This document shows positions 1 to 64,000 of a DNA stretch of 64,000 bases, piece by piece (positions within the stretch are counted from its first letter, which is position 1; each line of letters begins with the position of its first letter). Position numbers and translations under genes: made by a program. This DNA is from Alkalispirochaeta americana. GTDB taxonomy: Bacteria > Spirochaetota > Spirochaetia > DSM-27196 > Alkalispirochaetaceae. The stretch spans positions 248,001 to 312,000 of the forward strand of contig NZ_FTMS01000001.1 of NCBI RefSeq assembly GCF_900156105.1, given 5' to 3'. The notes beneath the pieces are model-generated. The model had not been told where the DNA came from. It searched no databases and saw only the letters and a program-made list of their open reading frames with translations.

Positions 1-2210
1 GCCGGTGAGGCCGGGGCCCGCAGAAGGGCTCCCACCCACTGGTCATCCGCCAGGTCCTGCCATTCCAGGACGCCCACCGTGCCGGTGTAGGCGCTGTCGG
101 TGCTGCGGGCCAGGTAGGGCCCCAGGCGCGCGCCTTCCCGGTCGGGATCGGCCTCCCGGGAGGTCTGGTAGGGCTGAAGAGAGGTGGACCCGAAGGTTCC
201 CGTCTCCCAGTAATCCCGGTAGAGCGCTATTGCGCGGCTTTCCCGGGGAAAGGTCCGGGCCACCCCGGGGAGGTCCTCGGGAAAGGACGAGGGGAAGAGC
301 GTTCGCTCCCGGGGTGCCAGGGTGAAGCTCCGGGCTTCTCCCCCGAAAAGCCGGAAATAGCCGGTGGTATCGGGTTGGTAGAGCTGTGCCGCAGCGGCTG
401 CTTCCAGGGAGAGGCGGTTTCCCTGGAAGGTGGCTCCCGCCGAGACTGTGCCGTGGCCGGGGTGCTCTTCCATCTCCCGGGAGTATTGGGCCTCGCCAAC
501 GCTCCATCGGAGCCCTCCTGCCAGGGTCAGGAGCAGGGATTCCCGGGGTTCCCAGCGGGTTCCTCCAATAACGACCAGATCGTTCACCGGTTCGTCGGGA
601 GTATAGACGCGGTAGCGCACTTCTATCTCTCCCCCCTGGCCGCTCTCCCGGGGCAGAAGAATCTCCCCCGTGTCGTAGTCGATCCGGGCTCCCCCCAGGG
701 GGCGGCCGTTGCGTGTCACCGTCACGGTGCCGGGCACGATGTCTCCGTCCAGGTAGCGGGTTCCGCTGTCACCCTCGTATTCCAGAAGAATGTCGAAATC
801 GGCCCTGCGGGCAGAACTCTCTGCGCCGGGTCCGTACATCGCGGCGTGGGAGGCCCGGGGCGAGCGGTCCGCGAAGGGGTGCATCCAGCGGAACCGGAGG
901 TTTTCCTGGGGGTCAGCCTCCTCCCGGCGGATCACCCGCAGGAACGCCCCCTCTCCCACGGGTTCAATCACATAGAGCTCCTCCTCTGCCAGGGGAGTTC
1001 GGGTATTGCGGTGTACCAACCTCACCCGGGCATCGCCCCGCTCCAGGGCCCTGCCCGCTTCAGGGGGCAGGGAGTAGTGGTTTGCCGCAGCGAAGGGCGA
1101 GTAGAGGCCGGGCGAGGTCAGGATCACCCCCCGGCGGCCGGAGCCGCTTCCGGCTGTCACGGTCATTCGGTGGAACCCCGGATCTGTCCCGTAGGACTCC
1201 TCAAAAGCCGGGGCCGGAGTGTCTTCGTAGGGGAAGGGCACCGTCTCGTCCGTGGGGGTCCGCTCCTTGTCCAGCTTCACCACCCATCCCGAGGTATCCA
1301 CCAGGGGAGTGTAGGATGCCGCCAGGGTGGTGTGCGGGGCAACCTGGGGCGCCAGGCGAATCATTCCCAGGGTTTCGTCCAGGACGTAATCTCCCTTTTC
1401 GGGGTCCAGACGGCGGAACCGCAGGGGCCGGTCCGGTTTGTCGGGGGTGATCAGAACGGACCCTTCCGGGTCCAGGGCGTAGACCGTGACATTTCTCACC
1501 GGGGCCTGGGGCAGCAGGAAGACCCTGTTCTGGAGGTATTCCTCGGGGGATATCCGCCGCTGCTCCAGCGCTCCCTGGTTGAAGCGGCGCTGCTCCAGGC
1601 GGGAACTCTCGAGCTGGAGCAGCAGTTCGTGGTAGGTCCGGGCCGTGGCAAGCCGGAGCACTGCTCCGGGATTGGGGGTGGTGCCGGTGTTTCCCCGGGC
1701 GCTTCCCGTGTACTGGTAGGGGTAGGAGGAGATCGTCAGGGGAACGTTTCCCAGGACCACCTCCTGGATCAGCTCATCCTCTTCACCGATATAGCCCGCC
1801 GCGAGGGTATTCAGGCGGGATTGATCCTCGAAGGAGGCCTCGAAGAAGAACTTTTGATAAAGCCAGAGTGATATTACCAGGTCCAGGGTTTGGGAGAAGG
1901 GCTCCGTTTCGAACCCCCGATAGGGATACGGCGCGGTTACCCGTCGGCCCGTGTCAGGCAGTTTGGGGTGCAGGGCAAAGCCCCAGGAAACTCGTGTCGA
2001 GGCCAGCCAGCTTCCAAGCAGGTGGATCTCTACCTCGGCATCTTCCCGGTCCAGGGAGAAAAGCGCAGCCGGGGCCTCTTCCTGTTCAAAGGGATTATAG
2101 GGCTCCCAGGCTGAGCCGGGCCGCAGAGGGATCACCAGAAAAAGCAGAAGAAGCGGGATAAACCAAGTCGCGCGTGATATTGATCTGGTTGAGCCGTCCC
2201 GCATGGCCAT
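1..2210 (-). CDS. large exported protein, 5' part (C-terminus outside window)
   Basis: An open frame of 736 codons runs without a stop from ATG at 2210 (a second in-frame ATG is at 2204) off the left edge, so the true protein is longer. The N-terminus is a Sec signal peptide: basic residues, then a hydrophobic run rich in Leu, then a GSA-type cleavage site near residue 35. The mature part looks beta-rich. It contains two similar short segments, ETLGMIRL and DYDTGEILL, each preceded by a strand-like stretch, which suggests repeated beta modules of the kind seen in very large outer-membrane or surface proteins such as SprA. That comparison is only by eye. It is divergent from the voltage-sensor gene, with a 61-base gap. 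I do not recognise a specific function. Confidence 0.8.
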   Translation of the reverse strand, partial: MAMRDGSTRSISRATWFIPLLLLFLVIPLRPGSAWEPYNPFEQEEAPAALFSLDREDAEVEIHLLGSWLASTRVSWGFALHPKLPDTGRRVTAPYPYRGFETEPFSQTLDLVISLWLYQKFFFEASFEDQSRLNTLAAGYIGEEDELIQEVVLGNVPLTISSYPYQYTGSARGNTGTTPNPGAVLRLATARTYHELLLQLESSRLEQRRFNQGALEQRRISPEEYLQNRVFLLPQAPVRNVTVYALDPEGSVLITPDKPDRPLRFRRLDPEKGDYVLDETLGMIRLAPQVAPHTTLAASYTPLVDTSGWVVKLDKERTPTDETVPFPYEDTPAPAFEESYGTDPGFHRMTVTAGSGSGRRGVILTSPGLYSPFAAANHYSLPPEAGRALERGDARVRLVHRNTRTPLAEEELYVIEPVGEGAFLRVIRREEADPQENLRFRWMHPFADRSPRASHAAMYGPGAESSARRADFDILLEYEGDSGTRYLDGDIVPGTVTVTRNGRPLGGARIDYDTGEILLPRESGQGGEIEVRYRVYTPDEPVNDLVVIGGTRWEPRESLLLTLAGGLRWSVGEAQYSREMEEHPGHGTVSAGATFQGNRLSLEAAAAAQLYQPDTTGYFRLFGGEARSFTLAPRERTLFPSSFPEDLPGVARTFPRESRAIALYRDYWETGTFGSTSLQPYQTSREADPDREGARLGPYLARSTDSAYTGTVGVLEWQDLADDQWVGALLRAPASP

Positions 2211-2271
2211 AGTATGATGCAGGGGTGGTGTTTCTGAACAGCAAGATCGAAAAACCAGGTGGTGCAAGAGA

Positions 2272-3177
2272 ATGAAAAAAACACGGGCTATTCTTGAGCT
2301 TCTGGCCCTGGTGGCGGTTCTGGCCGTCCTGATGCAGACAATCCTGGAAGATCTGGCCGTTCTGGCCGGTTGGAGTGTTTCCCTTCGGAGGGGGCTTCTC
2401 TTTGCGGGGCTGGGTCTGGATGTTTTTCTTACCATTGAATATATCCTTCGAGGATATCACGCATACCGGTATCGACACTTCCGGAAGTATCTTTTTCGTC
2501 AGGGGGGCTGGATCGATCTGGTGGCGAGCATGCCGCTGCTGCTCCTGGCAAGCGGCCCTGCTGCCCTGGCAGAGTTGGCCGGGGGGCTTGCTGTTGCCCC
2601 GGGGGGGCTGCTCCTGGCGGTGCGGCACCTGCGTCTGCTCCGGTTTCTGAAGCTTTTTCGCTATCTCGGTCCTGGTTCCGGTGCGGTGGCTGGTGGTTCC
2701 CTCCCGGCGGGCCGCATCACCCCGGTCGTGCGGGGACGGGCTCCCCTGGTTGTGGCGGCGGCGGTGGTGGCTCTGACGGGGGTCGAGCTGGCGCTTCCCT
2801 CGGGAAGTATCGCCGAAGCGGAGGATATCCAGAGACAGGAGCGTACGCTCACCGCTCTTCAGGAGCAGAACCTCCTTGGTCAGCCCGAGGAGCTGCGCCG
2901 GTTTCTTGAGGCCCGGGAGGTGCTCCTTCTGGAATACCAGGGAAGGGTTCTCTACAGCCGGTACAGCCAGACAGACTATGAAGACCTCTACGGCCCTGGT
3001 GATTACCAGGTTCTGGAGCGGGGCGATCTGTTGATTTTCGGTGATCTCAAACCGTTTCTGCGCAACCGGGCTGCGGCGGGTCTGCGCTACGCCACCCTGG
3101 CGGCTGTCCTTGTTCTGGGGATCGGATTTCTGGGAGCAGGGGGTATTCCGGGAGGCACCAGGGAGGAGGATCCCTAG
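2272..3177 (+). CDS. voltage-sensor-like membrane protein with a globular insert
   Basis: The 301-residue protein begins with hydrophobic helices at about 7-27, 40-60 and 77-95. A helix at about 115-132 follows, with basic residues at every third position (R118, R121, R124, K127, R130), which is the S4 pattern of ion-channel voltage sensors. Two more hydrophobic helices lie at about 155-172 and 272-292. Between these last two there is no selectivity-filter loop. Instead there is a polar domain of about 100 residues. It may therefore sense rather than conduct, although it would probably be annotated as an ion transporter. The stop is two bases before the DUF503 start, so the two are probably co-transcribed. 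Confidence 0.7.
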   Translation: MKKTRAILELLALVAVLAVLMQTILEDLAVLAGWSVSLRRGLLFAGLGLDVFLTIEYILRGYHAYRYRHFRKYLFRQGGWIDLVASMPLLLLASGPAALAELAGGLAVAPGGLLLAVRHLRLLRFLKLFRYLGPGSGAVAGGSLPAGRITPVVRGRAPLVVAAAVVALTGVELALPSGSIAEAEDIQRQERTLTALQEQNLLGQPEELRRFLEAREVLLLEYQGRVLYSRYSQTDYEDLYGPGDYQVLERGDLLIFGDLKPFLRNRAAAGLRYATLAAVLVLGIGFLGAGGIPGGTREEDP

Positions 3178-3179
3178 CC

Positions 3180-3575
3180 ATGACCGTCACCATGCTTCTG
3201 GCGATTCTGGAGTTGCCGGGGCTTTCGTCGCTGAAAGACAAGCGCCGGATTGTGCACAGTCTTCGGGACCGTCTCATTCGTACCTACAAGGTGAGCGTTG
3301 CCGAGGTCGATCTTCAGAACAGTCACTGTTTTTCCCAGATCGGAGTAGCCCTGGTGAGTAACGACAGGGTCTACGGCGAGCGGGTTATGCAGAAGGTCCT
3401 GTCCTTTCTGGAAAATAACCTCCCGGGACGGATCTCGGACGTTCAGATTCACAGCGAGATCTACGAAACGCCCCCTCCCGAAGATGATCATCCCGAAGAT
3501 GATTCCCTGAGGGCAGGATGTCACCTGGAAAACCACCTGGAGCCAGCGGGCGATCGGAAGCCGGAAGCCCCCTGA
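3180..3575 (+). CDS. DUF503 (YlxP-like) family protein
   Basis: The first 95 residues match the DUF503 pattern: an N-terminal strand, then SLKDKRR, a helix carrying V..L..R, and strands around VAEVD and IGVALVSND. This small ferredoxin-like family is often encoded near ribosome-maturation genes, and its biochemical role is poorly known. The tail after residue 95 is acidic and probably disordered (PPPEDDHPEDD). The gene starts two bases after the preceding membrane-protein gene, which suggests translational coupling. Confidence 0.8.
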   Translation: MTVTMLLAILELPGLSSLKDKRRIVHSLRDRLIRTYKVSVAEVDLQNSHCFSQIGVALVSNDRVYGERVMQKVLSFLENNLPGRISDVQIHSEIYETPPPEDDHPEDDSLRAGCHLENHLEPAGDRKPEAP

Positions 3576-3595
3576 CGGTGATTCCCGTTCAGGGG
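3569..3595. terminator. inverted repeat between convergent genes
   Basis: CCCCTGA and TCAGGGG flank a short GC-rich loop and overlap the stop codon of the DUF503 gene. The element lies between two convergent genes. It lacks a clear T-tract on either strand, so it may be a weak or Rho-assisted bidirectional terminator. Confidence 0.3.
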
Positions 3596-3612
3596 AGGGC
3601 GTCACGAGTGCA

Positions 3613-4293
3613 TCAGGAAAACATGTACAGATCGGGCAGGGTATGGTCCCGTTGCATGCTCACCATCGTTGCAACGGCCTTCTCGCTGGTGCACTCCAGG
3701 GAGAAAAAATGTGTCACCGGGTTGAACCCCGGACCCTCCAGGAGAATCTCGAAATCGAACGTCCGGGTGGCCTGTTCTTCCTCGGCCACCACCGAAGCGG
3801 GCCAGAAATTATACATGCCGCGCGTTTTTTCCGAGGTCGTGTAGGGGTTGCTCCAGCGGTTGTCGAACATGGCGGCCTCGGTTCCCCCCTGCCGAAGGGT
3901 GACGGTGATCTCGCTGAGGGGGAAAAAGCTGTTCCCGTCCAGGACGCGGCCCTTGATGGTGGGAAAGTTGAAACAGGGGCCGGGAGGGACCGATCCCGAG
4001 GGAGTGCCGTAGAAGGCCCTGGAGACGGCGCTGACCCGCTGCAGCCCTTCATGGGCCAGACGAACCAGATCAACCTGGAGTTGGGTGTCCCCCCGGAGTT
4101 CTTCCGTCAGGTGGGCGTAGCCCCGGCCCGAGCTGATGTAGCGTGGGGGAATCCGGTTCAGAACGTAGCAGATTGCATCGAGGCGGCACTCCTGGGAGGT
4201 ATTGTACCGGGGAGACTGGCTGGCGCTATCCTCGTTGCATACGTCCTGGACCACGGCTGCGGCGATCTCTTCCAGAAGATTACGAATTTCCAT
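3613..4293 (-). CDS. ComFB-domain protein with a C-terminal beta-rich domain
   Basis: ATG at 4293 is chosen because AGGAG lies about seven bases upstream; a longer frame from 4317 has no such site. Residues 1-100 carry the ComFB signature: a helix with cysteines, then CRLDAICYVLNRIPPRY and SSGRGY. ComFB was named from a Bacillus competence operon, and members have been reported as cyclic-dinucleotide receptors in cyanobacteria. From about residue 110 there is a Pro/Gly-rich linker and a beta-sandwich-like domain (IKGRVLDG..., EILLEGPGF...), which resembles carboxypeptidase-regulatory-like folds. No export signal is seen. The gene overlaps its upstream neighbour by 14 bases and is the last gene of a four-gene minus-strand operon. 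Confidence 0.72.
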   Translation of the reverse strand: MEIRNLLEEIAAAVVQDVCNEDSASQSPRYNTSQECRLDAICYVLNRIPPRYISSGRGYAHLTEELRGDTQLQVDLVRLAHEGLQRVSAVSRAFYGTPSGSVPPGPCFNFPTIKGRVLDGNSFFPLSEITVTLRQGGTEAAMFDNRWSNPYTTSEKTRGMYNFWPASVVAEEEQATRTFDFEILLEGPGFNPVTHFFSLECTSEKAVATMVSMQRDHTLPDLYMFS

Positions 4294-4738
4294 GGGCGTC
4301 TCCTGTTTCTGTTTCAAAATTAATCTCGAAGATCTCCTGTTGCGCCTCCACGGCGTCGCGGAAATCCCGGACCGTCTCTTTCAGGGCAAAATAGTTGAGG
4401 CCTGCAAAGTAGATCTTGGAACAAACCGTGTGGACGATCTCCTCGTCGGCGATCTGAATGGTGAAGTAGCACCCAAACTCGTAGAGGGTATGCATGACCT
4501 CCTCGATGCGCTCCCGAACGAAATCGGCCATGGCGCCGGAGAAGGTGAAGGTATAGGCGAGTTCCAGGAACTTGGAATCGGCATCGATAAAGAGATCCGC
4601 TTCAAAGCCATCGGGGGTGGTAAATCCTGCGTCGTAGCTCTCCTCCGAGAGCTCTCCCGGGTGTAGCTCGTATCCCAGCTCACGGACGAGGACACTCACG
4701 CGGTGGATGCGCTCCTGCATCAGACGGTTCTGCTTCAT
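4280..4738 (-). CDS. conserved-looking small acidic protein, function unknown
   Basis: The 152-residue soluble protein has no signal peptide or membrane segment. Its alternating helices and strands (ADLFIDADSKFLELAYTF..., FVRERIEEVMHTLYEFG) recall YbjN or type III secretion chaperone-like folds, but I cannot assign it. GGGAG precedes the ATG. It overlaps the ComFB-domain gene by 14 bases, so the two products are probably made in fixed ratio and may interact. It lies 33 bases downstream of ttcA on the same strand. Confidence 0.65.
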   Translation of the reverse strand: MKQNRLMQERIHRVSVLVRELGYELHPGELSEESYDAGFTTPDGFEADLFIDADSKFLELAYTFTFSGAMADFVRERIEEVMHTLYEFGCYFTIQIADEEIVHTVCSKIYFAGLNYFALKETVRDFRDAVEAQQEIFEINFETETGDAHGNS

Positions 4739-4771
4739 CTCTCCCGTGATTGTACTGCATCGTGGCGGTGA

Positions 4772-5554
4772 TCACAACTCGGGCAGGTACTCATGATCAA
4801 TATTCGTGTGGGCCCGGTTGATATTCTCCCGGACCTGAGGGTTGATCCTGGCCATTTCCTCGATGAGCGGACGGATTCGCGCCCGCACGTTGGTTCTGTG
4901 GAAGGGGCAGTCGATTGAGGCCACTGGCAGGTCCAGTGTCTCTGACACCGTCTGGATCAGCTCCTCCCGGACCTCGCAGAGTGGCCTGATGACCGAAAGA
5001 CCTCCCGAAAAGAAGGGTTGGACCGGCATCATGGTGGAGAAGCTTCCCCGGAAAAAAAGATTCATCAACGTGGTCTGAACTATATCGTCCAGATGGTGAC
5101 CTGTGGCGATCAGCGGCCGTTCGGGCCAGGACCGGACATAATCAAAGAGGATTCGCCGCCGGTTTCTGCCGCAGCGGTAGCAGTCAAACCGCCCGCCGAA
5201 GGAATCGGGCCTCATCTCGGCCGTGAGGACCGTGAAGGGAATCTCCAGGGCAGAAAAATAGCGATGCAGCGCCTCCAGGGACTCCCTGCTGTGGGGGTGT
5301 TCCCGCCAGTCTACAAGAACCGCCTCAAGGCGGTAGGTGATGGGAATGAACCGCAGACGCAGGCGCAAGGCCAGGGCCAGAGCCAGAGAATCCTTTCCCC
5401 CTGAGACGGAGAGCAGGACCCGGTCTCCCTGACCGATCATTCCATGACGATTGATCCCCTTCCCGGCAGAGCGGAGAAATCGCATGATCACCGGAGGCGG
5501 CTGCTGGTGCAGATAACGGGTGATTTCGGCAAAGCCCTGGTCCTCACCGGTCAC
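4772..5554 (-). CDS. ttcA: TtcA-family tRNA 2-thiolation enzyme
   Basis: The enzyme belongs to the PP-loop ATPase family that adenylates and thiolates cytidine 32 in certain tRNAs. The start is GTG at 5554, which overlaps the stop of the upstream HD gene (GTGACCGGTGA) and has AGGAGG about eight bases upstream; longer frames read only into that gene. The PP-loop SGGKDS is at residues 51-56. Cys125 and Cys128 (CYRC) and Cys216 (DCPF) match the three cysteines that hold the Fe-S cluster in TtcA. The length, 260 residues, is a little short for the family. Related TtuA-type thiouridylases remain an alternative. Confidence 0.85.
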   Translation of the reverse strand: MTGEDQGFAEITRYLHQQPPPVIMRFLRSAGKGINRHGMIGQGDRVLLSVSGGKDSLALALALRLRLRFIPITYRLEAVLVDWREHPHSRESLEALHRYFSALEIPFTVLTAEMRPDSFGGRFDCYRCGRNRRRILFDYVRSWPERPLIATGHHLDDIVQTTLMNLFFRGSFSTMMPVQPFFSGGLSVIRPLCEVREELIQTVSETLDLPVASIDCPFHRTNVRARIRPLIEEMARINPQVRENINRAHTNIDHEYLPEL

Positions 5555-6824
5555 GGAGCACCTCCTGGAGATATTGCAGGGGGTCTCCCATGGATGAGGC
5601 CGTCTCGGGAGGCGCAATAAGGCGAACCTTTCGGAGCGTTGCCGTAAAGCGGGCCACCACGGAGGGTGAAAAAACGCTCTCCTCGGAAAAGCTGGAAACC
5701 TCCCGGGAGCGTACCGGCAGGTCCGCCTCGAAGGAAATCGCATCGGGGAGGTCCAGGAGAACCTGGTGGTCCTGGAGCGATCGGTGTCCTCGGGCACGAA
5801 GATCCCGGGCAATCTGTTCTTCCAGGCCCTGGCGGTGGTGGTTGTCCTCCAGAAGCCGGTGACCGGGGATATCCGCCGAGAAGGGGACCTCTGCCAGGGG
5901 TTTCAGGAGATTCCTCCGGCCCACCCGGCGGATCAGCTCGAAGGGAGGAAAGGCTTTCCCCCCCAGGCGCGAGAGAAGCAGTTCGTCGTCCAGCCCGTAG
6001 AGTTCTTCAGGAGCGATAACTCCCTCCTGAAGCGCCCGGTAGACGGCGTTTTTTATCATTGCCGTGGCCACGCGCACCGTCCGGTGCCAGTAGACGGCAC
6101 GGTACATGAGATACTTGGAAAAGAGCACCGTTTCCACAGCGGCAACCCCCGCCTGGTCCACCCCGATCCGGCCATCTCCGGCGGGGACGATCCTGGTCAG
6201 GGCAAAATCAACATCCTGGATTCCGTAGGGGACGCCACAGAAAAAGGCGTCCCGGTTCAGGTAGTCCAGCTTGTCAGGATCGAGGCTGCCCGAAAGAAGG
6301 GATCGGTAGAAGGGGATCTCCCGGTCATCTCCCGCAGGCAGACTCGTGTCCACGATGGCAGCCACCCTCTCGGGTGATACCTCCAGGTTGTGGCGGAGCT
6401 TCCGGGCCATCTCCCCTGATTGCACCAGCAGACCCGTGAGTTCCTCGTGTTCTCGCAGAGGAAGGCTTTTGAAACTGTGGGTATAGGGAAAATGACCCAG
6501 ATCATGCAGAAGCGCTGCAGCCAGAAAGGACCGGACCCCCTCCAGGGAGAGCTCGGGCGTTTCGGGGTGACGCAGGAGGTGCTGGAGAAGTCGCCGGGCC
6601 AGGTGGAGCACGCCCAGGCTGTGGTTCAGCCTGGTGTGGGTTGCCCCGGGATAGACCAGATAGGTGGGGCCCAGCTGGCGGATTCTGCTCAGTTGCTGGA
6701 AGGCGTCGGTGTCCACCAGAGAGAGCAGGGCTGGCGTGAGATGAATATGGCCCCAGAGAGGGTCCCTCACCGGTTCGGTAAAACCTTCGTCGAGGTAGCG
6801 CAACGTTTCCTGTTGTCCCGTCAT
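5544..6824 (-). CDS. HD-domain phosphohydrolase (dGTPase/YwfO-like)
   Basis: The 426-residue protein has the HD metal-binding signature: H68 within THTRLNHSLG, the HD pair H107-D108, and H111 in LLHDLGHFPYTH. This arrangement, with DPLWGHIHL at the N-terminus, is typical of the SAMHD1/YwfO-like group of HD hydrolases, several of which hydrolyse dNTPs. The substrate cannot be read from the sequence. It is the first gene of the minus-strand operon HD-ttcA-unknown-ComFB and overlaps the ttcA start. Confidence 0.8.
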   Translation of the reverse strand: MTGQQETLRYLDEGFTEPVRDPLWGHIHLTPALLSLVDTDAFQQLSRIRQLGPTYLVYPGATHTRLNHSLGVLHLARRLLQHLLRHPETPELSLEGVRSFLAAALLHDLGHFPYTHSFKSLPLREHEELTGLLVQSGEMARKLRHNLEVSPERVAAIVDTSLPAGDDREIPFYRSLLSGSLDPDKLDYLNRDAFFCGVPYGIQDVDFALTRIVPAGDGRIGVDQAGVAAVETVLFSKYLMYRAVYWHRTVRVATAMIKNAVYRALQEGVIAPEELYGLDDELLLSRLGGKAFPPFELIRRVGRRNLLKPLAEVPFSADIPGHRLLEDNHHRQGLEEQIARDLRARGHRSLQDHQVLLDLPDAISFEADLPVRSREVSSFSEESVFSPSVVARFTATLRKVRLIAPPETASSMGDPLQYLQEVLRDR

Positions 6825-6862
6825 GGCGGACTATATTACCATTGTCGGGTGAGGTTGTGGCA

Positions 6863-7426
6863 ATGAGCAGACGGGGTGTTTTCAGAACCTGCCGAACCCT
6901 GGCGGTGCTGCTGGTCGTCTGGGGTCTCTGTCCCGGTGTGGCCCGGGCTGATACCGCTCTTCAGGATCGCGAGCCCCTGCGGGTGCGGTCCCTTCGGGAC
7001 GAGACCACCAGGACCGTCGTGGGGTTCTTCGGCCCCCCCTCGGAGGTTGCTCCCCGAGCGACCCTCGCTTCCAGGGATTTCCTGGAAACTCTTTGTCCCG
7101 ACGATGAGCGACTGGTGGCGTGGCTTGTGAATCCCGAGGGGAAGGATCTTCCTCTCCATGATTTTTCTCCCCGGGTTCAGGATTATCTGCCCCGGGAGCT
7201 CGAAGAGGCCCTTTCCGGGGCCCGGGGGTTTACCGCAGCCTACGGGGTCGTCCCGGCTTCCGGGTCCGCCCGGGGAGAGGATGATCCCCGGGAGATTGTG
7301 CTCTTCTACCGGAACAAAGCCTTCACGCTCTTTCTCTATCACGAAGAAGGGGCCCGTGTGGATGGCGAGGTTCTCCCCCGCCAATGGACGCGCCGCCGAA
7401 GCCTTGCTTCCGGGTGGGGGTATTAA
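6863..7426 (+). CDS. exported protein of unknown function
   Basis: The 187-residue protein starts best at ATG 6863 (MSRRGVFRTCRTL), which gives a basic N-terminus, a hydrophobic core LAVLLVVWGLCPG and a VARA-type signal peptidase site near residue 28. A longer frame from 6842 would add seven residues. No domain is recognised. It is divergent from the HD gene and 33 bases upstream of the large TPR gene, with which it is probably co-transcribed. Confidence 0.6.
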   Translation: MSRRGVFRTCRTLAVLLVVWGLCPGVARADTALQDREPLRVRSLRDETTRTVVGFFGPPSEVAPRATLASRDFLETLCPDDERLVAWLVNPEGKDLPLHDFSPRVQDYLPRELEEALSGARGFTAAYGVVPASGSARGEDDPREIVLFYRNKAFTLFLYHEEGARVDGEVLPRQWTRRRSLASGWGY

Positions 7427-7459
7427 TTCCCGTCTCCCCCCGGCCGATACTTACAGCAA

Positions 7460-10357
7460 ATGTACTGTATTCTAGTGGAAGCGGGTGGCCTTCACCAGAT
7501 GGCGCGGATTCACCCATCCTGGCACCGGCGGTTTTTGCTGGAGCTGGGCGAACTCTTGCGCCGGTATGGTTTTGCGCTCCTTCGTCACGATGGCGATCAA
7601 CTTCTCTTTCTGCAGGAGGAACCGCCCCGGGTTTCCTCCCAGGAGGAAGCTACCGCAGTGGTGGGGGAGCTCCTGCGCGGGCTCCAGACATTCCTCGTCA
7701 ATTGCGCCGAAAATCTTCTGGATTACACGGTTTTGCTCGAGGCCGACGTGAAAGACCGGGCCGGTGCAGCCGGGGCGTTCCCTCTCTTCGTTCAGCGCCT
7801 TTCTTCGGTTCGGCAGGAAAACACCCTGTATCTCACCGAAGAGGCAGCAGAGTATTTTCATGCTCTTCTTGAGATGACCCGGGAGGGGGCGTTGTTTCGT
7901 GTAATCTCCCTGTCCCGGGACGATCACGACAGGCCCGGACCCTACGATCGGGTGCTTCGGCAGGGGTGTTCCCAACCAGCGCTGGATCTCATCGTTGAAA
8001 CCCTCTCCCGGGAGGGGAAGCACCGGGGATTCTGGTTTCATGGTCCGGATCGGTCAGCCGTGGCAACCCTGGTTGGAACTATTCTGGAAAGGGACGGCTC
8101 CGGCCCGGCGGTCCTGATCCAGTGTTCCCGGGCCATGACGCGTCGGGACTTCCTGCGCAGGGTGATCCAGGCGATCCCGGACACTCCGGTCCCGGAGTCG
8201 GAACGCTCCGAGGAAGATCGGGTCTACACTGCCCTGCGAGAGCAGCTGAAGGAACCCTGTCGGGGCTACCTGGCCCGGAATATGGTTGATTGTGACCTTC
8301 AGGGTACCGCAGCGTTTCTGGTGCGGCGGTTTTTTCTGAGCGATTCCCAGCGCCGGGTCTACCTGGCCGATTGCGATCTCTGCGAGGGAGCGGCCCGGGA
8401 GTTCCTCTCATGGATTCCCGAAACGACCTCGCTGGCTCCCCTGGTAGTCTCCTCTGCCGCTCCTCCTCCCGAGGGGAGTCAGGAGCTTTGGACGGTAACT
8501 GATCTTTCCCCCCAGGGGGACAGCCCTTCGCCGCCCCCGGCCTCATTGCTCACCACAGCCTCGGAAGCGCGGAATCGCGGCGAATTCAGCCGGGCTCTCC
8601 GCTATTGGGTGAACTGCTTCGGCCCGGGCCGGAGCCTGGGAGCTATCTTTCACCGGGGGCTGAAACCGCAGTATCGGAGAGTTCTTTTCCTTGTGTTTCT
8701 CGCCGATGGACGGGGAGGGCTCTCGTTTCTGGACGATCTCTGCCGTGGTGCAGGGCTTTCCCCGGTGGAACAAAGCCATGCCCTGAGAGAACTCGTGCAG
8801 GTCGGGCTTCTTTCATCTCTGAATCCCCCGAGAGTTCACGAGGCGGTGGCGCGCACCGCTGATACGATTCTGGAGTCCCGGGGCCGGAAAAAGCTGGAAC
8901 AGCAGGTTTCCAACCATTTGGCTGAACGCGTTATGGCGGAATCCCTGCCGCTCACTCCCGAACTCTGGGAGCTCCTGCGCAGCGGTCTCTCCCGGAAGGA
9001 CCAGATCCCCCTTTTGCATCTTCTTCTTCAGAGAATCGCCGAGGGAGGAGGAGAAGATGAGCTGGAGGGGCTTGCCAGGGATCTTCCCCGGGAGATGAAA
9101 ACCAGTCTGGATAGCGCAGAGCTTCGCCTGGCCCTGCGTTGGACCAAAGGTCCCGGGGCCTGCCCGGACCTGGCTGAGAGGCTTTCTCTCGGGAACGACC
9201 GGGCACCCTCTCCCTGGGAAAGTGATTTTATTCTTGCCCTGGCAGAGTACGAGTTAGCGCGACGGGACTACGTAAAAGCGCTCAAACTCTGTAAGACTGC
9301 GCTTCTTCTGAACCTCGAAGGGGCGGAACATGGCCATGGCAGGGTATCGGCCGCTCCCGGGGGTCGCTCCTGCCGGGGAAACGCCCATCTTCTGATGGCC
9401 CGGATCGCTCTCTATCAGGGGCAGGTCAGGGAAGCCGCGCAGTATCTCTCCTTTGCCCGGGACGAAGGAGAGGGGGACGCTCTTGTTTTCTGCGAGGCCA
9501 GGAGTCTTGAGGGGGTGCACTGTTTCCTCCTGGGAAATTACACGCGGGCTGATCGGATTTTCGGGGAAGTCCAGCCGCGTCTTTTTGAGGCAGGGGCAAC
9601 CCACCAGCTTCTTCTTTCCTGGTTTGCCAGAGCTCGCATACGGTTCGAACTGGGGGAATACACCGAGGCTCGGGCCGGTTTTGCCTTTCTGGAGCGATAT
9701 AGCGGAGAACGGGGAATTCCCCCGATACAAAACGTCGCCCGGGCATGGAAAAGACGAGCGACCTTTTTTCTGAGCGATAGTTCCGGAGAAGACCCCGAGG
9801 AAGGGGATCCCCGGGCGGAGGATCTCTCCCGGGAGGAGGTCTTCTTTCTCGCCGAGGCCCTCTGCCGGAGAGGACATTTTGACCGGGCCTTGCCTCTCCT
9901 TGAGGATATCTGTGCCGCCGAAGAGGGGACCGATCGCTGGCCCCGCCTGGGTGTCGCCTGGGAGAACGGCTTTGCCCCCCTGGAGGATCTTCTGGTGGCC
10001 TCGTCGTCCGGCGTGAGCGAGCTGGGTCGTCTTGCCACGGCCTGTCGGGCCTGGGCGCTGGCAAAGACAGGCAGGATGGACGAGGCGGTGCCTCTCTTCT
10101 TCGGCCTCACCCGGGGAGGAAACGGCGCGGCTCAGGATCCTCAGGCCCTGCTGTTTACGTACCTTTATTCCACGGTGCTTCCCGAGAAGCGGTCTCCCGA
10201 TCAGGATGACCGGGCCACCGTTCTGGGAAGGGCTGTAAAGCTCTGCCAGGAGCGGTCGAGCCGGATCGAGGGGTACCAGGACAGGATGCGATTTACCCGT
10301 GATAATCTCTGGACGAGGGAGTTGCTGGAGGCGGCCCGCCGGTATAACCTGGTCTAG
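7460..10357 (+). CDS. large ATPase-like/TPR regulatory-type protein
   Basis: The 965-residue soluble protein appears to have three parts. Residues 1-160 resemble a worn nucleotide-cyclase or GGDEF-like fold (LRRYGFALLRHDGDQLLFLQE). Residues about 165-400 are laid out like a STAND/AAA ATPase, but where a Walker A loop is expected there is FHGPDRSAVATLV with no P-loop lysine. Residues about 550-965 are helical hairpins with TPR-like periodicity (ALAEYELARRDYVKALKLCKTAL, and similar). This arrangement recalls bacterial cyclase-ATPase-TPR signalling proteins that have lost catalysis. No Shine-Dalgarno site is evident before ATG 7460; GTG 7475 is an alternative start. The function is unknown. Confidence 0.75.
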   Translation: MYCILVEAGGLHQMARIHPSWHRRFLLELGELLRRYGFALLRHDGDQLLFLQEEPPRVSSQEEATAVVGELLRGLQTFLVNCAENLLDYTVLLEADVKDRAGAAGAFPLFVQRLSSVRQENTLYLTEEAAEYFHALLEMTREGALFRVISLSRDDHDRPGPYDRVLRQGCSQPALDLIVETLSREGKHRGFWFHGPDRSAVATLVGTILERDGSGPAVLIQCSRAMTRRDFLRRVIQAIPDTPVPESERSEEDRVYTALREQLKEPCRGYLARNMVDCDLQGTAAFLVRRFFLSDSQRRVYLADCDLCEGAAREFLSWIPETTSLAPLVVSSAAPPPEGSQELWTVTDLSPQGDSPSPPPASLLTTASEARNRGEFSRALRYWVNCFGPGRSLGAIFHRGLKPQYRRVLFLVFLADGRGGLSFLDDLCRGAGLSPVEQSHALRELVQVGLLSSLNPPRVHEAVARTADTILESRGRKKLEQQVSNHLAERVMAESLPLTPELWELLRSGLSRKDQIPLLHLLLQRIAEGGGEDELEGLARDLPREMKTSLDSAELRLALRWTKGPGACPDLAERLSLGNDRAPSPWESDFILALAEYELARRDYVKALKLCKTALLLNLEGAEHGHGRVSAAPGGRSCRGNAHLLMARIALYQGQVREAAQYLSFARDEGEGDALVFCEARSLEGVHCFLLGNYTRADRIFGEVQPRLFEAGATHQLLLSWFARARIRFELGEYTEARAGFAFLERYSGERGIPPIQNVARAWKRRATFFLSDSSGEDPEEGDPRAEDLSREEVFFLAEALCRRGHFDRALPLLEDICAAEEGTDRWPRLGVAWENGFAPLEDLLVASSSGVSELGRLATACRAWALAKTGRMDEAVPLFFGLTRGGNGAAQDPQALLFTYLYSTVLPEKRSPDQDDRATVLGRAVKLCQERSSRIEGYQDRMRFTRDNLWTRELLEAARRYNLV

Positions 10358-10388
10358 GGGAAATAGGTCCTCCACAGGACCGTTCCCC
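10357..10388 (+). terminator. stem-loop after the TPR gene
   Basis: GGTCCT-CCAC-AGGACC is a perfect inner stem, extended by GGGGAA pairing with TTCCCC. It begins at the last base of the TPR gene's stop codon and ends just before the tRNA promoter. There is no long T-tract, so termination is only probable. Confidence 0.4.
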
Positions 10389-10389
10389 C

Positions 10390-10418
10390 TTGACAGGTTG
10401 GAAGCGTTTCGGTAAAGT
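10390..10418 (+). promoter_or_regulatory. sigma-70 promoter of the CAT-anticodon tRNA
   Basis: TTGACA (10390-10395), a 17-base spacer and TAAAGT (10413-10418) form a near-consensus sigma-70 promoter, with the tRNA beginning 18 bases further on. Confidence 0.75.
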
Positions 10419-10435
10419 CTGCCCTCGTAACAGAG

Positions 10436-10508
10436 GGTGGCGTAGCTCAGTCGGTAGAGCAAGCGGCTCATATCCGCTCGGTCAGGGGTTCAAGTCCCTT
10501 CGCCACTA
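10436..10508 (+). tRNA. tRNA with CAT anticodon (Met elongator or Ile2)
   Basis: A full cloverleaf can be drawn: acceptor GGTGGCG/CGCCACT (the first pair is G-T), D-stem GCTC/GAGC, anticodon stem AGCGG/CCGCT with loop CTCATAT, and T-arm AGGGG-TTCAAGT-CCCTT. The anticodon is CAT. The lack of the initiator-type unpaired first base suggests elongator Met, but a tRNA-Ile read through lysidine cannot be excluded. CCA is not encoded. Confidence 0.9.
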
Positions 10509-10518
10509 TCTTTTTATC

Positions 10519-10548
10519 AAGCGCATTCCCTGGGGAGTGCGCTTTTTT
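10519..10548 (+). terminator. intrinsic terminator after the tRNA
   Basis: AAGCGCATTCC and GGAGTGCGCTT form an 11-base stem with one G-T pair, followed by a T-run. It ends the tRNA transcript before the convergent nrdR. Confidence 0.85.
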
Positions 10549-10642
10549 ATTATTTCCGGTCTCTGTATATTCTCTGGGGTCTGGATTTTCTCTGGGGCTA
10601 GAAGGGCGGTCGTTGCGGCTACCCAAGGCAACCCTGCTTGAG

Positions 10643-11104
10643 CTATCCCTGCTCAAGCAGCTCGATTTCGCGGATAAACTCGTGGACACTCTCAAAGTTC
10701 CGGTAGACCGAGGCAAAGCGCACGTAGGCAACCCGATCGATCGTGTACAGGCGACCCAGGACCATCTCTCCCAGGCGGGATGCAGGAATCTCGTGGGAAT
10801 CCATTCCCTCGCGGGTGGCCTCCTCTTCAAGCTCGTCGATCATGGAGAGAATCGCGGTCTGGCTCACCGGTCGCTTCCGCAGGGCCTGCTGGATTCCCTT
10901 CTCCAGCTTTGCCCGGTCAAAAGGCTCCCGTCGGGACTCGCTTTTTTTTACCACCATCAGGGGCTTCTCCTCGATTCGCTCGTAGGAGGTGAAGCGGTAT
11001 CCGCAAACCTCGCACTGTCGGCGGCGGCGAATCGTTCCCCCATCGGCCAGGGCCCGGGATTCTATAACACGGTCTTCCAGAGATGTACACTTTGGGCAAC
11101 GCAC
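10643..11104 (-). CDS. nrdR: transcriptional regulator NrdR
   Basis: NrdR represses ribonucleotide reductase genes in response to the ATP/dATP ratio. The 153-residue product has the N-terminal zinc ribbon (C3, C6, C31, C34) followed by the ATP-cone domain (KPLMVVKKSESRREPFDRAKLEKGI). The start is GTG at 11104, with GGGAGAGG just upstream. No reductase gene is in this window and I saw no convincing NrdR-box pair, so its targets lie elsewhere. Confidence 0.95.
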   Translation of the reverse strand: MRCPKCTSLEDRVIESRALADGGTIRRRRQCEVCGYRFTSYERIEEKPLMVVKKSESRREPFDRAKLEKGIQQALRKRPVSQTAILSMIDELEEEATREGMDSHEIPASRLGEMVLGRLYTIDRVAYVRFASVYRNFESVHEFIREIELLEQG

Positions 11105-11150
11105 AGGCCTCTCCCGATTTCTTGAGCTCCGCAGGTTCCGGCGGTCGCCT

Positions 11151-11180
11151 ACTCTAGCACAGGGGCAGGGGGTTGTGCAA
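11151..11180 (-). promoter_or_regulatory. probable nrdR promoter
   Basis: On the minus strand TTGCAC (11180-11175), an 18-base spacer and TAGAGT (11156-11151) lie about 50 bases upstream of the nrdR start, in the gap after the chemotaxis gene. Confidence 0.5.
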
Positions 11181-11256
11181 TTTTCCCGGAGCCCCCGGCC
11201 TGTGTCTCACGTGGGAGTGCGGGTGCGGGTGCATCTGCCGGTGGGGCCCTATTATA

Positions 11257-12900
11257 TCAAACCCTGTGATCCTCCCCGATTTTTATCGCCAGAGAGCGAT
11301 GAATCAGTTCAGAGACCTGCCGGTCCACCGTCTGGGCCTGCTCTCTCACCCTGGTGAGCTTCTGCATGATCTGGCTTCCGTTTTCGTTATGGGACGAGAG
11401 GAGCTCTATCTGGCGGGAAACTTCCTGAAGCTTCTCCGTGAGGTCCTGAAAGGATCGCTGGTATTCATCAAGATTCGTCTGAGTCTCCATGGCCACCTCT
11501 GCCACGTGTTCGGAATCATTGTGAATTGCAGCAAGGTCATGACCCAACCGCTCGCCGAAGGAGATGAACCCCTGCGTGCTGGTATCGATCGTCTCGATAT
11601 ATCGACGGGCGCTCTCCAGTTCGCTGTGGATTCTCTCGTAGGAGTTCTTTGCCCGTACGCCATCGCTGGTGGAGGCATCCACGGATTCCTTCATCTCCGT
11701 TATGATCGATGATATCTCCGAGGATCGCTGGTTTGCATCGGTGGCCAGGGACCTGATCTTGTGGGCCACCACAGCGAACCCCCGGCCTGCGCTTCCGGCG
11801 TTGGCCGCCTCGATGGAAGCATTCATGGCGAGCAAATGAGTCTGGTCGGCGATGTTCCGGATCATGGCGTTGATTTCCGTGAGTTGGGTCTGACGCTGCT
11901 CGATCATGCCGATCCGGTTGAGGACGCTCGCCAGATCGGTCTCTCCTGTCTTGCAGGCCTCTTCCAGGCGCCGGGCGGCCTCGCGGGTTTGCAGAATTTC
12001 CCGGGAGGTCTGGTGGAGTGTGTTGTTCAACTCCTCCCGGACCTCCAGGGAGTTGCAAAGCCGTTCTTCCTGCTCCCCCAGGCGGAGCAAGACCAGCGCC
12101 ATTGCCTCGGTGACGCGGGAGAGGGTGCTTTGCGAAGTCTGAAGACTGTTGTGCATTGTCCCTGCATCGGAACTGATCTGGTGGACCGTATCGGAATAGG
12201 CGGAGAAGATCGTCTCGATGCCGCCCATCTTGTCCTGGGTCTCGCTATGGGTGTGCTTGAGAGGTTCCTGAAGACCGTTCATCTCCTGAATGATCGTTCG
12301 CAGTTTTACCAGGGCCTGATGACTTTGCTCGTTGGAGTCGGCTGCCTGTTTCAGGAGAATCTTGGTGACGATCCCCACCACCATCCCTGCCGCTCCTCCA
12401 AAGAAGAGAACCACCGAAAAGAGCGGTATTCTTGCTATCAGGGCGGCGTTGGCACTGCCGGAGATATGATACCCCAGGATCGTTGCCGCCACGGCGCAGG
12501 AGGCCAGGGGAAAGGCGGGGTGCACCACCACACCCGTAGGGAAAATGACCACCAGGAGCAACCCCAGCACGGAAATGAGGACCGTAGCGTATTCTCCCGG
12601 AGGGGAGAGGCCGGGCAGGGCCAGAAAGGTGATAATCAGTATAAAGAGGGAGAAGAACAATATCCCCCCTGTCACGATCCGCCCCCGGGAGATAAGGATC
12701 AGACAGGCCAGCCCGTTCGCCAGGGCTATTCCTGCGGCAATCGTGGCCGGAATATTCTGGAGAAGGACAAAGAAGATCGGCGCGAGGACCAGGGCGATGA
12801 CACTGAGGATCGCGACAAACCAGAGGGCTACCGTCTGTTCCAGCCCGGCCGTGCCGGCACGGCTTTTTCCAAAATCCGGCAAAAACGCTCGTTTTTTCAT
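11257..12900 (-). CDS. methyl-accepting chemotaxis protein with six-helix membrane domain
   Basis: The 547-residue receptor starts at ATG 12900 (MKKRAFLP); the longer open frame upstream is only the antisense of cysS. Six hydrophobic helices occupy about residues 20-190 with very short loops, so there is no periplasmic ligand-binding domain and no clear HAMP domain. The cytoplasmic part has the conserved signalling hairpin (IADQTHLLAMNASIEAANAGSAGRGFAVVA, written here as its two ends IADQTHLLAMNA and AGRGFAVVA) flanked by long coiled coils. It presumably signals to the CheA-CheY pathway and may sense a membrane-related cue. It is divergent from cysS. Confidence 0.85.
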   Translation of the reverse strand: MKKRAFLPDFGKSRAGTAGLEQTVALWFVAILSVIALVLAPIFFVLLQNIPATIAAGIALANGLACLILISRGRIVTGGILFFSLFILIITFLALPGLSPPGEYATVLISVLGLLLVVIFPTGVVVHPAFPLASCAVAATILGYHISGSANAALIARIPLFSVVLFFGGAAGMVVGIVTKILLKQAADSNEQSHQALVKLRTIIQEMNGLQEPLKHTHSETQDKMGGIETIFSAYSDTVHQISSDAGTMHNSLQTSQSTLSRVTEAMALVLLRLGEQEERLCNSLEVREELNNTLHQTSREILQTREAARRLEEACKTGETDLASVLNRIGMIEQRQTQLTEINAMIRNIADQTHLLAMNASIEAANAGSAGRGFAVVAHKIRSLATDANQRSSEISSIITEMKESVDASTSDGVRAKNSYERIHSELESARRYIETIDTSTQGFISFGERLGHDLAAIHNDSEHVAEVAMETQTNLDEYQRSFQDLTEKLQEVSRQIELLSSHNENGSQIMQKLTRVREQAQTVDRQVSELIHRSLAIKIGEDHRV

Positions 12901-13002
12901 TGCCCCAAGTATAACGCAGGAGAAAAGAATCTTCCCGGGGATCGGAAAAAAAGTTGTTTTCGATCTTGCCGAAAAATCCCCGGCTGGGTACCGTTTACCC
13001 CT

Positions 13003-14673
13003 ATGGCAGATCAACCACTGTACGAGCAGATCGGTCTCACCGTGTTCAACTCCCTGAGTCGTTCCCGGGAGACCTTTCGTGCAATCAACCCTCCCCAGGT
13101 GGGGATGTATGTATGCGGCCCCACGGTTTACAGCGATCCTCATTTGGGGCACGCCCGGGCGGCTCTCGCCTTTGACACGGTCTTCCGGTATCTGCGTTTT
13201 CTGGGCTACCGGGTGCGCTATGTCCGAAACATCACCGATGTGGGGCATCTGGAAGACGAGACCACCGAGGCCGGAGAGGACAAAATACTCAAGCGGGCTC
13301 GCCTGGAGCGGCTCGAACCGATGGAGGTGGTCCAGCGCTACACCCTCCTTTACCGGGAAGGGATCAGCAAACTTGGCTGTCTGCCTCCCTCGATAGAGCC
13401 TGCCGCCAGCGGGCACATCGTGGAGCAAATCCAGGTGATCGAGCGGATCCTTGCAGCGGGTCTGGCCTACGAGCAAGAGGGGTCGGTTTATTTCGACTTG
13501 AACAAATATGTTCGTCAGGGAGGAGCCGTTCAGGGATCTCCCTACGGAAAACTTTCGGGAAAAATCTTCGAGGATCTCCTGGAAAACACCCGGAATACCT
13601 CGGGCCGGGAAGAAAAGCGGAACGCCCTGGATTTTGCCCTCTGGAAGCGGGCCGAGCCGGGTCATATCATGCGCTGGCCCAGCCCCTGGGGTGAGGGGTT
13701 TCCCGGTTGGCACCTGGAGTGCACCGCCATGAGCACGCGTTATCTGGGCGAGACCTTCGACATCCATGGCGGAGGATTGGACCTGCAGTTTCCCCACCAC
13801 GAAGCGGAAATTGCCCAAAGTCATGGTGCTTTCGGAGAGGATCCTGCCCGATACTGGCTGCACAGCAACATGCTTACCGTGGCAGGGCAAAAGATGGCCA
13901 AGAGCCTGGGTAACTTCATAACCCTGGAAGAGATCTTCTCCGGTGATCACCCAGCCCTGGACCAGGCCTGGGACCCCATGGTGGTCCGTTTTTTTATGCT
14001 CCAGTCCCATTATCGAAGCACCATCGATTTTTCCAACCAGGCCCTGGGGGCCGCCGAAAAGGGCTTCGGGCGCCTGATGGCTGCAGTTCAGGTGGCAGCG
14101 CACTACCTGGCGGAGCTTCCTGAAAATCAGGCAGAACCTCTGCCCCGGGCCACCTCTCAGGAAGATATCGCGGCCCGTCGCGCCGCAGCGCCCCAGGTGG
14201 ACACCCTGGCTGCCGCGGGCCGCAGGGTGCCCTTCCCGGGGAACATGGCCTTTGCTGCCGGGGATGATCACGCCCGGGCCGTGGCCTCCCAGATCGAGGC
14301 CTGCTGGAGCGCCATGAGCGACGATTTTCACACTCCCCGGACAATCGCCGCGCTCTTCGAGCTGGGAAAACTCATCCAGCGGCCTGATCACCTCCAGGCA
14401 GCCCCCGAGGTCCGCAGCGCCGCCGCTCGCACGCTGGTGGCGTTTTCCCGGGATGTACTGGGTCTCCTGCCCCCGGCTTCGAACGCAGCTGGTGGATCGG
14501 CAACCACCGAAGCCCCCCTGGAGGCAGCCCTGGAGCTGTTAATCGAAATCAGGAAAAAGGCACGGGACGAAAAGGACTTTTCCACGGCCGATGCGATTCG
14601 TGATCGTCTCAGTGCAGCAGGAATTCAATTCAAGGACGGGAAGGACGGGACCACAGGATGGACGCGAAAATAA
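13003..14673 (+). CDS. cysS: cysteinyl-tRNA synthetase
   Basis: This class I synthetase charges tRNA-Cys. The 556-residue protein starts at ATG 13003 (MADQPLYEQ); the frame is open further upstream but that stretch is antisense to the chemotaxis gene. It has the zinc-site Cys38 in [10 protein letters not shown], the HIGH-type motif HLGH at residues 47-50, the LECTAM and HHEAE zinc ligands, and KMAKS as the KMSKS loop. A low-complexity Ala-rich insertion (about 380-425) precedes the C-terminal helical domain. It overlaps sufE by 16 bases, so the two are co-translated. Confidence 0.95.
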
Positions 14674-15218
14674 TGAAAAGTCTCGGCGATATGCAGGCCT
14701 ATCTCGATGAAATCACGGAGGAGCTGCTGCTGCTCCGGGAGATCGATAACCTGGAGATGTACCGCCTCTTGACGGATCTGGGGAAGGAGCTCAAAGAGCT
14801 CCCTCCCGAGGAGTGTACCGAAGAGAATTACGTCTACGGTTGCATCAGCAACGTCTACATCGTGGACGAGTACGATCAGGGAAGAATGTTCTACCGGGGG
14901 AACTCCGATGCCCACGTGGTCCGGGGGTACCTGGCCATCCTTCTGAAGGCCCTCAGCGGACTGCCCCCCGAGGACGTAATAACCGGTACAAAAGAAGCCG
15001 TGGAGGCCTTTGCCCGCAAGACCGACCTGAAGACATCGCTCACGCCCAACCGGGCAAACGCCTTCGGGAACATTTACAAGCTCATGGTTGAAAAAGCAGC
15101 CCGGCGCATCTCCGGCGGGAGCGGAGCCCCGGAGCCCCGGCAAGGCCCGGAGCCCCGGCAAGGCCCGGGCTCCGGAGAAGACCCGGAGCCTGGAGAAGAC
15201 CCCCGCCCGCAGGCGTAG
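14658..15218 (+). CDS. sufE: SufE-family sulfur acceptor with repetitive tail
   Basis: SufE accepts persulfide from the SufS cysteine desulfurase and passes it to SufBCD. Residues 1-148 match the family, with the active cysteine C62 in YGCISNVYIV. The last 35 or so residues are a Pro/Glu/Gly-rich tail encoded by tandem repeats and are absent from ordinary SufE. The gene overlaps cysS, which couples cysteine use in translation and in Fe-S assembly by position only. The sufCBD genes lie 10 kb away in this window. ATG 14658 is used; ATG 14673 is an alternative. Confidence 0.88.
   Translation: MDAKIMKSLGDMQAYLDEITEELLLLREIDNLEMYRLLTDLGKELKELPPEECTEENYVYGCISNVYIVDEYDQGRMFYRGNSDAHVVRGYLAILLKALSGLPPEDVITGTKEAVEAFARKTDLKTSLTPNRANAFGNIYKLMVEKAARRISGGSGAPEPRQGPEPRQGPGSGEDPEPGEDPRPQA
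15131..15166 (+). repeat. 18-base tandem duplication in the sufE tail
   Basis: The unit GGAGCCCCGGCAAGGCCC occurs twice in direct succession and encodes the repeated peptide PEPRQG. A looser 17-18 base repetition around GGAGAAGACC follows to about 15212. Confidence 0.85.
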
Positions 15219-15256
15219 GCCTTCACCTCTCTCGAGGGTCTGCCCCGCCAAGGGCC

Positions 15257-16981
<1,725 letters not shown>

Positions 16982-16994
16982 TTACTATTGTTTC

Positions 16995-18476
16995 ATGAGT
17001 AGTGCAATCGATGGTCTGAAACCAAAAGAGGTCTGGAATTTTTTTGCCGAGATTTCCGCCATTCCCCGGGAATCGCGGAAAGAAGAAAAAATACGCAACT
17101 ACGTTCTGGAAAAAGCCCGGCTCTGGGGGCTTCCTTCCCGCAGCGACACCATCGGCAACGTGGTGGTGGAAAAACCGGCATCGCCCGGTTTCGAACACCT
17201 GCCGGTGACAGTCCTCCAGGGTCATCTGGACATGGTCTGCGAGCAGAACCGGGGCACTGGCCACAACTTTGACACCGATGGAATCGAACTGGTCCGACAG
17301 GGTGAGTGGCTTCGGGCGAACAACACCACCCTGGGGGCTGATAACGGCATCGCCGTGGCGATGATGCTGGCCCTTCTGGAGAGCGATGAGCCCCTGGGCC
17401 CGCTGGAGTGCCTCTTCACGGTAGACGAGGAAACAGGTCTCACCGGAGCCCTCGAGATGGACCCCTCCCTGATCAAGGGGCGTATCCTGATCAATCTGGA
17501 CAGCGAGGAAGAGGGGTATTTCTATATCGGCTGTGCCGGCGGGTGCAACACCTACATGGAGCTTCCCCTGGTGCGGGAGTCGTTCCCGCAGAACTCCTCT
17601 CCGGAGAAACCTGCCCGGGGAGCTCGCCTGGAAATCACCGGTCTTCAGGGTGGCCATTCCGGCATGGATATCCACGAGGGACGGGGCAATAGCCTGGTTC
17701 TGGGAGCGCGGTTGCTGGCCGAGCTCCGGCAGGAGTTTCCGGCCCTGATGGTCTCCCGCCTTTCCGGTGGGGGAAAGCATAATGCCATTCCCCGGGAGCT
17801 TGTAGCTGATCTGGCCTGGGCCGGCGTGAAGGGCCCTGATTTTGACCAGCTGCAGCGCCGGGTCGCCGACTGGGAGAAAACCTTCCGGCAGGAGCTCGGT
17901 TCGCTGGAGCCGGGGCTGAAGGTCTCCCTGAAGGAAAGTGAACTGCCGGAGCTGGTCCTCACCCCTGCCTGCTGTGATCGGGTGATCAACTTGCTTCTGG
18001 CCATTCCCCAGGGCGTGCTCGGTATGAGTCACGACGTCCCCGGTCTGGTGGAAACTTCGAACAACCTCGCTGCCGTGGACATGCCCGGAGACCGGCTCCT
18101 GGTCCTCACCAGCCAGCGCTCTTCCCGAAACACCCTCATCGACTGGGCCGGCCGTCATGTGGCCGCCCCGGCCCGTCTGGCCGGGGCCGAGGTCCGCGTT
18201 GGTGAGTGGTACCCTGCCTGGACCCCCAATGCCGAGAGCCCTCTGCTGGAGCGGGCTGTCCAGGTCTATCGGGACCTCCGGGGCCAGGACCCCCAGGTAA
18301 AGGCTGTTCATGCCGGGCTGGAGTGCGGCGTGATCCGTGATCGGGTGGGAGAAATGGACATGATCTCCCTGGGACCCGATCTGGTGGGGGTTCATACCCC
18401 GGAGGAGAAGCTGCATATCGCCTCGACAGAGCGGACCTGGGAGTTCTTGCTGAAGTTTCTCCAGGCTCTGGGCTAG
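16995..18476 (+). CDS. pepD: aminoacyl-histidine dipeptidase (PepD-type, M20 family)
   Basis: This cytoplasmic metallopeptidase cleaves Xaa-His dipeptides such as carnosine. The 493-residue product begins at ATG 16995 (MSSAIDGLKPKEVWNFF); upstream codons in the same frame are antisense of ilvC. The dizinc-site motifs are GHLDMVCEQN, GADNGIAVA and DEETGLTGA, and the lid region has GGHSGMDIHEGRGN. No Shine-Dalgarno site is obvious. It is divergent from ilvC. Confidence 0.92.
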   Translation: MSSAIDGLKPKEVWNFFAEISAIPRESRKEEKIRNYVLEKARLWGLPSRSDTIGNVVVEKPASPGFEHLPVTVLQGHLDMVCEQNRGTGHNFDTDGIELVRQGEWLRANNTTLGADNGIAVAMMLALLESDEPLGPLECLFTVDEETGLTGALEMDPSLIKGRILINLDSEEEGYFYIGCAGGCNTYMELPLVRESFPQNSSPEKPARGARLEITGLQGGHSGMDIHEGRGNSLVLGARLLAELRQEFPALMVSRLSGGGKHNAIPRELVADLAWAGVKGPDFDQLQRRVADWEKTFRQELGSLEPGLKVSLKESELPELVLTPACCDRVINLLLAIPQGVLGMSHDVPGLVETSNNLAAVDMPGDRLLVLTSQRSSRNTLIDWAGRHVAAPARLAGAEVRVGEWYPAWTPNAESPLLERAVQVYRDLRGQDPQVKAVHAGLECGVIRDRVGEMDMISLGPDLVGVHTPEEKLHIASTERTWEFLLKFLQALG

Positions 18477-18541
18477 AGAAAAAAGAGCAGCAGGGGTGCG
18501 GCTTGCGTGGCCGAACCCGTAATACGCAGAAGGAGGGCAGA

Positions 18542-19543
18542 GTGGTTTTCGGGAAAGGCCGATCGCGAGACATCTTCTTTTGCATGGTGCTGTTGATGGT
18601 TCTGTCGCCGGGGATGCTCTGGGGCACGGGGTTGCGGGAAGAGCCGCCAGAACGGCCGGGGCCGCCTCTCCAGGAACCGCTTCGTGCCTTGCCCTCTTCC
18701 GTGGTTCGGGTTGCGCTTGTCCCCGGAGGCGGCGATGAGGCATCCCTGGAGAAGGGGGTTCGACAGGCCCTGGAGGATCAGAACAGGACCCTCGCCGGAA
18801 GAGAGCGGCTGGTGCTTTTTCAGAAAGATTCTCCACCCCCGGGCGCGCTGGATCTTCAGATAAACCTGGTGGAGCGGGCCGTGGCAGGAGGCGCTCATGT
18901 GATCCTCCTGGACGCCCTTGATTCGCGGGGGCTTGTGGCTGCGGCAGAACGAGCCCGGGCTGCGGGAGTTCTCGTGGTGACCCTGATGCATCCTCTGGAA
19001 GAGGGCGGTGCCGACTTCCATGTAGGAACCGACACCGCTGCTGCCAGCGGAAGTGTGGTGGAGCATCTTTTCCTCTACGGGGGAGCGGGGCCGGTGGCGC
19101 TTCTTCCGGGAGAAGAACGACCCCGGAGTTTTCCGGGAAGAGCCCGGCAGGTCCTGCGGTATCTGGATGAGAACTACCCCGAGGTGCGAATCCTGAAGGC
19201 CTCGCCCCCGGGGCCAATCTCCCGGGAGGCTGCTGCGGTGGCCGCGAGGGGCCTCGTTGCGGCGGTCCCTGACCTTGCCGCTATCGTCGCCACCGATGGC
19301 GCGTCCCTGGAGGGCGCCGCCCGGGGTGTCCTTGAGGCTGGAGGAGCGGGAAGGGTGGCCGTCATTGGCTTCGATAAAACCCCGGAAACGGTGGCATTTC
19401 TTGAAGAAGGCGTCATACGGGGGATCCTCGTGGAGGATCCCCTGGCGATCGGCTATGTTGCCATGGTTCGGGCCGTGGCGGCCCTCCGCGGAGAGGATGT
19501 GCCGAAAGAGATCTTTGTCCCCTATCGCCTTGTCGGCCCCTAG
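18542..19543 (+). CDS. periplasmic sugar-type substrate-binding protein, orphan
   Basis: The start is GTG 18542, chosen because AGGAGG lies five bases upstream; a longer frame from 18503 lacks a site. The first 35 residues are a signal peptide without a lipobox cysteine. The rest follows the ribose/galactose-binding-protein fold (Peripla_BP_4): VVRVALVPGG, GAHVILLDALDSRG, GVLVVTLMHPL, AIVATDGASLEGAA, AVIGFDKTPE. Such proteins feed an ABC importer or a chemoreceptor. No transporter ATPase or permease is adjacent, while cheY follows on the same strand, so a chemosensory role is possible. Confidence 0.8.
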   Translation: MVFGKGRSRDIFFCMVLLMVLSPGMLWGTGLREEPPERPGPPLQEPLRALPSSVVRVALVPGGGDEASLEKGVRQALEDQNRTLAGRERLVLFQKDSPPPGALDLQINLVERAVAGGAHVILLDALDSRGLVAAAERARAAGVLVVTLMHPLEEGGADFHVGTDTAAASGSVVEHLFLYGGAGPVALLPGEERPRSFPGRARQVLRYLDENYPEVRILKASPPGPISREAAAVAARGLVAAVPDLAAIVATDGASLEGAARGVLEAGGAGRVAVIGFDKTPETVAFLEEGVIRGILVEDPLAIGYVAMVRAVAALRGEDVPKEIFVPYRLVGP

Positions 19544-19616
19544 GGAGGGGGTTCAGGCGAGCCGCCCCGGTCGAACCTCCCCGGTCAATCGTTTCCTGGC
19601 GATCTTCCCTGGCGAG

Positions 19617-19646
19617 TTGAAGAAACAACCCCTGTAGTTCTATTAT
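19617..19646 (+). promoter_or_regulatory. possible cheY promoter
   Basis: TTGAAG (19617-19622), an 18-base spacer and TATTAT (19641-19646) lie about 80 bases upstream of cheY. The -35 box is imperfect. Confidence 0.35.
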
Positions 19647-19725
19647 TGAGGGTGCGGATATCTGTAACGATACAGGCCGCGAGAGTAAAGACACGGGTAG
19701 CAAGAAAACAGGAGATGGAAAGAAT

Positions 19726-20091
19726 ATGGCTAAACGGATACTGGTAGTTGACGATTCTGCAGCGGTTCGTCAAAGCGTTTCCTATGTTTTGGATCAGGCC
19801 GGCTACGAGGTGGTCCAGGCCGAGGATGGTATGGACGCGCTCAAGATGCTCGACGGCAGCACGTTTGATCTGATCGTCACCGATGTAAATATGCCAAACA
19901 TGGATGGAATAGCGCTGACAGGGAAAGTCCGGGAACTGGATGCCTACAAGTACACCCCCGTGGTAGTACTCACAACGGAGTCGCAGGAGAGCAAGATGAG
20001 CGCCGGCAAGGCGGCGGGCGCGACGGGGTGGATCGTGAAGCCCTTCGATTCGGAGAAACTCCTGCAGGTGGTAAAACGGTTAGCCGGATGA
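19726..20091 (+). CDS. cheY: CheY-type single-domain response regulator
   Basis: The 121-residue protein is a stand-alone receiver domain. The acidic pair D9-D10, the phosphorylated D53 (VTDVNMPNMDG), T83 and K105 (VKPF) are all present. It would carry phosphate from CheA or a similar kinase to the flagellar motor switch or another target. AGGAG is upstream. It overlaps the next gene by four bases (ATGA). No cheA is in the window, so a role outside chemotaxis is not excluded. Confidence 0.88.
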   Translation: MAKRILVVDDSAAVRQSVSYVLDQAGYEVVQAEDGMDALKMLDGSTFDLIVTDVNMPNMDGIALTGKVRELDAYKYTPVVVLTTESQESKMSAGKAAGATGWIVKPFDSEKLLQVVKRLAG

Positions 20092-20615
20092 CCTCTTTGG
20101 CGATGATCATGATCGCACTCCTCTTGCACGCCGGGGGTGCAGGGGTTGACTCCTCATCATCGGTGGAGATCGCCCTCTACCAGGGAGCTTCCCTTGAGGG
20201 CCGCTGGCAGGGCGGGACGGTCCGCCAGGAAGGGATCTATTCTCTCCCGGGGGATTCGGGAAGGCTTTTTGTCCAGCGCCTCCACGAGCCGGATCTCACC
20301 TACGCGGTAGTGTTTCAGCCTTCCCGGGGAGAGAATCCTCCCTTGCTTGCACTGCTTTCTCTGGCGGCGCTTCACCGGGATGGGGGGCTGCCTCGCTCCG
20401 GTCTCCCCGAAGGAGAACTCCTTATTCCCCTGGAGGCTCTTCACAGCGCCGCAGCAGAGAACCAGGCCTCCCGGCGGGATGGTGTCCCGGAAGAGAAGGC
20501 TCCGGAACAGGGCGAGCTTTCGGGCGAGTCCGGAGCTGTTGTGCTTCGCTGGAGACCCGGCGAGGTCGAGGCTTCTGTCGCGGATCAGGGGATTCTCGCG
20601 CTCCTTCGTTACTGA
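20088..20615 (+). CDS. small exported protein of unknown function
   Basis: The start ATG 20088 overlaps the cheY stop, which implies translational coupling. The N-terminus MTSLAMIMIALLLHAGGAG looks like a short signal peptide. The mature part (about 155 residues) is predicted beta-rich with a charged segment near residue 125, and no known domain is recognised. Its only functional hint is co-expression with cheY. Confidence 0.6.
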   Translation: MTSLAMIMIALLLHAGGAGVDSSSSVEIALYQGASLEGRWQGGTVRQEGIYSLPGDSGRLFVQRLHEPDLTYAVVFQPSRGENPPLLALLSLAALHRDGGLPRSGLPEGELLIPLEALHSAAAENQASRRDGVPEEKAPEQGELSGESGAVVLRWRPGEVEASVADQGILALLRY

Positions 20616-20708
20616 TCTCTTTGTTATTGCTTTCTTCTCTTTTTCATTCTTCGTTCTTATGGTAGTATTTAGAAAAGCATACCGCAAGCAGTGCGAGGAG
20701 TAGAGAGA

Positions 20709-21968
20709 ATGAAAACGAAAGCGGTTCGAATGTACGGGAAAAATGATCTCCGTCTGGAAGAGTTTGAGCTCCCTCCCCTGCAGCCGGGTGAGATCCTGGC
20801 CAGGGTGGTCTCCGATAGTCTGTGCATGTCTTCCTATAAAGCAGCGATCCAGGGGAGTGGGCACAAGCGGGTGCCAGCCGATATCGATCAGAAGCCGGTT
20901 CTGCTTGGACACGAGCTCTGCGGTGAGATCCTCCAGGTGGGGGCAAAATGGGAGGGGCGCTTTTCCCCGGGGCAGCGTTTTTCCATTCAGCCGGCTCTGA
21001 ACTATCGGGGTTCTCTCGATGCACCCGGCTACTCCTACCGCTATATCGGTGGAAACGCCACCTGCGTGATTATCCCTGAAGAGGTGATGGAGATGGATTG
21101 TCTCCTGGAATACCAGGGCGACGCCTTTTTTTTGGGGTCCCTGGCGGAGCCAATCTCCTGTGTTGCAGGAGCGTTCCATGCCAACTACCATACCACGCAG
21201 GGTTCCTACGACCATTCAATGGGGATTGTCGAGGGCGGGAAAACGGCGATCCTCGCGGGAGTCGGGCCAATGGGGCTGGCTGCAATCGATTACGCGATTC
21301 ATAATCCCCGGCGGCCGGGGTTGCTGGTAGTAACCGACATCGACCAGGAGCGCCTGGACAGGGCTGCCCGGGTCTATACGGTCGAGGATGCGCGCAACCA
21401 TGGCGTGGACCTTCATTACGTAAATACCTCCAGGGGGGAGTCGGAACAGGCCCTCCTGGACCTCACCGGGGGAACGGGCTACGACGACGTCTTTGTTTTC
21501 GCGCCGGTCCGGTCCGTTCTGGAGCAGGGAGACCGTCTCCTCGGTCACGATGGGTGCCTGAACTTTTTTGCAGGCCCCTCAAACTCCGATTTCAGGGCCG
21601 AGCTGAACTTCTACGAAGTCCACTATTCGGCGCACCATCTGGTGGGAACATCGGGGGGGAACACCGACGATATGCGTGAAGCCCTGGACCTGATGGGGCG
21701 CGGCCTGGTGAATCCCGCGGGAATGATCACCCACGTGGGCGGCCTGAACGCAGTAATAGAGACTACCCTGAATCTTCCCTCGATTCCCGGAGGGAAAAAA
21801 CTGATCTACACCCACAAGAATCTCCCCCTGGTGGCGATCGATGAGTTTGCCGAGCGGGGTAAAAATGAGCCCTTCTACGCAGGGCTGGCAGAAATTTGTG
21901 AAAAGCACAACAATATCTGGAGTATCGAAGCTGAGGAGTACCTTCTGAGAGAGGCTCCGGAAATCTAG
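20709..21968 (+). CDS. zinc-type alcohol dehydrogenase, sorbose/sorbitol-phosphate reductase-like
   Basis: The 419-residue protein starts at ATG 20709 with GAGGAG upstream. It has the medium-chain dehydrogenase layout: an N-terminal catalytic domain with LLGHELCGEI, then a Rossmann domain with GVGPMGLAAIDYAIH. The long insertions and overall pattern resemble L-sorbose-1-phosphate reductase (SorE-like), which converts the ketose phosphate to a hexitol phosphate. The substrate is inferred only. No PTS or kinase gene is beside it. It is a single gene with 58 bases before the next. Confidence 0.78.
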   Translation: MKTKAVRMYGKNDLRLEEFELPPLQPGEILARVVSDSLCMSSYKAAIQGSGHKRVPADIDQKPVLLGHELCGEILQVGAKWEGRFSPGQRFSIQPALNYRGSLDAPGYSYRYIGGNATCVIIPEEVMEMDCLLEYQGDAFFLGSLAEPISCVAGAFHANYHTTQGSYDHSMGIVEGGKTAILAGVGPMGLAAIDYAIHNPRRPGLLVVTDIDQERLDRAARVYTVEDARNHGVDLHYVNTSRGESEQALLDLTGGTGYDDVFVFAPVRSVLEQGDRLLGHDGCLNFFAGPSNSDFRAELNFYEVHYSAHHLVGTSGGNTDDMREALDLMGRGLVNPAGMITHVGGLNAVIETTLNLPSIPGGKKLIYTHKNLPLVAIDEFAERGKNEPFYAGLAEICEKHNNIWSIEAEEYLLREAPEI

Positions 21969-22026
21969 AAGCCGATCCTGAAAACAATGAATTTCGGCAA
22001 AGCAATTCAAGATTGAGGAGGCCCCT

Positions 22027-22518
22027 GTGCGGGTGATGTTTGTATGTACCGGAAATATTTGCCGCAGCCCCCTGGCCCAGGCCATTCTGGAAAAGATGGC
22101 TCTCGACCGGGGAGTTTCGGAGCAGATCCAGGTAGAGTCTTCGGGAACCGACGGATGGCATGTGGGAGAGAACGCCGATTCGCGCATGCGTGAGACCGCA
22201 GCCGCCCAGGGTGTAAACCTGAACCATCGGGCCCGGCAGTTTTCGGCCGGGGACCTTCAGGAATACGACCTGGTCTTTGCCATGGGAAGAAACCATCTCA
22301 AGGCGATCCGTGAGATAGCCCGCCGGGAGGGTGGCTCGGCCCGGGCAAAGGTGGTCCTCTTCCGGGAGTTCGATCCGGCCCTTTCGGGCGGGGGGAACCC
22401 CCCCGATGTGCCCGACCCCTATTATGGCGGCGCCGAGGGGTTTCGCGAGGTCTACCGGATTGTGGAGCGCACCTGCGACGAGATTCTGAACGAGATTCAG
22501 GAGGAGCGTCTGCCGTGA
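22027..22518 (+). CDS. low-molecular-weight protein tyrosine phosphatase family
   Basis: The start is GTG 22027 with GAGGAGG six bases upstream. The 163-residue protein has the P-loop CTGNICRS (C7 nucleophile, R13) at the N-terminus and the general acid in DPYYGG near residue 130. In many bacteria this gene type sits beside a fructosamine-kinase homologue, as here, and such phosphatases have been reported to act on free sugar-amine phosphates rather than phosphotyrosine. Its stop overlaps the kinase start (GTGA). Confidence 0.9.
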   Translation: MRVMFVCTGNICRSPLAQAILEKMALDRGVSEQIQVESSGTDGWHVGENADSRMRETAAAQGVNLNHRARQFSAGDLQEYDLVFAMGRNHLKAIREIARREGGSARAKVVLFREFDPALSGGGNPPDVPDPYYGGAEGFREVYRIVERTCDEILNEIQEERLP

Positions 22519-23429
22519 TCGATGCCGATCTTGAGAAGATACTGCTTCCCGTCCAGACCCCCGAAGAGGCGGTAATCCTTCTCTTTGGCCGGACGGCAAC
22601 AATCGGGACGCGCCGTGCCGTGGGCGGGGGTAGCATCAACGATACGGCCCTGCTCGAGCTCTCCTCGGGAGAGACGATCTTTCTCAAGGAGAACGATCTG
22701 CACCAGGGGAGTCTCTTCCAGGAAGAGGCTCGCGGGCTGGTTGCTCTGGCCCGGGCGCCCCGGGGGCCTCGCGTCCCCCGGCCCTTGGGTCTCTTTTCCG
22801 GCAAAACCCGTCAGTACCTCCTCATGGAATACGTTCCGTCGGGGCGCCCCCGGGGGGATTTCTTCACCCGCTTCGGTCGTGCTCTGGCCCGGCTTCATCG
22901 GAGCTGCCGAAACCGATCCTGCGGATTTGCCCGGGATAACCACATCGGGGCCACTCCCCAGCCGAACCCCTGGACAGAAGACTGGATCCGGTTTTTTTCC
23001 GAACAACGTCTTCGCTTCCAGGGCGAGCTGGCCAGAGCCAGGGGCCTCTGGGGGACAAGGGATCTTCGCTCTCTCGAGTCTCTGGTGAAGCGGCTCCCCG
23101 ATCTGCTTCCCCAGGTGGACCAGGGTGAGGCATCACTGCTGCATGGTGATCTCTGGGGCGGCAATTTCATGGCCGACAGCGATAATGCTCCCGTACTTAT
23201 CGATCCAGCGGTTTACTTTGGCCATCGCGAAGCCGATCTGGCCATGACGGAACTCTTTGGAGGGTTTTCGCCCGCCTTCTACGAGGGGTACCGGCAGGAG
23301 TGGCCTCTGGAGCCGGGCTATGGCGAGCGGAAGGATATCTACAACCTCTATCATCTGATGAACCACATGAACCTCTTCGGCGGGAGTTATCGGGCCAGCT
23401 GTCAGGCAATTCTGCGCCGTTTTTCCTAG
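22515..23429 (+). CDS. fructosamine/ribulosamine 3-kinase family
   Basis: The 304-residue kinase starts at GTG 22515, with GAGGAG eight bases upstream, and overlaps the phosphatase by four bases. It shows the APH-like kinase fold: GGGSINDT as the nucleotide loop, the ATP-side FLKEN, then the catalytic HGDLWGGNF and the metal-binding LIDPAVYFGHREADLAM. The family phosphorylates ketoamines on glycated proteins so that the sugar falls off. Bacterial members often prefer ribulosamines. With the upstream phosphatase it probably forms a deglycation pair. Confidence 0.92.
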   Translation: MIDADLEKILLPVQTPEEAVILLFGRTATIGTRRAVGGGSINDTALLELSSGETIFLKENDLHQGSLFQEEARGLVALARAPRGPRVPRPLGLFSGKTRQYLLMEYVPSGRPRGDFFTRFGRALARLHRSCRNRSCGFARDNHIGATPQPNPWTEDWIRFFSEQRLRFQGELARARGLWGTRDLRSLESLVKRLPDLLPQVDQGEASLLHGDLWGGNFMADSDNAPVLIDPAVYFGHREADLAMTELFGGFSPAFYEGYRQEWPLEPGYGERKDIYNLYHLMNHMNLFGGSYRASCQAILRRFS

Positions 23430-23437
23430 AGAGATTC

Positions 23438-24013
23438 TCACAGCCAGCGCAGGACAAGCTCCTCCGCCTCCAGAAGCCATTCCCGACGATCGCGAAGGGT
23501 GCTTTCCCGAACGCCGTAAAAGGTTTTGAAGCTCACCGAGCGGATACCCACATATTCAAAGACCCGCTCCCTCCAGATCGTATTCATCGCATCCTGACTC
23601 AGGGGATTGGTCTCGTCGGTGGTGGAGATCACCAGCCCTTTCTTGTCCGTCAGGAGGGGGACCAGGTGCTTGTGAAGAAATTCGGGACCCCGGTAGTCGA
23701 AGGCAACCCCCGGGCGGAGAATCCGATCGATCCAGCCCTTGAGGATCGCCGGGGGCATACCCCACCAGTCGGGATAGACCAGTATCAGTCCTGCCGCCTC
23801 ACGCAGTTCCCTCGTGTGTTGTGTTACCAGATCGTCAAAGCTGAAGCGCCGGCGAATCTCCTCGTTTTCCAGGACCGGCTGGAAGTGCTCTGCGTAGAGA
23901 TCGTGGCAATGGACCCCGTGTCCCTCGTCCCCCAGGGTGGCAGCGATCCGCTCCACCAGGGCATGGGTAAAACTATCGGAGCGGGGGTGGCTGTAGACGA
24001 CCAAATAGATCAC
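23438..24013 (-). CDS. flavodoxin-fold NAD(P)H oxidoreductase
   Basis: The 191-residue protein matches the NQO/KefF-like family: an N-terminal FMN loop VVYSHPRSDSFTHALV, LVYPDWWGMPPAILKGWIDRIL and the long dimerisation segment after it. GTG 24013 is chosen because it starts the first strand of the fold and has AGAGGG upstream; ATG 24052 would add 13 polar residues and lacks a site. Such enzymes use NAD(P)H to reduce quinones or other electrophiles. It is convergent with the fructosamine kinase, with an 8-base gap. Confidence 0.85.
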   Translation of the reverse strand: MIYLVVYSHPRSDSFTHALVERIAATLGDEGHGVHCHDLYAEHFQPVLENEEIRRRFSFDDLVTQHTRELREAAGLILVYPDWWGMPPAILKGWIDRILRPGVAFDYRGPEFLHKHLVPLLTDKKGLVISTTDETNPLSQDAMNTIWRERVFEYVGIRSVSFKTFYGVRESTLRDRREWLLEAEELVLRWL

Positions 24014-24125
24014 AAACGGTTTCCCTCTTTCCCTATCTTTCAGTATACTCATTGTGCGCGGAAAAATCATTCATCTTGTGCAGGCGCCTTGTTCGGAATT
24101 GTTCTTAAAAAAAGCTGGAAAACGG

Positions 24126-24155
24126 TTGCTTAAGAGCCCTCGGAAGCGGTACCTT
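24126..24155 (+). promoter_or_regulatory. possible promoter of the suf operon
   Basis: TTGCTT (24126-24131), an 18-base spacer and TACCTT (24150-24155) lie 25 bases before sufT. No Fe-S regulator site is evident. Confidence 0.4.
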
Positions 24156-24180
24156 ACAAGAGGAGTTAGGAACAATAAAC

Positions 24181-24483
24181 ATGATTAGCAAGACCGATAT
24201 ACTCGAATCCCTGAAAAAGGTCATTGATCCCGAGATCGGGATCAACATCGTCGATGTGGGGCTCATTTACCGTGTCGAGCCACGGGAGGACGCTGTGGAG
24301 GTGGATTTTACCCTCACATCACCGGGGTGCCCCCTGGCCGATACGATCAATCAGGAGATCATCGAGGTGATCAAGAAAGATCACGGGGTGAAAGAGGTGG
24401 TGACCAACCTGGTGTGGAACCCGCCCTGGAGCATGGAGTTTCTCAGCGAAGACGCACGAATAAGTCTGGGATACCCCATCTGA
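24181..24483 (+). CDS. sufT: SufT/MIP18-family (DUF59) Fe-S assembly factor
   Basis: The 100-residue protein is a DUF59 domain: VIDPEIGINIVDVGLIYRV, then LTSPGCPLADTI with the conserved cysteine, then VVTNLVWNPPWS. SufT proteins assist maturation of Fe-S proteins and often head suf operons, as here. It is followed by sufC after 42 bases. Confidence 0.9.
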   Translation: MISKTDILESLKKVIDPEIGINIVDVGLIYRVEPREDAVEVDFTLTSPGCPLADTINQEIIEVIKKDHGVKEVVTNLVWNPPWSMEFLSEDARISLGYPI

Positions 24484-24525
24484 TCCAGCTAGCAGTCTGA
24501 ATCAATTTTTTGCAGGAGAAGCACA

Positions 24526-25317
24526 ATGAAAATAGAAATCAAGGATCTGCACGCGCGCATTGCCGATACGGATATTCTCAAAGGGGTAAATCTCACCCTC
24601 AATAGCGGAGAGATCCACGCTCTCATGGGGCCCAACGGCTCGGGGAAGTCAACCCTGTCCAATGTGATGTTCGGAAACGAGACCTACGAGGTCACGGGTG
24701 GCCAGATCCTGGTGGACGGCCAGGACATTCTGGAGATGGAAACCCATGAGCGAGCTCAGCTGGGGCTCTTTCTTGCCTTTCAGTACCCCGTTGAAATCCC
24801 CGGTGTCACGGTGGGGCGCTTTCTCAAGCGGGCCGCAGAGATTCGCTTCCCCGGCGACGATGCCCGGGTCCGGTCCTTCGTGAAGCACCTGCGCTCCAAC
24901 ATGCAGTACATGGAGATGGATCAGCAGTTTATCAACCGCTACCTGAACGAAGGCTTTTCGGGCGGGGAAAAAAAGCGGATGGAGATTCTCCAGATGCTCA
25001 TGCTGGAGCCGGAGTTTGCCATTCTCGACGAGACCGACAGCGGCCTCGACATAGACGCCCTCAAGATCGTCTCCCAGGGGGTAAACAAGCTCCGCGACGA
25101 GACCCCCTTCGGGGCACTTATCATCACCCATTACCAGCGAATGCTGGATTATATCAAGCCCGATTTCGTACACATCATGTATCAGGGGCGGATCGTCACT
25201 TCCGGCGGAGCTGATCTGGTGGGTGCCCTGGAAGAACATGGCTACGATTGGGTAAAGAAGCAGCACGGCATACAGGAGGAGGCGAGCCATGAGCAGCAAC
25301 CAGCAGGTCTCGCTTGA
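24526..25317 (+). CDS. sufC: Fe-S assembly ATPase SufC
   Basis: SufC is the ABC-type ATPase of the SufBCD scaffold that builds Fe-S clusters. The 263-residue protein has Walker [10 protein letters not shown] (residues 35-43), signature [14 protein letters not shown] and Walker [13 protein letters not shown]. The C-terminal residues overlap the start of sufB by 29 bases, an unusually long overlap in this operon. AGGAG precedes the start. Confidence 0.97.
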
Positions 25318-26689
25318 GGATTACAAGTACGGTTTTCACTACGAGGACAAGTCGGTTTTCAAGACCCGCAAGGGTCTGAACGAAGAAGTAGTCCGTGCGA
25401 TCAGCTCGGCCAAGAACGAGCCCGACTGGATGCTTGAGTACCGTTTGCGGGCTCTGGAATCTTTCCAGTCGCTGCCCATGCCCTCCTGGGGTTCCGATCT
25501 GAGCGACATCGACTTTGAGGACATCTTCTATTACGCAAAACCCACCGAGGAGCAGGCCCGGTCCTGGGAAGATCTGCCCTCGGAGATCAAGGACACCTAC
25601 GACCGCCTGGGAATCCCCGAGGCGGAGCAGAAGTTCCTCTCCGGCGTGGGCGCTCAGTACGATTCCGAGGTGGTCTACCACAGCATCCGCGAGGACATCG
25701 AAAAGCAGGGAGTAATCTTCCTCTCCCCCGAGCAGGCCCTGGAGAAACACCCCGAGATCGTGAAAAAATATTTCGGCACGGTGATTCCCTACAATGACAA
25801 CAAATTTGCCGCCCTCAACACCGCCGTGTGGAGCGGGGGAAGTTTCGTCTACATCCCCAAAGGGGTCCGGGTGGATATCCCCCTCCAGGCCTACTTCCGG
25901 ATCAACAGCCAGAACTTCGGCCAGTTCGAACGAACCCTCATCATCGCCGAGGAAGAGAGCTTTGTGCACTACGTGGAAGGCTGTACCGCTCCGGTCTATA
26001 CCACCGACAGCCTCCACAGCGCCGTGGTGGAAATCATTATTCTGGACGGGGCCCGGGTGCGGTACTCCACCATCCAGAACTGGTCCTCCGACGTCTATAA
26101 CCTGGTGACAAAACGGGCCGTGGCCTACAAAAATGCCACCATGGAATGGGTCGACGGCAACCTGGGCAGCAAGCGCACCATGAAATATCCCGCAGTCTAC
26201 CTGAAAGGCGAGGGCGCTCACGGAGAAGTTCTCTCGATCGCCTTCGCAGGAAAAGGTCAGGAGCAGGATTCGGGAGGCAAGATCGTTCACGCCGCCGACA
26301 ACACCACCTCCACCATAACCAGCAAGTCCATCAGCAAGGACGGAGGGATCTCCACCTATCGGGGGCTCATCAAGGTTGACGAGGGCGTGCGGAACGCCCG
26401 CAGCAAGGTCGAGTGCGACGCCCTCCTGATCGATGGAGAGAGCACCACCAACACCTATCCCTATATGGACATCAAGAGCGACCAGGTAGCGATAGAGCAC
26501 GAAGCAACGGTGAGCAAGATCAGCGACGACCAGATCTTCTATCTCATGAGTCGCGGTATGACCGAGGAAGAAGCTGCCGGCATGATCGTCAACGGATTCC
26601 TTGATCCGCTGGTAAAGCAGCTCCCCATGGAATACGCCGTGGAGTTGAACCGCCTGATCGAGCTCGAAATGGAGGGATCCATCGGATGA
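25289..26689 (+). CDS. sufB: Fe-S scaffold subunit SufB
   Basis: SufB is the scaffold on which the cluster is assembled. The 466-residue protein is close to the usual length. It starts at ATG 25289 inside sufC, with AGGAGG six bases upstream. Family motifs include [20 protein letters not shown] and [10 protein letters not shown]-type strands late in the protein, with the beta-helix core between. Its stop overlaps the sufD start (ATGA). Confidence 0.97.
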
Positions 26690-27990
26690 GTACCGCTGTC
26701 TATACCAACAGTTCCCTGGAGACCCTGGGGGCATATATCGAGGGGCTTGCCGAGCCGGCCTGGCTCAGGGATATCCGCAAGGTTGCCTTGGAGCGATTTT
26801 CCCGCCTCGAATGGCCCTCGGCGCAGGATGAAGAGTTTCGGCGAACCGATCTCTCGTCCTTCGATTTCGACGCCTGGAGTTTTTCCCGCGACGAAAAAAC
26901 ACTCACGCAAGAAGCCCCGCCCCGGGCAACACCGGGAGAGATCGTGTTTGAAGGCGCCGCCACAGCCAGCCGTTCTCTTGACCCGGAGCTGGCGGCAAAG
27001 GGATGTCTGCTTGCAGGGTTCGAGGAGGTTGCCGCCGGAGCGCTTCCTGAAAAGGTGGCCCGGATCGTGGCCGAAGCCCTGAGAAAGGGGCTGGAGCGCG
27101 CCGATAACCGCCTGGCTCTGTGGCACTACGTCACCATGACCCACGGCGTGGTTCTCTATGTCCCTCCCTTTCTGGAGATTCACGAGCCTTTCAGGGTAAC
27201 TTTCAGCGAGACAACCGCCGGTGTCATGCGATCACCCCAGGTTGTGGTGGTCGCCGACGAAGGAGCCCGGTTTTCCCTCCTTCATCAGAGCGATACCGAG
27301 GTGTCCGGGGAGGTTCTCTTCAACGAAGGGATAACCCTCGATCTGGCCCAGGGGAGCAAGGTGGATTACTTCCTCCTGCAGGATGTGAACATTGATTCCT
27401 CCTATTTCTCCAACGGCTATGCTTCGGTGGGGCGCGACGCTGCCTTGCGTGTATATTCTGCCGTCTTTGGCGGTCTTCTGAGCAAATACCGCATGGAAGG
27501 CGAGATGGCCGGCCCCGGGGGCGATGCCTATTTCGGAGGGGTCTATTTCCCCCATCAGGATCAGCACGTGGATATGAAGACGGTCCAGGATCATCGTGCT
27601 CCCAAGGCCCACAGTCTTGCCCTCTACAAGGGAGCTGTGGCCGACGAGGCGCGGAGCGTCTTTCAGGGGCTTATCAAGGTCGACCATGATGCTCTCGACA
27701 CCGACGCCTACCTCACCAACAACAATCTTGTTCTGGGCGATGAGGCCGAAGCCGATTCGATCCCCATGCTGGAGATCAATACTGACGAGGTGCGTTGCAG
27801 TCATGGCTCGACCACGGGGAAACTCGATGCACGACAACTCTTTTATCTGGAATCCCGGGGGTACACGCCGAAAGAATCCCGCCGCCTCCTTATTGAGGGC
27901 TTCTTCGCCGAGGTCTCGGCATCCTTTCCTCAGGAGGCTCGGGAGCGGATAGAGACGATTGTCGATGCCCGAATCCCGGTGGAGGACTAA
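26686..27990 (+). CDS. sufD: Fe-S scaffold subunit SufD
   Basis: SufD pairs with SufB and SufC2 in the Fe-S scaffold. The 434-residue protein shares the beta-helix core and the C-terminal helical region ([36 protein letters not shown]) with SufB. It overlaps sufB by four bases and is followed after six bases by a Rieske protein, not by the usual sufS. Confidence 0.95.
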
Positions 27991-27996
27991 CCCTTC

Positions 27997-28299
27997 ATGG
28001 CACAGTGGCGCGAGGTCTGCCGGGAAGAATCTTTCCGAAAGGCGACCTCCTTCACCCACCGGAGGAAGGAGATCGCCCTCTTTAAACTGGACGATGGCGT
28101 CCACGCGATAGCCAATTCCTGCAGCCACGAGTATTCTCCCCTCTGCGAGGGGATGGTGGTGGGGACCCACGTCTATTGCCCAAAGCACGGATCCCGTTTC
28201 GATATAACCACCGGAGCGGTCCTGGATCTCCCTGCAACAAGCCCCGTCAAGACCTACCCGGTAAAGGTCGAGGATGGGGTAGTCTACGTCAAGGTCTGA
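27997..28299 (+). CDS. Rieske-type [2Fe-2S] ferredoxin
   Basis: The 100-residue soluble protein has the full Rieske ligand set: C42-x-H44 in SCSHEY and C61-x2-H64 in YCPKHG, separated by 16 residues. It resembles the ferredoxin components of ring-hydroxylating oxygenases, and such small Rieske genes occur in suf operons of several bacteria. Here it may donate electrons to SufBCD or be one of its client proteins; which is not shown by the sequence. Confidence 0.9.
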   Translation: MAQWREVCREESFRKATSFTHRRKEIALFKLDDGVHAIANSCSHEYSPLCEGMVVGTHVYCPKHGSRFDITTGAVLDLPATSPVKTYPVKVEDGVVYVKV

Positions 28300-28300
28300 G

Positions 28301-29380
28301 ATGAACCGCCAGGGCGAGAGGGGTAACTCCTGCCCCCGGGGCACCGGTCTCCCCGACCAGGAAGAGACGCTCCTCCTGGACGCCTCCGGGGCCGACCGGG
28401 CGGGGCAACTTCTTGCAGAGGGGCGGCTTGTGGTCATCCCAACGGAGACCGTCTACGGCCTGGGGGCCTCTGCGGTGGACCCCGGGGCTGTCCGAGCTGT
28501 CTTTGCAGCCAAGGAGAGGCCCCTCGATAACCCGCTCATCGTTCATTTTGGAGATTCCTCCGATGCTGTCGCTGTGGTTCCCTCCCCGCTGGGGCTCACC
28601 CGGGCGCTTCTTCAGGCTTTTGCGCCGGGGCCGCTCACGGTGATTGTCCCCGCGCCATCCTGGGCGGTTCCCGAGGTGCGGTGCGGCTTGCCCACGGTGG
28701 CCTTGCGTGTTCCCGCCCATACCCTGGCCCGGCAGGTCATCTCCCGGGCAGGCGTTCCCGTGGCCGCTCCCAGTGCCAATCGCAGCGGACGTCCGAGCCC
28801 CACCACCCGGGAGATGGCCTGGGAGGAAATGGCCGGTCGGGTTGCGGCTCTTGTTGATGGGGGATGCTGCACCGTGGGAATCGAATCGACCGTGGTGGAC
28901 GCCACCAGCGACAGGGAGGTGGTGATTCTGCGGCCGGGCACGATCAGTCGTCAGGAGATCGCTCGCCGCCTGGGGTGCCCGGTCCGGCTTCAGGCCCGGG
29001 GAGATCGCCGGTCTCCCGGAACCCGCTATCGCCATTATACGCCCCGGATTCCCGTGGTTTTGGCTGCCGCAGCCGATCTGGAGCAGGCCCGGGAAGAAGC
29101 GGGAGAACTCTTCCCTTGTGATTCATCCCAAGGGCAGGAAGGGGTTCGGGTGCTGTCGGTGGAGACCTTCGGGAGCTATGAAGCCTACGCCGAGGGAGTG
29201 TATCGGGCGTTCTGGGAGGCCGAGCGCCGGAATTGTTTTCTTATTCTTGCCGAGGATCCTCCCCGGGGAGCAGCCGAAGGGCTGGCCGACAGGTTGCATC
29301 GAGCGGCCCGAGGCGTCTATCGCCCTGGCGGGCTTTCAGGCCAGATCAGGGAGAATAGCAATCCAGAAGCGAGGCCGTGA
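28301..29380 (+). CDS. tsaC: threonylcarbamoyl-AMP synthase (Sua5-type)
   Basis: The enzyme makes threonylcarbamoyl-AMP for the t6A modification of A37 in tRNAs that read ANN codons. The catalytic domain shows IPTETVYGLGA, KERPLDNPL and PSANRSGRPSPTT. A C-terminal Sua5 domain extends the protein to 359 residues, longer than the TsaC form. The ATG lies one base past the Rieske stop, so it belongs to the suf transcript. Its 3' end overlaps the convergent mtaB by 35 bases. The first 25 residues are not conserved-looking, so a later start is possible. Confidence 0.92.
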   Translation: MNRQGERGNSCPRGTGLPDQEETLLLDASGADRAGQLLAEGRLVVIPTETVYGLGASAVDPGAVRAVFAAKERPLDNPLIVHFGDSSDAVAVVPSPLGLTRALLQAFAPGPLTVIVPAPSWAVPEVRCGLPTVALRVPAHTLARQVISRAGVPVAAPSANRSGRPSPTTREMAWEEMAGRVAALVDGGCCTVGIESTVVDATSDREVVILRPGTISRQEIARRLGCPVRLQARGDRRSPGTRYRHYTPRIPVVLAAAADLEQAREEAGELFPCDSSQGQEGVRVLSVETFGSYEAYAEGVYRAFWEAERRNCFLILAEDPPRGAAEGLADRLHRAARGVYRPGGLSGQIRENSNPEARP

Positions 29381-30701
29381 GGACAGGGTCGTCTCCGGCG
29401 GCCTCAATCCCTTCCAGGGCTACACGGTAGAACCGGTTTGGCTCCGGGGAGATCCGGGAAGATTCTCCGGAGAACCGGACCGGCACGTAGCGTGCTCCCA
29501 ACCCCTCGGCCCGGATATCTCCGGATCCAGGGCCATCCCCGGGGCTGCCCGAGGGAGTGACCTTTTCCACCAGAACAATTTCCCCGCCCCCTACCAGACT
29601 GGACCGGTAGGTTCGTTTTGCCTCGGCGGCTGTTGCCAGAACAGCTTCGCTCCGGCGTCTCTTCTCGGCGGCTGAAATCGGGCCGGCAAGGCCGGCTGCC
29701 CCGGTGCCCCTCCGGACCGAGAAGGGAAAGGTGTGGACATGACCAAAGCGGATATCTCGTATCGCCAGAAGGCTCTCCTCAAAGTCCTTTTCGGTCTCTC
29801 CGGGAAACCCCACAATAATATCGGTGGTCACATTGAAGAGAGGAGTCTCCCGGCGCAGGCCCTCGATCATTCTCCGGTAAGTCTCGCTGGTGTAGGTTCG
29901 GTTCATCGCTCTCAGTATTCGGTCGCTTCCGCTCTGCAGGCACAAATGGAGGTGCGGGGTCATGCGGGGGTGTGCAAAGAGTTCCAGAAAATCCGGGGTC
30001 AGCTGGTCGGGTTCCAGGGAGGATATCCGCAGGCGAAACGACCCGGGAAGCTCCAGCAGATCCCGCACCAGGGCAGGGAAGGGCATCTCCTCCCGGGGGC
30101 ACCGGTAGCGGCTCATATTGACCCCTGTCAGCACCAGCTCGCGGGCTCCCCCGTCCAGGGCCTGGCGGGCCTCTTCCAGCACCGCCCGGGCAGGACGGCT
30201 CGCTCCGGGTCCCCGTACAAAGGGAATGATGCAGAAGGAGCAAAAATTGTCGCATCCATCCTGGATTTTTATGTTGGTTCGGGTGTGGAAGAGTTGCTCC
30301 GGCGTAGCAAAGCCGAAGATATCCTGTGCGAGTTCCCGGGGATCCAGGATCTCCCCGGCGAGATGGGCCTCCAGAAGGTGGGGGATTGAGCTCTTTCTGC
30401 TGTTATCCACCAGGTATACCCGGTCGCTTCCCGGCGAAAAATCGGGGCTGCTCTCCACAAAACACCCCGTGAGGATCACCGGTGCCGTCGGAGGAGCCTG
30501 GCGCAGAATGCGGTAGAGCACGTTGCGGCTCTTTCGGTCAGCCTTGTTTGTTACGGTGCAGGTGTTGATCACGTAGGCGTCGGCGCGAGGGTCTTCCTGA
30601 AACGCCACGGGATGCCAGCCGCGCTTGCTAAGGGTTGTGGCGATCGAGTCAGTCTCGTACTGGTTCAGTTTGCATCCCAGCGTCTCGAAGGCGACCTTCA
30701 C
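29346..30701 (-). CDS. mtaB: t6A methylthiotransferase MtaB
   Basis: MtaB is a radical-SAM enzyme that converts t6A37 to ms2t6A37 in tRNA-Lys. The 451-residue protein has the N-terminal UPF0004 domain (LGCKLNQYETDS, NTCTVTNKAD, ILTGCF) and the radical-SAM triad in CDNFCSFC. The CKLNQYE form of the first motif separates MtaB from MiaB. Its start overlaps the miaB stop by four bases. The 3' end is antisense to the last 35 bases of tsaC. Confidence 0.93.
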   Translation of the reverse strand: MKVAFETLGCKLNQYETDSIATTLSKRGWHPVAFQEDPRADAYVINTCTVTNKADRKSRNVLYRILRQAPPTAPVILTGCFVESSPDFSPGSDRVYLVDNSRKSSIPHLLEAHLAGEILDPRELAQDIFGFATPEQLFHTRTNIKIQDGCDNFCSFCIIPFVRGPGASRPARAVLEEARQALDGGARELVLTGVNMSRYRCPREEMPFPALVRDLLELPGSFRLRISSLEPDQLTPDFLELFAHPRMTPHLHLCLQSGSDRILRAMNRTYTSETYRRMIEGLRRETPLFNVTTDIIVGFPGETEKDFEESLLAIRDIRFGHVHTFPFSVRRGTGAAGLAGPISAAEKRRRSEAVLATAAEAKRTYRSSLVGGGEIVLVEKVTPSGSPGDGPGSGDIRAEGLGARYVPVRFSGESSRISPEPNRFYRVALEGIEAAGDDPVLTASLLDCYSP

Positions 30702-32101
30702 AGAAGGATGTCTCCCTGAGGTATGGCAAGGGCCTGTTCAGAGGTGCCGGGGGCGATACCAGAGGAAGGCAGAATCTCGCCAGCCACCGAAAGGGGGCGT
30801 GCGTCGGTGATGCGAACCGTTACAAAGGACCCCGGTTCGATGTTTCCCGGGTCGGTCATGCGTACGGGGATTCGTCCCTCGGTTTTTCCGCTGAGAAAGC
30901 CTGGTTTTCGGTCGAAGCCGTCCACAAGAACCCGTTGGGTTGTTCCCGGGAGCGACCGGGTGAAAGCGCCTGAGGTTTCTTCCAGAATGCGGGTGAGCCT
31001 GTGGAGCCGCTCTTTCTTGATCTCCTGGGGCACGTCGTCGGCCCAGCGGGAGCTGACTGCCCCCGGGCGCGGCGAGTATTGGGCGATGTAGGCCATATTA
31101 AAGCGAAACTCCTCCATGGCTGCGCAGGTATTCAGGAACTGCTCCTCGGTCTCGCCGGTGAACCCCACGATGATATCGGTAAAGAGCGTCGCCCCCGGCA
31201 GGATGCGCCCGATCGAGTCGGTAACAGATCGGTAATCCCGGAGCTGGTAATTTCGGTTCATCCTGGTCAGGACGGTATCGTCGCCGCTTTGCAGGGGAAG
31301 GTGGATCTGTTTTGCCAGGGTCGGGTAGGCGGCAATCTTCTCCAGCACATCCTCTTTCATATCTCTGGGGTGCGGAGAGGTGAAATAGACCCACAGGGGG
31401 TGTCCCCGGGTGAGGGCGCCTATCCGGTCCAGAAGCTCGGGGAAGGTGATCTCCCGGCTGTGGCGGTCCAGACCGTAGCTGTTTACGTTCTGGCCCAGCA
31501 AGGTGATGGTGCGGTAGCCACGATCCAGAAGCGTTTCAATCTCCCGCAGGATCTCGCCGCTTGGCCTCGAGACCTCGCGCCCCCGGGTATAGGGTACGGC
31601 GCAGAACGTGCAGAATTTATCGCAGCCGTTCTGGATAGGCACGTAGGCCTCAAAGGAAGAGCTGTATGTGGGAGGCACCTTCCAGTAGGAGTCCAGGCCT
31701 GTCTCGCTCGGGGGGGGCGGTTCGTCCCGAAGAGCCGGGAACGTTCCGTTCAGTGCGGTGGTTACCCCGTACTGGCGGAGCATCTGGGGGAGTTGGGGCA
31801 GATCCTGAATCGAAAAAATCAGGTCGAACCGCCCCAGAAGTTTCCGGTGATCTTCGGGAAGGATGCACCCCGAAGCGAAGGTAATCAGAGGCCGGTGCTC
31901 TTTCCATTGATTCCACTTGTGGATCTTGCTATATACTTTGTCGATCGCTTTTTGCCGAACCGAGCAGGCCACCAATCCGATAAGGTCGGCCTCTTCTTCT
32001 TTCTGGCAGGAGGTGTATCCCGCCTCCTCCAGAACGGTGCGGATGCGCTCGGCATCGGAGAGGTTCATCTGGCATCCCAGAGGGAGTAAGTAGTAGTACA
32101 T
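30698..32101 (-). CDS. miaB: i6A methylthiotransferase MiaB
   Basis: MiaB adds the 2-methylthio group to i6A37 in tRNAs that read UNN codons. The 467-residue protein has the cluster-binding cysteines in LGCQMN, ACSVRQ and SGCI, the radical-SAM triad CDKFCTFC and a C-terminal TRAM domain. It is the first gene of a miaB-mtaB operon read away from the tRNA-Thr/tRNA-Trp genes. The upstream region 32102-32300 holds its promoter, but I cannot place the boxes with confidence. Confidence 0.95.
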   Translation of the reverse strand: MYYYLLPLGCQMNLSDAERIRTVLEEAGYTSCQKEEEADLIGLVACSVRQKAIDKVYSKIHKWNQWKEHRPLITFASGCILPEDHRKLLGRFDLIFSIQDLPQLPQMLRQYGVTTALNGTFPALRDEPPPPSETGLDSYWKVPPTYSSSFEAYVPIQNGCDKFCTFCAVPYTRGREVSRPSGEILREIETLLDRGYRTITLLGQNVNSYGLDRHSREITFPELLDRIGALTRGHPLWVYFTSPHPRDMKEDVLEKIAAYPTLAKQIHLPLQSGDDTVLTRMNRNYQLRDYRSVTDSIGRILPGATLFTDIIVGFTGETEEQFLNTCAAMEEFRFNMAYIAQYSPRPGAVSSRWADDVPQEIKKERLHRLTRILEETSGAFTRSLPGTTQRVLVDGFDRKPGFLSGKTEGRIPVRMTDPGNIEPGSFVTVRITDARPLSVAGEILPSSGIAPGTSEQALAIPQGDILL

Positions 32102-32304
32102 TCAATTCTTCTCGCTTGTGCAGTAACCGTCTGTGCACAGTAATTTTGGTTGTCCAGTAATATGGTAATATATTTTGCGGAGCGTATAAAGCGTACGAAC
32201 AGGCACGGCCGAGACTCGATGATATCCGGTGAACTCCCTCAGAATCAACAGGGGCGACGGTCCCGCCAGGAGAGGGTTTTTTCTCTGTCTCCCCTTCGAA
32301 GAGG

Positions 32305-32333
32305 TTGACACTTTTTTCGGGAACTGATACCTT
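32305..32333 (+). promoter_or_regulatory. promoter of the tRNA-secE-nusG operon
   Basis: TTGACA (32305-32310), a 17-base spacer and TACCTT (32328-32333) lie 19 bases before tRNA-Thr. The palindrome CTTCGAAG just upstream (32294-32301) is noted without assigned function. Confidence 0.65.
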
Positions 32334-32351
32334 CCGTCCAGCCTGACAGTC

Positions 32352-32424
32352 GCCCTTGTAGCTCAGTCGGTAGAGCACATCCATGGTAAGGATGGGGTCA
32401 TCGGTTCAAATCCGATCGAGGGCT
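32352..32424 (+). tRNA. tRNA-Thr (GGT anticodon)
   Basis: The cloverleaf has acceptor GCCCTTG/CGAGGGC with one T-G pair, D-stem GCTC/GAGC, anticodon stem CATCC/GGATG with loop ATGGTAA, and T-arm ATCGG-TTCAAAT-CCGAT. The anticodon GGT reads ACC and ACU. CCA is not encoded. As an ANN-codon tRNA it is expected to carry t6A37. Confidence 0.95.
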
Positions 32425-32429
32425 GCGGC

Positions 32430-32455
32430 GGACTCGCTGTGCGGGTCCGTTTTTT
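32430..32455 (+). terminator. terminator-like hairpin between two tRNAs
   Basis: GGACTCGC and GCGGGTCC form an eight-base stem (one T-G pair) with a TGT loop, followed by GTTTTTT. It starts six bases after tRNA-Thr and ends three bases before tRNA-Trp. It should terminate part of the transcripts before tRNA-Trp and secE. Confidence 0.75.
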
Positions 32456-32457
32456 AT

Positions 32458-32531
32458 AGGCCAGTAGCTCCAATTGGTAGAGCGCCGGTCTCCAAAACCG
32501 GATGTTGCGGGTTCGAATCCTGCCTGGCCTG
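32458..32531 (+). tRNA. tRNA-Trp (CCA anticodon)
   Basis: The cloverleaf has acceptor AGGCCAG/CTGGCCT, anticodon stem CCGGT/ACCGG with loop CTCCAAA and T-arm GCGGG-TTCGAAT-CCTGC. The anticodon CCA reads UGG. A tRNA-Trp gene directly upstream of secE-nusG is a common bacterial arrangement. The A-rich loop after the anticodon fits an i6A/MiaB substrate. Confidence 0.95.
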
Positions 32532-32582
32532 TCTCTCGGCGGGGTTGCGTGCGCCGTTCTGGGATCGAGCGAGGAGTCATTG

Positions 32583-32762
32583 GTGAAAAAACTAGTCGAA
32601 TTTATCAGGAACAGTTACGCAGAGCTTAAAAAGGTAACGTGGCCCTCGCAGGAAGAAGTAGCGTCTTCTACCCGGGTGGTCCTGGTTTCCGTTCTTATCT
32701 TTGCAGTCATTCTCGGTGCGCTGGATTACTTCTTCCTCGCCGGGATTGATTTTCTCTTCTGA
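32583..32762 (+). CDS. secE: preprotein translocase subunit SecE
   Basis: SecE clamps the SecY channel. The 59-residue protein is the short single-helix bacterial form, with the conserved amphipathic part FIRNSYAELKKVTWPSQEEV and one membrane helix. GTG 32583 is chosen because GAGGAG lies six bases upstream; TTG 32580 is next to it, and a longer frame runs into tRNA-Trp. NusG follows after 26 bases. Confidence 0.93.
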   Translation: MKKLVEFIRNSYAELKKVTWPSQEEVASSTRVVLVSVLIFAVILGALDYFFLAGIDFLF

Positions 32763-32788
32763 TCGCTGCTATTCTGGAGCGATACATT

Positions 32789-33346
32789 ATGGCAAAAAAC
32801 TGGTACGTGCTTCACACCTACTCGGGCTACGAGAACAAGATAGAGAGATCTATCCGTATGCTCATGGAGGAAGGGAAGCTGGGGGATGCGGTGATCGATA
32901 TCAAGGTCCCCGCAGAAGATGTGGAGGAACGCACAAAAGACGGCAAGCGTCGCGTCACAAGCAAGAAGTTTCTCCCCGGTTACGTCCTGCTGGAGATGGA
33001 TTTTCCGGAGGTTGGCTGGAACTCTGTTCTGGCCCAGATCAAGCGCATTAACGGGGTCACTGGGTTTGTTGGTTCTGCCCCGGGTGCAAAGCCCCGGCCT
33101 ATCTCCCAGGAGGAGGCTCGGGTTATCCTGCAAAAGACCGGTGAGATCAAGGGTGATTCCGTGCACCGCCAGAAGGACTCCTTCGTTCAGGGCGAGACGG
33201 TTCGCATCACCGAAGGGCCGTTTAACACCTTTACCGGTGTTGTTGAAGAAGCAAATAACGAAAAATCCAAGCTTCGGGTTACGGTGGGGATCTTTGGAAG
33301 GTCAACACCCGTGGAGCTCGATTTTTCTCAAGTTGAAAAAATTTAA
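32789..33346 (+). CDS. nusG: transcription elongation/antitermination factor NusG
   Basis: NusG binds RNA polymerase and couples it to Rho or the ribosome. The 185-residue protein has the NGN domain (NWYVLHTYSGYENKIERS) and a C-terminal KOW domain (GPFNTFTGVVEEANNEKSKLRV in part: FTGVVEE). The length is standard. It is followed by a 111-base leader before rplK. Confidence 0.96.
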   Translation: MAKNWYVLHTYSGYENKIERSIRMLMEEGKLGDAVIDIKVPAEDVEERTKDGKRRVTSKKFLPGYVLLEMDFPEVGWNSVLAQIKRINGVTGFVGSAPGAKPRPISQEEARVILQKTGEIKGDSVHRQKDSFVQGETVRITEGPFNTFTGVVEEANNEKSKLRVTVGIFGRSTPVELDFSQVEKI

Positions 33347-33362
33347 GTCGTTTCTGCGTCTG

Positions 33363-33397
33363 GGTTTTTGCATATGTGTTTTGCATATATAAAAACC
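33363..33397 (+). other. A/T-rich hairpin between nusG and rplK
   Basis: GGTTTTTGCATATG pairs with CATATATAAAAACC over 14 positions with one mismatch. It contains the direct repeat TTTGCATAT. It lies just upstream of the L1-type leader and may be a pausing or attenuation element, or hold a promoter. Confidence 0.5.
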
Positions 33398-33398
33398 T

Positions 33399-33446
33399 GG
33401 TGGGAGTCGCCCGGGCACAGGATGCGCCGGGGACGGTAGAACCACG
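33399..33446 (+). promoter_or_regulatory. candidate L1-binding leader of rplKA
   Basis: The stretch begins GGTGGGAG, holds an inner CCCGG/CCGGG stem and closes with CCAC, 12 bases before the rplK start. A GTGGGAG-hairpin-CCAC pattern before rplK is typical of the mRNA site where free L1 protein represses translation of L11-L1. Confidence 0.45.
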
Positions 33447-33457
33447 AGGGAGGTTGT

Positions 33458-33889
33458 ATGGCTAAGAAGAAGGTAGTGGCGCAGATCAAGCTGCAGGTGC
33501 CTGCCGGAAAGGCAACACCGGCTCCTCCGGTTGGTCCCGCTCTGGGACCTCACGGGGTGAGCGCACCGCAGTTTGTTCAGCAGTTTAACGATGTTACAAA
33601 GAATTATGAGCCCGGTCTCACAATTCCCGTAATCATCTCGGTTTTCTCCGATCGGTCTTTCACGTTTGTCACCAAAACGCCTCCGGCGGCGGTGCTGATC
33701 AAGAAAGCTCTTGGTCTGGCCAAGGGGTCGGGCGAGCCCAACAAGGCCAAGGTCGGAACAATTACCCGGGCCCAGCTGGAGGAGATCGCCAACACAAAGA
33801 TGGCCGATCTGAACGCGAATGACCTGGATTCCGCGGTGAAGATTATCGCCGGGACTGCCCGTAGCATGGGCGTTGAGGTGGAGGCCTAG
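33458..33889 (+). CDS. rplK: ribosomal protein L11
   Basis: L11 binds the GTPase-associated region of 23S rRNA and is needed for stringent-response signalling. The 143-residue protein has the family start [26 protein letters not shown] and the C-terminal rRNA-binding domain. GGGAGG lies before the ATG. It is followed by rplA after one base. Confidence 0.97.
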
Positions 33890-33890
33890 T

Positions 33891-34565
33891 ATGAAGCGGG
33901 GAAAGAAATACCGAGAGGCGCTTGCAAAGATTGATCGGACCAGAAACTACCCCCTCTCCGAGGCGGTCGCTCTGGTGAAGGAAACAGCCTTTGCAAAGTT
34001 CGACGAGACGATTGAGCTCTCCATGAACCTGAACCTGAAAAAGAGTCAGACCGTTCGGGATACCCTGGTTTTGCCGAACCAGTTTACTGGTGACAAGAAG
34101 ATTCTGGTTTTTGCCAAGGGTGATAAGGCGGAAGAGGCTCGCGCTGCCGGTGCCGCCTTTGTGGGCGACGATGACCTGATCGAAAAAATTAAAGGCGGAT
34201 GGCTTGATTTTGACGTGGCCGTTGCCACGCCCGACATGATGAAAGATGTGGGTCGTCTGGGTCCTGTGCTGGGTCGTCGAGGGTTGATGCCCAACCCCAA
34301 AACCCAGACCGTTACCATGGATATCACGGGGGCACTGGCTGAACTCCAGAAAGGTCGGGTCGAGTTTCGTTCCGACAAGACCGGGGTTGTTCATATCGCC
34401 GTTGGAAAAGCCTCCATGGAGCCTTCTGCTGTCGAGGAAAACGTCCGTGTGATCGTTTCCGAGGTAGAGAAGCGCAGACCCCCCGAGGCGAAGGGTGTCT
34501 TTGTGAAGACTGTTGCAATTTCTTCGACGATGGGTCCCGGCGTCCGGGTCTCAATGGGAGACTGA
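33891..34565 (+). CDS. rplA: ribosomal protein L1
   Basis: L1 forms the mobile stalk at the E-site and represses its own operon. The start is ATG 33891 ([15 protein letters not shown]), giving 224 residues; a longer frame from 33873 overlaps rplK needlessly. The family region [14 protein letters not shown] is present. rplJ starts one base past its stop, which leaves no room for the L10-type leader seen in other bacteria. Confidence 0.97.
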
Positions 34566-34566
34566 C

Positions 34567-35106
34567 ATGAAACAAGGTTACGAGACGCGAGTTAACGAAA
34601 ACAAGGTTAATGCTGTTGACGCCCTGAAGGAGCTCTTCTCCGGCGCCAGCGATTACATCTTTACAGATTATCGGGGGCTTACGGTATCCCAGATTTCGGA
34701 GCTTCGGACGAAATTGCGGGAGAACGGCGCAGATTTTCGGGTTGTAAAAAACCGTTTCGCCAGGATCGCTTTTCAGCAGATGGAGAAGCCCGATGTGGCG
34801 GATTATCTCTCGGGCCCCACGGCAGTTGCCCTGGCTCCCGATGATTCCGCCCCCGTGGTGAAGGCCATGGTGGATTTCTCCAAGGGCGCTCCCCTGCAAC
34901 TCAAGGGCGCGCTTGTGGCCGGGCAGGTCTACAACGCCGAGCAGGCTGTCGCTTTCAGCAAGCTTCCCAGCAGGGACGAGCTTATTGCTCAGCTTATGAG
35001 CGTGATGCAGGCGCCGGTTCAGAACTTCGTCTATGCTGTTAACGGTGTGCCCACCAAGCTGGTGCGGACCCTCCAGGCAGTGGCGGATCAAAAAGCAGAG
35101 GGTTGA
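34567..35106 (+). CDS. rplJ: ribosomal protein L10
   Basis: L10 anchors the L7/L12 dimers to the ribosome stalk. ATG 34567 gives 179 residues, with the usual YIFTDYRGLTVSQISELRTKLRE region and KNRFARIAF. The C-terminal helix binds L7/L12, which is encoded next after an 87-base gap. Confidence 0.96.
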   Translation: MKQGYETRVNENKVNAVDALKELFSGASDYIFTDYRGLTVSQISELRTKLRENGADFRVVKNRFARIAFQQMEKPDVADYLSGPTAVALAPDDSAPVVKAMVDFSKGAPLQLKGALVAGQVYNAEQAVAFSKLPSRDELIAQLMSVMQAPVQNFVYAVNGVPTKLVRTLQAVADQKAEG

Positions 35107-35193
35107 CCCTCACAGAAACAGGGAATCAACCGGCGTTAGTCTTCGCGATTGTTGCCTGCTATCGCCGGATACATTTTGAAAGGAGAAGGTAAT

Positions 35194-35580
35194 ATGGCAG
35201 CTACAAAAGAGGAAATCCTCGAAGCTATTGCAGGGATGACCGTGCTCGAAGTAAGCGAGCTGGTCAAGATGATGGAAGAGAAGTTTGGTGTTACTGCGGC
35301 GGCTCCCGTTGCGGTCGCTGCGGCTGGTGCTGGTGCTCCCGCCGAAGAGGCTGTAGAAGAGCAGACCGAGTTCGACGTCATTCTGAAGGGTGTCAAAGAC
35401 GGCACCAAGATTCAGGTTATCAAGGCAGTTCGGACCGTAGTAACCGGTCTCGGTCTCAAGGAAGCCAAAGAGCTCGTGGAGGGTGGCGATAAAGCCGTTC
35501 GCGAGGGTGTTTCCAAGGAAGAGGCTGCCGAGATCAAGAAAACACTCGAGGAAGCTGGCGCTGAAGTCGAGGTTAAGTAA
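35194..35580 (+). CDS. rplL: ribosomal protein L7/L12
   Basis: L7/L12 recruits translation GTPases. ATG 35194 is preceded by AAGGAGAAGG and gives 128 residues: N-terminal dimerisation domain, Ala/Gly-rich hinge and the C-terminal domain [21 protein letters not shown]. The longer frame from 35149 is not supported by a ribosome site. Confidence 0.97.
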
Positions 35581-35616
35581 CGCCGAACGGCCTATTTTTC
35601 TCAAGAGTCGCTTGTA

Positions 35617-35654
35617 CGCCACCGGTGTGTTTTACGCCGGTGGTGCGTTTTTTT
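35617..35654 (+). terminator. attenuator hairpin between rplL and rpoB
   Basis: CCACCGG pairs with CCGGTGG, with outer CG pairs after a small bulge, and is followed by seven Ts. It would let only part of the ribosomal transcript run into rpoBC, as the rplL-rpoB attenuator does in E. coli. Confidence 0.7.
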
Positions 35655-35680
35655 CGAAAGTCCGTGGTCGGGAGGTGTAA

Positions 35681-38600
35681 ATGTTTGACAGAGAACGAGT
35701 TGTCAACAGGGTAGAGGTCGGAACCGCAGGGCCGGGCGTTATGGAACTGCCAGACCTGGTTGATATACAGCTCTCTTCATATGAGCGGTTTTTGCAACGG
35801 GAGCGTTTGAAGGCAGGAAAACCTCCTCTCTCACAGGGGCTTCAGGAAGTATTCGAGATGGCTTTTCCCATAGAAAGTCCTTCCGGGGACATGCGTCTGG
35901 AATACGATCATTACCTTCTTGACGAAGCAAATATAAAACTCGGTGAGGAAGAGTGCAAGAATAAGGGCGCTTCCTACGCCTGTCCTGTTAAGGCTCGTAT
36001 TAACCTTATTTTCCTGGAAACAGGAGAGATTCGCCAGAAAGATATCTACATGGGTGATATCCCTCTCATGACGGAGCGGGGAACCTTCATCATTAACGGG
36101 GCCGAGCGGGTCGTGGTCAGCCAGATCCACCGGAGCCCTGGTGTAATTTTCGCGCATGACAAGGGCGTGTACAGTTCCCGGATTATCCCGTACCGGGGAA
36201 GCTGGCTGGAGTTCGAGATAGACCAGAAACGGGATCTGATTTACGCAAAAATAGACCGAAAGAAGAAAATCCTGGGCACCCTGTTTCTCAGGGCCATGGG
36301 ATACGATACGCGCGAGAAGATCATCGATCTTTTTTACCGGCGCGAGACCGTTTCTCTCACGGAAGACCGTCAGGCCCGCGATCACATCGTAGGTCGGGTT
36401 CTTGCCCGGAAGATAGTGATCTCTGTCGAGGCCGGGGAGCGCACCCTCTATCGTGCCGGTGAAAAACTTCACCCCCACGATCTGGACGAGTTGCTCCAGC
36501 TTGGCGTCTCCGAAATTGAGATTGTTGATGATGATCATGACGATTCCCTCCATGCCGACATCATCCTGAACTGCTTTGAACGGGAAGAGTCCAAGTTCGT
36601 GGGCGACGATTCCGATCGGGACGAGCCATCCCGGGAAGATGCGCTCTCGGCAATCTATGCAGTAATCCAGCCTGGTGAGCCGATCACTATGGAGGGGGCT
36701 GAGAGAGATTTTCAGAGCATGTTCTTTTCGTCCCGCCGTTACGATCTGGGTCGCGTGGGGCGCTACAAGCTGAACAAGAAGTTCGACTACGAAGAAGCCT
36801 CGGAAGAACATACCCTGACCAGGGAAGATATCGTGAACACCATGCGTTTTCTCATCAAGGTCTATATCGGAGAGGAGAACGTCGACGATATCGATCATCT
36901 GGGAAATCGCCGCATCCGCTCCGTGGGAGAGCTTCTTGCCAACTCCCTCAAGACCGCCTTCAGCCGGATGGAGCGCATCGCCAAGGATCGTATGTCCCTG
37001 AAGGAGACCGATACGATCAAACCCCAGGACCTTATCTCCATCAAGCCGGTTGTTGCGGCCATCAAGGAGTTTTTTGGCTCTTCCCAGCTGTCGCAGTTCA
37101 TGGACCAGGTAAACCCCCTCTCGGAGTTAACGCACAAGCGGAGGCTCAACGCCCTGGGGCCGGGAGGCCTCTCGCGCGACCGGGCCGGCTTTGAGGTTCG
37201 TGACGTCCACTATACGCACTACGGCCGGATGTGTCCCATCGAAACGCCTGAAGGACCGAATATCGGGCTTATCGTCTCCCTGGCCAACTACACCCAGGTG
37301 AATGAGTACGGTTTTCTCGAGACTCCCTACCGGCGTGTTGAAAACGGCAGGGTTACCGATCAGATCGAGTATCTCTCGGCCATGGACGAGGAGAAATCCT
37401 ACATTGCCCAGGCCAACGCGCCGATCAGCGAGGACGGCGAGTTTTTGAACGATCAGGTGTCTGTTCGTAAGGGCGGTGATTATAACACGCGCGCCCCCGA
37501 GCAGATTCAGTACATGGACGTCTCGCCAAAGCAGATTATCAGCGTGAGCGCGGCCCTTATTCCCTTCCTGGAGCACGACGACGCAAACCGTGCCCTTATG
37601 GGTGCCAACATGCAACGTCAGGCGGTTCCTCTGGTTTTTCCCGAGCCCCCCCGCGTAGGAACGGGTATGGAACGAAAGACCGCCTACGATTCGGGTGTTT
37701 TGGTAAAAGCCCGCCGAGCAGGAACGGTTGTGTATGTCTCCAGCACCCGGGTTGTGATCGATCCTGACGAAAAAAAGGATCCCCAGGATCAGGACGTGTA
37801 CAACCTGGTCAAGTATCAGCGGACAAACCAGGATACCTGTTATCTGCAAAAGCCCTACGTTCAGCTGGGGCAGCGCGTGGCGGCACGAGAAGCGATCGCC
37901 GATGGGCCGGCTACCTTCAAAGGTGAGCTTGCGCTGGGGCGCAACATCGTTGTGGGCTTTGTCCCCTGGAATGGGTACAACTACGAGGATGCGATTCTCA
38001 TCTCCGAGAAGGTCGTCAAGGAAGATATCTTTACCTCCATTCATATCAAGGAATTCTCCGTCGATGTGCGGGAGACCAAGTTGGGACCGGAGAAAATCAC
38101 CGATGATATTCCCAATGTAAGCGAGCGTGCTCTTGCAAAACTTGACGGTGAGGGAATTATCCGTGTGGGGGCGAAAGTCACTTCCGGGGATATCCTGGTA
38201 GGAAAGGTAACGCCCAAGAGCGACGCCGAGACAACGCCGGAGTTCAAGCTTCTCAACCAGATCTTTGGCGAAAAGGCCAAAGAGGTTCGCGACACCTCCC
38301 TGAAAATACCGCACGGTGCCGAGGGTACCGTGATCGACGTGCAGCGTTTGCGTCGCAGCGAGGGCGATGATCTCTCTCCCGGTGTGGAAGAGGTTGTAAA
38401 GGTTTTGGTGGCTACCAAGCGCAAGCTTCGTGAGGGTGACAAAATGGCCGGGCGCCACGGAAACAAGGGTGTTATTGCCCGGGTGCTTCCGGAAGAAGAT
38501 ATGCCCTTTACGCCTGAAGGTATTCCTCTTGATGTATGCTTGAATCCTTTGGGAGTTCCCAGCCGGATGAACCTGGGGCAAATTCTCGAGACCGAGCTGG

Positions 38601-39181
38601 GCTGGGCTGGCCTCGGGCTGGACGAGTGGTACGCCACGCCGGTTTTCGAGTCGGCCACATCGGAGCAGATTCAGGAGAAACTCAGCGCTGCCGGGATCAG
38701 CCCCGACGGAAAAACCGTCTTGCGCGATGGCCGGACGGGGGAACTCTTTGAGAACTCCGTTACCGTGGGTGTCATGTACATGATCAAGCTCCACCATCTG
38801 GTGGACGACAAAATGCATGCCCGTTCCACCGGCCCCTACTCCCTGGTGACGCAGCAGCCTCTGGGAGGAAAAGCCCAGTTCGGTGGCCAGCGGCTGGGAG
38901 AGATGGAGGTCTGGGCTCTCGAAGCCTACGGGGCTGCAAATACCTTGCAGGAAATGCTTACAATAAAGAGCGACGATATGAACGGCCGGGCAAAGATCTA
39001 CGAAAGCATTGTAAAGGGCCTTCCGGCGACGGCGGCGGGCGTTCCTGAGTCTTTCAACGTTCTGGTGCAGGAATTGCGAGGTCTGGGTCTTGATATGTCG
39101 ATCTACGATTCCAAAGGAAAGCAGGTTCCTCTCACCGAGCGTGATGAGGAACTCATTAACCGGCAGGGCAGCAACTTCTAA
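35681..39181 (+). CDS. rpoB: RNA polymerase beta subunit
   Basis: The 1166-residue beta subunit forms one pincer and much of the active centre of RNA polymerase. GGGAGG precedes the ATG. Rifampicin cluster I reads SQFMDQ...[13 protein letters not shown]; residue 490 is Asn where E. coli Ser531 lies. That change is the one linked to natural rifampicin resistance in treponemes and Borrelia. The catalytic-region motif [10 protein letters not shown] and the C-terminal [23 protein letters not shown] part are present. It is followed by rpoC after 14 bases. Confidence 0.98.
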
Positions 39182-39195
39182 GGAGCGAAACCGGT

Positions 39196-42100
39196 ATGCG
39201 CGATATTCAAGATTTCGACAGTATCAATATTCGGCTCGCCTCTCCCGACCAGATCAGGTCGTGGAGTTATGGCGAGGTAAAAAAGCCTGAAACGATAAAC
39301 TACCGCACCCTGCGACCGGAGAAAGACGGCCTCTTCTGCGAACGGATCTTTGGAACCACCAAAGAGTGGGAATGCTATTGTGGCAAGTTCAAGAGCATCC
39401 GCTACAAAGGGGTTATCTGTGACCGTTGCGGTGTAGAGGTGGCCCACCCCAAGGTTCGGCGTGAACGGATGGGGCACATCGAGTTGGCAAGCCCCGTCTC
39501 TCATATCTGGTACTACCGCTCGGTGCCTTCCCGCATGGGACTGCTTCTGGATCTGACCGTGTCGGAGTTGCGCTCCGTCCTGTACTACGAAAAGTACATC
39601 ATAATCGATCCGGGTGATACCGATCTCAAGCCCTCGCAGCTTCTGGCAGAGGAAGACTTCTGGGAGGCAAAAGAGCGGTACGGTATGTCCTTCTCGGCTG
39701 ATATCGGCGCAGAAGCGATCCGCCGTCTCCTGGAGGGGCTCGATCTGGAGGCTCTCTCGATCGAGCTGCGGGAACAGATGGCAATTAAAGGGGCCAAGGC
39801 GGACAAGCGTCTGTTGAAGCGGGTTGAGATCGTTGAGAACTTTCGCGATTCCAGCAACGAGCCCTCCTGGATGGTTATGGACGTGATCCCCGTGATCCCT
39901 CCGGAACTGAGGCCCATGGTTCAGCTCGACGGAGGGCGTTTTGCCACGAGCGATCTGAACGATCTCTATCGACGTGTCATAAACCGTAACAACCGGCTTA
40001 AGCGCCTTCTCTCTCTGAACGCTCCGGACATCATAATCCGCAACGAGAAGCGCATGCTCCAGGAGGCTGTGGACGCGCTCTTTGACAACAGCAAAAAGAA
40101 ACGCGTCGTCAAGGGAGCAAGCAACCGGCCCCTCAAATCTCTTTCGGACATGCTCAAGGGGAAGCAGGGAAGGTTCCGGCAGAATCTGCTGGGTAAACGC
40201 GTGGATTATTCGGGGCGCTCGGTTATCGTGGTTGGGCCCGAACTGAAACTCCACCAGTGTGGACTTCCCACGAAGATGGCTCTGGAACTCTTCAAGCCCT
40301 TTATCATGAAGAAGCTTGTCGAAAAAGATGTGGTGTATAACATAAAGCGGGCAAAAACCCTGGTGGAGCAGGAAGAGCCGGAAGTCTTCGCCGTTCTCGA
40401 TGAAGTGGTGCGGGAGCATCCTGTTCTGCTTAACCGTGCGCCAACGCTGCACCGTCTGGGAATCCAGGCCTTTGAGCCTGTCCTGGTGGACGGTAAGGCG
40501 ATCAAGCTTCATCCTCTGGTATGTCACGCCTACAACGCTGACTTTGACGGGGATCAGATGGCCGTCCACGTTCCTCTGACCCAGGCGGCGCAGATCGAGG
40601 CCTGGACCCTTATGCTGGCTTCCCAGAACCTCCTCAACCCGGCAAACGGACAGCCCGTGGTCTTTCCCAGTCAGGATATGGTCTTGGGAATCAACTACCT
40701 GACCCGGAATCGGCCCGATGCCAAGGGGCAGGGCAAGCGCTTTTCCAGCCCTGAGGAGTTGCTCCATGCGCTGGATGCCAGGGCTGTGGATTACCAGGCC
40801 CTTATCAAGGTTGAAATCGACGGTGAGCTGGTGGAAACGACGGCTGGCCGGGTTCTTCTCAACGACGCTTTTCCCCCGGATGTTCCCTTCGTAAACGAAA
40901 CGATGGGAGACAAGGAGTTGCGGCGCCTGATCGGACGGGTTTTCGCCGACCTGGGGCCGGCAGTCACAGTCCGGATGCTCGATGCGATCAAGGACATGGG
41001 GTTTCGCTACGCCACGGTTTTCGGGGCTACCATCGGAATCGATGATATTATTATCCCCGACGAAAAGCCTGGGATGATCGGAACTGCCAACGAAGAGGTT
41101 GCCCAGATCCAGGGGCAATATCTGAGTGGTGTTATTACCCAGGACGAGCGTTACAACAAGGTCGTCGAGGTCTGGAGCAAGACCAACGAGGACCTGACGA
41201 ACCGGATGATGGATCGTCTCATGAAAGACCGCGACGGGTTTAACCCGGTTTACATGATGGCTGATTCAGGAGCCCGGGGAAGCAGGAGCCAGATTCGCCA
41301 GCTGGCGGGGATGCGCGGGCTTATGGCAAAGCCCTCGGGAGATATTATTGAGCTTCCGATCCGGAGTAACTTCAAAGAAGGTCTCTCGGTTATCGAGTTC
41401 TTTATCTCCATCAACGGTGCGCGAAAAGGGTTGGCCGATACAGCCTTGAAAACAGCCGACGCCGGGTACCTCACTCGGCGACTCGTCGATATTGCCCAGG
41501 ATGTGGTTGTGTCCGGTGAAGATTGTGGCACGATCAACGGCATCGACATGACCGCCCTGAAGGATGGAGAAGAGGTCGTAGAGCCTCTGGGTGATCGTAT
41601 TCGCGGTCGCTTTACTCTTGAGCGGGTCCATCACCCCATTACGGGAGAGGTGATCGTCGATGTAAACGAGGAAATCACCGACGATGTCGCTGATCAGATT
41701 GAGGCGGCCGGTATTGAGGATGTCCGTATTCGTACGGTTCTCACCTGCGAAGCCCCTTACGGGGTCTGTCAGAAGTGCTACGGTCGAAGCCTTGCGGACA
41801 ACCGGGTAGTCAACATCGGAGAGGCTGTGGGAATTATCGCTGCCCAGTCGATCGGACAGCCCGGAACGCAGCTCACCATGCGTACCTTCCATATCGGAGG
41901 AGCTGCCACCAAGACGGCCGAGGAAAACCGTATATACCTCTCTTATCCTGCGATGATTCGGCGCCTCGAGGGAAGTGTCATCGATCTGGAAGATGGCTCT
42001 CGCATGTTCACCCGTAAGGGGTACATCTTTGTCGCTCGTGTGATCGAAAGCCATGGTCTCGACGAGAGCTGTGACCTCAAGGTCTCTCAGGAGGAACGGG

Positions 42101-43422
42101 TTGTTCGCGGTCAGGTAGTGCTTGTGCGCGGAGGCGATGAGGTTCTGGCCGAGGATAACGCCTACGCCGTGATCCGGGAGGATCGGTTGTACCTGGTTGC
42201 GCAAGAGCAGCGCCTGGAAGTCCGTAACGGTGCCGAGGTCTACGCCAGGGAAGGCTCCTTCCTTGACGCACAGGAAACAATCGCCAGTTTTGACCCCTTC
42301 AGCGAGCCCATTGTGAGTGAGCACTCCGGTACGGTTCGGTACGAAGATATTCTGGAAGGGACTACCCTCAAGAAAGAGATCAACGAGGAAACGGGTAATA
42401 CCGAGAGCCGGATTGTGGAACATCCTGTTGAGGGTATGCAGCCCCGGATCCTGATCCTCGATGGCCAGGGAGAAGAGCTTGCTGCGTATCCCTTGCCAAA
42501 CGGTGCCTACATTGGGGTTTCCGATGGTGATGCCGTGCAGGGTGGCCGCGTTCTGGCAAAGATGCTTAAAGAAAGCGCCAAGACCCGGGATATCACCGGT
42601 GGTCTGCCTCGGGTCGGGGAGCTCTTCGAAGCTCGCAGGCCCAAGACAGCGGCGGTTCTTGCCCAGATCAGCGGAACGGTAAAAACAGGAAACGTGGTAA
42701 AGGGAAAACGGGTTGTCCTGGTGGAGGATCCCTACGGGAGGGAGTTCCGTCACCTGGTTCCCATGGGGCGACATATGCTGGTCCGGGATGGCGACCCTGT
42801 CGAGGCTGGTGAGCCGCTCTGTGATGGAGCGATTGACCCCCACGAAATCCTGGGAATTCTGGGAGAAAACTCCTTGCAGTCCTTCCTGGTGAACGAGGTT
42901 CAGGAGGTCTACCGTCTGCAGGGGGTTGTGATAAACGATAAGCACATTGGTGTCATCATTCGCCAGATGATGCGAAAACTGGAAATCGTCCAGGTCGGAG
43001 ACACGCGCTTTATCTTTGGACAGCAGATAGACAAGCCCAAGTTCCATGAGGAAAACGCCCGCGTAATTCGTCAGGGAGGCCAGCCTGCTGTGGCCCGGCC
43101 GCTGCTTCTGGGAATAACCCGGGCAAGTCTCAACATCGACTCCTTTATCAGTGCAGCAAGTTTCCAGGAGACAACTCGTGTTCTCACCAACGCTGCCATA
43201 GCCGGCTCCACCGACCAGTTGCGCGGCTTGAAGGAGAATGTCGTTATCGGGCACCTGATCCCGGCGGGAACAGGAATGCGGAATTACCGCAACATCCGGC
43301 TCTTCGACGATGAAACGGAAGATCTGGACAGTCACGTCGCAGAGATTCTGGAAGAGCGGGCTAAGGAGAAAGAGGCCCAGGCACAGTCCGCCGATACGGT
43401 GGATGTGGATATCACCGAATAG
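39196..43422 (+). CDS. rpoC: RNA polymerase beta' subunit
   Basis: The 1408-residue beta' subunit carries the catalytic magnesium motif NADFDGDQM at residues 447-455. The N-terminal zinc finger is CYCGKFK...CDRC, and the second zinc site is in [15 protein letters not shown]. Length and order of regions are standard. AAGGAG lies upstream of the ATG. A promoter-bearing hairpin follows before rpsL. Confidence 0.98.
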
Positions 43423-43430
43423 AAATCCAG

Positions 43431-43469
43431 CAGAGTGCCCGGGTGTATTGACATGACCCGGGTGCTCTG
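43431..43469 (+). other. strong hairpin downstream of rpoC
   Basis: CAGAGTGCCCGGGT pairs with ACCCGGGTGCTCTG over 14 positions (two G-T pairs) around an 11-base loop. No T-tract follows. The loop contains the -35 box of the rpsL promoter. Confidence 0.8.
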
Positions 43470-43476
43470 GTAAGGT
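43448..43476 (+). promoter_or_regulatory. promoter of rpsL-rpsG
   Basis: TTGACA (43448-43453), a 17-base spacer and TAAGGT (43471-43476) lie 32 bases before rpsL. The -35 box sits in the loop of the hairpin that follows rpoC. Confidence 0.65.
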
Positions 43477-43508
43477 TTCGATCTACAAAAACGGAGTATA
43501 GAAGAGAT

Positions 43509-43883
43509 ATGCCAACTATCAACCAGCTTATCCGTAATGGACGGGAGCGTCAGTTTAAAGGAACAAAGTCGCCGGCTTTGCAGAATTGCCCGCAGAAGCG
43601 GGGCGTCTGTACCCGTGTTATGACAGTTACCCCCAAGAAGCCTAATTCGGCCTTGCGGAAAGTTGCTCGTGTGCGCTTGTCCAACGGGATCGAGGTTACG
43701 GCTTATATTCCGGGGATCGGTCATAACCTTCAGGAGCACTCGGTTGTGTTGCTTCGTGGAGGAAGGGTGAAAGACCTGCCTGGTGTCCGGTATCACGTTG
43801 TTCGCGGGACCAAGGATACCTTGGGTGTTGAAGATCGCCGGAAGGCGCGGTCCAAGTACGGCACAAAGCGGCCGAAGGCGTAA
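43509..43883 (+). CDS. rpsL: ribosomal protein S12
   Basis: S12 monitors decoding at the A-site. The 124-residue protein has [11 protein letters not shown] and [13 protein letters not shown]. The lysines that confer streptomycin sensitivity in E. coli (K42, K87) are both present, so no target resistance is expected. rpsG follows after 15 bases. Confidence 0.98.
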
Positions 43884-43898
43884 GGGAGCAGATAAAGT

Positions 43899-44372
43899 AT
43901 GCCAAGACGACACATTCCTCAGCGGAAGCCGCCTCTGGCGGATCCTCAGTATGGAGATGTTACCGTTTCCCGGTTTGTGAATCGCATGATGCTGGACGGG
44001 AAGCGTGCTACCAGTCAGCGGATCATGTACGAAGCCCTCGGTGACATAGAAAAGAAAGTCTCCGATGCCACCCCTGTCGAGGTGTTTCGCAAGGCCCTGG
44101 ATAACGTCATGCCCGTCATCGAGGTTAAAAGCCGCCGGGTGGGTGGTTCGACCTACCAGGTTCCGGTGGAGGTCAAGGAAGGGCGTCGTGAAGCTCTGGC
44201 AATGCGCTGGATAATTAACGCCGCCCGTTCCCGCAGTGGCAAATCCATGGGGTTGCGGCTGGGTCAGGAGCTGGTCGATGCCTACAACGGCACCGGGACG
44301 GCTTTCAAGAAGAAGGAAGATACCCATCGGATGGCAGAGGCAAACAAAGCTTTTGCTCATTACCGCTGGTAA
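43899..44372 (+). CDS. rpsG: ribosomal protein S7
   Basis: S7 nucleates assembly of the 30S head and contacts the E-site tRNA. The 157-residue protein has the family start MPRR and the helical core [21 protein letters not shown]. In many bacteria fusA follows directly; here there is a 323-base gene-free stretch before tuf. Confidence 0.98.
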
Positions 44373-44397
44373 AATCAAAAACCCTGGTGACATGCCA

Positions 44398-44425
44398 TTG
44401 CAATGATGGTATAGTCATCTATAAG
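44398..44425 (+). promoter_or_regulatory. possible promoter upstream of the structured gap
   Basis: TTGCAA (44398-44403), a 16-base spacer and TATAAG (44420-44425) would start a transcript about 12 bases before the first hairpin of the rpsG-tuf gap. The evidence is the two boxes only. Confidence 0.35.
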
Positions 44426-44440
44426 TTTTCGGGATTATGT

Positions 44441-44555
44441 GCGTGCCGCCGGGTTTTTGGTGGCACGCAAACTGGCCCCGAGGAGCCAAACCGCAGGCTT
44501 TTGCCTGCAGGTGGCGCCGTACAGCTGTGGCCGTTGGCCTGGCAGACCCCTGCGG
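44441..44555 (+). other. multi-hairpin structured region between rpsG and tuf
   Basis: No credible protein gene lies here. Hairpins are GCGTGCCGCC/GGTGGCACGC (44441-44468, ten pairs), TGGC/GCCA (44473-44488), GCAGGC-TTTT-GCCTGC (44493-44508) and GGCC-GTT-GGCC (44529-44539). CCGCAGG (44491-44497) can instead pair with CCTGCGG (44549-44555), which excludes the third hairpin. It could be a small RNA or a read-through control element. Confidence 0.4.
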
Positions 44556-44565
44556 CTTCCTGTTC

Positions 44566-44595
44566 TTGACAACAAGAGCAATGGTTCCTTATAAT
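44566..44595 (+). promoter_or_regulatory. consensus sigma-70 promoter of tuf
   Basis: TTGACA (44566-44571) and TATAAT (44590-44595) are both perfect consensus boxes, 18 bases apart. The untranslated leader to tuf would be about 95 bases. This is the strongest-looking promoter in the window. Confidence 0.85.
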
Positions 44596-44695
44596 CCAGT
44601 CCCAATTCAGATTACCGGTCGGGGGTTCCTTGCCGGTGCAGTCTGTGCGAACATTCAATTATTTTCGTCGTTGTAACGGTGCAAGGAGGATGGCG

Positions 44696-45886
44696 ATGGC
44701 CAAGAGTAAATTCGAGCGAACAAAACCGCACGTAAACGTCGGTACGATCGGTCATGTTGACCATGGAAAGACAACGCTGACAGCAGCAATGACAATGGTG
44801 AGCGCTGCGCGCTACGGCTCCCGTGTCATGAGTTATGATGAGATCGACAACGCTCCCGAAGAAAAAGAGCGAGGTATCACGATCAACACACGGCACGTTG
44901 AGTATGAGACGGATGCCCGTCACTACGCTCATGTCGACTGTCCCGGGCACGCTGACTATGTCAAGAACATGATCACCGGTGCTGCCCAGATGGATGGTGC
45001 TGTGCTGGTTGTTGCTGCCACTGATGGTGCGATGTCCCAGACCCGGGAGCATATTCTGCTTGCTCGTCAGGTAGGTGTTCCCCGGATCATTGTTTTTATC
45101 AACAAAACCGATCAGGTTGATGATCCTGACATGATCGAGCTTGTTGAAGAAGAGGTTCGGGATCTCCTGAACTCCTACGATTTTCCCGGCGACGAAGTTC
45201 CTGTTATCAAGGGAAGCGCTTTTGTTGCAATGGAAAACCATGACGATGCCGAAAAGACCGAGAAAATCATCGAGCTTTTCAACGCCATGGACGAGTACTT
45301 TCCTGTTCCCGAGCGGGCCGTGGACAAGGATTTTCTCATGCCAATTGAGGATATCTTCTCCATTCAGGGTCGTGGAACGGTTGTTACCGGCCGTATCGAG
45401 CGTGGTATTCTTCGGGTTGGTGATGAGATTGAGATCGTGGGTATCCGCGATACCCAGAAGACCACCTGTACCGGTGTAGAGATGTTTAACAAGCTTCTTG
45501 ATGACGGTCAGGCCGGTGATAACGTTGGTGCCCTGCTTCGGGGTATCGACAAAAAGGCTGTTGAGCGGGGTCAGGTTCTTGCGAAGCCTGGTTCGATCAC
45601 TCCTCATACCAAGTTCAAGGGTCAGGTGTATGTCTTGAGCAAGGAAGAGGGCGGTCGTCATTCACCCTTCATGTCGGGTTATCGTCCCCAGTTCTACTTC
45701 CGGACAACCGACGTGACCGGGACTGTTATGTTGCCCGAGGACAAGCAGATGGTTATGCCCGGTGACAACACCGAGATTTCTGTTGAGTTGATCAAGCCGA
45801 TCGCTATGGATCAGGGGCTGCGCTTCGCGATTCGCGAAGGTGGCCGAACGGTTGCCAGCGGTCAGGTGATTGAGGTCATAGAGTAA
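44696..45886 (+). CDS. tuf: elongation factor Tu
   Basis: EF-Tu delivers aminoacyl-tRNA to the ribosome. The start is ATG 44696, six bases after AAGGAGG; the in-frame ATG at 44690 directly abuts that site. The 396-residue protein has GHVDHGKT (residues 19-26), [15 protein letters not shown] and the NKTD guanine motif. It is transcribed from its own promoter and ends before a terminator-like hairpin. Confidence 0.98.
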
Positions 45887-45905
45887 GCGGCTTTTCGGCC
45901 GTCGC

Positions 45906-45942
45906 CAGGCCTTGTTGCGGATGCGGCAAGGCCTGATTTTTT
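45906..45942 (+). terminator. terminator/attenuator between tuf and rpsJ
   Basis: CAGGCCTTG pairs perfectly with CAAGGCCTG, extended by TTGC/GCGG, around a GGAT loop, and is followed by six Ts. rpsJ starts 15 bases later, with no promoter boxes in between, so the S10 operon depends on read-through here. Confidence 0.8.
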
Positions 45943-45956
45943 GTCTTGGAGGAACG

Positions 45957-46265
45957 ATGACCGGCGATAAAATTCGCGTTCGTCTGCGTGGCTTTGATGT
46001 CCAGTTGGTTGATCAAAGTGCCGCGTCGATAGCGCAGACTGTTTTAAAAGCAGGTGCAACTGTGTCTGGTCCCGTGCCGCTGCCTACTCGCACTAACAAG
46101 TTTACCGTTTTGCGGTCGCCGCATGTAAACAAAAAGTCCCGGGAGCAGTTCGAGATGCGGACCCATAAACGGCTCATTGATATCATAGAGCCCTCTTCGG
46201 CAGTGATGGATTCCCTTATGAAGCTTGAGCTTCCTGCCGGCGTGGATGTAGAGATCAAGCAGTAA
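45957..46265 (+). CDS. rpsJ: ribosomal protein S10
   Basis: S10 sits in the 30S head and also works with NusB in antitermination. ATG 45957 ([14 protein letters not shown]), after GGAGG, gives 102 residues of standard length. It is the first gene of the S10 block and directly follows the tuf terminator-like hairpin. Confidence 0.98.
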
Positions 46266-46278
46266 CAGGAAGATAACG

Positions 46279-46911
46279 ATGGTTGGTCTGATTGGAAAGA
46301 AAGTCGGAATGACTCAGGTCTTCGACGATTCGGGGCAGTTGATCCCTGTTACCGTCTTGAAGGTTGAGCCCAATGTGGTTGTTGCTCACCGGACGGTTGA
46401 CCGCGACGGGTATTCCGCTGTGGTGCTCGGTGCAAATCCTCAGAAAGAATCGAGGATGACCAAGCCGGTGCTGGGGCAGTTTGCCGAGGGAATTCCGTCG
46501 ATGCGCGATCTCTACGAGTTTCGTGATTTTGGCCGGGAGTGCGCCGTGGGTGATGCCCTTGGTCTTGATGTAATGCAAGATGTGGGATACGTGGATGTTA
46601 CGGGGACCACAAAAGGAAAGGGTTTTCAGGGTGTCATGAAGCGCCATAATTTTGGCGGTGGCCGGAAAACTCACGGTTCAAAGTTTCATCGGGCGAATGG
46701 GTCCACTGGTATGGCTGCTTATCCTGCAAAGGTGATCAAGGGGACCAAGATGGCGGGTCGCATGGGCGGCGAGAGAAGTACCGTTTTGAGTCTTCGGGTA
46801 GTTAAAATCGATCAGGAAAATCAGCTGATCCTTGTAAGAGGAGCGGTGCCTGGTCGGAAGAACGCCGTTGTGCGTATTCGCCCGGCTGTAAAACGGCCCA
46901 TGATCGGCTGA
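46279..46911 (+). CDS. rplC: ribosomal protein L3
   Basis: L3 is an early 50S assembly protein near the peptidyl-transferase centre. The 210-residue protein shows [15 protein letters not shown], and the loop region [20 protein letters not shown] that reaches toward the active site. It lies second in the S10 block, as usual. Confidence 0.97.
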
Positions 46912-46927
46912 ATAGAGGTTCGGAACG

Positions 46928-47569
46928 ATGGATGTACAGGTAGTATCAACAGCAGGCAAGGAATTGCGTACCGTAAGCCTCTCGGAGCGGGTTTTTTCCC
47001 GAGACGTGAGTGATGGTGCGATTTATCACGCGATTCGAAATGAGCTTGCCAACAAGAGAGTAGGAACAGCTTCCACAAAGACACGAGGTTTCGTGAACTT
47101 TGGAGGGCGAAAGCCCTGGAGGCAGAAGGGGACCGGTCGTGCCCGTGCTGGCAGTCGGCGCTCCCCGGTGTGGGTTGGTGGAGGTACCGTTTTTGGTCCT
47201 CTTCCCCGGGATTACAGTTACCGTCTTCCGAAAAAGATGAAGCGGGCTGCCATGATGTCTATCCTTTCTCAGCAGATGCAGAGCGGTAATGTTCTTGTGG
47301 TTGAGGATTTCTCGGTTGAATCGGGAAAGACAAAGGATATGGTTGCTCTGGTGCGGAATCTTACCGATGCCCAGCGGGTAGTTCTGGTTACCGCGTCGGA
47401 CGATCCCATGGTGAAGCGGTCAGCTCGTAACATTCCCTGGCTTCGTTTCCTTTCCTGGAATCGTCTGCGTGCGCACGATCTCTTTTATGCGCACAAGGTT
47501 GTAATGATGGAATCGGCAGCCACTGCTTTGGGCGACTTTTATGCAGCCCCTGCGGAGGAGAAGGAATGA
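46928..47569 (+). CDS. rplD: ribosomal protein L4
   Basis: L4 lines the exit tunnel and represses the S10 operon in enterobacteria. The 213-residue protein has the tunnel loop TRGFVNFGGRKPWRQKGTGRARAGSRRSP, seen here as FGGRKPWRQKGTGRARAG. Its stop overlaps the rplW start by four bases. I see no E. coli-like L4 leader before rpsJ. Confidence 0.97.
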   Translation: MDVQVVSTAGKELRTVSLSERVFSRDVSDGAIYHAIRNELANKRVGTASTKTRGFVNFGGRKPWRQKGTGRARAGSRRSPVWVGGGTVFGPLPRDYSYRLPKKMKRAAMMSILSQQMQSGNVLVVEDFSVESGKTKDMVALVRNLTDAQRVVLVTASDDPMVKRSARNIPWLRFLSWNRLRAHDLFYAHKVVMMESAATALGDFYAAPAEEKE

Positions 47570-47850
47570 ATCCGGAACAGATTATTTTAGAGCCTATTCT
47601 CACGGAGAAGACCAACGGGATGCGCGAGGAGGGTGTGTATGCCTTTCGTGTTGACCAGCGGGCAAACAAGGTTCAGGTGAAGGGGGCTGTTTCGACGTTG
47701 TTTAATGTGCACGCTCAGGAGTGCCGGATTATCAACGTGAAGGGGAAGCCCAAGCGCACCAGGTCCGCCAAGGGACGAACGTCGTCCTGGAAAAAGGCGG
47801 TGGTAACTCTTGCAAAGGGTGAGCGCATCTCAATTTTTGAAGGTGCTTAA
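47566..47850 (+). CDS. rplW: ribosomal protein L23
   Basis: L23 is at the tunnel exit and docks trigger factor and SRP. The 94-residue protein has the family pattern ILEPILTEKTN and KRTRSAKGRTSSWKKAVVTL. It overlaps rplD by four bases. Confidence 0.97.
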   Translation: MNPEQIILEPILTEKTNGMREEGVYAFRVDQRANKVQVKGAVSTLFNVHAQECRIINVKGKPKRTRSAKGRTSSWKKAVVTLAKGERISIFEGA

Positions 47851-47862
47851 GAGAGGTTATTG

Positions 47863-48690
47863 ATGGCAATTAAAACCTATAAGCCGATTACGCCCGGCTT
47901 GCGGTTCAAGACAACGTTGAAAAATGATGGTGTCACCGAGGGGAAGGCTCCCGAGCGGTCCCTCACGAAGGGAACGTCCTTCAAGGCGGGGCGTGACACC
48001 AACGGGCGTATCAGCGTTCGTCGCAAGGGTGGGCGGCATAAACGCCGCTACAGGGAGATCGACTTTAAACGGGACAAAATGAATGTTCCGGCGGTCGTGA
48101 AAGCGATTGAGTACGATCCGAATCGAAGTGCGAACATCGCTCTGTTGTGCTACGCCGATGGCGAGAAGCGGTATATTCTTGCTCCTCGTGGTTTGCAGCA
48201 AGGTCAGACGGTGGTGAGCGGGCAGAAAGTTTCCCCCGATGTGGGTAACTGCATGGCTCTGGAAAACATCCCTCTGGGAACGGTGGTTCACAACGTTGAG
48301 CTGCAATTGGGGAAGGGCGGCCAGTTGGCTCGTTCCGCAGGAACCTCTGCCACAATTGCTGCCGCCGACGGTGACTACGTGACGGTGAAGCTTCCTTCCG
48401 GTGAGATGCGAATGATCTTTCGTCGTTGCAGGGCTACGGTTGGTTCTGTCGGAAACGAGGATCATATGAATGTGACCCTCGGAAAAGCGGGGCGGGCGCG
48501 TTGGCTTGGTCGCCGACCAAAGGTTCGTGGTGTTGTCATGAACCCGGTTGATCACCCCCATGGTGGTGGTGAGGGCCGAACCAGTGGTGGACGCCATCCG
48601 GTGAGTCCCTGGGGTGTGCCCACCAAGGGCTACAAGACGCGGAAGAAGCGGAAGACTTCCGGCAATTTTATCGTGAAGAAGCGTAAGTAG
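47863..48690 (+). CDS. rplB: ribosomal protein L2
   Basis: L2 is one of the largest and most conserved 50S proteins and is needed for subunit joining and peptidyl transfer. The start ATG 47863 ([14 protein letters not shown]) gives 275 residues; TTG 47860 directly before it is not needed. The conserved C-terminal [23 protein letters not shown] region is present ([10 protein letters not shown]). Confidence 0.98.
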
Positions 48691-48699
48691 GAGCATGGT

Positions 48700-48981
48700 G
48701 TGTCGCGTTCAATAAAAAAGGGACCGTTTATAGAAAAGAGTCTCTACCGTCGGGTGCTGGACATGAACAAGGCTGATCAGAAAAAAATGATCAAGACCTA
48801 TTCGCGGACGTCCACGATTATCCCCGAGATGGTGGGGCTTACCATATCTGTGTACAACGGCAAGGCGTGGGTGCCGGTTTATGTGACGGAAAATCTTGTA
48901 GGGCATAAGCTCGGGGAGTTTTCTCCCACTCGATTGTTCCGGGGGCATGCCGGATCCGATAAGAAAGCCGGAAGACGGTAG
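48700..48981 (+). CDS. rpsS: ribosomal protein S19
   Basis: S19 contacts the 50S bridge in the 30S head. The start is GTG 48700 (GTG TCG CGT), with AGGAG nine bases upstream. The 93-residue protein has [14 protein letters not shown] and [11 protein letters not shown]. It is followed by rplV after 11 bases. Confidence 0.97.
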
Positions 48982-48992
48982 AGGACGGTACG

Positions 48993-49343
48993 ATGGGATA
49001 CAAGGCAGTAGCCAAGTACGTTCGGATATCACCTTTTAAGGCACGGGTTGTTGCTGATCTCGTGCGTAGAAAGCCGTATCCGGAGGCAATCGCGATTTTG
49101 AATAACCTCCCGAACAAAGGGGCTGGTCTTATTCGTAAAGTTATTCAGTCGGCAGCAGCGAATGCGCTGAGTAACAATCGCAGTATGGATGAGGGAATGT
49201 TGTACGTCAGTGAGTTGTACATTGACGAAGGGCCCCGCTTGAAGCGTCTCTGGGTTCGCGGACGCGGACGGGCGGATATGTTGCTCAAGCGGATGAGTCA
49301 CATCACGGCAGTTGTAGACCGCATAGACCAGGTGGGGGAGTAA
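48993..49343 (+). CDS. rplV: ribosomal protein L22
   Basis: L22 lines the exit tunnel through its beta-hairpin. The 116-residue protein matches [17 protein letters not shown] and the hairpin part [21 protein letters not shown]. The tunnel residues are of the usual type. rpsC starts one base after its stop. Confidence 0.97.
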
Positions 49344-49344
49344 C

Positions 49345-50055
49345 GTGGGACAGAAAGTCAATCCGTATGGCATGCGCCTTGGGATAAACAAGACCTGGCG
49401 CTCTAAGTGGTATGTAGATCCCCGGGAATACGCGGATACGCTCCATGAAGATCTTCATCTGCGGAAGGTTTTGAACAACGCCCCTGAAACAAAGGGAGCT
49501 GACATCGCTGAGGTTGAGATCATTCGTCATCCCCAGCGGATAACCCTGGTTATCCATACCTCCCGGCCAGGTGTGATCATCGGGACCAAGGGTTCCAATA
49601 TCGAGAAAATCGGGACTCGTCTGCAGAACATTGCAGGGAAAAAGATCCAGATCAAGATCAAGGAGATCAAGCGGCCTGAGACTCATGCCCAGGTTGTGGC
49701 GCTGAATATTGCCAGGCAGCTCAAATCTCGCGGATCATTCCGGCGGACGCTGAAGATGGCGGTAAACAACGCCATGAAAGGCGGTATCCAGGGAGTGAAG
49801 GTTCATATTTCCGGTCGCCTGGGAGGCGCGGAGATGTCCCGAAGCGAGCAGCAGAAAGCAGGACGGGTGCCGCTCCATACCTTGCGGGCCAACATTGACT
49901 ACGGCTTCGCCGAGGCACTGACCACCTTCGGGACGATCGGTGTGAAGGTCTGGATGTTTCACGGCGAAGTTCTTTCTGCTGAGACCAAGCAGGACGCCGG
50001 CGCAGTTGTTCGAAAGAACCGGCGCGAGCGAAGCGGCGCGAGGAGTAGTGCATAA
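49345..50055 (+). CDS. rpsC: ribosomal protein S3
   Basis: S3 forms part of the mRNA entry site and helicase. The start is GTG 49345 with GGGGGAG close upstream. The 236-residue protein has [13 protein letters not shown], the KH domain motif [14 protein letters not shown] and [23 protein letters not shown] ([15 protein letters not shown]). The stop shares one base with the rplP start. Confidence 0.97.
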
Positions 50056-50480
50056 TGCTGAGTCCAAAACGAGTAAGGTTCAGGAAGCGCCAGCGGCGCG
50101 TGAACCGTGACCTTCGCGGAGCAGCAACCCGGGGTAACTCGATTTCTTTCGGGGACTACGGGCTGGTTGCGCTCGAAGGGCAATGGCTGACGAACCGGCA
50201 GATTGAGGCCGCTCGTATCGCCATGACCAGAAAGATCAAGCGTGGTGGAAAAGTGTGGATACGGATTTTTCCTGATGTGCCCTACACAAAGAAGCCCGCT
50301 GAAACCCGGATGGGTAAGGGAAAGGGAAACCCCGAGCGGTGGGTTGCATCGGTAAAGTCCGGAACGGTTTTGTTCGAGCTTGCAGGGGTTGGTCACGAGC
50401 TTGCAGAAGAAGCGATGACCCTTGCTGCGAGCAAGCTGCCGATCAAGACGAGATTTGTGGCACGGAGAGGTGTGGAGTAA
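50055..50480 (+). CDS. rplP: ribosomal protein L16
   Basis: L16 contacts the A-site tRNA elbow. The 141-residue protein starts [15 protein letters not shown] and contains [33 protein letters not shown] ([18 protein letters not shown]). Residue Arg81-type hydroxylation target region is [10 protein letters not shown]. It overlaps rpsC by one base. Confidence 0.97.
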
Positions 50481-50481
50481 T

Positions 50482-50688
50482 ATGCGTAATTCCTTTCACG
50501 ATCTGACGTTTGAGGAGCTTGTTGCCAAGCGGGAAGAACTCCGTCGCAAATATCTCGACGTGCGGATGGGCCACGTGGTGGGACATGTGGAGAATCCGTT
50601 GGAAAAGCGAACGTTGCGGCGGCAGGTGGCCCGATTGAATACGCTGATCTACAACCACCCTGACGTGCAAGTTAACGAGGGAGAGTAG
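50482..50688 (+). CDS. rpmC: ribosomal protein L29
   Basis: L29 sits at the tunnel exit beside L23. The start ATG 50482 (MRNSFHDLTFEELV) is one base after the rplP stop and gives 68 residues, a normal length. The longer frame from 50422 lies inside rplP and is not used. Confidence 0.95.
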   Translation: MRNSFHDLTFEELVAKREELRRKYLDVRMGHVVGHVENPLEKRTLRRQVARLNTLIYNHPDVQVNEGE

Positions 50689-50693
50689 ACTGA

Positions 50694-50963
50694 ATGGCAG
50701 TTCAGGTGATCAAGACAGAGGGTAGGAAAACTGCCCAGGGCCGTGTGGTAAGCAATAAGATGGATAAGACGATTGTGATTCGTGTCGAGGGTCGGCAGGT
50801 CCATCCCTTGTACAAGAAGTACGTCTCTTTTTCCAAAAAGGTGAAGGCTCATGACGAGTCTAACGAGGCAAATGTGGGGGATCTTGTTCGCATCGTCGAA
50901 TCTCGCCCCATCAGTCGTGATAAACGGTGGCGCCTTGTAGAAATCGTTGAGCGGGCGCGTTAA
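50694..50963 (+). CDS. rpsQ: ribosomal protein S17
   Basis: S17 is an early 16S rRNA-binding protein of the 30S body. The 89-residue protein has the family motif [17 protein letters not shown] and HPLYKKYV. Order L16-L29-S17-L14 is the standard one. Confidence 0.97.
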
Positions 50964-50976
50964 GGGTGGTGATTGT

Positions 50977-51345
50977 ATGATTCAGATGCAAACATTTTTG
51001 AACGTGGCCGACAACAGCGGTGCAAAAACCGTCCAGTGTATAAAAATACTTGGGGGAAGCAAACGGAAGTACGCTTCGGTCGGCGACATTATTGTGGTGG
51101 CTGTGAAGGATGCTTTGCCGAACGCACCGATCAAGAAAGGCTCTGTCGAGCAGGCTGTTATTGTCCGGACGTCGAAGGAGATTCGACGAAAAGACGGGAC
51201 GTATATTCGTTTTGATGACAATGCCTGCGTGATCATCGACAAGGTCCAGAATCCCAAGGGAAAGAGAATCTTCGGTCCCGTGGCGCGGGAATTGCGCGAC
51301 GCGAACCACATGAAGATAGTCTCGCTTGCTCCCGAGGTTTTGTAG
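50977..51345 (+). CDS. rplN: ribosomal protein L14
   Basis: L14 forms an intersubunit bridge. The start ATG 50977 ([17 protein letters not shown]) gives 122 residues, the usual length; a frame from 50947 would overlap rpsQ. It ends nine bases before rplX. Confidence 0.97.
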
Positions 51346-51354
51346 GAGCGTTGT

Positions 51355-51663
51355 ATGAAAACGAAGTTGAAGAAAGATGACACGGTGATGGTTGTCGCCG
51401 GAAAAGACAAAGGGAAGACCGGGAAGATCCTGAAGATCGACCGGGCAAAGAACCGGGTTCTCGTCGAGGGTGTTAACTTGGTGAAGAAAGCTCAAAAGAA
51501 GCGCAGCCAGGAAGACACCGGCGGAATCATTGAGCGCGAGGCTTCCATCGATATTTCGAACGTCATGTTCGTGGAAAAGGATGGGAAACCTTCCCGCTTG
51601 GGATATCGCGCTGAAGGTGATGCCAAGGTCCGGTTTTCTCGGCGAACGGGAGAAACGATCTGA
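51355..51663 (+). CDS. rplX: ribosomal protein L24
   Basis: L24 is an assembly initiator of the 50S subunit. The 102-residue protein has the KOW motif [19 protein letters not shown]. Its stop shares one base with the rplE start. Confidence 0.97.
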
Positions 51664-52214
51664 TGGCAACACATATTCCAGCGATGCGGAAGATTTTCAA
51701 CGAGAAGATCACCCCGGAGCTTCAAAAAGAGTTTGGCTATACCTCGGTTATGCAGGTGCCCAGAATTGAGAAGATCGTTCTGAGCATGGGCGTAGGCGAA
51801 GCGATACAGAACAAGAAGGCCCTGGAAAACTCCCAGAACGAGTTGACCCTGATTGCCGGTCAAAAAGCTGTGCGAACGAAGTCGAAGAAGTCCATTGCGA
51901 ACTTCAAGCTCCGTGACGGCATGGAGATCGGAACCAAGGTAACGCTTCGCAGTGACCGCATGTGGGAGTTTCTTGATCGTCTTGTGAACATCGCCTTGCC
52001 GCGTGTTAAGGACTTTCGGGGGATAAACCCGAACGGCTTCGACGGGAACGGAAACTATTCCCTGGGTATTGTCGAGCATATTATTTTCCCGGAGATCGAC
52101 TATGACAAGATCGATCAGATCACGGGGTTGAATGTCGTCGTGGTAACTACTGCGAAGACCGATCAGGAAGCGCATGCGCTTCTTTCAAAATTGAACTTGC
52201 CATTCCGGAAGTAA
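51663..52214 (+). CDS. rplE: ribosomal protein L5
   Basis: L5 binds 5S rRNA in the central protuberance. The 183-residue protein has [31 protein letters not shown] and [11 protein letters not shown]. Length and position are standard. Confidence 0.97.
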
Positions 52215-52229
52215 GGAAGAGGGGGCTCG

Positions 52230-52415
52230 ATGGCTAAGAAGTCACAGATAATTAGGGCGCAGCGAAAACCGAAATATTCGACACGGCGTGTAAACAGGTG
52301 TCGTATATGCGGAAGGCCTCGCGGCTATCTTCGCAAGTTTGAAATGTGCCGTGTGTGTTTCCGGAAGTTGGCAAGCGAAGGGTTAATCCCCGGTGTTACC
52401 AAGTCGAGCTGGTAG
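52230..52415 (+). CDS. rpsZ: ribosomal protein S14, zinc-binding type
   Basis: The 61-residue protein is the short, zinc-binding S14 form: [20 protein letters not shown] supplies four cysteine ligands (C-x2-C, C-x2-C). No zinc-free S14 paralogue is seen here. It may make the 30S subunit zinc-dependent at this point. Confidence 0.97.
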
Positions 52416-52424
52416 GAGAGAGTA

Positions 52425-52823
52425 ATGAGTGTTTCTGATCCCGTAGCCGACATGCTTACCAAAATTCGGAACGCCAGTATGGCGCGGTTCGAGAAGGTGG
52501 ATGTTACCCCTTCCAAACTGAAACTTGAGATCATCAAGATTCTGAAAAACGAAGGCTACATTAAAAACTTTAAGCGGGTGGCTCAGGATGATCGCGATAC
52601 GATTCGCGTCTTTCTGAAGTATGACGACAAGCAGCAGCCGATCATTCACGGCATCAAGAAGATCTCGACTCCCGGACGACGGGTGTATACGGGGTACAAG
52701 AAGATGCCGCGGATACTGAATGGCTATGGAACATTGATCGTTTCAACCTCTACCGGTGTTACCACCGGGCGCAAGGCTGCTGAAAAGTGTGTCGGCGGCG
52801 AGCTGATCTGCTCGATTTGGTAA
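52425..52823 (+). CDS. rpsH: ribosomal protein S8
   Basis: S8 binds the central domain of 16S rRNA and represses the spc operon in E. coli. The 132-residue protein has [14 protein letters not shown] and the C-terminal [23 protein letters not shown] (GVTTGRKA). It is standard in length. Confidence 0.97.
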
Positions 52824-52836
52824 GGGAGAGTACGCA

Positions 52837-53376
52837 ATGTCTCGAATAGGACGTTTGCCGATCGATGTGCCAAAGGGCGTGACGGTCACCGTAAACGATA
52901 TGAACGTAACCGTGAAGGGTCCCAAGGGCGAGCTCAGTCAGCTTCTCCGCCCTGAGGTTTCTCTGGATATCCAGGAAAACTCCGTTGTGGTGAGTCGAAA
53001 GAACGACTCAAAAAAAGCCAAGGGTTTTCATGGACTGTATCGTCAGCTTGTTGCCAACATGGTTGCTGGCGTGACGCAGGGATTCAGCCGGACTCTTCTT
53101 ATCAACGGAGTCGGCTACCGGGCTGAGGTGAAGGGAAATTCCGTCCTTCTTAACCTTGGGTACAGCAATCCCATTGAATATGTGATACCCGAGGGAGTTA
53201 CCATAACCGGCGAAGGTGCAAACAAGCTGGTTATCCAGGGAATCGATAAGCAGCTTGTGGGTAAAACCGCGTCGGAGATTCGGAAAGTGCGTCCTCCCGA
53301 GCCTTACAAGGGCAAGGGTGTGAAGTACGAGGACGAATACATACGGCGTAAAGTCGGAAAGTCCGGTATAAAGTAG
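52837..53376 (+). CDS. rplF: ribosomal protein L6
   Basis: L6 lies near the factor-binding site. The 179-residue protein starts MSRIGRLPIDVPKGV and has the C-terminal family motif RKVRPPEPYKGKGVKYEDE. It is followed by rplR after 14 bases. Confidence 0.97.
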   Translation: MSRIGRLPIDVPKGVTVTVNDMNVTVKGPKGELSQLLRPEVSLDIQENSVVVSRKNDSKKAKGFHGLYRQLVANMVAGVTQGFSRTLLINGVGYRAEVKGNSVLLNLGYSNPIEYVIPEGVTITGEGANKLVIQGIDKQLVGKTASEIRKVRPPEPYKGKGVKYEDEYIRRKVGKSGIK

Positions 53377-53390
53377 GCAGGTGAATCGAT

Positions 53391-53750
53391 ATGAAGCGAA
53401 TAATTGAGAAGAACCGCCGCCGGGTCAAGCGAAAGACCCGGATACGAGGGCGCATCAAGGGTACTGCCGAGCGCCCGCGATTGACGGTGTTCCGGTCGAA
53501 CCGGAATCTGTACGCCCAGGTCATAGACGATGTTTTGGGCCAGACCCTTGCTTCGGTTTCGACGGTTTCGGGAGAGTTCAAGACCATGGCTCCCCGCAAG
53601 GAAGATGCTGAGAAGCTGGGAGAGGCTCTGGGCAAAGACCTCGTGGCCAAGAATATTTCCGAGGTTGTCTTTGACAGGAACGGGTACCTGTATCACGGCG
53701 TGGTGAAAGCGCTGGCTGATGGGGCCCGTAAAGCGGGCGTCAAGTTTTAG
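53391..53750 (+). CDS. rplR: ribosomal protein L18
   Basis: L18 binds 5S rRNA. The 119-residue protein has [30 protein letters not shown], of which [10 protein letters not shown] is the diagnostic part, and the C-terminal [20 protein letters not shown]. Confidence 0.97.
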
Positions 53751-53761
53751 GGGGTTGTTCC

Positions 53762-54256
53762 GTGGATCATGGAATGGAAAAAGAGTTTGCCGAGAAGCTC
53801 ATTAAACTGAATCGTGTGGCGAAGGTAGTGAAGGGCGGTCGTCGTTTTTCCTTCTCCGCCCTGGTTGTGGTTGGCGATAAAAACGGCAGGGTCGGTTACG
53901 GTTACGGAAAAGCCAACGATGTTTCGGAGGCGATCCGTAAAGGTGTCGATCGGGCAAAACGCAGTATGATCGAGATCCCGCGGCAGAAGTTCAGCATACC
54001 CCATGAGGTAAACGGCCGGTTCAAAAGCGCCGAGGTGCTCTTGAAACCCGCTGCTCCTGGTACGGGGATCATTGCCGGTGGGCCCGTTCGCGCGGTTCTC
54101 GAGGTTGGTGGTGTGCACGATGTCTTGAGCAAGTCCATGGGAAGCCAGAACGCGATCAACATCGTAAAGGCTGTCTTTGCCGGTCTGGAAAGTCTCATGA
54201 ATGCCCGGGAGGTTGCACGAAACCGTGGCAAGGGACTCAAGGAGATGTGGGGTTAA
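53762..54256 (+). CDS. rpsE: ribosomal protein S5
   Basis: S5 helps keep decoding accurate at the mRNA entry. The start is GTG 53762, with AGGGGG nine bases upstream; ATG 53774 is an alternative. The 164-residue protein has the dsRNA-binding domain ([39 protein letters not shown]) and the C-terminal [12 protein letters not shown]. Confidence 0.97.
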
Positions 54257-54259
54257 ACT

Positions 54260-54439
54260 ATGAAAGTGCGAATTACGCTCGTTCGAAGTCCCATCGGTCG
54301 AAAACCGGCACAGCGTCGGACTGTGGAGGCCTTGGGTCTTCGGAAGATCCGGCAGAGTGTGGAAAAAGAGTTGAACGCGCCCCTCCAGGGCATGATCGAC
54401 AGAGTTTCCCATCTCGTGGAAGTTGAGGAAGTGCAATGA
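54260..54439 (+). CDS. rpmD: ribosomal protein L30
   Basis: The 59-residue protein [20 protein letters not shown]..., followed by VEALGLRKI, is the bacterial L30 pattern. It begins three bases after the rpsE stop, and its own stop overlaps the rplO start (ATGA). L30 is a small 50S protein dispensable in some bacteria. Confidence 0.95.
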
Positions 54440-54900
54440 ATATGATTCGAGTGCCTGCAGGTGCAGTGCGTAACCGGAAGCGCCTTGGTCGGGGAATAGG
54501 ATCCGGCCTGGGAAAGACTTCCGGAAAAGGGCATAACGGACAGAACGCCCGTTCCGGAGGCGGCGTGCGGCCCGGTTTTGAGGGTGGTCAGATGCCGCTC
54601 TACCGGCGGATTGCTCGCCGGGGATTTTCCAACTACCGCTTCAAGGTCGAGTATCATCCGATCAATCTGGATGTGCTTTGCCAGTCTTTCGAATCGGGAG
54701 CAGTCGTCTCGCTGGAAGTCCTGAAAGAGCGGCGAATGGTGGGGAAGAACGTGAAGTTCGTCAAGATCCTTGCCCGGGGAGAGTGCTCACACCCTCTCAC
54801 TGTTCAGGGGTTGGCCATCTCTGCCGGGGCAAAGGCAAAGATTGAGGCGGCGGGTGGTTCCGTTGTCGAAGCGGTGCGTGATACCGGCTCGGAAGGGTAA
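54436..54900 (+). CDS. rplO: ribosomal protein L15
   Basis: L15 is a late 50S assembly protein. The 154-residue protein has [29 protein letters not shown] ([18 protein letters not shown]) and [12 protein letters not shown]. It overlaps rpmD by four bases and precedes secY by five. Confidence 0.97.
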
Positions 54901-54905
54901 ACTGT

Positions 54906-56228
54906 ATGGCTTCGAATCCGATCGCTGATATTTTTCGAATTCGGGACCTGCGCGAAAGGGTTCTGTTTACTCTGGCCATGCTCGCGATTTATCGCCTTGG
55001 TGCAACGATTCCCATTCCCGGGATCAACATCAACGCGCTTCGCCTGTACTTTATGACCCAGGCTGGAACGGGAGTTTCTGTAACAGACTATCTGGATTTC
55101 TTCGCTGGGGGGGCCTTTTCCCGCTTCAGCATCTTCATGCTGGGTATTATGCCGTACATTTCAATGTCGATTATCATGCAGCTGATGCTGCTGGTATTCC
55201 CGGCGCTGAAAAAAATATCCGAAGAAGAAGGCGGTCGAAAGAAGATTCAGAACTATACCCGTTACGGGACGGTGGGAGTGGCTCTGCTCCAGTCTTTCGC
55301 GGTGACGGTCTACGCTGACAGCATCCCCGATGCGATCACTATCTCCCGGGGGCTCTATACCTTTGTTTCCATCCTGTCGGTCACGTCGGGAACGCTCTTC
55401 CTGATGTGGATAGGAGAACAGATCAACCAGCGCGGTATCGGAAACGGTATTTCGCTCCTGATCTTTGCCGGTATCGTTGCGCGCATGCCGAATGCCTTCT
55501 GGATTCTGATCCAGAGTGTTCGCAGCGGCGATCTAAACCCGGTTTTTCTCCTGGCGGTTATGGGGATGTTTGTAGGTGTAGTTGCTCTTGTGGTCTATGA
55601 ACAGCGAGGGCAGCGGAAAATTCCGGTGCACTATGCCAAGAGGGTAGTTGGCCGCAGGATGTACGGGGCACAGAATACGTACGTGCCTTTCAAGATCAAC
55701 CCCTCGGGGGTTATTCCGGTGATTTTTGCTTCCAGCATTCTCACCTTTCCTCTCCAGGTTGCGCAGGGGTTCGGGCCGGAAGTTCGCTGGCTTCAAAGAG
55801 TTGCCTTTTGGATGAGGCCCGACGGGAACCTCTACCTCTTTATATATACCGTCTTGATCGTGTTCTTTGCCTACTTTTACACTCAGGTGACGCTGAACCC
55901 GATTGAGATTTCCAAGAATATCCGCGAGAATGGCGGGTCGATACCAGGGATTCGCAGCGAGAAGATGGAAGAGTACTTCACGCGGGTATTGAACAGGATC
56001 ATCCTCCCCGGAGCGATTTTCCTGGCCTTTATCGCGGTGATTCCCAGTCTGGTTCAGCGGTGGTTCAACTTTCCCATGGAAGTCGCCTTTCTGATGGGAG
56101 GAACATCGTTGCTGATCATGGTGGGAGTCGACCTTGATTTGATGTCGCAGATAGAGGGGCATCTCAGGATGCATCATCACGAAGGACTGACCAAGCGCGG
56201 TCGGATTAAGTCAAGACGCAGTTTGTAG
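54906..56228 (+). CDS. secY: preprotein translocase channel SecY
   Basis: SecY is the membrane channel of the Sec system; with SecE (here 22 kb upstream) it forms the translocon. The 440-residue protein has about ten hydrophobic helices, the start DIFRIRDLRERVLFTLAMLAIYRLGATIPIPGI in part (LRERVLFTLAMLAIYRLG) and the loop region RRMYGAQNTYVPFKINPSGVIPVIFASS (FKINPSGVIPVIFASS). adk, map and infA, often found between secY and rpmJ, are absent. Confidence 0.97.
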   Translation: MASNPIADIFRIRDLRERVLFTLAMLAIYRLGATIPIPGININALRLYFMTQAGTGVSVTDYLDFFAGGAFSRFSIFMLGIMPYISMSIIMQLMLLVFPALKKISEEEGGRKKIQNYTRYGTVGVALLQSFAVTVYADSIPDAITISRGLYTFVSILSVTSGTLFLMWIGEQINQRGIGNGISLLIFAGIVARMPNAFWILIQSVRSGDLNPVFLLAVMGMFVGVVALVVYEQRGQRKIPVHYAKRVVGRRMYGAQNTYVPFKINPSGVIPVIFASSILTFPLQVAQGFGPEVRWLQRVAFWMRPDGNLYLFIYTVLIVFFAYFYTQVTLNPIEISKNIRENGGSIPGIRSEKMEEYFTRVLNRIILPGAIFLAFIAVIPSLVQRWFNFPMEVAFLMGGTSLLIMVGVDLDLMSQIEGHLRMHHHEGLTKRGRIKSRRSL

Positions 56229-56243
56229 TCGAAGGATGGTTTG

Positions 56244-56360
56244 ATGAAAGTTCGTGTCAGTGTAAAACCAATTTGTGCCGGGTGCAAGATTATCCGACGG
56301 CGTGGTGTCGTTCGTGTGATTTGCAGTAATCCAAAGCACAAACAACGGCAGAAGGGGTAA
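56244..56360 (+). CDS. rpmJ: ribosomal protein L36, zinc-binding type
   Basis: The 38-residue protein [20 protein letters not shown] has the zinc ligands C-x2-C and, later, CSNPKH. AAGGA lies 10 bases before the ATG. It sits between secY and rpsM, three bases from rpsM. Confidence 0.95.
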
Positions 56361-56363
56361 GGG

Positions 56364-56729
56364 ATGGCTCGTATAGCAGGAATCGATCTTCCCAACAAGC
56401 ACGTCGACGTTGCGTTGACGTATATATACGGGATCGGCCGTTCCTCGGCAATTAATATTTGCAAGACGGCAAGTATTGATGCCGAGCGGCGAATCAACGA
56501 TCTCTCGGCGGAAGAGTTGAATACGCTTCGGCAAATTATAGAGAACGATTATACCGTAGAGGGACGTTTACGTACTCTGGTCTCGCTCAATATTAAACGG
56601 CTTATGGACATCGGATCCTACCGGGGACTTCGTCACCGGAAAGGGTTGCCTGTCCGGGGGCAGCGGACGCGCACAAACGCCCGTACCCGCAAGGGTAAGC
56701 GGAAGACCGTTGCTGGTAAGAAGAAATAG
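56364..56729 (+). CDS. rpsM: ribosomal protein S13
   Basis: S13 forms bridges to the 50S and contacts the P-site tRNA. The 121-residue protein has [24 protein letters not shown] and the basic tail [25 protein letters not shown] ([14 protein letters not shown]). Confidence 0.97.
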
Positions 56730-56744
56730 GGAGGCGAGAGAACT

Positions 56745-57128
56745 TTGGCAAAAATTGCAAAGAAAAAGAAAGAGAAAAAATCTCTCTACGAAGGACGTGT
56801 GGTTATTCAGGCCACATTCAACAATACCATTGTGACGATCTCCGATATGAACGGAAACGTCGTCTCCTGGAGCAGCGCAGGATCCCTGGGTTTCCGGGGC
56901 GCAAAAAAGTCTACTCCCTTCGCGGCACAGACAACGGCAGAAACGGCTGCTCAGAAAGCTCTGCAGTTTGGCTTGCAGGAAGTCCACGTCTTTGTGAAAG
57001 GTCCGGGGATCGGTCGGGAATCTGCTGTCCGTTCATTGGGGCAACTCGGTTTGAGAGTGCGCTCCATTGAGGATATCACAGCGATTCCTCACAATGGATG
57101 TCGACCGCGAAAAAGCCGACGCGTGTAA
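56745..57128 (+). CDS. rpsK: ribosomal protein S11
   Basis: S11 shapes the platform near the E-site. The start is TTG 56745, with GGGAGG eight to nine bases upstream; no ATG or GTG is placed to make the family N-terminus. The 127-residue protein has [24 protein letters not shown] and [12 protein letters not shown]. rpsD, normally next in the alpha operon, is missing here. Confidence 0.96.
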
Positions 57129-57153
57129 TCACGGCTTCTATAAGGAGATTGGA

Positions 57154-58206
57154 ATGGCTCGAAAAGCTCTTCTCAAGGGTTTTAAACGGCCCAAAAATAT
57201 ATCGTTTGAACCCAGCGGATCGACTCCCGATTACGGCACCTTTGTAGCCTATCCCTTCGAAAGGGGATATGGGACGACCGTGGGGAACTCGCTTCGCCGG
57301 GTTCTCCTGAGTTCCATTCCGGGTTACGCAGTAACGGCTCTCCGGGTGACGATGTACGATTCCGAGGGAAACCAGCGGATGCTCTCCAGCGAGTTCGAGC
57401 CGATTCCGGGTGTTCAGGAAGATACTCCGGATATCGTGAACAAGTTGAAGCGGCTGCAGGTTGCTCTGCCCGATTCGATGGATCAGAAGGTTCTCTTTCT
57501 TGAGTTCTCCGGTCCTCAGACGGTAACAGGGGCGTCCTTTTCGGCAGAGGGTGTGGAAATCTCCAACCCCGATCTGCCCATCATGACCCTCATGGAAGAT
57601 GCCCGGTTTGATATGGAGATCCAGATTGATCTTGGGCGAGGGTATGTACCTGCTGAGGCCAGTGAAGAGTACCTGGACGGAGTGGGGACGATCGCCGTGG
57701 ACGCGATGTTTTCTCCGGTCAAGAGGGTGAAGTTTTCCATTGATAATGCCCGGGTGGGCCAGCGCAACGATTATGATAAGCTGATCCTGGATGTCTGGAC
57801 CGACGGAACAATCTCTCCCGTTGATGCCGTGGGCGAAGCGGCGAAGATTGCGAAGGATTATTTTGACGTCTTCATTAACTTCAATGAAGATGAGGTAGGT
57901 CGGGACGATGACGAAGACGAGGACATGAAGTTTGTCCGCCAGATCCTGAGCACCCCCGTGGAAGAGCTGGAGCTCTCCGTTCGGGCCAGCAACTGCCTCA
58001 AGAACGCAAACATCAACACCCTGGGTGATCTGACACAGCGCACCGAGGACGAGATTGCGAAGACGCGGAACTTTGGGAAGAAGTCTCTTCAGGAGATTAA
58101 AGAGAAGTTGGACGAATGGGATCTTGGTTTGGGGATGACCGATTATTCGGCACTGAAAGAGAACCCTATATTCCTCAAAAAGAAGGAAGAGCAGAATGAA
58201 GCATAA
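57154..58206 (+). CDS. rpoA: RNA polymerase alpha subunit
   Basis: Alpha nucleates polymerase assembly and its C-terminal domain contacts UP elements and activators. ATG 57154, after AAGGAG, gives 350 residues: the N-terminal dimerisation domain ([20 protein letters not shown]) and the C-terminal domain ([18 protein letters not shown]). The stop overlaps rplQ by 11 bases. Confidence 0.98.
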
Positions 58207-58693
58207 GATCGGATATAATCGGTTGGGGCGCAAAACAGCCCATCGAAAGGCCATGACTCGGAATATGCTCACTTCGTTTTTTCGGCATGAGCGTATCAAA
58301 ACCACGAAGGCAAAAGCTCTGGTGGTGCGGCGTGCAGCGGAAAAGATGATTACCCGTTCCCGGGTGGATAGTGTCCATAACCGGCGGATGATCGCCCGCG
58401 ATATCAAAGACAAGGCTGTCTTGGCAAAACTCTTTACTGATATCGCCCCGCGCTACCTTGAGCGTCCCGGTGGATATACGAGGATTCTCAAGCTTGGCCC
58501 CCGGCACAGCGATGCGGCCGAAATGGTGATCCTTGAACTGGTCGCCGATGAGGTCGAAAAAAAGGTCGAGGGAAAGAAAAAGGCCGCCAAGAAAGTGGCC
58601 CCTGTGGTTGAGGCACAACCCGAGGAAGCACCCGCTGAGACTGTTGAGGCCGAGTCCGGAGAGGACAAAGCCGAGGCGACTCCGGCGGAATAA
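58196..58693 (+). CDS. rplQ: ribosomal protein L17 with acidic tail
   Basis: L17 lies near the tunnel exit. Residues 1-120 are the normal protein ([20 protein letters not shown], then [13 protein letters not shown]). About 45 further residues are rich in Ala, Glu and Lys ([17 protein letters not shown]...), a tail most L17 proteins lack. It overlaps rpoA by 11 bases and ends the superoperon. Confidence 0.97.
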
Positions 58694-58794
58694 CCTGCGG
58701 GTATATCCTTCGGGACACACGAAATCGGGTGAAGCCGGGTTTTCCGTTCTTGACGGGTATCTGGCTTCCCGGACGTTAGGTCTTGATCTTTTGA

Positions 58795-58821
58795 AAGCAG
58801 CTCTCAGGGGCTGCTTTTTTT
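58795..58821 (+). terminator. intrinsic terminator after rplQ
   Basis: AAGCAGCTC and GGGCTGCTT form a nine-base stem with one T-G pair around a TCAG loop, followed by TTTTT. It ends the ribosomal superoperon. Confidence 0.85.
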
Positions 58822-58866
58822 ATTCGATGATGAGCCGATTGGTATCCTGACAAAGGAGTTTTCGTT

Positions 58867-60225
58867 ATGCGTGATCTATACCGCCCCCTGGACGAAGGGA
58901 TCGTCCGGCGATCTCTGGAAGACTGGAAGCGCCTGTGGCACGAAGACCCCTCCCGCTGGGTAAAGGAATTGCGGGACCGGCCAGCCCGATACGATCGGGC
59001 TCTTTGGCGGAGAGCTTTCCGGAGCTGGTGGAACGAAATCCCCCGGGAGGAGTCAGATCTTCCTCTTCAGGGAGTGCCTGTGGCTGTGAAGGACCTCTTC
59101 GATGTAGCAGGGGATGTGACGGGATGCAGTTCCCGGGTGCTTCTGGAAGCCCTCTCTCCCGGACCGGCCCGCAGAGATGCTCCCCTGGTGCAGCGTCTGC
59201 GGGAGAAGGGCGCCTTTCTGGCAGGACGGACCCAGATGAACGAGTTCGCCTACGGATTGGACGGAAAGAACGCATCCCAGGGTGACTGCCCTCATCCTCT
59301 GGACAGCAATCTCATCCCGGGGGGGTCTTCGAGCGGTTCGGCCTGGGCCGTTGCCGCCGGTATTGTGCCTGTAGCCCTGGGGAGTGATACGGGCGGCTCT
59401 ATCCGGGTGCCTGCAGCACTGTGCGGTCTCTGGGGGTTCCGGCAGGGGTGGAAAAAAGAAGAGCTTCAGGGGGTGTTCCCCCTGGCTGCATCCTTTGACA
59501 CGGTGGGGTGGTTCTGTGCCGGCCCTCGGGACATGCAGTTTCTTCTGAAAGAACTCCTTCCTTCGGGAGATGGTTCGGGAAAGAATGAAGGGCCTTCCCC
59601 CGGGGCTGTGCGCTTTTTCTCCTACACGCCCAGGGAAGTGGTTCTGGACGAGACAGTCCGCCGGGCCCGGGAGGACTGGGAAAAAAATCTCTCCGAGGGA
59701 CCATCCCCGGTTATGGTGGAAGCTCTGCCGGATGCCTGGCGGATCAGACTTGATGCAGTCATGGAACATGCCCTGGACGCCTATAATGTGATCTGTTCCC
59801 GGGAAGCCTGGCTGTGCCATGAACCCTGGCTCGATCTCCATCGGGACTACTACGATCCCCTGGTCTGGGCGTTGATCGATCGAGGTCGTCACTGGAGCGA
59901 AACCCGCGTCTCCCGGGCCCGGGAAGTGATTTCAGAGGTTGTTCAGGTGGTGGAGGAGATTTCTGCTGCGGGAGACGGGCTCCTCCTTCCGTCGGTGGCC
60001 ACGCCTACTCCCGATGGGGCATCGTTGGGGCAGGAATACCGGGAGACCACCTTGCGCCTTAATATGGCGGGATCTCTGACGGGCTTCCCGGCCCTGGCCG
60101 TCCCCCTCCATACGGGAGGAATCAGGAGCTGCGGGGTCCATCTTCTGGTTCCTCCGGGATCGGAAGGAGTGTTCCAGACCGTTCTGGACGCCCTGGCGCC
60201 TCGGGAGAGGAGACTCCGCAGGTAA
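58867..60225 (+). CDS. amidase-signature family enzyme
   Basis: The 452-residue protein has the full Ser-Ser-Lys triad of the amidase family: K75 in VAVKD, the cis-serine cluster S154-S156 in GGSSSGS and the nucleophile S178 in GSDTGGS. It resembles GatA-type and allophanate-hydrolase-type amidases, but gatB and gatC are not adjacent and the N-terminal 60 residues are unlike GatA. The substrate is unknown. AAGGAG precedes the start. It follows the rplQ terminator and precedes the kinase by 38 bases. Confidence 0.85.
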   Translation: MRDLYRPLDEGIVRRSLEDWKRLWHEDPSRWVKELRDRPARYDRALWRRAFRSWWNEIPREESDLPLQGVPVAVKDLFDVAGDVTGCSSRVLLEALSPGPARRDAPLVQRLREKGAFLAGRTQMNEFAYGLDGKNASQGDCPHPLDSNLIPGGSSSGSAWAVAAGIVPVALGSDTGGSIRVPAALCGLWGFRQGWKKEELQGVFPLAASFDTVGWFCAGPRDMQFLLKELLPSGDGSGKNEGPSPGAVRFFSYTPREVVLDETVRRAREDWEKNLSEGPSPVMVEALPDAWRIRLDAVMEHALDAYNVICSREAWLCHEPWLDLHRDYYDPLVWALIDRGRHWSETRVSRAREVISEVVQVVEEISAAGDGLLLPSVATPTPDGASLGQEYRETTLRLNMAGSLTGFPALAVPLHTGGIRSCGVHLLVPPGSEGVFQTVLDALAPRERRLRR

Positions 60226-60263
60226 GGCCGGGGGGTCTGCACCCCGAGGAAGGCATCCAGGGG

Positions 60264-61658
60264 ATGACAGCCATTCAGGATGGCGAGGGTATCAGAAACT
60301 TAGAGAAGGAAAAAAGCGCTGGTTTTCTTCTGGCATCAGGTATACCATTGATCGGCATGAGGCCCCTCCCCTGGTTTCTGCGAATTTCTTCCGGAGGATT
60401 GTTCTCTCACCCTCCACGGAATACTCCCTGGGTACTTTGCGCACTTTTTTTTTCTGCCTGGGGAATCGCCATGGTGGCCTTTCAGGAATTCCCTGCGGGG
60501 TTTTGGCAGGATGTCCTTCTTCTCGGAGTTCTTGCAGGAGGGCTGCTGGTGCTGCTCCTTCTGGGCTATTCTCCCCTCCTGCTTGGCCTGGCGGTCTTTG
60601 TCCTCTGGCTCCTGGCGGTGTATCTCAGCTTTTCTCTTCCTTCGCCGGGAGCGGCGCCCCTGTTGCCGCTTTTGGGGGCAGCAACGTTGCTCTCGGTGGT
60701 GCGAAGCAGCACAAGAGGCGTTGTTCTAACGGTAACGATGCTGGGCTGTTTCATCTTTGCGGCCTATCCTGTTGTGGTAACCTACAATCATAGCGTTGCA
60801 GGGCTTGATCTGGCCGGCCGGGTTTTGCTGGCCGGGCCTGCCCTGGTGTTACACCTTGTGGCAAGGCTCTCGGCACGGATAGAGCAGACCCTGGAGCGGG
60901 AGCGGCAAAAGAACCTTCAGCTGGAGAAGACCGTCGGAGTTCTGTCCAGGGCCAACGTGGGATTTCAGCAATACGCCCAGAATCTGGAGGTTCGTTCCCG
61001 CGATGAAGAGCGAAAGCGGATAACCCGGGACCTCCACGACACGATCGGGTACATGATCAGCGCGATCACCGTGATGCTGGATGCGGCCTTGGGGTTTTTG
61101 CACTCCTCCCCCGAGCGCTGCGCCGAGGTCCTGCAGAAAGCCCGGAATCATGTGGATGCAACCCACCAGGAGACACGGACCGCTCTCCATGCCCTGCATT
61201 CTCTGGAGAGCGCCACTGCCTTCGGGGTGGAAAATATCCATGAGATTGCCAAGTCCTTCGGGGCCGCCACGGGAGTGAAGGTCGAAGTCTTTTTCAGCAA
61301 CGTTGCAAAAACCTACGGCGGAGTCGTGGATGCAACGATGTACCGTTTTGTCCAGGAGGCTCTGGTCAATGCCTTTCGTCACGGGAAGGCCAAAAATATT
61401 CAGGTGGCGCTCTGGCACCACCCGGGAGAGCTCCAGGTCTACGTCCGGGACGACGGGGAAGGTTCTTCCGACCTGGAAGAGGGAATCGGCTTTCTGGGAA
61501 TGCGGGAGCGTCTTTCCCAGGTGCAGGGACAGCTTGCCTACGAGACCCTGAAAAGCGGGTTTCGCGTAACCGCACGCATACCGGTAGAGCCAAACCCGGA
61601 GGCCGGTAAAGCCAGGAAAGACGCCCCTGAGGGAACCCTGAAGGAGGAGGAACGATGA
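60264..61658 (+). CDS. NarL-type sensor histidine kinase
   Basis: The 464-residue protein has an N-terminal membrane domain of about five to six hydrophobic helices (roughly residues 50-210) without an obvious periplasmic loop. A coiled coil follows, then the HisKA_3 phosphoacceptor H258 in TRDLHDTIGY, and a HATPase domain with QEALVNAFRHG and VRDDGEG. The dimerisation type fits its partner response regulator, whose start overlaps its stop by four bases. Ligand unknown. ATG 60357 is a possible later start. Confidence 0.88.
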   Translation: MTAIQDGEGIRNLEKEKSAGFLLASGIPLIGMRPLPWFLRISSGGLFSHPPRNTPWVLCALFFSAWGIAMVAFQEFPAGFWQDVLLLGVLAGGLLVLLLLGYSPLLLGLAVFVLWLLAVYLSFSLPSPGAAPLLPLLGAATLLSVVRSSTRGVVLTVTMLGCFIFAAYPVVVTYNHSVAGLDLAGRVLLAGPALVLHLVARLSARIEQTLERERQKNLQLEKTVGVLSRANVGFQQYAQNLEVRSRDEERKRITRDLHDTIGYMISAITVMLDAALGFLHSSPERCAEVLQKARNHVDATHQETRTALHALHSLESATAFGVENIHEIAKSFGAATGVKVEVFFSNVAKTYGGVVDATMYRFVQEALVNAFRHGKAKNIQVALWHHPGELQVYVRDDGEGSSDLEEGIGFLGMRERLSQVQGQLAYETLKSGFRVTARIPVEPNPEAGKARKDAPEGTLKEEER

Positions 61659-62344
61659 AAATCCGTGTTCTGCTCGTGGACGATCAATTGCTCTTTGTGG
61701 AAAACCTGAAGCTGGTCCTGGAGGCAAACGCCTCCGATGTGGTTGTGGCAGGAATAGCCCGGGACGGCCTTGAGGCGGTTCGCATGGCGAAAGAACTCCT
61801 TCCCGATGTGATCCTCATGGACGTGCGCATGCCGAAACTTGATGGGGTTGGAGCTGCTTCCAGGATTCTTGAGATTCTCCCCCGGGTGGCGATCATTATG
61901 CTGACTGTTTTCGATGAAGACGATTACGTTCTGGAGGCGCTTGAGCAGGGGGCGACAGGGTATCTGCTTAAAAATACCAAGCCCGAAACGCTCATCTCCT
62001 CTGTCAGGGCTGCCCACGAGGGAGCCGTGCTGATTTCTCCCTCGGTTGCCCAAAAGCTGGTTGCCTCGGGGGGCGGGGCCCGGCACGGCAATGCCCACTC
62101 GCCGGCTCCCTGGGTGAAAGAGCTCTCCAGCAGGGAGCGGGCAGTGCTTCTCCTCCTGGCGGAACACCGCAGTAATTCCGAGATGGCCCGGGAACTGGGC
62201 ATTTCCGCTGCCACCATTCGTAATTACGTAAGTGCTCTCTATGATAAGATGGGAGCCGACGACCGGTTTCACGCCCTGCGGATGGCTTCGGAGAACCGGG
62301 TCTTTCTTCTTGATCCCGAGCAAATTTCTTCACATCTATCCTGA
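61655..62344 (+). CDS. NarL/FixJ-type response regulator
   Basis: The 229-residue protein has a receiver domain (D10, phosphoacceptor D56 in ILMDVRMP, K105-type lysine in YLLKN) and a C-terminal LuxR-type helix-turn-helix (LSSRERAVLLLLAEHRSNSEMARELGISAATIRNYVSALYDKMG: its SNSEMARELGIS part). It is coupled to the sensor kinase by a four-base overlap. Its targets may include the ABC transporter genes that begin 136 bases downstream. Confidence 0.9.
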   Translation: MKIRVLLVDDQLLFVENLKLVLEANASDVVVAGIARDGLEAVRMAKELLPDVILMDVRMPKLDGVGAASRILEILPRVAIIMLTVFDEDDYVLEALEQGATGYLLKNTKPETLISSVRAAHEGAVLISPSVAQKLVASGGGARHGNAHSPAPWVKELSSRERAVLLLLAEHRSNSEMARELGISAATIRNYVSALYDKMGADDRFHALRMASENRVFLLDPEQISSHLS

Positions 62345-62380
62345 AATCGTGACTTTTGTCATACCCTCTTGAGGATATCC

Positions 62381-62404
62381 TGTGACATTAATCACTTTGT
62401 GATT
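62381..62404. promoter_or_regulatory. CRP-like palindrome and overlapping inverted repeat
   Basis: TGTGA-CATTAA-TCACT (62381-62396) is close to the CRP/FNR consensus. It overlaps AATCAC-TTT-GTGATT (62390-62404), a second perfect palindrome. TTGTGA (62398) with TAGGAT 16 bases on would be a possible promoter that this site covers. Confidence 0.5.
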
Positions 62405-62479
62405 TTCCGAAAGAGCCCTAGGATCTGAAGATGGGGTCATTCTTCGCAATGGTCCCGGAGAATAATAAGGGGGAGAGAG

Positions 62480-63760
62480 ATGAGAAAAGGAACAACCTTG
62501 ATTGTTGTTGCGTGTATCGCTCTGGCCTTGGGAGCCTGCGGTAACGGTGGTTCGGCTCAGAGGAAAACAGAGCCCGGTCTGGTGCGGCTCACGTTCTATT
62601 ACCCGGTGGGGGTGGCAGGACCTCTGGCACGGGTGATGAACACCTATGTAGAGGAGTTTAACGACCTTCATTCCGACATCGAAATTGTGCCTGTTTATTC
62701 TGGCGACTACGATCCCACCATGCAAAAAGTTCAAACCGCCGTTATGGGGGGCAACCCTCCCGATCTGTTTATTGTAGAGATATCCGAGTTGCCGACACTC
62801 CTTGCGATGAACGGAATTGAGCCCTTGAGCTCCTATGCATCCCCGGAGTTTCTTGCTGACTTTTTCCCGGCCTTTATGGAGAACAGCTACGATGAAGAGG
62901 GCGAGCTCTGGGGAATCCCCTTCCAGCGAAGCACGCCGGTTTTTTACTGGAACAAGGAGCATTTTGCCGAAGTGGGACTTGATCCTGATCGTCCCCCCGA
63001 GACGTGGCAGGAGGTTCGGGACTTTGCAGGAAAGCTGAACCGCCCCGGACGGCACGGTGTCACCATCTCCGGAGGTTGGGATGATTGGCTCTTCCAGGGG
63101 TTTGTCCGTCAAAACGGATCGGAACTGATCAACTACCGGGAGCGACGAGTCAATTTGAACTCTCCCGAAGCGGTGGAAGCCCTGGAGTTTTGGGTAGCGC
63201 TTACTCAGGAGGACAAGGTTGCTCCGCCCCACAGCACCTGGGCTTCGACTCCCCCGGATTTTGTCGCTGGCCAAACCTCCATGCTCTACCATTCCACGGG
63301 AGTTCTGAGTTTCCTCCGAAGTTCTGCCCAGTTTGATTTTGGTGTTGCCTTCATGCCCGGAAACGTGCGTTACGGTGCCGAAGTGGGAGGCGGGAACATC
63401 CATATGGGACGGGGAATACCCGAAGCAAACCGAAGGGCGGCGTGGACGTTCATCGAGTTTCTGACAACACCCGAGATGGCGGCTCGCTGGAGTCGGGATT
63501 CGGGGTACGTCTCGGTTCGGGCCTCTTCCTATGATTTGCCTGATATGAAGGAATACACCGAGCAGTATCCGGAATATCTGGTGGCCCGGGACCAACTGGA
63601 CTACGCCTCAGGAAAAATGATGGCCCCTGCCTTTCAGGAGATCCGGGAGTACCTGAAATCAGCCCTGAACGAATCAACGGCGGGAAATATGACGCCCCGG
63701 GTTGCTTTGGATCGCGCCCAGCGTCAAGCAGAAAATCTGCTCAAAGAATGGCTTCCTTAA
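62480..63760 (+). CDS. ABC transporter sugar-binding lipoprotein (UgpB-like)
   Basis: The 426-residue protein has a lipoprotein signal with lipobox LGAC (C20). The mature part follows the extracellular solute-binding family 1 pattern (TFYYPVGVAGPLARVMN, YVEEFNDLHSDIEIVPVYSG, IPFQRSTPVFYWNKEHF). This resembles glycerol-3-phosphate or oligosaccharide binding proteins, and the substrate is not fixed. GGGGGAGAG lies before the ATG. The permease gene follows after a stem-loop. Confidence 0.9.
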   Translation: MRKGTTLIVVACIALALGACGNGGSAQRKTEPGLVRLTFYYPVGVAGPLARVMNTYVEEFNDLHSDIEIVPVYSGDYDPTMQKVQTAVMGGNPPDLFIVEISELPTLLAMNGIEPLSSYASPEFLADFFPAFMENSYDEEGELWGIPFQRSTPVFYWNKEHFAEVGLDPDRPPETWQEVRDFAGKLNRPGRHGVTISGGWDDWLFQGFVRQNGSELINYRERRVNLNSPEAVEALEFWVALTQEDKVAPPHSTWASTPPDFVAGQTSMLYHSTGVLSFLRSSAQFDFGVAFMPGNVRYGAEVGGGNIHMGRGIPEANRRAAWTFIEFLTTPEMAARWSRDSGYVSVRASSYDLPDMKEYTEQYPEYLVARDQLDYASGKMMAPAFQEIREYLKSALNESTAGNMTPRVALDRAQRQAENLLKEWLP

Positions 63761-63795
63761 ACGGACTACCACAGCACTGACCGTTTATGTTTTCC

Positions 63796-63826
63796 GGCGT
63801 GCGGCGCTGCTGCCGCGCCGCACGCC
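63796..63826 (+). other. intercistronic stem-loop between binding protein and permease
   Basis: GGCGTGCGGCG and CGCCGCACGCC form a perfect 11-base stem around a 9-base loop. There is no T-tract. Such hairpins often protect the binding-protein mRNA, so that it is made in excess of the permease. Confidence 0.75.
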
Positions 63827-63856
63827 ATCTTTACCTTCCAAAGAGGAGCTGTTGCC

Positions 63857-64000
63857 GTGGCCTTCACGTTTGCTTTCAAGCGATCCTATCATCCCTATTT
63901 GTATCTTCTACCCAGTGTAATTTTCCTTGTTCTCTTTACTTACTGGCCTGTGGTCTATTCTTTCGGGCTCAGTTTGTTCCGCCAGAGCGTCATATCGCCG
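63857..64000 (+). CDS. ABC transporter permease (UgpA-like), 5' part
   Basis: The start is GTG 63857, eight bases after AGGAG. The 48 codons present begin with a short basic segment, then a long hydrophobic helix, and YLYLLPSVIFLVLFTYWPV, typical of the first membrane segment of MalF/UgpA-type permeases. The rest lies outside the window. It is the partner of the preceding binding protein. Confidence 0.8.
   Translation, partial: MAFTFAFKRSYHPYLYLLPSVIFLVLFTYWPVVYSFGLSLFRQSVISP

Follow-up and report, generated by a model that had tools for sequence, protein, structure and literature searches.

A conserved structured RNA upstream of tuf in the class Spirochaetia that appears to be a remnant of fusA

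In the analyzed 64,000-nucleotide stretch of the Alkalispirochaeta americana genome (the window; positions 248,001 to 312,000 of contig NZ_FTMS01000001.1), the genes rpoB-rpoC-rpsL-rpsG are followed by a gap without a recognizable gene and then by tuf-rpsJ-rplC-rplD-rplW and the remainder of the S10 operon (Table 1). In agreement with the original prediction, which was derived from this stretch of DNA alone, the gap comprises 323 bases (44373–44695, between the end of rpsG at 44372 and the start of tuf at 44696), the tuf promoter matches the consensus at all positions, and the suspected promoter boxes further upstream correspond to an extended -10 site with 10 of the 12 matches. The structured element, previously placed at 44398–44565, does lie in this interval, but the start of the interval falls inside the upstream promoter (44387–44415); the RNA in the window probably starts near 44422. 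A site similar to the upstream promoter is present at the equivalent place in most of the seven analyzed members of the same family, the tuf promoter scores 11–12/12 in all seven, and several of these genomes possess both.

Table 1. Genes, predicted promoters and predicted RNA structures in the rpsG-tuf region of the window
Feature	Coordinates	Strand	Evidence and comments
rpsG (ribosomal protein S7)	43899–44372	+	157 aa ORF; 80–95% identity in six family relatives
Promoter-like site GTGACA-17-TATAGT, TG before -10 (extended -10)	44387–44415	+	10/12 matches; upstream of the element
Structured RNA element (P1, P2, P3, P4), model R1	about 44428–44546	+	Family covariance model, covariation
P1 (44429–44440 with 44471–44481), bearing hairpin P2 (44441–44450 with 44459–44468)	44429–44481	+	P1: 3 pairs changed on both sides
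Core P3 helix (44482–44518); CCAAACC (44486–44492) opposite AGGTGG (44509–44514)	44478–44522	+	Conserved class-wide
P4 hairpin, conserved C-GTT-G apex	44524–44544	+	89% paired, 3 pairs changed on both sides
Hairpin with the tuf -35 box in stem and loop	44562–44579	+	7 pairs, covariation in the family
tuf promoter TTGACA-18-TATAAT	44566–44595	+	12/12 matches
Small hairpin TTGTA/TGCAA adjoining the tuf Shine-Dalgarno sequence AAGGAGG	44671–44689	+	Read from the sequence
tuf (EF-Tu), first gene past the element, followed by rpsJ, rplC, rplD (S10 operon)	44696–45886	+	ORF, translation

Folding of this region is more stable than that of dinucleotide shuffles, with z = -5.6 for 44373–44520 and z = -3.2 for 44416–44565. 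The covariance model built for the family (R1) scores 115 bits in the window and identifies the element in 7 of 7 family members whose rpsG-tuf gap is complete, including, at the equivalent place, all six other members of the GTDB family with a readable gap (one more family member, G001, was left out for lack of an rpsG or tuf match). Two weak matches of this model beyond the known family sites (L132 and L133) were dropped, being located inside unrelated coding sequence. In the alignment of the seven copies, 91.7% of the cells of the four helices are paired and 12 of the 38 pairs are changed on both sides, compared to 26–45% pairing in controls with slid partners; by inspection, the pairing of P2 is kept between relatives despite almost wholly different sequences. 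The invariant nucleotides are part of an internal-loop motif in which CC-AAA-CC faces GG-U-GG and one additional A. The claim of a structured RNA with four hairpins is thus upheld, and the covariation of the stems in related genomes that had been proposed as a check is present both within the family and class-wide. The view that no credible gene explains the gap holds as well: the length of the core loop varies by non-multiples of three and therefore no gene is encoded there, which also led us to reject a hidden peptide in the core.

Two hairpins are located downstream of the element. The one at the tuf promoter, the fourth of those counted above (91.7% of its pairs form among the seven relatives, with two pairs changed on both sides), includes the -35 box itself, an unusual coincidence of a promoter box and an RNA or DNA stem. 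The small hairpin preceding the Shine-Dalgarno sequence recurs in many loci of the class, taking the form TTGTGAC..GTCACAA in other families, and seems to be another conserved feature of the tuf leader.

The combination CCAAACC ... AGGTGG is common to tuf upstream regions from the order and from the class Spirochaetia. Among 62 aligned copies from the class, the core helix is 93.6% paired and 9 of its 14 pairs are changed on both sides, whereas slid controls reach 26–55%; when the family of the window is removed, the remaining 55 copies are still 94.0% paired. Model R3, which was built from these 55 sequences, identifies the copy in the window with an E-value of 5.8e-5 along with those of all six relatives, and membership in the class-wide family has therefore been tested independently; model R2 scores 36.9 bits at the core in the window. 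The window accordingly carries the class-wide tuf leader as defined here, i.e., CCAAACC ... AGGTGG in a covarying helix 100–350 bases upstream of tuf. Taken together, these comparisons of genomic sequences identify the element as a conserved, predicted folded RNA that precedes tuf across most of the class.

A search of 158 genomes of the class yielded at least 75 matches at E ≤ 1e-3, a lower bound, given that only the top candidates in each genome are scored and that the copies in the family of the window were missed. By coordinates, 72 of these matches immediately precede tuf on its own strand; two others are on contigs for which no tuf position is given, and one (in genome G159) is elsewhere. 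Where present, the element is practically always in a single copy per genome, immediately before tuf. In loci where the upstream gene is not rpsG (L211, L225, L227, L237, L240 and L242), it is still found about 100–260 bases before tuf, and therefore follows tuf rather than rpsG. Several lineages lack the element but retain tuf, which shows that it is not essential. Other classes of the phylum and 16 tuf-flanking loci from other phyla yielded no credible matches. The covariance models of Rfam 15 gave no match to the element above chance in the window and 42 related loci, and our literature search found no paper on a tuf leader RNA in spirochaetes. By comparative criteria, the predicted structure is a new RNA family.

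The place between rpsG and tuf is that of fusA, the gene for EF-G (EFG I), in the str operon. EFG I is normally encoded there but is absent in the spirochaetes studied earlier, which use spdEFG1/2 (PMC3150367). The gap in the window contains no EF-G reading frame or recognizable EF-G peptide, the only match in the str region being tuf itself, and the three EF-G-like genes of this genome are outside the str operon on other contigs. They are on contigs C23 (6231–10427) and C11 (36437–38470) of this genome (G000), and two of the three genes are adjacent.

In families f39, f41 and f42, which belong to the sister order, fusA is intact; it is seen between rpsG and tuf in f41 and f42, and the f39 matches come from the same order. 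Both the covariance models built from leaders only and a position weight matrix (PWM) choose the same site in ten fusA genes of this order, the best match in the entire gene, which corresponds to the AKP[TI]IL and GGKVV codons, always spaced by 129 bases. The models yield E-values of 1e-10 to 5e-4 in six genes and of 0.06–0.6 in four f42 genes, and the PWM scores are 25–50 bits at this site versus at most 13 bits in those fusA genes that lack the element. No comparable match was found in the fusA genes of f17 and of a divergent f41 genome (G296) or in the 16 tuf-flanking loci of other phyla. The distance from the site to tuf, about 240–260 bases in f41, is within the range of the leaders (about 95–340, mostly 180–260 bases). 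The homology to fusA is established through these relatives, the copy in the window being too short on its own.

Several observations indicate that the fold is already under selection within the gene. In the ten fusA genes, 11–13 of the 13 pairs of the helix form, more than in synonymous codon shuffles (p from 0.002 to 0.038 for each gene, values that are not independent given that the fusA-bearing genomes are few and mutually related). These shuffles rule out mere protein conservation as the source of the match in the ten genes of f39, f41 and f42. Furthermore, a coupled synonymous swap is observed in f42, where Ala GCC becomes GCT and Val GTG becomes GTA, converting a C-G pair into U-A, and the synonymous sites of the core are more conserved than those in the rest of fusA at matched amino acids (p about 0.001). 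The element thus appears to be a piece of fusA, folded already within the gene and persisting when the remainder was lost. In the original prediction, homology to a degraded gene had been considered to speak against an RNA; although the core does seem to descend from fusA, this homology leaves the RNA interpretation intact, since selection acted on the fold when the gene was still complete and the fold remained conserved after the loss.

In the phylogenetic tree of tuf, f17 branches first, followed by f35, f37, f41 and f42 in an unresolved fork, whereas the sampled leader-bearing families form a single clade (92/99) that leaves the fusA-bearing families outside; the deep forks are weak. In f35 and f37 (L199, L207, L214, L223), tuf is found 78–155 bases after rpsG, with neither fusA nor the RNA element in between, and accordingly both were lost there. 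The simplest history compatible with these sequences would involve a single loss of fusA that kept the embedded RNA, with the RNA itself disappearing later from a few lineages.

The comparisons indicate that an ancestor of Spirochaetia carried a helix with the invariant CCAAACC/AGGTGG core within the 3' portion of its str-operon fusA gene. When fusA was lost between rpsG and tuf, the segment encompassing the core was retained immediately before tuf, unlike the remainder of the gene, and the fold has since been maintained, with compensatory changes, in one large clade. The element, then, appears to be a relic of fusA without being junk, a fold nested in fusA that became a leader or intercistronic RNA of tuf. 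It is fairly likely that a regulatory RNA overlapping the fusA reading frame controlled the adjacent tuf gene and that, after the loss of fusA, selection kept the RNA alone, as a free-standing leader found class-wide. There are both parallels and differences with known systems. In Escherichia coli, the tufA promoters are located within fusA, i.e., regulatory signals of tuf reside inside that gene; the spirochaete element similarly represents a putative tuf control element concealed in the 3' portion of the coding sequence of fusA, but it consists of a folded RNA instead of a promoter and has persisted beyond its host gene. Compared to the str-operon fusA, it occupies the same position between rpsG and tuf and shares the homologous AKP[TI]IL ... 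GGKVV codons seen in the sister order, but the gap in the window retains no EF-G frame.

As for the role of the element, promoters with at least 10/12 matches are found upstream of the core in 25 of 74 class leaders (1.3 expected), and strong tuf promoters are found downstream of it in 19 of 74 (about 2 expected), in the family of the window and several others; in some families, no promoter is seen before the element. In the many lineages that have a promoter before the element and none behind it, the element is therefore the predicted 5' leader of the tuf mRNA. In the family of the window, which has the element's own promoter and a strong tuf promoter behind it, the element would accordingly be carried by only part of the tuf mRNA; this downstream promoter would bypass the element for much of the tuf mRNA, which weakens a purely cis leader role. 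The presence of one copy per genome, before tuf, points to a cis role. Considering all these genomic comparisons, the element is most likely a cis regulator of tuf or of the tuf-S10 operon. Our preferred interpretation, to which we assign a probability of roughly two-thirds, is that the element is a structured RNA of tuf that acts in cis, was kept from fusA, and adjusts the output of EF-Tu from the transcripts that carry it. Such an RNA would modulate the amount of EF-Tu, and perhaps the expression of the tuf-S10 operon, from these transcripts. The simplest route would be binding of a protein (EF-Tu itself, a ribosomal protein or a nuclease) to the invariant core, an internal-loop motif being the kind of site that proteins may recognize; this putative binding could alter processing, stability or translation.

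Several alternatives have to be considered. In other bacteria, regulation of the S10 or str operon is placed at the same operon-head position, and the element heads tuf-rpsJ-rplC-rplD; like the translation-operon leaders in Rfam (S10/L4, S15, L20), it is a structured RNA that opens a long ribosomal operon, immediately before a translation gene, and likely acts in cis. One possibility is autoregulation of the tuf-S10 operon through a ribosomal protein that binds to a leader imitating its site in rRNA. Unlike these leaders, however, the element matches none of the Rfam models and shows no rRNA mimicry, as no stretch of the organism's own 16S or 23S rRNA has both core strands, and we consider this possibility rather unlikely. 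An independent, trans-acting small RNA of about 120–160 bases, transcribed from the promoter at 44387–44415 and located near tuf for historical reasons only, would be consistent with the compact hairpins, with the promoter in front of them and with the perfect tuf promoter behind, which makes the RNA dispensable in the tuf mRNA of this family. Such a molecule seems quite unlikely, though, given that the element nearly always stays in single copy just before tuf even as other neighbors differ between families, that in the window no intrinsic terminator follows it on the plus strand, that some families have no visible promoter before it, and that an origin inside fusA is less natural for a free small RNA.

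The original prediction proposed two mutually exclusive pairings and a switch that controls read-through from rpsG to tuf. A riboswitch or attenuator of this type would have the AGGTGG strand exchange its partner for a downstream strand, toggling read-through or translation of tuf, and strong downstream complements do exist in some families, e.g., GATAAGGTGG with CCACTCTTATC. The alternative pairing also exists on paper in the window, but in its family the alternative helix GGAGCCA/UGGUUCC shows no compensatory changes and has at least one pair broken in several relatives, so that the read-through switch finds no support there. Class-wide, a competing downstream strand is only weakly enriched (9 of 74 leaders at p ≤ 0.05, mean p 0.35). 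Terminator-like sites are somewhat more frequent than expected by chance (18 of 74 leaders vs. 7.9 expected), but no consistent expression platform or terminator was found across the 74 leaders, and none of the Rfam riboswitch models matches the element; such a mechanism is therefore very unlikely, in our assessment. Finally, the homology of the core to fusA codons at the former place of fusA could reflect a functionless, decaying pseudogene. Conservation with compensatory changes across an entire clade, even though the rest of a 2-kb gene has vanished, along with the extra selection on synonymous sites already detectable in the intact fusA, makes decay extremely improbable. A cis-acting RNA of tuf accordingly remains our preferred reading.

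Individual loci of the class display additional features. In family f4 (L146, L151, L152, L153), a boxA-like sequence (GTTCTTTTACA / GATCTTTTACAG) precedes the core and is possibly an antitermination signal. In L042 and L043 (genomes G004 and G003, respectively), the final codons of rpsG with the stop codon (GCGTTTGCGCATTACCGCTGGTAA) are repeated once or twice past the gene, and something similar is seen in L151. Upstream of tuf in genome G069, a clear cobalamin riboswitch (110.9 bits) is encoded on the opposite, minus strand (L237:198–378).

EF-Tu is one of the most abundant bacterial proteins. The control of its production in spirochaetes is little known, and a conserved tuf leader provides a concrete handle on it, including in medically relevant lineages. 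The history proposed here is a testable case of an RNA element that originated within a coding sequence and persisted after its host gene had been deleted. The passage from fusA to leader shows one route by which new non-coding regulators can arise; if this history is correct, it would represent a regulator that outlived, across a whole bacterial class, the gene in which it was written.
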